Below, piece by piece: positions 1-22,276 of a DNA stretch of 22,276 nt (the first letter of the stretch is position 1; the number at the start of each line of letters is the position of its first letter). The stretch is from a virus: positions 1-22,276 of the IMG/VR virus record IMGVR_UViG_3300037502_004187. The stretch is one strand, 5' to 3'. A program made the translations under genes and the position numbers. The notes below the pieces were generated by a model. That model made no database searches. It was not told the DNA's origin and saw only the letters and a program-made list of their open reading frames with translations.

Positions 1-936
1 ATGACAGGAAATAATAGGAAAATTTCTTTAAAAACAAACGGTAAAACCACATTAAGAATGGCTCTTAAAATATACCAAGATTATGGAACAATTATGCAAT
101 TATCCCCTCACAGTATTAAGCATAGGGAGTATTGCCTTAATATTTTTATTGAAGTTATGGGAGATATGGATTGTAGTAAGGTGAATATAGATACTTATAA
201 TCAATACTTAGTTTTCTTGAATAAAAAATATGAGAATGTAACAACGATACGAACACAATTACAAGTGTTAAAAGCATTTTTAAATTTTTGTTTTGAAAAA
301 GAATATATAAAAAAGTTTAAAATGATGATGCCTAAAGAAGAGGATGTTATTAAAAGAACATATACAGATGTGGATTTAAAGAAATTACTAGAGAAACCAA
401 AAAGAAATAGTTTCAATCAATGGAAGAGTTGGGCTATGGCAAACTTTTTATTAGGTACAGGATGCAGGGTGCGAACAGCTATAAATATGCAAATACAAGA
501 TATAGATTTTGGTAACAATCTAATTACTTTCACTCATACAAAAAATAAAAAGCAACAGATCATACCTTTAAGTAAATCTTTATCTCTAGTGTTAAAAGAA
601 TATCTTTCTTTATGGGAGTATCAACAAGACGATTATCTGTTTCCTAACTACAAGGGCGTACAGATGACAGCAGATGCCTTTAAAAGAAACGTACAGAGGT
701 ATAATAATAGCAGAGGGGTAGATATTACCTCTAGCCATGCTTATAGACATACTTTTGCAAAGAGATGGATTTTGAATGGTGGGGATATTTTTAGATTACA
801 AAAAATCCTAGGACATTCTAATTTGGATATGGTAAAAAAATATGTAAATATATATGGAAATGAATTACAAATAGGATTTGAGAGCTTTAATGCTTTGGAT
901 AGCCTAAAGGGGATAAATAAAATTACCCTCAAATAA
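1..936 (+). CDS. int: Tyrosine recombinase / phage integrase
   Basis: Site-specific recombinase expected to integrate and excise the phage genome. The 311 residues hold an N-terminal SAM-like core-binding domain (about 20-110) and a C-terminal catalytic domain (about 115-300). All usual catalytic residues are visible: Arg156 in TGCRVRT, a Lys in the beta-hairpin TKNKKQQ (181-187), His246-x-x-Arg249 in HAYRH, His272 in LGHSN and the nucleophile Tyr281 in KKYVNIY. No large arm-binding domain precedes the core domain in this window. The start at base 1 may not be the true one: if the molecule is circular, the frame continues upstream without a stop through 22202-22276 and could add 25 or more residues. 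A strong terminator follows. No excisionase was recognised nearby. Confidence 0.95.
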   Translation: MTGNNRKISLKTNGKTTLRMALKIYQDYGTIMQLSPHSIKHREYCLNIFIEVMGDMDCSKVNIDTYNQYLVFLNKKYENVTTIRTQLQVLKAFLNFCFEKEYIKKFKMMMPKEEDVIKRTYTDVDLKKLLEKPKRNSFNQWKSWAMANFLLGTGCRVRTAINMQIQDIDFGNNLITFTHTKNKKQQIIPLSKSLSLVLKEYLSLWEYQQDDYLFPNYKGVQMTADAFKRNVQRYNNSRGVDITSSHAYRHTFAKRWILNGGDIFRLQKILGHSNLDMVKKYVNIYGNELQIGFESFNALDSLKGINKITLK

Positions 937-976
937 GCCCTAGAATCAACTTTAATATCCTAACCTAACAAGTATA

Positions 977-1012
977 CCCCTTTGAGATTAAATGTCTTAG
1001 AGGGGCTTTTTT
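977..1012 (+). terminator. Intrinsic terminator after integrase
   Basis: An 11-bp stem (977-987 with 995-1005, two G-U wobbles) has a 7-nt loop and is followed by C and six T (1007-1012). It lies 40 nt past the integrase stop and should end its transcript. Confidence 0.85.
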
Positions 1013-1199
1013 ACATTTAAAAGACGGTGAACAGTTTACCACTAACAAGCAAAGACGGTAACCAAAACGCACCCTATAGCAATATATAACTATACCCCTA
1101 TAATCAAATATGAGTATACCTCTAATAAAATTTAACCATACCCCTACATAAATTTTGCTAGGTAAGTTCTTTCTTAAATAAAATATAAAATAAAAAAAT
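1013..1199. repeat. Intergenic region with TATACCCCT-type repeats
   Basis: No gene is seen here. The motif TATACCCCTA or a close variant occurs at 1091-1100, 1115-1124 (CCTC for CCCC) and 1137-1146 (first base C), starts 24 and 22 nt apart. A related copy sits at 973-981, partly inside the terminator. A second pair of near-repeats, AAAGACGGTGAAC and AAAGACGGTAACC, lies at about 1019-1064, and the first contains an imperfect palindrome (GGTGAAC/GTTTACC). Spacing near two helical turns suggests a protein-binding array (integrase arm sites or repressor operators), but the role is unknown. Confidence 0.45.
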
Positions 1200-1237
1200 A
1201 AGAGGACATATCTCCTAATTTGTGGAGTTGTCCTCTT
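1200..1237 (-). terminator. Terminator of the repressor gene (possibly bidirectional)
   Basis: A two-part stem: outer AGAGGAC (1201-1207) pairs with GTCCTCT (1230-1236), inner CTCC (1212-1215) pairs with GGAG (1224-1227). Read on the minus strand it follows the repressor stop directly and is followed by a T-rich tract (complement of about 1189-1199). On the plus strand it is followed by TTTTA, so it may stop leftover integrase transcription too. Confidence 0.75.
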
Positions 1238-1441
1238 TTAATTGTCTCTTTCAATAATCAATAATTCATTTGGTGTGCAATCTAAAGCAATACATATTTT
1301 TTCAAGTAAATCAAAACGGATACTTTCAGTTTTGTTATTAGTAAGTTTATGGATTGTGGGATATGTTGTATCACATTCCTTTGCAAGCCAATACATTGTT
1401 TTGTTAGTTTTTTCTAATAGTTGCGATATATTGTTTTTCAT
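1238..1441 (-). CDS. Small XRE/Cro-CI family repressor
   Basis: A 67-residue helix-turn-helix regulator, almost entirely one DNA-binding domain. The HTH spans about residues 14-36 (WLAKECDTTYPTIHKLTNN), followed by the family-typical segment IRFDLLEKICIALDCTPNELL. I chose the ATG at 1441 because a GAGGTG ribosome site lies 9 nt upstream (complement of 1451-1456); a longer frame to 1489 runs into the promoter and lacks a ribosome site. It is the only confident minus-strand gene and is divergent from the early operon, the standard position of a phage repressor. There is no C-terminal peptidase or oligomerisation domain, so it is not a LexA-like self-cleaving CI. It could instead act as Cro, but no second regulator is present. 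Confidence 0.85.
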   Translation of the reverse strand: MKNNISQLLEKTNKTMYWLAKECDTTYPTIHKLTNNKTESIRFDLLEKICIALDCTPNELLIIERDN

Positions 1442-1463
1442 AATTTTAATCACCTCTATAAGT

Positions 1464-1492
1464 AGTATAACATATATATAATTAACCATACA
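1464..1492 (-). promoter_or_regulatory. Candidate repressor promoter
   Basis: Read on the minus strand: TATACT (complement of 1464-1469) preceded by TG one base upstream, an extended -10 element, with a weak -35 region about 17 nt upstream (complement of 1487-1492). The predicted start near 1457 would put the ribosome site (1451-1456) almost at the 5' end of the mRNA. Confidence 0.5.
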
Positions 1493-1506
1493 TATAATTT
1501 TTGTTT

Positions 1507-1526
1507 ATATATTATTGACAATATAT
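1507..1526. promoter_or_regulatory. Candidate operator overlapping the early -35 box
   Basis: A perfect 7-bp inverted repeat, ATATATT (1507-1513) and AATATAT (1520-1526), has a 6-nt centre and overlaps the TTGACA box. Binding here would block the early promoter. AT-richness makes such palindromes easier to find by chance, so this is tentative. Confidence 0.35.
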
Positions 1527-1543
1527 ATTTTTGAGTATACAAT
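1515..1543 (+). promoter_or_regulatory. Early promoter, near-consensus sigma-A type
   Basis: TTGACA (1515-1520), 17-nt spacer, TACAAT (1538-1543). This is the clearest promoter in the window. Initiation near 1550 would give a leader of about 40 nt to the ATG at 1591. It faces away from the repressor gene and would drive the replication and early genes. Confidence 0.8.
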
Positions 1544-1590
1544 ATGATTATTCGATAACCACACAAAGGAAAAGAAAAGAGGTGAAAACA

Positions 1591-2139
1591 ATGCAAGGTA
1601 TCTATATTCCTATCCATATCCTACAAGACAACAATCTAAACCTACAAGAGAAAATAATTCTAGCAATCACATCCACTATGGACAAAGGGCTTTACATGAG
1701 CAACCAAGCAATAGGCGATTTGCTAGGTTTAAGCAAAGGTAGAGTATCTCAAATCATTACTTCTTTAGCGAAAAAGGGTTATGTTAAAGTTGTGCTTGAA
1801 TACTACCAAAATAGTAAACAAGTAAAGAAACGTACTGTATTCCTTGCTAAAGTAGCCCAAACCGTTAAAGAGGTTATATCCACAATCAAAAAGGCAGCAT
1901 CTAATGTGGCATCTAAAGCCAAAGAAATAAGGCAACAATATACCTACACTAAGCAAAAAGTAGGAACAGAGCAAGTGGAGCAAGTTACCTTTGCAGAGGG
2001 TTCTTATAGGGCTACTAAGGGTAAAGTAAACAAGTTTAACTTGGGTGCTACCCACGATTGGAACTTTGACGAATTGGAACGCTTAGAGCGTGAATATGTA
2101 CAACGCATAATAGAAGGATTTTCAAGCGTTCCCCGATAA
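1591..2139 (+). CDS. Winged-helix replication-type protein (replisome-organiser-like)
   Basis: A 182-residue protein, first gene after the early promoter. Residues 1-65 form a helix-turn-helix of the replication initiator/DnaD-like type: a start like MQGIYIPIHIL, then LNLQEKIILAI, then the HTH (SNQAIGDLLGLSKGRVSQII) and a wing. The middle (about 85-135) is Lys/Ala-rich, probably helical linker. The C-terminus (FNLGATHDWNFDELERLE) resembles the short acidic tail found on many Firmicutes phage and plasmid replication-type HTH proteins. The ATG at 1591 is preferred because AGAGGTG lies 6-12 nt upstream; the longer frame from 1531 starts inside the -10 promoter element. Likely role: origin binding or loading of host replication proteins; it could alternatively be a transcription regulator. 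Confidence 0.6.
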   Translation: MQGIYIPIHILQDNNLNLQEKIILAITSTMDKGLYMSNQAIGDLLGLSKGRVSQIITSLAKKGYVKVVLEYYQNSKQVKKRTVFLAKVAQTVKEVISTIKKAASNVASKAKEIRQQYTYTKQKVGTEQVEQVTFAEGSYRATKGKVNKFNLGATHDWNFDELERLEREYVQRIIEGFSSVPR

Positions 2140-2398
2140 GAAAACGACGTTCTAGTATTTTAGTTCGTATAATATATAACTCATAAGTACAACAACTAAA
2201 CAAACTATCTAACACGCTCATATACCCACTAAATATCACTTCTAAGGCGTTTATGGGTATTGCATAGGTTTGTGTAAGGTAATATGTAATGTGTTTGTAT
2301 AAACAAAACTCAAGCCCATAACAGACCTGAGTTGGATTGTGCAATGTTTATATAAGTGTTTGTATGGTGTAAAATTTGTGATTCTAGGAGAAAGAAAT
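2140..2398. other. Non-coding stretch with palindromes after the first early gene
   Basis: No supported gene on either strand. An 11-bp inverted repeat with one bulge (2222-2233 with 2250-2260) has a 16-nt loop. A 5-bp palindrome TGTTT/AAACA lies at 2292-2305 and a 6-bp one AACTCA/TGAGTT at 2307-2333. None has a T-run, so they are not clear terminators. They could be part of a replication origin or of a structured leader of the repeat array that follows. Confidence 0.35.
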
Positions 2399-2796
2399 AG
2401 GATTGGGGGAAAAATGGTTCTTAAAAATGGGTTTTCAAACTATAGCTTATGAGAGGATATAATAAGAAGTGAGTTTTAGGAAAAACGTCTGTCAAAAAAG
2501 CTTATTTTTTATACTATTAAGTGTAGGGGCGAAAAATGGTTCTTAAAAGAGCTTATTTTTTATACTATTAAGTGTAGGGATATAATAAACAAATATATAA
2601 AAAAAAGTGATTTTTAGGAAAAACGTTTGTTAAAAAAGGGTTTTCAAACTATAGATTATGAGGGGATATAATAAGAAGTGAGTTTAGGACAAAAATGTCT
2701 GTCAAAAGAGCTTATTTTTTATACTATTAAGTGTAGGACAAAAATGGTTCTTAAAAGACGATATAAACAACTATAACTATGAGAGGGTATGAATAT
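2399..2796 (+). repeat. Mosaic micro-ORF repeat array, left block (six units)
   Basis: Six related units. Their initiation triplets are at 2414 (ATG), 2485 (ACG), 2536 (ATG), 2623 (ACG), 2695 (ATG) and 2744 (ATG). Each is preceded by AGGA, AGGGG or GGGGG, then an A-run, and followed by GTTCTT, TCTGTC or TTTGTT plus AAAA. Tails are swapped among units: a 'GGTTTTCAAACTATAG' type, a 'GCTTATTTTTTATACTATTA' type and a 'ATATAAACAACTATAAC' type. Each frame closes after 10-12 codons, giving peptides such as MVLKRAYFLYY or MVLKNGFSNYSL. A 34-bp segment is identical at 2545-2578 and 2704-2737, and differs by one base at 2494-2527. Four copies contain TATAAT. Function unknown. Confidence 0.8.
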
Positions 2797-2851
2797 TAAA
2801 AAGTTTATAGCGATTGGTTTAAACCAAACGTTAAAAATAAATCTAAAATAA
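2789..2851 (+). CDS. Candidate 20-residue leader peptide
   Basis: ATG at 2789 follows GAGAGGG by one or two bases and opens a 20-codon frame (MNIKKFIAIGLN...) ending TAA at 2849-2851, 15 nt before the next real ATG. The same GAGAGGGTATGAAT start recurs at 3436 and 3610. The ribosome-site spacing is too short for efficient initiation, so translation is doubtful; it may instead be part of the repeat. Confidence 0.25.
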   Translation: MNIKKFIAIGLNQTLKINLK

Positions 2852-2866
2852 TAGGAGGAATTACAA

Positions 2867-3331
2867 ATGGCAACAGAAGAACAAATGAAAAAAGATATGG
2901 TACAAATTACTATCTTAGCAGATTTAAACGAGGTTATGGAAAATACAAACCTAACACAGGATTTAAAAATCCATTACATTAATTGGATTACATTTTTAGT
3001 GGGTAATAGCTGGGAAGCATGGCAAGAAATTAAACAAAATTATTTAGCTTCTAACTCTATTATAAGTGCAATACAGGGTTACAGAAGTAAACTAAAGAAT
3101 AATGAAAATTGGCAAGTAGATACATATGAAATAATCGACACTTACATAGACGGCGATTATGAGTATCTAACACATTTATTTAGTGGATATACAAGAGAGC
3201 CTTTAAGTGTATATACGGTTACAAGAGCAATGTTATATATGGAAAACAAAGGTATGAGCATCGAAGATTTAATGAAAAAAATGGATAAAGAAGTAGCGAG
3301 AGATAGACGATTATTAAGTTTTGTCCAATAG
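2867..3331 (+). CDS. Unknown early protein, 154 residues
   Basis: Not recognised. It has an excellent ribosome site (TAGGAGGA ending 8 nt before ATG) and normal coding character. The protein looks all-helical and soluble, with no signal peptide, membrane segment or cysteine motif. Visible parts are an acidic N-terminal helix (1-30), a Trp-rich middle (ITFLVGNSWEAWQEIKQNY) and a charged C-terminus (MSIEDLMKKMDKEVARDRR). It is bracketed by the two blocks of the micro-ORF array, including an 88-bp perfect repeat on each side, so it is effectively a cassette that recombination could delete. Its early position and flanking regulation suggest a host-takeover, replication or immunity role, but nothing in the sequence decides this. 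Confidence 0.75.
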   Translation: MATEEQMKKDMVQITILADLNEVMENTNLTQDLKIHYINWITFLVGNSWEAWQEIKQNYLASNSIISAIQGYRSKLKNNENWQVDTYEIIDTYIDGDYEYLTHLFSGYTREPLSVYTVTRAMLYMENKGMSIEDLMKKMDKEVARDRRLLSFVQ

Positions 3332-3360
3332 AGTTTTATAGGTTCTCCAATTTTATCGAT

Positions 3361-3616
3361 TCTAGGAGTAAAAAATGATTTCTTGCAAAAATGGTTCTTA
3401 AAAAAGGACGTTCAGATTATATTAGATGAGAGGGTATGAATATTAAGGGGTATCCTATATGGATGCCTCTTTCATTGCACAAAAAGGACAAAAATGGTTC
3501 TTAAAAATGGGTTTTCAAACTATAGCTTATGAGAGGATATAATAAGAAGTGAGTTTTAGGAAAAACGTCTGTCAAAAGACCATATAAACAACTATAACTA
3601 TGAGAGGGTATGAATA
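3361..3616 (+). repeat. Mosaic micro-ORF repeat array, right block (three units)
   Basis: Three further units with initiation triplets at 3391 (ATG), 3494 (ATG) and 3565 (ACG). Bases 3490-3577 are identical to 2410-2497 (88 bp), and 3582-3616 are identical to 2761-2795 (35 bp). The first unit has a new tail, giving MVLKKGRSDYIR. The block starts with GATTCTAGGAG, also found before the left block (near 2380). Apart from this array the 3332-3650 stretch has no gene. Confidence 0.8.
3447..3472 (+). terminator. Weak terminator/attenuator hairpin inside a micro-ORF
   Basis: A 9-bp stem (3447-3455 with 3461-3469, two G-U pairs), 5-nt loop, then only three T. It lies within the 22-codon frame 3436-3504 (MNIKGYPIWMPL...), the arrangement expected of a translation-coupled attenuator. 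The T-run is short, so termination may be partial. Confidence 0.4.
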
Positions 3617-3650
3617 AAATACATAAAAACACAAGAGGAGGAAATAGAAG

Positions 3651-3830
3651 ATGGTAGAAGAAAAAATTACAATAGTAAATATGAAACAAATAGCTTGCTA
3701 TATGCTAGATGGGGTATATCCAGCAGAAGTAAAACTTGATGAAAGTACAGGTAAGATTATATTTATATTTTACAAAAATGAAACAAAAGAAGTATGGCAG
3801 AAATGGAAAGAAAAAAGGTTTAATGTTTAG
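3651..3830 (+). CDS. Small DUF5659-like protein, 59 residues
   Basis: A strong ribosome site (GAGGAGGAAA at 3634-3643) precedes ATG 3651. The protein has the shape of the DUF5659 family of small Firmicutes phage/plasmid proteins: a helix with IACYMLDG, a beta-hairpin (AEVKLDESTGKIIFIFYKN) and a helical basic tail (VWQKWKEKR). Function of that family is unknown to me. It follows the right block of the micro-ORF array, just as the 154-residue gene follows the left block, so both may share control. Compare the protein at 5090-5323, which has a similar layout. Confidence 0.7.
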   Translation: MVEEKITIVNMKQIACYMLDGVYPAEVKLDESTGKIIFIFYKNETKEVWQKWKEKRFNV

Positions 3831-3984
3831 GTATGGATTTTTGTTACCTAAATTGAAAAATAGGTATGGATTTTTGTTACCTAAATTAAAAAACAGGTAA
3901 CAAAAATACCTCTCAAATGTTAGTGTATAAAGTAATAAATATAAAGAAATAAAAAGAAATTTACTAGGTTTTTTCAAACCTAGG
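3828..3984. repeat. Iteron-like repeats and hairpins before the candidate rep gene
   Basis: Two tandem 33-bp copies (3828-3860 and 3861-3893) differ at one base; each contains AGGTA...TACCT as a small palindrome. A third, partial copy is inverted: 3895-3906 is the exact reverse complement of 3871-3882, giving a 12-bp stem with a 12-nt loop. Further on, CTAGGTTT (3964-3971) and AAACCTAG (3976-3983) form an 8-bp hairpin with a 4-nt loop. Direct plus inverted repeats immediately upstream of a DNA-binding protein gene resemble an iteron origin or an autoregulatory operator. Confidence 0.6.
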
Positions 3985-4021
3985 ATAAAATTAAAAGTTA
4001 AAATATGAAAGGTTGATAAAA

Positions 4022-4882
4022 ATGGAAAATTTTAATGATAATGTGTATACAGATTTTTTTGGAATGATAGGAAATAAATTTATTATGGATGACGGTATTG
4101 ATAATATTAATGTAAGTGTTTTTACGGTTGTAAGAACTTTATTTTTCGATTGGAATAGACATTTAAGTATCTTAAATTTACACACACTATATGAAGTTTT
4201 AGGAGTAAATAAAAATCAAACAAAAGCAACTAATAATATAAAAGATGCTTTACAATGGTTAGTTAATAATAGCTATATTGAAATTAATGATTTTTTAATG
4301 AGGGAAACATTTAAAGATGTAAAAAAAATAAATACAAGTAGTATGCTTAAAATTAAATTCTTACAATCAAGTGAGTTTTTAGCTAAAAATGGTGGATTTG
4401 CAAAGGTACCAGATGAAAACTTAATGAGGATACTGAATAGCGTAGGATATAGGGATAAATACAAGATTATCCGATATTATACATTAATAGCTAGGGTATG
4501 CTCTAATAGTGGTAACTGGGGTTCTTTGAGCCAAAATAGAGCGAAAGAAATATGTGGTATAAGTGCTAATACGTGTATTGAATATAATAAAATATTACAG
4601 GATTTAGGTGTAATTTTCTATAATAATAATTATGGACGAGTAAATTTTAAAGGGGAATTTAAAATGACAGGAACAATGTTTGGACATTGCAATGTATATT
4701 ACATGGGTGATACTTTATGCAAAGAAAGTTTCGATGGATTTGTAAAAAATCACGCTAAAGAAAAAGGATACAATTTAATAAATAAGGAAAAATTGTATAA
4801 ACAAGATGTACAAGAAGAAGAAATTACTCTTACAGAAGAGGAAAGATTATTAGTAGAGTTAGATGAATTATGTATGAATTAA
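4022..4882 (+). CDS. Two-HTH DNA-binding protein, candidate replication initiator
   Basis: A 286-residue protein with two apparent helix-turn-helix regions: residues about 35-95 (RTLFFDWNRHL...LYEVLGVNKNQTKATNNIKDALQWLVNNSYIEI, shown in part) and about 135-205 (MRILNSVGYRDKYKIIRYY, then LSQNRAKEICGISANTCIEY and LQDLGVIFYNN). The C-terminus (about 255-286) is acidic, rich in Glu. Two winged-helix-like domains are typical of plasmid-type initiators, but I cannot assign a Rep family. The ATG at 4022 has AAAGG 9 nt upstream; a TTG at 4013 would leave no spacing. Iteron-like repeats lie directly upstream and a terminator directly downstream, so it is its own small unit. It could instead be a transcription regulator. 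Confidence 0.5.
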   Translation: MENFNDNVYTDFFGMIGNKFIMDDGIDNINVSVFTVVRTLFFDWNRHLSILNLHTLYEVLGVNKNQTKATNNIKDALQWLVNNSYIEINDFLMRETFKDVKKINTSSMLKIKFLQSSEFLAKNGGFAKVPDENLMRILNSVGYRDKYKIIRYYTLIARVCSNSGNWGSLSQNRAKEICGISANTCIEYNKILQDLGVIFYNNNYGRVNFKGEFKMTGTMFGHCNVYYMGDTLCKESFDGFVKNHAKEKGYNLINKEKLYKQDVQEEEITLTEEERLLVELDELCMN

Positions 4883-4894
4883 TAAATAGAACAG

Positions 4895-4918
4895 GGGCGA
4901 TAAATGTCGCTCTTTTTT
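4895..4918 (+). terminator. Short intrinsic terminator
   Basis: GGGCGA (4895-4900) pairs with TCGCTC (4907-4912, one G-U) around a 6-nt loop, followed by six T (4913-4918). Confidence 0.65.
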
Positions 4919-4944
4919 AATTTAAAAAAACAGGAGGAAAACAA

Positions 4945-5103
4945 ATGGATAATATTATTAAACAATGGGAAGCTTTAATAGAACACAATAATAAACTTGC
5001 ACAGCTTGCAGAAGAGGAAAATTTAATTAATCTAAGAATCTTGGAGAAATTAGAAGAAATTGAAGAAATAATTTATAGGGGGTTATGCAATGGAAGAAAA
5101 TAG
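4945..5103 (+). CDS. Small coiled-coil protein, 52 residues
   Basis: ATG 4945 has a strong AGGAGG (4932-4937) at 7 nt. The product is mostly one charged helix (KLAQLAEEENLINLRILEKL then EEIEEII), probably a coiled coil. It overlaps the next gene by 14 nt in another frame, which suggests translational coupling. Family not recognised; small proteins like this are common in early phage operons. Confidence 0.65.
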   Translation: MDNIIKQWEALIEHNNKLAQLAEEENLINLRILEKLEEIEEIIYRGLCNGRK

Positions 5104-5323
5104 AGATATTTTTATCTATAGTTTAAATAAGATTGCCTATTTACAAAGTAGAGGTATATTTGTAGAAATTAGACAAGAAGTTGAAACAGGAAAGTTTTTT
5201 GGTATATTTAAGAGTACACCAGAGAGTAGGCAAGTAATAGCAGAATATAAGGCAGATAAAGGCTTGCATAGCTTCTTAAATCAATTTAAAGCGATTAAGC
5301 AAGCAATAGCAGAACATAGATAA
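5090..5323 (+). CDS. DUF5659-like protein, 77 residues
   Basis: ATG 5090 follows a GGGGG-rich ribosome site (about 5079-5083) and overlaps the preceding frame. The N-terminal half (IYSLNKIAYLQSRGIFVEIR, then TGKFFGIFKSTPE) matches the helix/beta-hairpin layout of DUF5659-like proteins; the C-terminal half is helical (KGLHSFLNQFKAIKQAIAEH). It is similar in layout to the 59-residue protein at 3651-3830 and may be a distant paralogue. Function unknown. Confidence 0.75.
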   Translation: MEENRDIFIYSLNKIAYLQSRGIFVEIRQEVETGKFFGIFKSTPESRQVIAEYKADKGLHSFLNQFKAIKQAIAEHR

Positions 5324-5326
5324 ACA

Positions 5327-5361
5327 AGGCATCTTTTAGGAATATAAAGGGTGTCTTTTTT
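5327..5361 (+). terminator. Short terminator before the nuclease gene
   Basis: AGGCATC (5327-5333) pairs with GGTGTCT (5350-5356, two G-U pairs) around a 16-nt loop and is followed by T to 5361. Weak but correctly placed between two genes. Confidence 0.5.
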
Positions 5362-5388
5362 AATGCAAAAAATAGGAGGATTTACAAT

Positions 5389-5904
5389 ATGAGTTTATTT
5401 AATACACAAAGCAAAATAGGGGATATTGGAGAACAAAAGTTTTTAAGCTATATGGAGAGTAAAGGATTTGTGGTAGTGGATGTAAGTAAGCATAAATGGA
5501 TTGGAATAGATAATTGTGTGGATTTTATATTAAGTAAGGACAACAAGGTAAGTACATGGGAAGTAAAAACAGATACTAAAATGCACATTACAGAAAATAT
5601 ATTTGTGGAGAAATATAGCAATTTAGATAAGGAAGAAGAAGGATGGTTTACTAAAACTAAGGCAGATTATATTTGCTATGTAGATGCAGAGAATAGCAAG
5701 GGATATATTTTTGAAATTAGAGCATTAAAGGATTTTATTAAAGCTTATCCAATGTGTAGACAAGCTAATTGTGTAGATTGGTTTTATTATGGAAATAAAA
5801 GTACAAAGATAATTCGACGTGGATATTTGGTAAATATAGACGCTTTTAAGAGTTTTTGTAAAAGGGAATATAAGAATACTATGTTGTTAGAAAAGACATT
5901 GTAA
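5389..5904 (+). CDS. PD-(D/E)XK-type nuclease
   Basis: A 171-residue protein with the core of the PD-(D/E)XK phosphodiesterase fold: Glu15 in GDIGEQKFL on the first helix, Asp45 in CVDFIL on a beta strand, and Glu58-Val-Lys60 in WEVKTD on the next strand. Single-domain phage members are often Holliday-junction or recombination nucleases, or act in DNA processing before packaging. It sits directly before the terminase genes. The ribosome site AGGAGG lies 9 nt before the ATG. The substrate cannot be told from sequence; a restriction-like role is less likely since no methyltransferase is nearby. Confidence 0.75.
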   Translation: MSLFNTQSKIGDIGEQKFLSYMESKGFVVVDVSKHKWIGIDNCVDFILSKDNKVSTWEVKTDTKMHITENIFVEKYSNLDKEEEGWFTKTKADYICYVDAENSKGYIFEIRALKDFIKAYPMCRQANCVDWFYYGNKSTKIIRRGYLVNIDAFKSFCKREYKNTMLLEKTL

Positions 5905-5928
5905 AGGTGTCGTGACGGCTTTAAAGAG

Positions 5929-5966
5929 GGTGAAAATAGGGGTACTGTATTTCACCGTAGCCCTAC
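5929..5966 (+). other. Hairpin, possible pseudoknot, before terS
   Basis: GGTGAAAATA (5929-5938) pairs with TATTTCACC (5948-5956) with one bulged A. Loop bases GGG (5939-5941) can also pair with CCC (5961-5963) downstream of the stem, an H-type pseudoknot. No T-run follows. It could control terS translation or act as a packaging or processing site. Confidence 0.4.
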
Positions 5967-5997
5967 AATATAAAAATGAAAAGGATGTGATATATAT

Positions 5998-6399
5998 ATG
6001 CCTAAATTAAGAGGTAAAGACGGTAAATATAAGCCTATTACAGGTTTAAGTAATGTACAAAGCAAGGCTATTTATATGTTAGTTTATGAGGATTATAAAT
6101 ACAATAAAGATGTATATGAGGAATTAGGTGTACCAAAGAGTACTTATTACCATTGGTTTACACAGGATTTATTTACAGAAGAGTTAAAGAAGGCGAGAGA
6201 CGCTCTGTTTAAAGAGATGAGTAATAAAGCCTTAAAAAAACTAGGACAAACATTGGATAGTGGAGATGCGAGAAGTGTATTGAAGGCGTGTGAAATGATT
6301 TTAAAGGAAAATGGACACTTAAACGATAAGATAGACATTACAGAAAATACCAATAAATCTATAACAATTTCTATTGTTAATGAACAGGAAGAAGAGTAG
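5998..6399 (+). CDS. terS: Terminase small subunit (phBC6A51-type HTH)
   Basis: A 133-residue protein. Residues about 15-65 form an HTH (QSKAIYMLV... DVYEELGVPKSTYYHWFTQD) like that of the phBC6A51-type terminase small subunits, followed by a helical oligomerisation region (KKARDALFKEMSNKALKKL, then DARSVLKACEMILKENG) and an acidic tail (QEEE) likely contacting TerL. It should bind the packaging site and recruit the large subunit. The ribosome site is AAAAGGATG, about 10 nt before ATG 5998. Its separation from terL by 591 bases is unusual, since the two genes normally overlap or touch. Confidence 0.85.
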   Translation: MPKLRGKDGKYKPITGLSNVQSKAIYMLVYEDYKYNKDVYEELGVPKSTYYHWFTQDLFTEELKKARDALFKEMSNKALKKLGQTLDSGDARSVLKACEMILKENGHLNDKIDITENTNKSITISIVNEQEEE

Positions 6400-6430
6400 G
6401 TAACTTACTATAAAAGATTCATTTTATAAC

Positions 6431-6469
6431 TTAACTATTCGCTAAATATCTAATTTAACGAATAGTTAA
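6431..6469. repeat. Long hairpin just after terS
   Basis: Arms of 17 nt (6431-6447 and 6453-6469) pair with a single C-A mismatch around a 5-nt loop. It is not followed by T and so is not a normal plus-strand terminator. Position right after terS fits a TerS-recognised packaging element or an mRNA 3'-end stabiliser. Confidence 0.65.
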
Positions 6470-6497
6470 AAATAAGATTGAATATGGTGTAACCATT

Positions 6498-6540
6498 GAG
6501 TACCAAGTGATAGACCAATTATTTCTCTTGGTACTCTTTT
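6498..6540 (+). terminator. Intrinsic terminator downstream of terS
   Basis: GAGTACCAAG (6498-6507) pairs perfectly with CTTGGTACTC (6527-6536), 19-nt loop, then TTTT (6537-6540) and more AT. It should stop the early/terS transcript before terL, implying that terL and the late genes have their own promoter or need antitermination. Confidence 0.75.
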
Positions 6541-6674
6541 ATTATTAAGCTATTTATTTAGTATTACTGTTCTTTTTATGCGTATTTTTTAAGGAATGAA
6601 ACTACTGTACAAGTATATTTGTAGGGTAGTTTGGTGTTATTTAGAAGGTAATTTAAAGGAATAATAGAGTATAG

Positions 6675-6691
6675 GGGGTACTACCCCTTTT
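6675..6691 (+). terminator. Compact GC stem followed by TTTT
   Basis: GGGGT (6675-6679) pairs with ACCCC (6683-6687), 3-nt loop, followed by four T. A small but GC-rich possible terminator inside the terS-terL gap. Confidence 0.45.
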
Positions 6692-6990
6692 AAGATTAGG
6701 GTATGGGGGCAAATGCTTACCCTCACAAATTTTTTAACATTTTACACCTTAAACATAATTACTAACATGGAAATTCCCTTTTAGTAAAACACCTTATAAC
6801 CATACAAAAGATTGTAACTAGTAGTGACACCCACTCCCCCTAAAGGCGAGTGCTTATATATCAAGGTTTGTGCCATAATGGGAATTAATTTAATTGATAA
6901 CTATTACTCTTTTTTGAGTAACAGCTACCTTACTAAAAGGCAATGTCTACAAATAAAAATCACAATAAACAAAAGGGGGAACTATAACAA

Positions 6991-8241
6991 ATGGAAATAA
7001 AAATTGATGCTAATATTTTTAATCAAATGTATCTACCCTATGTTACAGATTACTCCAAAAAGTATGAAGTATACAAAGGTGGAGCAGGAAGTGGGAAATC
7101 CCACTACGTAACACAAAAAATAATTATCAAAGCATTGCAATCAAAAAGAAAAGTTTTGCTTATGCGTAAGGTGGGTTCATCTATTAAAGATTCTATTTGG
7201 CAATTAACGCTAGATATTTTATCTCAATTTAAAATCAAAGAACAATGCAAAATAAACAAATCAGATTTTAACATTGAACTGCCTAATGGTAGTGTTTTTT
7301 TATTTAAAGGGTTAGATGACCCAGAGAAAATTAAATCTATTACAGGATTAACGGATATTGTATTAGAAGAAGCAACAGAATTTACACTTGCAGACATTTC
7401 ACAGCTAAAATTACGTTTACGTTCCAAAGCTAGAGAACAGCAGATGTATTTTATGTTCAATCCGATTAGTAAAGATAATTGGACGTATGTCGCATTTAAG
7501 TTTCACCTTTCAGAAGAGAATGAAATAATCAAGATTAGAAAAACAGAAGATACAATTATATTTAATTCCTCTTACTTGGATAATAGATTTCTTGGGGATG
7601 ATTATGTTAAAACGCTAAACGATATGAAGGAAACAAATCCTAATTATTATCAAATTTATGTACTAGGTAGATTTTGCACATTAGACAAGCTGGTTTATCC
7701 ATACTTTGAATCCTATGATTTTGATTACAGAGAGATACTTAGGCAAGAAGAAACAAAGGCAATATTTGGAATGGATTTTGGCTATATTAACGACCCTAGT
7801 GCATTTGTAGGTGCAATAGTAGACGAAAAGGAAAACAAACTTTACATCTATAAAGAAATGTATCAGAAGGGTATGTTAAACAAGGATGTTGCAGATTGGA
7901 TTAAGCGTAACGGATTTAGCAAAGAAGAAATTATTGCAGATAGTGCAGAACAGAAAAGTATTGCAGAGATAAAAAAAGAAGGTGTAACAAGAATTAAGCC
8001 ATGCCGTAAAGGTAAAGGTTCAATTCTAGCTGGAATAGATAAGGTATCCTCATATAAGCTTATTGTGCATCCTTCCTGTACTAATACCATCACAGAGTTA
8101 CAAAACTATGCTTGGAAGAAGAATAAGCAAGGCGAGTACGTAAATGAGCCAATAGATAAGTATAACCACTTGATGGATGCTTTACGTTATGCCATGCAAT
8201 CAATCAAAAAGAAAGCCAAAATTTTAAATGTTAAATTATAG
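6991..8241 (+). CDS. terL: Terminase large subunit, PBSX/Terminase_3 type
   Basis: The packaging motor and nuclease, 416 residues, a normal length. N-terminal ATPase: Walker A GGAGSGKS (30-37), Walker B DIVLEE (about 122-127) with the catalytic Glu, and motif III near MFNPIS. C-terminal RNase H-like nuclease: Asp262 in GMDFGY, Asp317 in IADSAEQKS and Asp396 in HLMDALRYAM. It translocates DNA into the prohead and cuts it. AAAGGGGG lies about 11 nt before the ATG. The stop is 15 nt before the portal gene. It looks intact. Confidence 0.97.
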   Translation: MEIKIDANIFNQMYLPYVTDYSKKYEVYKGGAGSGKSHYVTQKIIIKALQSKRKVLLMRKVGSSIKDSIWQLTLDILSQFKIKEQCKINKSDFNIELPNGSVFLFKGLDDPEKIKSITGLTDIVLEEATEFTLADISQLKLRLRSKAREQQMYFMFNPISKDNWTYVAFKFHLSEENEIIKIRKTEDTIIFNSSYLDNRFLGDDYVKTLNDMKETNPNYYQIYVLGRFCTLDKLVYPYFESYDFDYREILRQEETKAIFGMDFGYINDPSAFVGAIVDEKENKLYIYKEMYQKGMLNKDVADWIKRNGFSKEEIIADSAEQKSIAEIKKEGVTRIKPCRKGKGSILAGIDKVSSYKLIVHPSCTNTITELQNYAWKKNKQGEYVNEPIDKYNHLMDALRYAMQSIKKKAKILNVKL

Positions 8242-8256
8242 AAAGAGGGTGAATAA

Positions 8257-9573
8257 ATGTATTACCTAAATGAAGGCAAGAGCATTACAAAAGAAATGTT
8301 AGAAAAATATATTGATAGCTTTAAAACATCTACGTTATCAAAGCTTGAAAGAAATGAACGATATTATAATTGTAAAAATGATAAAATAAGTAACCGTGCT
8401 TTTGCAGATTTAACGAAGCCAAACAATAAAATTGCTACCCCTTGGGCGAATTATATTAGCACTTTGATTAGTGGGTACTTTATGGGTAAACCCCTAACAT
8501 TGGAAAGTACAGATAAAGAAATGCTTGAAAAACTAGAATATATCAATAAAAACAATGATGCAATTAGTAAGAACCAGCAAATAGAATTAGATGCTTCTAT
8601 TTATGGATATGGGGCAGAATTATTTTACATTGGAGAAGATAAACAAATTTATTTTGAAGTAATTAATCCAAAAAGTATTATCCCTATTTATAGTACAAGC
8701 ATTACAAATGAATTATTGTATTGTATAAGGTTCTACACGAATAAGGATATTTTAACAGGAGCAGAGACAACTTCTATTGAAATCTATAATAAGAATACAA
8801 TCCAAAGGTATGAATCCAATTTAGAAGGGTTCTTTTTTATTAGAGAAGAAGCACATTATTTTGGAGAAGTACCTATAAACATTTATTTTAATAATAAGCA
8901 ATGCAAAGGTGATTTTGAAAATGTAATTGAGTTAATTAATGGTTACGATTTGAGCCTTTCTGATACAGCAAATTTTAGAGAAGAGTTAAACGATAGTTAC
9001 CTTGTTTTCAAGAATACAAATCTTGAAAATGAAGATATTTTAACCATGAAAGAAAGAAAAATAATTCAAATTGAAGATAGCGAACAAGGGATGCAATCAT
9101 CTATACAATGGCTCAATAAAGACAGTAACGATGTAGAAAACGAAAATTATAAGAATCGCCTTGCAGAGGATATTAAAAAGTTTTCTTTTGTAAGCGATAT
9201 TGAAACAGCTAAGAGCCATACAACAGCAACGTCTGCTAAGATTGGTTTAATGGGTATTGAGCAGATATGTAGTAACAAAGAAAGCCACTTTAGAAAGGCA
9301 ATTTTGAGAAGGTATGAAATAATTATCAATGTATTAAACCTTTTAGGAGAAGCGTTTGATATTAACAATTTAACTGTATCTTTTGTTAGAAATATCCCTA
9401 TTGATTTATCTTTAGTAGGTGATTCTATTGCAAAACTTTCTCCATTTATCAGTAAAGAAACTTTATTATCTCAAATTCCATTCGTAAATGATATTCCCAG
9501 CGAATTAGCCAAGATACAACAAGATAGAGAGTTAAACAGCTATCAGAGCATTTTTAATAATGAAGAGGTGTAA
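8257..9573 (+). CDS. Portal protein, SPP1 gp6-like
   Basis: A 438-residue protein forming the dodecameric DNA gate at the capsid vertex. The usual family features are present: an N-terminal segment with NERYYNCKNDKI, then NNKIATPWANYISTLISGYF, a motif common to SPP1-type portals of Firmicutes phages, and a C-terminal helical crown (about 380-438). It contacts TerL outside and the head-tail adaptor below. The ribosome site AGAGGGTG is 7 nt from the ATG, and the stop is 3 nt before the next ATG. Identification rests on sequence pattern plus its place directly after terL. Confidence 0.92.
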   Translation: MYYLNEGKSITKEMLEKYIDSFKTSTLSKLERNERYYNCKNDKISNRAFADLTKPNNKIATPWANYISTLISGYFMGKPLTLESTDKEMLEKLEYINKNNDAISKNQQIELDASIYGYGAELFYIGEDKQIYFEVINPKSIIPIYSTSITNELLYCIRFYTNKDILTGAETTSIEIYNKNTIQRYESNLEGFFFIREEAHYFGEVPINIYFNNKQCKGDFENVIELINGYDLSLSDTANFREELNDSYLVFKNTNLENEDILTMKERKIIQIEDSEQGMQSSIQWLNKDSNDVENENYKNRLAEDIKKFSFVSDIETAKSHTTATSAKIGLMGIEQICSNKESHFRKAILRRYEIIINVLNLLGEAFDINNLTVSFVRNIPIDLSLVGDSIAKLSPFISKETLLSQIPFVNDIPSELAKIQQDRELNSYQSIFNNEEV

Positions 9574-9576
9574 TCT

Positions 9577-10338
9577 ATGGCAACTAAGGAATATTGGTTA
9601 GAAAGGCAACAGAACAACGTCTATAAGAACTCTATTAAATTGGCAGACAGGCAATTAAAAAAAGTTTATCAACAAGCATATTTTAAAATGGAAAAAGAAC
9701 TTACTAATATTTGGTTGGATATGCTCCAAGATGGAGAAGTATCTATTGATGCTTTATTAAAAAGTAACCGTTTTAACAAGCTTATGCAGACAGTAGATAA
9801 AGAGTTAAAACAACTTGGTAAAACAACTAATTTTAAACTTGAAGAGCATTTGCTTGAAACCTTTAAAGATACCTATATTAATGCTTCTAAGCAATATGGA
9901 GTAGCAGAGGTTAACTATGGATTGCTACAGGAGCAGACAGGAAAACAACTTGTAAATGCAAGCTATAAAAATGCCATTTATAGTGATAGAGTTTGGGACA
10001 ATCTTTCATCTATTAGGAGTAGAATAGAAAAATCCATTACAGATACAGCTATTTTAGGAACAGATGTAAGGAAAGCAAGTAAGGCATTAGAGCATGATAT
10101 GGGAGTATCTTTTTCAGATGCTAAAAGAATTGTAATTACTGAAACAGATAGAGTATTACAAGAGACAACAAGGGTGACAGCAATAGAAAGAGGGTATGAA
10201 ACCTATCACATTTTGATTGAAGAGGATGCTTGCGAGGATTGTATAACAGATTTTACAAATAAGACATTCAATTTAAATGAATCTGTACTTCCTAACCATC
10301 CTTTTTGTAAATGTACAATGGTAGTAGATATTAACTAA
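9577..10338 (+). CDS. Minor head protein, MuF (SPP1 gp7-like)
   Basis: A 253-residue protein. The N-terminal two thirds are helical; the C-terminus is a MuF domain: ITETDRVLQETTRVTAIERG (about 187-206), Cys219-x-x-Cys222 in DACEDC and His241-P-F-Cys244-K-Cys246, likely a metal site. MuF proteins bind the portal, are packaged in few copies and aid DNA exit. There is no toxin extension after the MuF domain, so it is the plain short form. GAGGTG lies at the end of the portal gene, indicating coupling. Confidence 0.92.
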   Translation: MATKEYWLERQQNNVYKNSIKLADRQLKKVYQQAYFKMEKELTNIWLDMLQDGEVSIDALLKSNRFNKLMQTVDKELKQLGKTTNFKLEEHLLETFKDTYINASKQYGVAEVNYGLLQEQTGKQLVNASYKNAIYSDRVWDNLSSIRSRIEKSITDTAILGTDVRKASKALEHDMGVSFSDAKRIVITETDRVLQETTRVTAIERGYETYHILIEEDACEDCITDFTNKTFNLNESVLPNHPFCKCTMVVDIN

Positions 10339-10344
10339 CACGTA

Positions 10345-10373
10345 AACGTATTTTTTATGATGCGTTATTTTTT
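10345..10373 (+). terminator. Weak terminator after the MuF gene
   Basis: AACGTA (10345-10350) pairs with TGCGTT (10361-10366, one G-U), 10-nt loop, then A and six T (10368-10373). Confidence 0.5.
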
Positions 10374-10395
10374 ATGCCTTTTGTAAGGGGTTAGG

Positions 10396-10447
10396 CTTTA
10401 AAGAAACAACTTAAAAAAACAAAATAAATAAGGGTTGTCTTTTAAAG
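10396..10447 (+). other. Interrupted hairpin in the scaffold leader
   Basis: CTTTAAA (10396-10402) pairs with TTTAAAG (10441-10447), and inside it CAAC (10407-10410) pairs with GTTG (10434-10437), separated by a small internal loop. It lies 28 nt before the scaffold ATG and may affect its expression. Confidence 0.35.
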
Positions 10448-10475
10448 ATAAAACTTGAAAGGGAGATTAAATATA

Positions 10476-11072
10476 ATGAAAACAGATATTAACGTTAATA
10501 AATTAGATTTACAATTTTTTGCTGATGAAACAGACACAGAGACAACAGAAACTACAACAGAGGAAACTAAAACTTATACACAAGAAGAAGTAATGCAAAT
10601 GTTACAAAAAGAAGCAGATAAGAGAGTAACACAGGCATTAACCAAGCAAAAAAAACAGTATGAGCAGAAACTTTCTCTAAGTGGTTTAGACGAACAAGAA
10701 AGAGCTAAAAAAGAAGCAGAGTTAAGGATTCAAGAGTTAGAAGAAAAGCTTAAATCTTATAACACAATGGAAACAAGAAATGAGATTACAAAAGTGCTAT
10801 CAAGCAGAGGTTTAAATCCACAATTTGCAGAATTGATTGAGATTGGCGAAGATGTGGAAGAAGCACAACAAAGAATTGATACTTTAGATAAACTTTTTAA
10901 AGAAGCAGTTAAAACCGAAGTAGAAAAACGTTTAAATACAAGCGTTCCTAAAACTTCTACGGTAGGTTTAGATGGTTCTATTACAAAAGAAGATTTTAGA
11001 AAAATGAGTATTGTTAAGCAACAAGAATTATATAGAAACAATCCAGAATTATACAAAAAGCTATCTAATTAG
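10476..11072 (+). CDS. Capsid scaffolding protein, DUF4355 type
   Basis: A 198-residue protein needed for prohead assembly and absent from mature heads. It has the DUF4355 layout: the N-terminal LDLQFFAD motif common on Firmicutes scaffold and head proteins, an acidic Thr/Glu-rich stretch (about 20-40), a long coiled coil (EEVMQMLQKEADKRVTQALT through ELRIQELEEKLKSY, about 40-90) and a basic C-terminal helix (EDFRKMSIVKQQELYRNNPE) likely to bind the capsid protein. ATG 10476 has GAAAGGGAG about 10 nt upstream; a TTG at 10455 is less likely. It directly precedes the capsid gene. Confidence 0.88.
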   Translation: MKTDINVNKLDLQFFADETDTETTETTTEETKTYTQEEVMQMLQKEADKRVTQALTKQKKQYEQKLSLSGLDEQERAKKEAELRIQELEEKLKSYNTMETRNEITKVLSSRGLNPQFAELIEIGEDVEEAQQRIDTLDKLFKEAVKTEVEKRLNTSVPKTSTVGLDGSITKEDFRKMSIVKQQELYRNNPELYKKLSN

Positions 11073-11085
11073 ATGGCTTATTTTT
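11059..11085 (+). terminator. Terminator overlapping the scaffold stop codon
   Basis: AGCTATCT (11059-11066) pairs with AGATGGCT (11071-11078, one G-U) around a 4-nt loop AATT, then TA and five T (11081-11085). The scaffold stop (11070-11072) lies in the loop and right arm, so translating ribosomes could suppress it. Confidence 0.65.
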
Positions 11086-11134
11086 ATGCAACAAAACAAA
11101 TAAAAATTATAAAACAGAAAAGGAATGATATTTT

Positions 11135-11914
11135 ATGGCAATGACAGGATATGAAAATTTTATTTTAGAAAACAAGATGACAGATTTAACAAATACAAAA
11201 CTTGATGTAAGAGGTTTGATGACAGTAGACACAGATTTACAAGAAAACGCTGGTATGCGTAAAACTGTAAATAAATACACTTACACAGGACAAGTTGAAG
11301 AACTTGCAAAAGGTGAAGCTAATACAGTAAAAGGTAGCGTTACTTTTGTGCCTGTACATTACGATGTAAAGCGTTACCAACAAACGTTTGAATATAATGA
11401 CATGGACATTATGCAAGACCCATATTTACTAGATGTAGCTATGGATGGAGCATCTAAAACAATGGCAAATGAAATTAAAACACAATACTTTGGAGAGTTA
11501 GCAAAAATCTCCAATGAAGTAGAGTATACAACTAAAGTATCGTATGCTACATTTGTTGATGCACTTGCAGAAATTGGAATTGAAGCAGAAGCAGATACTT
11601 TTATTATTATGGGTTCTGATTTAAAAGCACAGATTAGAAAAGATGCAGATTTTATTGCTTCTAAGCAAGGGGAAATCCTCTATACAGGACAATTTGGTTC
11701 TATTGCTGGAATCCCTGTATTGTTTTCAAAACTTGTGCCAGATGATGTAGCTTATGTAACAAAGAAATCAGCTATTAAATTCTTTGTTAAAAAAGAAGGT
11801 ACTGTTGAACAGGATAGAGATATTGAAACAAAAGACAATACAGTTGTGTACGAAAGACATGGTTTAGTTGCCCTTGTAGATGATACAGAGAGCGTAAAAA
11901 TTGTAAAAGCATAG
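11135..11914 (+). CDS. Major capsid protein (HK97-fold type)
   Basis: A 259-residue protein in the canonical position between scaffold and connectors. It has features of small Firmicutes capsid proteins: an N-terminal NKMTDLTNTKLDVRGLMTVD segment, a beta-rich E-loop-like region (KTVNKYTYTGQVEELAKGE), the spine helix (YLLDVAMDGASKTMANEIKT) and the A-domain strands (DTFIIMGSD, GIPVLFSKLVP, AYVTKKSAIKFFVKK). The mature shell would be made from it after scaffold loss. No separate protease gene is seen, as usual for scaffold-using SPP1-like heads. A strong terminator directly follows. Confidence 0.9.
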   Translation: MAMTGYENFILENKMTDLTNTKLDVRGLMTVDTDLQENAGMRKTVNKYTYTGQVEELAKGEANTVKGSVTFVPVHYDVKRYQQTFEYNDMDIMQDPYLLDVAMDGASKTMANEIKTQYFGELAKISNEVEYTTKVSYATFVDALAEIGIEAEADTFIIMGSDLKAQIRKDADFIASKQGEILYTGQFGSIAGIPVLFSKLVPDDVAYVTKKSAIKFFVKKEGTVEQDRDIETKDNTVVYERHGLVALVDDTESVKIVKA

Positions 11915-11916
11915 TT

Positions 11917-11946
11917 AGAGAGGGGATTATGTTCCTCTCTCTTTTT
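11917..11946 (+). terminator. Strong terminator after the capsid gene
   Basis: AGAGAGGGG (11917-11925) pairs with TTCCTCTCT (11932-11940; seven Watson-Crick and two G-U pairs), 6-nt loop, then C and five T. It starts three bases after the capsid stop and should reduce expression of the downstream connector genes. Confidence 0.85.
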
Positions 11947-11962
11947 GAGAGAAGGTGATTAA

Positions 11963-12205
11963 ATGGAAGAAATAGAATTATGCAAAGTAATCTTTAAAGC
12001 AATCACTAATGTTGAATTTGATAATACAAATAACTTACATTCATCTATTGTGGAAGAAATGGCAAAATGCCATAAAAATATGAAAAATAATGAGGGAATC
12101 GCTTCTATTTCTATTAGTGGAATATCTACCACTTATAATACTTTTTATCCATTTTATATTATTAAAATGTTAGATAGGGTAAGAAAAAGGGTTAGATTTT
12201 TATGA
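11963..12205 (+). CDS. Head-tail connector / adaptor (gp15-like), short
   Basis: An 80-residue helical protein right after the capsid gene, where SPP1 gp15/HK97 gp6-type adaptors sit. The N-terminal helix (EEIELCKVIFKAITNV) and the C-terminal IIKMLDRVRKRVRF match that role loosely. It is shorter than usual adaptors of about 100 residues. A GAAGGTG ribosome site is present, and the stop overlaps the next ATG by 4 nt. The assignment is mainly positional. Confidence 0.6.
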   Translation: MEEIELCKVIFKAITNVEFDNTNNLHSSIVEEMAKCHKNMKNNEGIASISISGISTTYNTFYPFYIIKMLDRVRKRVRFL

Positions 12206-12495
12206 AATTTGAAACCTTTATTTTGTATCAACTTGTTAAAACAATGGATGTGTACGGTAACTTAAAAATGGATTATGAAGAGATAGAAGAGATAGAAGTA
12301 TTAATATCTGAAACCCACAAAACAGAGATTGTAAATGAACAACAATATTTTGTAAAGCAAGTTAAAGGTATTACAGTTAAACAATTTGAATCAAAAGAGA
12401 AATATAAGATTGCGAATAACAATATTGAGTATACAGTTGAATCATTTATTAATGGCAGATGGACACAACTTCTTTTAAAAGAGGTGGTAGCATGA
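12202..12495 (+). CDS. Head closure protein (gp16-like)
   Basis: A 97-residue beta-rich protein: IEVLISETHKTEIVNEQQYF, VKQVKGITVKQFE and YKIANNNIEYTVESFINGRW read as strands of a small barrel, as in SPP1 gp16-type stoppers and head-tail joining proteins. It would close the connector after packaging. It overlaps both neighbours by 4 nt (ATGA), so translation of the connector genes is coupled. Confidence 0.65.
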   Translation: MKFETFILYQLVKTMDVYGNLKMDYEEIEEIEVLISETHKTEIVNEQQYFVKQVKGITVKQFESKEKYKIANNNIEYTVESFINGRWTQLLLKEVVA

Positions 12496-12782
12496 GTATA
12501 AGTAAAAATGTAAATAAACTTTTACAGGGAGAATTACAAAAGGCGTTAGAAAAAGGTTTAAATAACGTTGGATATTTAGTTGAAGGTAAGGCAAAAGAAA
12601 ATGTGGGAGTTGCTACTGGTATTTTGAGAGCAAGTATATCCAATAAAGTGGAAGATAATGTTTGCTATATTGGTTCAAACGTTGAATATGCTCCATATCA
12701 TCATAGCAAAAACCCTTTTTTAGAAGATGCAATACAAGAGAACATGACAGAGATATTGGCACAGTTTAAGGGGGTATTATAA
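12492..12782 (+). CDS. Neck protein, HK97 gp10-like
   Basis: A 96-residue protein. It has the HK97-gp10 family pattern: an N-terminal helix ending VEGKAKENVGVATGILRASI, then a beta strand NVCYIGSNVEYAPYHH and a C-terminal helix NPFLEDAIQENMTEIL. The usual glycine-threonine turn after the YAPY strand is replaced by HHSKNP, and the protein is shorter than typical. The ATG at 12492 follows GAGGTGG at 12481; a longer frame from 12459 lies within the previous gene. It works at the head-tail interface. Confidence 0.8.
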   Translation: MSISKNVNKLLQGELQKALEKGLNNVGYLVEGKAKENVGVATGILRASISNKVEDNVCYIGSNVEYAPYHHSKNPFLEDAIQENMTEILAQFKGVL

Positions 12783-13162
12783 TGATACTAGAACAAATAT
12801 TAAATATATTAATTAGTGATACTATCCTTAAAGGGTTGCTTAAATCTACCGTAACAGATGCAAAAATTTATATGAATAGTGGTAGGAGTAATCCTTGTAT
12901 AAGCTATAAGTTTATGCCTGTAACGAGTGATGGAATAAAGAGACAGGATAAGTTAGAGATTAATTGTATAAGTAATAATTATGCAGAAGCAGACGAAATT
13001 TTGAAGAGAGTAAAACAGCTATTGCTTACTCTGGGAGATAGAAAATTGAATAATGATATTTTGGAAGTAGCTTTAAATGGTGGGGGTTATCTGAAAGAAG
13101 AAAACACAGATAATCATATTATTAAAGCTTTTTTTATTATTAAAAGCAAAGAGAGGATTTGA
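12782..13162 (+). CDS. Tail completion/terminator protein (gp17-like)
   Basis: A 126-residue alpha/beta protein. ISYKFMPVTSDGIKRQDKLE, then INCISNNYAEADEILKRVKQ, and a C-terminal strand HIIKAFFIIKSK fit the tail terminator family (SPP1 gp17/DUF3168-like). It would cap the tail tube and join it to the neck. Its ATG shares one base with the preceding stop (TAATG). Confidence 0.75.
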   Translation: MILEQILNILISDTILKGLLKSTVTDAKIYMNSGRSNPCISYKFMPVTSDGIKRQDKLEINCISNNYAEADEILKRVKQLLLTLGDRKLNNDILEVALNGGGYLKEENTDNHIIKAFFIIKSKERI

Positions 13163-13166
13163 TAAA

Positions 13167-13706
13167 ATGGCAGCAGAAAGAATTGTTTTAGGTAGTGGGC
13201 TTTTATATACAATGGAATTTGACGGGACAATCCCAACAGATGCAATAATTGAGGTTGAAAGTAATCTTTTAGGATTTATTCAAGGTGGGGCAAGTTTAAG
13301 CTATACGCCTACTTTTCACGAAGCGAAAGATGATTTAGGAAGAGTAAGCAAAAAGAAAATTACAGAAGAAGAAGCTACTCTTACAAGTGGAGTTTTAACT
13401 TGGAACGGAAATACGCTAGAAAGATTATGCTCTACAGCTAGAGTGACCGAAGAAACAGGGAAACGTACTGTAAAAATTGGTGGGGTAGGAAACTACAACG
13501 GAAAGAAATATCTTATTAGATTTTTACACAAAGACGAAGCAGACGGAGATATTAGGGTTACTATTGTAGGCTCAAATGAAGCTGGGTTTGAGATGGCTTT
13601 TGCAAAGGATGCAGAAACGGTTATTAATGCAGAATTTAAAGCACAACCATGTGATAGCGAAGGTACGTTAATTATTTTTGAAGAAGAGGATGCAACGATT
13701 GTTTAA
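13167..13706 (+). CDS. Major tail (tube) protein
   Basis: A 179-residue beta-rich protein with the features of siphophage tail tubes: an N-terminal LGSGLLYTMEF strand, the segment GGASLSYTPTFHEAKDDLG, the central GVLTWNGNTLERL and a C-terminal domain closing with strands (VTIVGSNEAGFEMAF, TVINAEFKAQP). It stacks as hexamers around the tape measure. GAGAGG lies before the ATG. A strong terminator follows it, and then gpG, the standard order. Confidence 0.88.
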   Translation: MAAERIVLGSGLLYTMEFDGTIPTDAIIEVESNLLGFIQGGASLSYTPTFHEAKDDLGRVSKKKITEEEATLTSGVLTWNGNTLERLCSTARVTEETGKRTVKIGGVGNYNGKKYLIRFLHKDEADGDIRVTIVGSNEAGFEMAFAKDAETVINAEFKAQPCDSEGTLIIFEEEDATIV

Positions 13707-13715
13707 TATTCAAGG

Positions 13716-13747
13716 GAGATAAGTATAAAAGCTTATCTCTTTTTTAT
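13716..13747 (+). terminator. Strong terminator after the tail tube gene
   Basis: GAGATAAG (13716-13723) pairs perfectly with CTTATCTC (13732-13739), 8-nt loop, followed by about seven T. It would leave the tube protein abundant and gpG/GT and later proteins scarcer. Confidence 0.9.
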
Positions 13748-13780
13748 TTAAAAGTATACAACAAAGGGGAATCAGTATAA

Positions 13781-14104
13781 ATGTTAGATTTAACACAACT
13801 TAAACAAGTACTTTTTGAGATTAAATTATTTGATGAAACGGTTTTACAGATTAAGAAACCTACACAGGGGATGTTGAACCAACTATTAAAGATGGAGCAA
13901 TATATCAACGGAAAAGGGAAGAAGGATAATTTAAAAATCATTGATGAAATTTATAGTTTTATTACAATGGTTTTTAATCAAAACATTAATGACAGAACCT
14001 TTACTAAAAAAGAGATTGAAGAAATGTTTACAGCAGAAGTTGCAATGCTTGTGATTGAAGGTTATTTGCAATTTTCTTATGGATTAATATCTGAAAAAAA
14101 CTAG
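13781..14104 (+). CDS. Tail assembly chaperone gpG
   Basis: A 107-residue protein between the tail tube and the tape measure, the fixed position of gpG-type chaperones. It has a beta/alpha N-terminus (FEIKLFDETVLQIKKP) and a helical body (QGMLNQLLKMEQYINGKGKK, then FTKKEIEEMFTAEVAMLVIE). It coats the tape measure during assembly and is not in the virion. Its last codons GAA AAA AAC TAG contain a slippery heptamer that gives the longer gpGT. Confidence 0.88.
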   Translation: MLDLTQLKQVLFEIKLFDETVLQIKKPTQGMLNQLLKMEQYINGKGKKDNLKIIDEIYSFITMVFNQNINDRTFTKKEIEEMFTAEVAMLVIEGYLQFSYGLISEKN

Positions 14105-14382
14105 AAATCCCCTCTATTCCTTCTACTAAAAATGAAGAGATTGAGGGGTTTAATGTTAGTACGTTAGACATGAAGCGTGTGAGCGATTATGCAGGATTAT
14201 CCTTTAAAGATATTTTGAATCTTGATATTGACGAATACAAGCTACTTTTGAGGGATGCTTTTATCTTTAATTGTCAACAGAGCGAAGAAGGGCAGAAATA
14301 TTTAAACGATTGTTGGGTTATGCAACAAACAAAGCCTAACAGAGAAGGCTTGAGAAAAATGCAGAAAGGGGGTAAAAGATGA
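13781..14382 (+). CDS. Tail assembly chaperone gpGT, -1 frameshift fusion
   Basis: About 200 residues: the 107 codons of gpG, then a -1 shift at A AAA AAC (14095-14101), then 93 codons beginning LEIPSIPSTKNEEIEGF and ending at TGA 14380-14382. The shifted frame is open all the way, and its only internal ATG (14170) has no ribosome site, so the second part is not a separate gene. By analogy with lambda, the T part would bind the tube protein and bring it to the tape measure. The stop overlaps the tape-measure ATG by 4 nt. Confidence 0.88.
14095..14101 (+). promoter_or_regulatory. -1 ribosomal frameshift slippery site
   Basis: The heptamer A AAA AAC is in the exact phase for the X XXY YYZ rule, with the zero-frame stop TAG right behind it. 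A possible stimulating hairpin a few bases on is CCCCTC (14110-14114 region) with GAGGGG (14142-14147 region). Confidence 0.88.
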
Positions 14383-16397
14383 TTGATTTAGGTACATTGG
14401 TTGCAAAGATTGCCTTAGATGATGGGGGAGCAACAGGTAAATTAAAATTGTTTGGAGACACAGCCAAAGACGTAGAAGGTAAAAGCGATACTTTAGGGGC
14501 AAAAATACAATCCTTTGGTGGGAAACTTAAACCACTAGCTATAGGAATAGCTGGGGCTACAACAGCAATAGTAGCTGGGGGAGTAGCAGTTACTAAAATG
14601 GCTATGGATTTTGAGCAATCTTTTGCAAAGGTAACAACGCTCTTAGATGCAAATACTACCGATTTTGACAAGTATAAACAAGGAATCCTTGATGCGAGTA
14701 AAGAAAGTGGAATTGCCGTAGGAGAATTTAGTGAAGCCGTATATGGTTCAATTTCTGCTGGTATAGATTCTTCAAAAGCAATAGAATTTACGGCAGATGC
14801 AATGAAACTTGCAAAGGGTGGATTTACAGATGGTGCTAAAGCCGTAGACGTTTTAACAACAGCATTGAATGGATATAAGCTAGGAGCAGATGAAACAGGA
14901 AGAGTATCTGATTTACTTATTACTACGCAGAATTTAGGTAAAACCACAGTAGATGAATTAGCTTCTTCAATGGGTAAGGTAATTCCCATTGCGAGTGCTG
15001 GGAACTTTTCAATAGAAGAATTATCTGCAAGTTATGCGACACTTACTAAAAATGGTATTGCAACCGCAGAAAGTGGAACATATCTTAAATCTATGCTTGG
15101 AGAACTAACAAAAGCTGGCTCTACGACAGATAAAGCATTAAAAGAATTAACAGGACAGGGATTTGCACAGTTAAAAGAAGATGGAATGTCTACGACAGAT
15201 ATTTTACAAATGTTGTCTGACAATGCAATTCAAAGTGGTATGAGTTTAAAGGATATGTTTGGTAGTAGTGAAGCTGGAACAGCAGCTATGGTTTTAATGA
15301 GTGAAAGTGGAGCAGAATACAATGACATTTTGAATCAAATGCGTTCAAGTGCTGGAGCTACGGAAGAAGCTTTTAAAAAAATGAGTGAATCTCCACAAGA
15401 AATGTTTAATAAGCTTTTAAACAATGCAAAGATAGTAGGAATCGAGCTAGGACAAAAATTACTTCCTATTGCTAACAAGTTAATGCAATTTGTATTAGAT
15501 GCTATGCCACAAATACAACAGGCTATTCAAATAGCTTTTGATATTGTAGGGAAGGTTATAAGCATATCAGTAGAATGGATAGAAAAATTTATTGGATGGA
15601 TAAAAACTTTAGTAAGTGAAGCAACTACAGAAGGAACGGCTTTAAATGAAGTATGGGAAACAATAAAAACAACTTTTATGAATGTATTTAATGCGATAAT
15701 GGGATTTTTAAAGGCTTTTATACAAATGTTTCAAACCTTATGGCAAAAATACGGTGACACGATTAAAATTTATATAGAAGCCGTACTTAAAGTAATGGGA
15801 GCATTGTTTAAAGTGGCATTTGATTTAATAGCAGATTTATTAAAAGTATTTAGTGCAATCTTTAAGGGAGATTGGGAAGGTTTAGGGGAAGCATTAAAAA
15901 ATCTTATTACGAACTTAATCAATAACATTATCAATCTGTTCAATACTTGGCTTGATGGGTTACTAAGTATTTTAAAAAACTTTATTCCCAAAATGATTCA
16001 AGGTGGGAAAGATTTATTTAATGGTTTATGGGATGGTATTAAAGGGGTGTGGACAGGCATCCAAAATTGGGTATCGGATAAAATCTCTTGGTTAACGGAT
16101 AAACTTACTTTTTGGAAAAAATCTTCCAAAGAAATGGATGGTAGCCATAGAACAGGTTTAAGAGAAGTACCTTTTGACGGATATATCGCAGAATTGCACA
16201 AAGGTGAAAGAATCCTTACACAGGCAGAAGCTAAAAGGTACAATGAAAGGAAAACAAGTAATTCAAGTACAACAACAAACAATAATACTGTAGCCCCTGT
16301 GTTTAATATCTATTCTTCTAGTGGCAATCCAAAAGAGATAAGCAGGGAGATACAAAACGATTTGAGCAAATACAATAGAGCTTTAGGTTTAGCCTAG
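14379..16397 (+). CDS. Tape measure protein
   Basis: A 672-residue protein that sets tail length and is ejected into the host. A hydrophobic helix (about 52-71, PLAIGIAGATTAIVAGG) is followed by the TP901-type core: AMDFEQSFAKVTTLLDAN, YGSISAGIDSSKAIEF, VDVLTTALNGYKLG and MGKVIPIASAGNFS (to about residue 260). A second hydrophobic helical zone lies about 355-545 (VLKVMGALFKVAFDLIADLL, NLITNLINNIINLFNTW). The C-terminus has HKGERILTQAEAKRYNE and a low-complexity Ser/Thr/Asn linker. It is at the short end for the family, predicting a tail of about 100 nm by the usual length rule. The ATG overlaps the GT stop; ribosome site AAAGGGGG. Confidence 0.95.
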   Translation: MIDLGTLVAKIALDDGGATGKLKLFGDTAKDVEGKSDTLGAKIQSFGGKLKPLAIGIAGATTAIVAGGVAVTKMAMDFEQSFAKVTTLLDANTTDFDKYKQGILDASKESGIAVGEFSEAVYGSISAGIDSSKAIEFTADAMKLAKGGFTDGAKAVDVLTTALNGYKLGADETGRVSDLLITTQNLGKTTVDELASSMGKVIPIASAGNFSIEELSASYATLTKNGIATAESGTYLKSMLGELTKAGSTTDKALKELTGQGFAQLKEDGMSTTDILQMLSDNAIQSGMSLKDMFGSSEAGTAAMVLMSESGAEYNDILNQMRSSAGATEEAFKKMSESPQEMFNKLLNNAKIVGIELGQKLLPIANKLMQFVLDAMPQIQQAIQIAFDIVGKVISISVEWIEKFIGWIKTLVSEATTEGTALNEVWETIKTTFMNVFNAIMGFLKAFIQMFQTLWQKYGDTIKIYIEAVLKVMGALFKVAFDLIADLLKVFSAIFKGDWEGLGEALKNLITNLINNIINLFNTWLDGLLSILKNFIPKMIQGGKDLFNGLWDGIKGVWTGIQNWVSDKISWLTDKLTFWKKSSKEMDGSHRTGLREVPFDGYIAELHKGERILTQAEAKRYNERKTSNSSTTTNNNTVAPVFNIYSSSGNPKEISREIQNDLSKYNRALGLA

Positions 16398-16410
16398 AAG
16401 GGGTGATTAA

Positions 16411-17253
16411 ATGGCAGATATGATTTTAACGAGAATAGAAGGATTTACATTTAATAATGTAACTGTAGATAATACACTTGATGAAGATATAATTTTAATT
16501 GATGTAGAAAAAAATGCTTCTCCTAATTTAACATATTTCGATTTTAGTGTTCCTTTTAGGCATGGCTCTAGGAGATTCGACAATCGTTATGAAGATAGAT
16601 TGATTAATGTGACAATAGGAGTTTATGCTAAAACAGCACATGAACGTAGGCAAATAGAAAGGCAGTTTTTACAAAATATAATAGGGAAAGAGGGTAGGCT
16701 ATTCTTTAAAGATGAACCTACTCTTTTTTATGTTGCAAAAGTATACGGAGAGATTACAAGAGAAGAAAGTAATCCATATACAATACTAACAATCACTTTT
16801 ATTGCAAGTTATTGTGCCTATGAGAAACACCATGATTTGAGGGATTACACAGTTGACGGATTGAGTGGTTTTGTTGTAGATGATTTAGACGGTATTTTAG
16901 TTAACCGTCAAGAGTGGAGTAATGTAATAACTAATCAAGTTAAGCAGATAGAAAACTATGGTAACTTTGAAACAGCACCTATTATTTCTTTAAGTGGAAC
17001 AGCTACAAACATACAAATGCAGATTGCAGACGTTGCTTTTTCTTTTGCTAATTTGAGTAATGAACAAGTATTTATTGATAGTGAAAATATGATTGTTTAT
17101 AAAATAGTAAATAACAAAAAGCAAAGTGTTTTAACTAGATTTAATGGGAACTATCCAAAGATTCCAATAGGGCAATCAGACGTGATTATAACAGGAACAG
17201 GGCTTAATTTAAACATTACAGTAGATTATAAGAATACATTTATTGTCGTATAA
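16411..17253 (+). CDS. Distal tail protein (Dit)
   Basis: A 280-residue protein directly after the tape measure, forming the hexameric ring at the tail tip. The N-terminal half has the Dit core (DIILIDVEKNASPNLTYFDF, RHGSRRFDNRYEDRLINVTI, RRQIERQFLQNIIGKEGRLF, LFYVAKVYGEI), and the C-terminal half (about 145-280) is a beta sandwich (APIISLSGTATNIQMQIADV through TGLNLNITVDYKN). The ribosome site AAGGGGTG is close to the ATG. It is standard size and shows no carbohydrate-binding insertion. Confidence 0.88.
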   Translation: MADMILTRIEGFTFNNVTVDNTLDEDIILIDVEKNASPNLTYFDFSVPFRHGSRRFDNRYEDRLINVTIGVYAKTAHERRQIERQFLQNIIGKEGRLFFKDEPTLFYVAKVYGEITREESNPYTILTITFIASYCAYEKHHDLRDYTVDGLSGFVVDDLDGILVNRQEWSNVITNQVKQIENYGNFETAPIISLSGTATNIQMQIADVAFSFANLSNEQVFIDSENMIVYKIVNNKKQSVLTRFNGNYPKIPIGQSDVIITGTGLNLNITVDYKNTFIVV

Positions 17254-17268
17254 GAGAGGGGGTATTTA

Positions 17269-19320
17269 ATGTTAAGAATAGTAAGTGAGAATGAAATAGT
17301 ATTGGCATATCTGAATAATTTAATGAGTGCCACAGTAAAAGAAACTTTAAACGGAGAATATCTTCTTTCTTTTATTGCAATCATTGAGGAACTAAAAACA
17401 GAGTATCTGTATGATAATGATAATTTAGTTAAATACAATAATGATTTATTTAGAGTGGTTCAATTAGATGAATTACATAGTGAAGAAGGTATGCTTACAG
17501 TATCAGCTACCTGTGAACATATTTCCTATGATTTAATTAAAAAGAAAATGCCTAATTTTAATTATAAAAATCAAAGTGCAAGCTATGTAATGATTAAAGC
17601 ATTGGAAGGTACAGGGTTTTCTTTTACAGGTACAGACATTACACAAAATACAACTATCCAATATACGGAAGAGTGCAACAGTAAGCAGATTACTATTGCA
17701 ATCGCTAACAATTGGCGAGGTGAATTAGAGTATTTTAGGAAAGACATTAAGTTGTGGAAACAAAGAGGACAAAACAGAGGGGTAGATTTTAGATTTAGAA
17801 AAAATCTCAATAGCGTTAAAAGGATACTGAATTATGCAGAAGAAACTGTAAGCTATGAAGTTGACGTTGTAGGAGATAATACTACTCTTGAATTAGGATA
17901 TTTTGAATTAGGCGATACGGTGCGAATCATTGATGATAGGCTTAATATTGATGAAGAAAAACGTATTATTGAAGTAGAAAAAGATATTCTAACAGGCTTT
18001 AATAGTAAGGTTGTATTAGGGGATAAGATTAAGGATTTAAGAAGCTCTTTTACAAATGTAGAAAGTAAAGTTAAAGAAGTAGAAATAAATACAAACGAAT
18101 TAGCAGAAACAATCGGTAATAATGCAGAAGAATGGAATAAGATTAAAACCATTACAGATAATCAAGGGAATGTAGTTGCTTCTAAAATTAATGGATTGCT
18201 TAATACAGCTAATGCCATGATACAAAACTCCACAGGGACAATGCGTTGGACAGGCAATACATTAGTTTGCCACAATCAACCGACAGAAGAAGCAAGTAAT
18301 TTTATCGTTGAAATTGGTTCAACAGGAATACGATTTGCAAACAATAAAAATCAAGATGGTTCTTGGAATTGGAGAACAGCATTATCGGCAGAAGGTGTTG
18401 TTGCAGATAAAGTTTTTGCTTCTGCGATAGCTGGTTTGACAATAGATTCTGTAAAGTTAACGAGTACAGAAATTGTAAGTGGTTTAATAAGTGGGGTAAC
18501 GATTCAAGGGGTAACAATTCTTGGCTCAAATATAATAGGTGGAAACCCTAGTGGTGTGCATACAGCTATAAATCAAACAGAGCCATTTAGGATTAAGAAT
18601 GGCAATACGGTAATGGCTGAATTGTGGGCAGATTCAAGTGGAAATGCGTTTTTATCCTTTTTCCCTCTCGATGCAAATAAAGGATTTACGTTAAGGTATG
18701 GGGATAAGGCAACTTTTAACTCGATAGGTGGAATGAGATTTGAAACATTCCAAAAAGTAGAAAATTACGCCAAGGAGTACGAATTTGAGCTATCTGATAG
18801 TGGACATTCTATTATGAAAATGTTTCCAAACGGTAATATGTGGATGGGCAGAAACCAAAGGTATACAGATATTTTTGGGGACACAAAGATTTACAGTAAT
18901 TTAGAAGTAACAGGTGACCTAATTGTAGGTGGTGAAATAGATGGAGATAAGAATGCTATTGTATCCACCGAAAATTATGGAATTAGAAAAATGTATTGTG
19001 AGGAAAGCGACAGAGTTTATTTTAATACTAAAGGCGTAGAAGTTACGACAGAAAAAAATAAATGCATTATAAAACTGAATGAAATGTTTTTACAGACAAT
19101 AGAGCTTAATAGTATTTACCCATATATTATAAGCCTTACAGCTTATAGTAATGCGAAAGTATGGGTAAAAGAAATTTACGATAAATATATAATTGTAGAA
19201 AGCGATAAACCTACTAAGTTTTCTTACAATATCCAATGCACGAGAAAAAATAGAAAAGATACCTATATGGAAGAATTTGATAAAGAAGCAAGAAGAACAA
19301 GAAAAAGAGAGGTGAATTAA
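17269..19320 (+). CDS. Tail tip protein (Tal-like, prophage endopeptidase-tail type)
   Basis: A 683-residue protein. The N-terminal about 270 residues match the gp27-like tail hub/Prophage_tail pattern: LNNLMSATVKETLNGEYLLS, NDLFRVVQLDELHSEEG, TATCEHISYDLI-like VSATCEHISYDLI, and the repeated NSVKRILNYAEETVSYEVDV. A coiled coil follows (SSFTNVESKVKEVEINTNEL), then Gly/Ser/Ile-rich beta-repeat structure (GLTIDSVKLTSTEIVSGLIS, GVTIQGVTILGSNIIGG, about 400-430) and a C-terminal region rich in Lys and Tyr. It forms the tail tip and host contact. I see no clear catalytic lytic domain, so enzymatic activity is unproven. Confidence 0.85.
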   Translation: MLRIVSENEIVLAYLNNLMSATVKETLNGEYLLSFIAIIEELKTEYLYDNDNLVKYNNDLFRVVQLDELHSEEGMLTVSATCEHISYDLIKKKMPNFNYKNQSASYVMIKALEGTGFSFTGTDITQNTTIQYTEECNSKQITIAIANNWRGELEYFRKDIKLWKQRGQNRGVDFRFRKNLNSVKRILNYAEETVSYEVDVVGDNTTLELGYFELGDTVRIIDDRLNIDEEKRIIEVEKDILTGFNSKVVLGDKIKDLRSSFTNVESKVKEVEINTNELAETIGNNAEEWNKIKTITDNQGNVVASKINGLLNTANAMIQNSTGTMRWTGNTLVCHNQPTEEASNFIVEIGSTGIRFANNKNQDGSWNWRTALSAEGVVADKVFASAIAGLTIDSVKLTSTEIVSGLISGVTIQGVTILGSNIIGGNPSGVHTAINQTEPFRIKNGNTVMAELWADSSGNAFLSFFPLDANKGFTLRYGDKATFNSIGGMRFETFQKVENYAKEYEFELSDSGHSIMKMFPNGNMWMGRNQRYTDIFGDTKIYSNLEVTGDLIVGGEIDGDKNAIVSTENYGIRKMYCEESDRVYFNTKGVEVTTEKNKCIIKLNEMFLQTIELNSIYPYIISLTAYSNAKVWVKEIYDKYIIVESDKPTKFSYNIQCTRKNRKDTYMEEFDKEARRTRKREVN

Positions 19321-19321
19321 A

Positions 19322-20407
19322 ATGGCAGAATTAGAGAATATTCTAGGCTCAACTTTTGGAGATGAAGCCATCAAAAGATTGAATAGGAATACTATTTTAA
19401 TCAACCAAGAAGTAGGAGAGTTAAAAGAAGAGACAATAACTATAGATTCAAAAATACAATCCCATAACGTGGCAACAGATGCTCATGGAGATATAAGGGG
19501 ATTTATAACTCAACAAGCGGGTAAAATAGATATTTTAACGACTGGCTTAGAAGATGGGAATGCTAGAGATTTAAGATATCGGGGACAAACTCCAGCTGAT
19601 TTATCTACTGCACCAACACAAATTGGCACATACTTAACTCCTAATACTGGGACGATAGGATTGCCTACTGGGTGGACAGATGTAGGAAGGAATACAATAG
19701 CAGCTTTAAGCGTAGGTAACTTCGCACAGTATGATTTACAGTTAATAGCTGGATTTCAAAATAAGAAATTGGGTTATAGAATAGGGAATGATACTTGGAG
19801 AGAACTGGCAAGAGGGAATATTACATTTTTCAGCAGTTTAACAGAGATAAATCCATCATTTACAGTTAGCACTCCTATTGCTGATATATTTTCTGCTATG
19901 CCTAACAATAGTGCTCTAACAACTATAATATGGCAGGGTTCTTCTATGGTGTATCCAGTTATAGACGGTGAATTATTTATAACTAGAGAATCTATAAATA
20001 GGGGAACTGTAAGATACGTGACGGCATCAAAAACTTTTGAAAGAGCATTAATTGGTGTATGGACGAATTGGAGAGAGGTAGCTACTACAGAAACAGTAGA
20101 ATTAAATTCAAGCTATTTAAGAAATGGCTGGGCAATACAGATAGGACAATTGTTAGCAAGTAGAAATGGTAATCAAGTTACTTTTAGCGGGCTACTTATA
20201 AGTGGGGCAACTTCACAAAATACAATTATGGTAGAAGGGTTACCGACAGTATTAAGACCTAGCAATACAAGATATATTTCGTTAGCAACTGGACAATCGC
20301 CCACTTATCAAATGGGTATGCTTATTGTACGTAGTGACGGCACTATAACAATTGATAGTGGAATCAACAATTCAAGAGTTATTTTTAATTTTTCTTACCC
20401 TATTTAG
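19322..20407 (+). CDS. Tail fibre / receptor-binding protein
   Basis: A 361-residue protein. An N-terminal helix (about 10-45, KRLNRNTILINQEVGELKEE) probably trimerises. It is followed by a short collagen-free linker with SHNVATDAHGDIRGFITQQ, a motif of Firmicutes phage fibres, then a beta-rich region with pyocin-knob-like sequence (QIGTYLTPNTGTIGLPTGW, then GVWTNWREVATTE, about 100-260) and a C-terminal head (NGNQVTFSGLLISGATSQ to the end). This is the best candidate for host recognition. It starts 1 nt after the Tal stop, with GAGAGGTG inside that gene. Confidence 0.85.
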   Translation: MAELENILGSTFGDEAIKRLNRNTILINQEVGELKEETITIDSKIQSHNVATDAHGDIRGFITQQAGKIDILTTGLEDGNARDLRYRGQTPADLSTAPTQIGTYLTPNTGTIGLPTGWTDVGRNTIAALSVGNFAQYDLQLIAGFQNKKLGYRIGNDTWRELARGNITFFSSLTEINPSFTVSTPIADIFSAMPNNSALTTIIWQGSSMVYPVIDGELFITRESINRGTVRYVTASKTFERALIGVWTNWREVATTETVELNSSYLRNGWAIQIGQLLASRNGNQVTFSGLLISGATSQNTIMVEGLPTVLRPSNTRYISLATGQSPTYQMGMLIVRSDGTITIDSGINNSRVIFNFSYPI

Positions 20408-20417
20408 GAGGTGCGAT

Positions 20418-20696
20418 ATGACAAAAAAAGAATTAAAAGAATTAAATTTACAAACAGATCATGGTATATTTTCCCCAACTTACACCTACGAAAATCATTT
20501 CATAGATGAAGAAACAGGAGAAGAAATTTATGAAGGTATAGTGATTGTAGAAACAGCAGAAGAAGTTTATCAGAATTGGCTCAATCAAGATAAAACAAAT
20601 AATTTATCGGAAAATGAAAAACTTAGAAAAGAGTTATTGGCTACTCAAAAAATGCTAGTAGATTTACAAACAGAAGTATTATTAAATCAAATTTAA
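20418..20696 (+). CDS. Small tail-associated protein, 92 residues
   Basis: ATG 20418 has TAGGAGGTG 6 nt upstream; the longer frame from 20352 overlaps the fibre gene and is not used. The N-terminus (LNLQTDHGIFSPTYTYENHF, then GEEIYEGIVIVE) is mixed, and the C-terminus is a coiled coil (NEKLRKELLATQKMLVDLQT) like that of small proteins found after fibre genes in Firmicutes phages. It may be a fibre chaperone or baseplate accessory; function not shown. Confidence 0.75.
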   Translation: MTKKELKELNLQTDHGIFSPTYTYENHFIDEETGEEIYEGIVIVETAEEVYQNWLNQDKTNNLSENEKLRKELLATQKMLVDLQTEVLLNQI

Positions 20697-20722
20697 AAAA
20701 TAGAAAGCGAGATGATTTTATT

Positions 20723-20902
20723 ATGGAAGGGATGAGCGTATTGGCACAAGTATTAGAAAGTATTATTAAATCAAAAGATTATGAGGTTGAGGACATTCAA
20801 TTTAAGTTAGATATTTTTTGGAGTAAACAAAGATTGACGGAAGAAGAATATTTTTATCTTTGCAATCTAATGGAAGAATATCCACCAACAGTTACAGAGT
20901 AA
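20723..20902 (+). CDS. XkdX-like small protein between fibre and holin
   Basis: A frame of 59 codons from ATG 20723, or 53 from TTG 20741. GGAAGGG (20725-20731) sits at good distance only from the TTG, and the product from there (MAQVLESIIKSKDYEVEDIQ) looks like related small clostridial phage proteins, so the true start is uncertain. The sequence QFKLDIFWSKQRLTEEEYFY resembles the XkdX/LTEEEY pattern of small tail proteins in this same gene position. The role is unknown. It was missed by a length cutoff of about 60 residues. Confidence 0.7.
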   Translation: MEGMSVLAQVLESIIKSKDYEVEDIQFKLDIFWSKQRLTEEEYFYLCNLMEEYPPTVTE

Positions 20903-20916
20903 AACAAAAATAGAAT

Positions 20917-20969
20917 AGAGCATGGATAAGCACCTTTGAATTGATAGGTGTATTTTTTATGCTCTTTTT
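20917..20969 (+). terminator. Nested terminator before the holin
   Basis: Inner stem CACCT (20931-20935) with AGGTG (20946-20950) is followed by TATTTTTT. Outer stem AGAGCAT (20917-20923) with ATGCTCT (20959-20965) is followed by five T. It separates tail from lysis genes. Confidence 0.85.
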
Positions 20970-20985
20970 AAGAAAGAGGTGACGT

Positions 20986-21387
20986 ATGGAAAAAATTTTT
21001 AATAGTATAAGTGTATGTATAGGGGTTACAGTGGGTTCTTTTATATCCTTGCTAGGTGGTTATGATGCAGCCTTAAAAGCGTTGGTTATCGTCATCATAT
21101 TAGATTATGTTACAGGGATATTGAAAGCAATCTACAATAAAGAATTATCCTCTCAGATTGGATATAAGGGGATTGTAAAGAAGGTATTAGTATTTGTAGT
21201 GGTAGCACTAGCAAACGTTGTACAAGTACAAATGGGGGTGGAATTAATTAGGGAAATTGCAATCATATTTTTTGCAACGAATGAAGGTTTATCTATTTTA
21301 GAAAATGCTTCTCAAATGGGGTTACCTATTCCTCAAAAAATCAAAGATGTTTTATTGCAGTTGAGGGGAGAAGGTGCTAAAGAATGA
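20986..21387 (+). CDS. Holin, phage_holin_4 (TcdE/Cph1-like) type
   Basis: A 133-residue membrane protein. Hydrophobic segments lie at about 8-24 (SVCIGVTVGSFISLLGG), 28-50 (ALKALVIVIILDYVTGIL), 64-84 (VKKVLVFVVVALANVVQV) and 88-106 (LIREIAIIFFATNEGLSI). LDYVTGILKAI and NEGLSILENA are family hallmarks. The C-terminus is charged (RGEGAKE). It makes the membrane lesion that lets the amidase out. The ribosome site is AAAGAGGTG, and the stop overlaps the amidase ATG by 4 nt, so the lysis pair is coupled. Confidence 0.93.
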   Translation: MEKIFNSISVCIGVTVGSFISLLGGYDAALKALVIVIILDYVTGILKAIYNKELSSQIGYKGIVKKVLVFVVVALANVVQVQMGVELIREIAIIFFATNEGLSILENASQMGLPIPQKIKDVLLQLRGEGAKE

Positions 21388-21995
21388 ATATAGAAAAGAA
21401 ATTGATTAAATACAATTTTACATCTAACACGAATAAGCCTAAGTATATCGTTATCCATGACACAGGGAATACAAGTAAAGGTGCAAATACTGATGCCCAT
21501 TTCAACTACTTTAATGGTGGGAATAGAAATGCCTCAGCACACTTTTTTGTAGATAATAAGAAGGTATTACAAGTTGTAGAAATCAAAGATTCTGCTTGGC
21601 ATTGTGGTAAAAAATATGTAAGCAACCCTAAAGTTACAGATTGTAATAATCAAAATAGTGTTGGGATTGAAATTTGCGTAAATAGCGATTGTAATGTAGC
21701 CGAAGCGATAAAAAAGGCTCAAGAATTAGTTTTACACCTAATGGATCAATACAGTATTCCAGAAGAAAAAGTAATTACTCATAGGGATGCAACAGGTAAG
21801 AATTGTCCAGCCAACTTAACGTGGAAAATGGATTTTGTAGAAAATAAGGTAGAAGATGATTATACAAAAGCAATTAATATTTTGCATAGTAAAGGTGTAA
21901 TAAATAGCCCTACATATTGGTTAGGAATTAATCAAGATAATATTAATGTAGAGTACGTTAAGGGGTTAATAAAGAATTTTGCTAGTAAGTTGTAG
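21384..21995 (+). CDS. Endolysin, N-acetylmuramoyl-L-alanine amidase (Amidase_2)
   Basis: A 203-residue enzyme cleaving the amide bond between muramic acid and the stem peptide. The Amidase_2/PGRP fold spans about 8-155 with zinc ligands His25 (VIHDTG), His133 (THRD) and Cys141 (KNCP); Lys139 fits the T7-lysozyme catalytic lysine position. The C-terminal about 45 residues (YTKAINILHSKGVINSPTYW through GLIKNFASKL) form a short helical module with the SPxYW pattern seen at the end of other clostridial amidases, likely wall-binding. No signal peptide is present, so release depends on the holin. Confidence 0.95.
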   Translation: MNIEKKLIKYNFTSNTNKPKYIVIHDTGNTSKGANTDAHFNYFNGGNRNASAHFFVDNKKVLQVVEIKDSAWHCGKKYVSNPKVTDCNNQNSVGIEICVNSDCNVAEAIKKAQELVLHLMDQYSIPEEKVITHRDATGKNCPANLTWKMDFVENKVEDDYTKAINILHSKGVINSPTYWLGINQDNINVEYVKGLIKNFASKL

Positions 21996-22201
21996 GAAAC
22001 CCTTTACTTTTCAGAAAGTGTCATGTTATTATTAATTTAAACATGATAAATGCACGTTTAAGAAAAATACACTAATGACACTTTCTAATTTTGAATAAAA
22101 GTACAAATTCTACGCTTTGAGTACCAAGAGTTTGAGTGAGTTTACAGATAAAACAAAATGTTTTGAATAAAGTAGAGAACGTACACTTATCGCACTCTTT
22201 A
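21996..22201. other. Non-coding end region with nested inverted repeats, candidate att region
   Basis: A perfect 12-bp inverted repeat, AGAAAGTGTCAT (22013-22024) and ATGACACTTTCT (22075-22086), encloses 50 nt that contain a smaller one (TCATGTT 22021-22027 with AACATGA 22040-22046). ATGACACTT returns a third time at 22202-22210. TTTTGAATAAA is repeated directly at 22089-22099 and 22161-22171. If the genome is circular, this lies between lysin and integrase, a usual attP position. No tRNA-end sequence is seen. Confidence 0.5.
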
Positions 22202-22276
22202 ATGACACTTGCCTATAGTATTCAAGAAAGTGAAAAAAATAGACTGGCAAAAGAGAACGCTGAAGAAGAATGTATA
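22202..22276 (+). CDS. Open frame at the right edge, possible N-terminus of the integrase
   Basis: ATG 22202 opens 25 codons (MTLAYSIQESEKNRLAKENA...) with no stop before the window ends. The frame is open back to 22136. If the ends join, it runs in phase into the integrase ATG at base 1 and would make a protein of about 336 residues. The amino acids look like a charged helix. There is no good ribosome site. If the window is linear, this is simply the start of an unknown partial gene. Confidence 0.4.
   Translation, partial: MTLAYSIQESEKNRLAKENAEEECI

Follow-up and report, generated by a model that had tools for sequence, protein, structure and literature searches.

Two early genes of this prophage are each preceded by an array of short mosaic repeat units built on a common 19-base core, nine units in all, and recombination within the core appears to have shaped both arrays. 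Our preferred reading, held at a probability of roughly 0.4, is that the arrays are non-coding, cis-acting, recombination-amplified leaders of the two genes, in which the core would be a multicopy binding site. An earlier note on this DNA had described the units as ribosome sites with micro-ORFs and had offered, as its third explanation, a DNA element that looks coding only by accident; given that neither a frame nor a ribosome-site constraint was found, that option fits best, and the ribosome-site and micro-ORF look of the array is probably accidental.

The window analysed here is the complete 22,276-base record of a viral collection, and its first base opens the ATG of a tyrosine integrase. 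It also encodes a Cro/C1-type repressor (1238-1441), terminase, SPP1-type portal, tape measure, holin and amidase. A Bacillota host is likely for the prophage because the terminase is nearest to those of staphylococcal, lactobacillar and enterococcal phages (about 47-49% identity) and the amidase resembles Clostridioides and Paraclostridium proteins (42-43% identity). Behind the integrase gene, at 970-1146, lie four AASTATACCCCT-like 12-mers, three of them spaced 22-24 bases apart, which are candidate arm-type sites of the integrase. PADLOC found nothing.

Just upstream of the first array, a plus-strand gene (1591-2139) encodes a winged-helix protein like phage replication initiators, a candidate ligand of the units. 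The early gene behind this array (2867-3331, plus strand) encodes a 154-aa protein for which no relatives were found, predicted to be all-helical by a single-sequence model (pLDDT 74), and a structural search with the predicted fold gave no match. The early gene behind the second array (3651-3830, plus strand) encodes a 59-aa protein assigned to PHROG 31036, of unknown function, and is unrelated to the first in length and sequence. Before a gene for a 286-aa protein, two near-identical 33-base copies of TAGGTATGGATTTTTGTTACCTAAATTRAAAAA are followed by an inverted third (CAGGTAACAAAAATACCT) at 3828-3907; they may form a second, operator-like repeat set, different from the array units. Further along, a 171-aa protein (5389-5904) shows weak similarity to the nuclease-like YraN family.

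The 19-base core AAAAAYGKYTSTYAAAARA occurs in nine copies between 2410 and 3579, against an expectation of 0.16 for the window as a whole. At a tolerance of up to two mismatches, the window contains 10 matches against 0.16 expected in shuffles, a contrast that describes the likeness of the units and is not an independent test, as the pattern was built from the units themselves; the tenth match is a weak one, with two mismatches, within the integrase gene. The other nine are the units of the earlier note, with the cores it gave and in the position it gave, before the 154-aa and 59-aa genes. Their ATG or ACG triplets start at 2414, 2485, 2536, 2623, 2695, 2744, 3391, 3494 and 3565. Aligned on these triplets, the nine units have several positions in common: the AAAAA ahead of the YG, the G itself, a T at both +6 and +8, and AAAA from +10 to +13. 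The bases 3' of the core differ by tail type. A 17-19-base core, AAAAAYGKYTSTYAAAA(R), is thus kept in every unit, with four tail types behind it.

The location before the two genes holds; the repeats, however, fall into two arrays and the first starts about 20 bases before position 2399, where the earlier note had begun it. Array 1 (2380-2800) places six units before the 154-aa gene and array 2 (3358-3620) three before the 59-aa gene, all on the plus strand. Both carry GATTCTAGGAG at the left border, a direct repeat also seen in the alignment (2380-2390 and 3358-3368), and both end on tail T3. In array 1, U1 (2410-2470) joins an ATG head and GTTCTT core to tail T1, U2 (2471-2520) joins the head TTTTAGGAAAAACG and a TCTGTC core to T2, and U3 (2521-2610) joins an ATG head and GTTCTT core to T2 and then a T1-like end (GGGATATAATAA). 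U4 (2611-2680) has an ACG head, TTTGTT core and T1, U5 (2681-2730) the head AGGACAAAAATG, TCTGTC core and T2, and U6 (2731-2795) the same AGGACAAAAATG head with a GTTCTT core and T3. In array 2, U7 (3387-3442) has a GTTCTT core and tail T4 and lacks AGGA, U8 (3486-3550) is a copy of U1 with the same ATG head, core and tail, and U9 (3551-3616) joins the U2 head to the U6 tail T3 at the core AAAA. Core-to-core spacing is 71, 51, 87, 72 and 49 bases in array 1, and 103 and 71 in array 2.

Several other features surround the units. Between array 1 and the 154-aa gene lies an operator-like palindrome centred on TTGGTTTAAACCAA (2804-2837), an inverted repeat that also forms a stem in the RNA fold. 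Between U7 and U8, the RNA fold gives a hairpin of terminator-like shape, AGGGGTATCC...GGATGCCTCTTT (3446-3475, plus strand), which is absent from the terminator scan. On the minus strand, a terminator-like hairpin with a T-run (2307-2333) would face any leftward transcription from array 1, and no evident minus-strand gene is found there.

The mosaic character of the units is pronounced. GTTCTT cores are paired with T1, T2, T3 and T4, TCTGTC cores with T2 and T3, and the TTTGTT core with T1, which bears out the four tail types and the shuffling of heads and tails described earlier. Since all four pairings of GTTCTT and TCTGTC with T2 and T3 are present, a simple tree would need recombination or repeated change. 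Moreover, 2410-2497 recurs without a mismatch (88 of 88 bases) at 3490-3577, and of the 39 bases that follow, 38 match the U6 tail. The whole of 3490-3616 can therefore be written as 2410-2497 followed directly by 2757-2795, with agreement at 126 of 127 bases and the join at the AAAA common to all cores. This stretch of array 2 is array 1 without everything between the U2 core and the U6 core, units 2-6 being collapsed into one. As a collapsed array 1 joined at the shared AAAA, it is direct sequence evidence of recent recombination in the core, by which units were copied between leaders and collapsed; together with the shuffled pairs, it lends strong support to the proposal of cassettes exchanged by recombination. 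Either direction of copying, from array 1 to array 2 or the reverse, agrees with the comparison, and the nine units are not independent of each other. As the genes behind the arrays are unrelated, the leader moved without its gene.

It is very improbable that the units are translated leader micro-ORFs or decoy ribosome sites regulating the genes behind the arrays. Frames of 10-12 codons do run from the ATG or ACG of all nine units, as had been reported, but the frame one base later is exactly 15 codons long in six of the nine and is as uniform as the proposed one; the uniform length follows from the sharing of tails. Within same-tail copies all four codon differences change the residue and none is synonymous, and between heads 12 of 14 are non-synonymous and two synonymous; about 21% of random changes in the unit codons would be synonymous and the changes are few, which makes the codon test weak alone. 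The peptides show no sign of being under selection, though the counts are low. Against a generic 16S rRNA 3' end, the mean pairing energy is -5.6 kcal/mol for the units (range -2.5 to -10.1), somewhat better than for random ATGs (-3.6) but much weaker than for the phage genes (-9.6). Every unit had been credited with AGGA or a G-run; AGGA is present in six of nine, U1 has GGGGG and U3 has AGGGGCG, but U7 lacks any ribosome-site-like sequence by its ATG. The AGGA of the units is only about 4 bases from the ATG, compared with mostly 5-9 in the genes. Three units do start with ACG (2485, 2623 and 3565), a further point against translation, but the view that each was switched off by a single base change does not hold up well: all three lie in one head type, TTTTAGGAAAAACG, and are therefore most simply one copied head variant and not three separate inactivations. 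With no synonymous bias, no special frame and weak, inconstant ribosome sites, leader peptides find no support, and the same weakness and inconstancy speak against decoys. Any action of the array is more likely that of a repeated binding or control site. A 25-codon GTG frame spanning U2 and U3 (2469-2546) reads MSFRKNVCQKSLFFILLSVGAKNGS, like a short signal or pheromone-type peptide, by chance or in reality.

At the RNA level, no common fold was found across the units, the consensus fold being without pairs, and Rfam gave no match in 1000-6000; the whole leaders fold slightly better than shuffles (z -2.1 for array 1 and -1.9 for array 2). Some units hold promoter-like pairs, and a simpler promoter role is possible. 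Stacked early transcription from tandem weak promoters, each unit with its own -35/-10 pair (CTGTCA or TTCTTA, 17-18 bases, then TACTAT, TATATT or TATAAC; or, in T1, TTCAAA, 18 bases, TATAAT), is nevertheless unlikely. Best scores reach at least 8.3 in six units, compared with 90th and 95th centiles of 7.9 and 8.7 for random 77-mers of the window, but the best pair falls in different registers in T1 and T2, the T3 unit nearest each gene scores lowest (2.8 and 6.2), and the region 900-6000 has no excess of promoter-like sites over shuffles (27 vs 29.3). On the reverse strand of the array, TTGACA was seen by eye in U2 and U5, without a -10 box at the right distance. Replication iterons are evenly spaced, helically phased direct repeats bound by the initiator whose gene lies beside them, and the units could in principle serve as such for the initiator-like winged-helix protein, whose gene adjoins array 1; GC skew is also steadily positive from about 2200 on, a turn that would suit an origin, or a switch in gene direction, close to that gene and does not place an origin in the array. 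An origin here is quite unlikely, as the spacing is irregular, with helical phasing that stays under the 95% limit for randomly placed sites, the arrays are two with a gene between them, DnaA-box-like sites are not above chance, and the AT content of the array does not clearly exceed that of the flanking DNA.

The main rival of the binding-site reading is passive repeat growth, in which a recombination-prone leftover expands and collapses by unequal crossover and has no function of its own beyond spacing the genes. We consider this doubtful, yet a serious contender. It is favoured by the recent copying and collapse at the shared core, by the irregular spacing, by the lack of constraint on fold, frame or ribosome site, and by the failure to find a homologous array at the search sensitivities applied. 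Exact and degenerate core patterns gave nothing or chance matches in IMG/VR contigs, a two-unit pattern gave only chance matches in GTDB species genomes (Methanosarcina and a cyanobacterial simple repeat), and blastn of the array found none in INPHARED phages or PLSDB plasmids. In eighty terminase relatives, taken with flanks of up to 8 kb, neither the array nor a relative of the 154-, 59- or 286-aa proteins was found. No relatives were found of the 154-aa protein in IMG/VR contigs and plasmids, of the 286-aa protein in phages and IMG/VR contigs, or of the 59-aa protein in phages. The searched collections may omit records very near the window, and the absence of array relatives is not proof of uniqueness. 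The single L010 pattern site lies inside other sequence and is a chance match, and six single sites of the tail pattern in IMG/VR contigs, mostly large ones, were likewise read as chance. Against passive growth, the core letters are constant while the tails differ widely, the array is found in two early leaders only and has been retained in a small (22 kb) phage, and both copies of the array keep the same border and terminal tail. With no homologous arrays found, the constancy of the core could reflect selection or recent duplication alike.

The binding-site reading is preferred because the cores are concentrated in two leaders, several core positions are invariant and the leaders share a border and T3; because core and tail types are shuffled and the leaders move separately from their genes; because neither a frame constraint nor a shared RNA fold or Rfam match is present; and because the winged-helix gene lies directly upstream and an operator-like palindrome stands between array 1 and its gene. 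Against it, core spacing is irregular and not significantly helix-phased, the core is not a clear palindrome, and the promoter-like pairs in some units would allow a simpler promoter role. Judged from its sequence, the array probably serves as a multicopy binding site. Crossovers in the core account for the shuffling, copying and collapse of units across the two leaders, and the core would be recognised in multiple copies by a DNA-binding protein, possibly a host factor or the winged-helix protein (1591-2139). Occupancy of the core, governed by unit number (six before the 154-aa gene and three before the 59-aa gene), could then tune early transcription, and the short frames would be a by-product of AT-rich sequence. 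A more speculative version, to which we give a small chance, is a modular control element specific to the phage: how many interchangeable core/tail units precede each early gene, and in what order, would be an expression setting that recombination can adjust and that is copied between genes independently of their proteins.

If the units are functional, they would offer a clear snapshot of a control element spreading between the genes of one phage by short-core recombination, with a bearing on the rewiring of early genes in temperate phages. If passive, they illustrate how AT-rich repeats can by chance produce persuasive strings of ribosome sites and micro-ORFs.

Among known systems, the start-associated sequences (SAS/ESAS) of Cluster K mycobacteriophages are similar in being short AGGA-type repeats that precede various genes within the non-structural region of the phage genome (PMC3203893). 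SAS typically lie 3-7 bases before a start codon and about half have inverted repeats upstream (PMC3203893), whereas in the array several units are stacked and none acts at the start codon of the gene behind; the gene starts, at 2867 and 3651, have AGGAGG sites of their own and lie about 70 bases (154-aa gene) and 35 bases (59-aa gene) past the last unit. The iterons of phage replication origins, as bound by lambda-type O proteins (PMC7466680), are comparable in having a repeated core near an initiator-like winged-helix gene, but the array has long, mosaic units split over two gene leaders and the irregular spacing given above, neither even nor phased. Bacterial interspersed mosaic elements (BIMEs) and neisserial intergenic mosaic elements (NIMEs) likewise combine small sequence modules in the spaces between genes; BIMEs have palindromic building units and hundreds of chromosomal copies (PMC3049150). 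The array has no palindromic unit. The BOX elements of Streptococcus pneumoniae have boxA and boxC as fixed ends flanking boxB, form strong RNA stem-loops and are dispersed over the chromosome (PMC3049150), whereas the array has no shared fold and occupies only two loci, in a prophage. Stem-loop modules were sought in the array through the consensus fold, the leader z-scores and Rfam, with the results given above. The BOX and SAS comparisons thus rest on analogy, the one defining feature tested for each being absent here. Even so, BOX elements are also composite intergenic repeats with interchangeable modules and variable copy number, situated near genes whose expression they possibly affect, and some of their copies, too, hold accidental open frames (PMC3049150).
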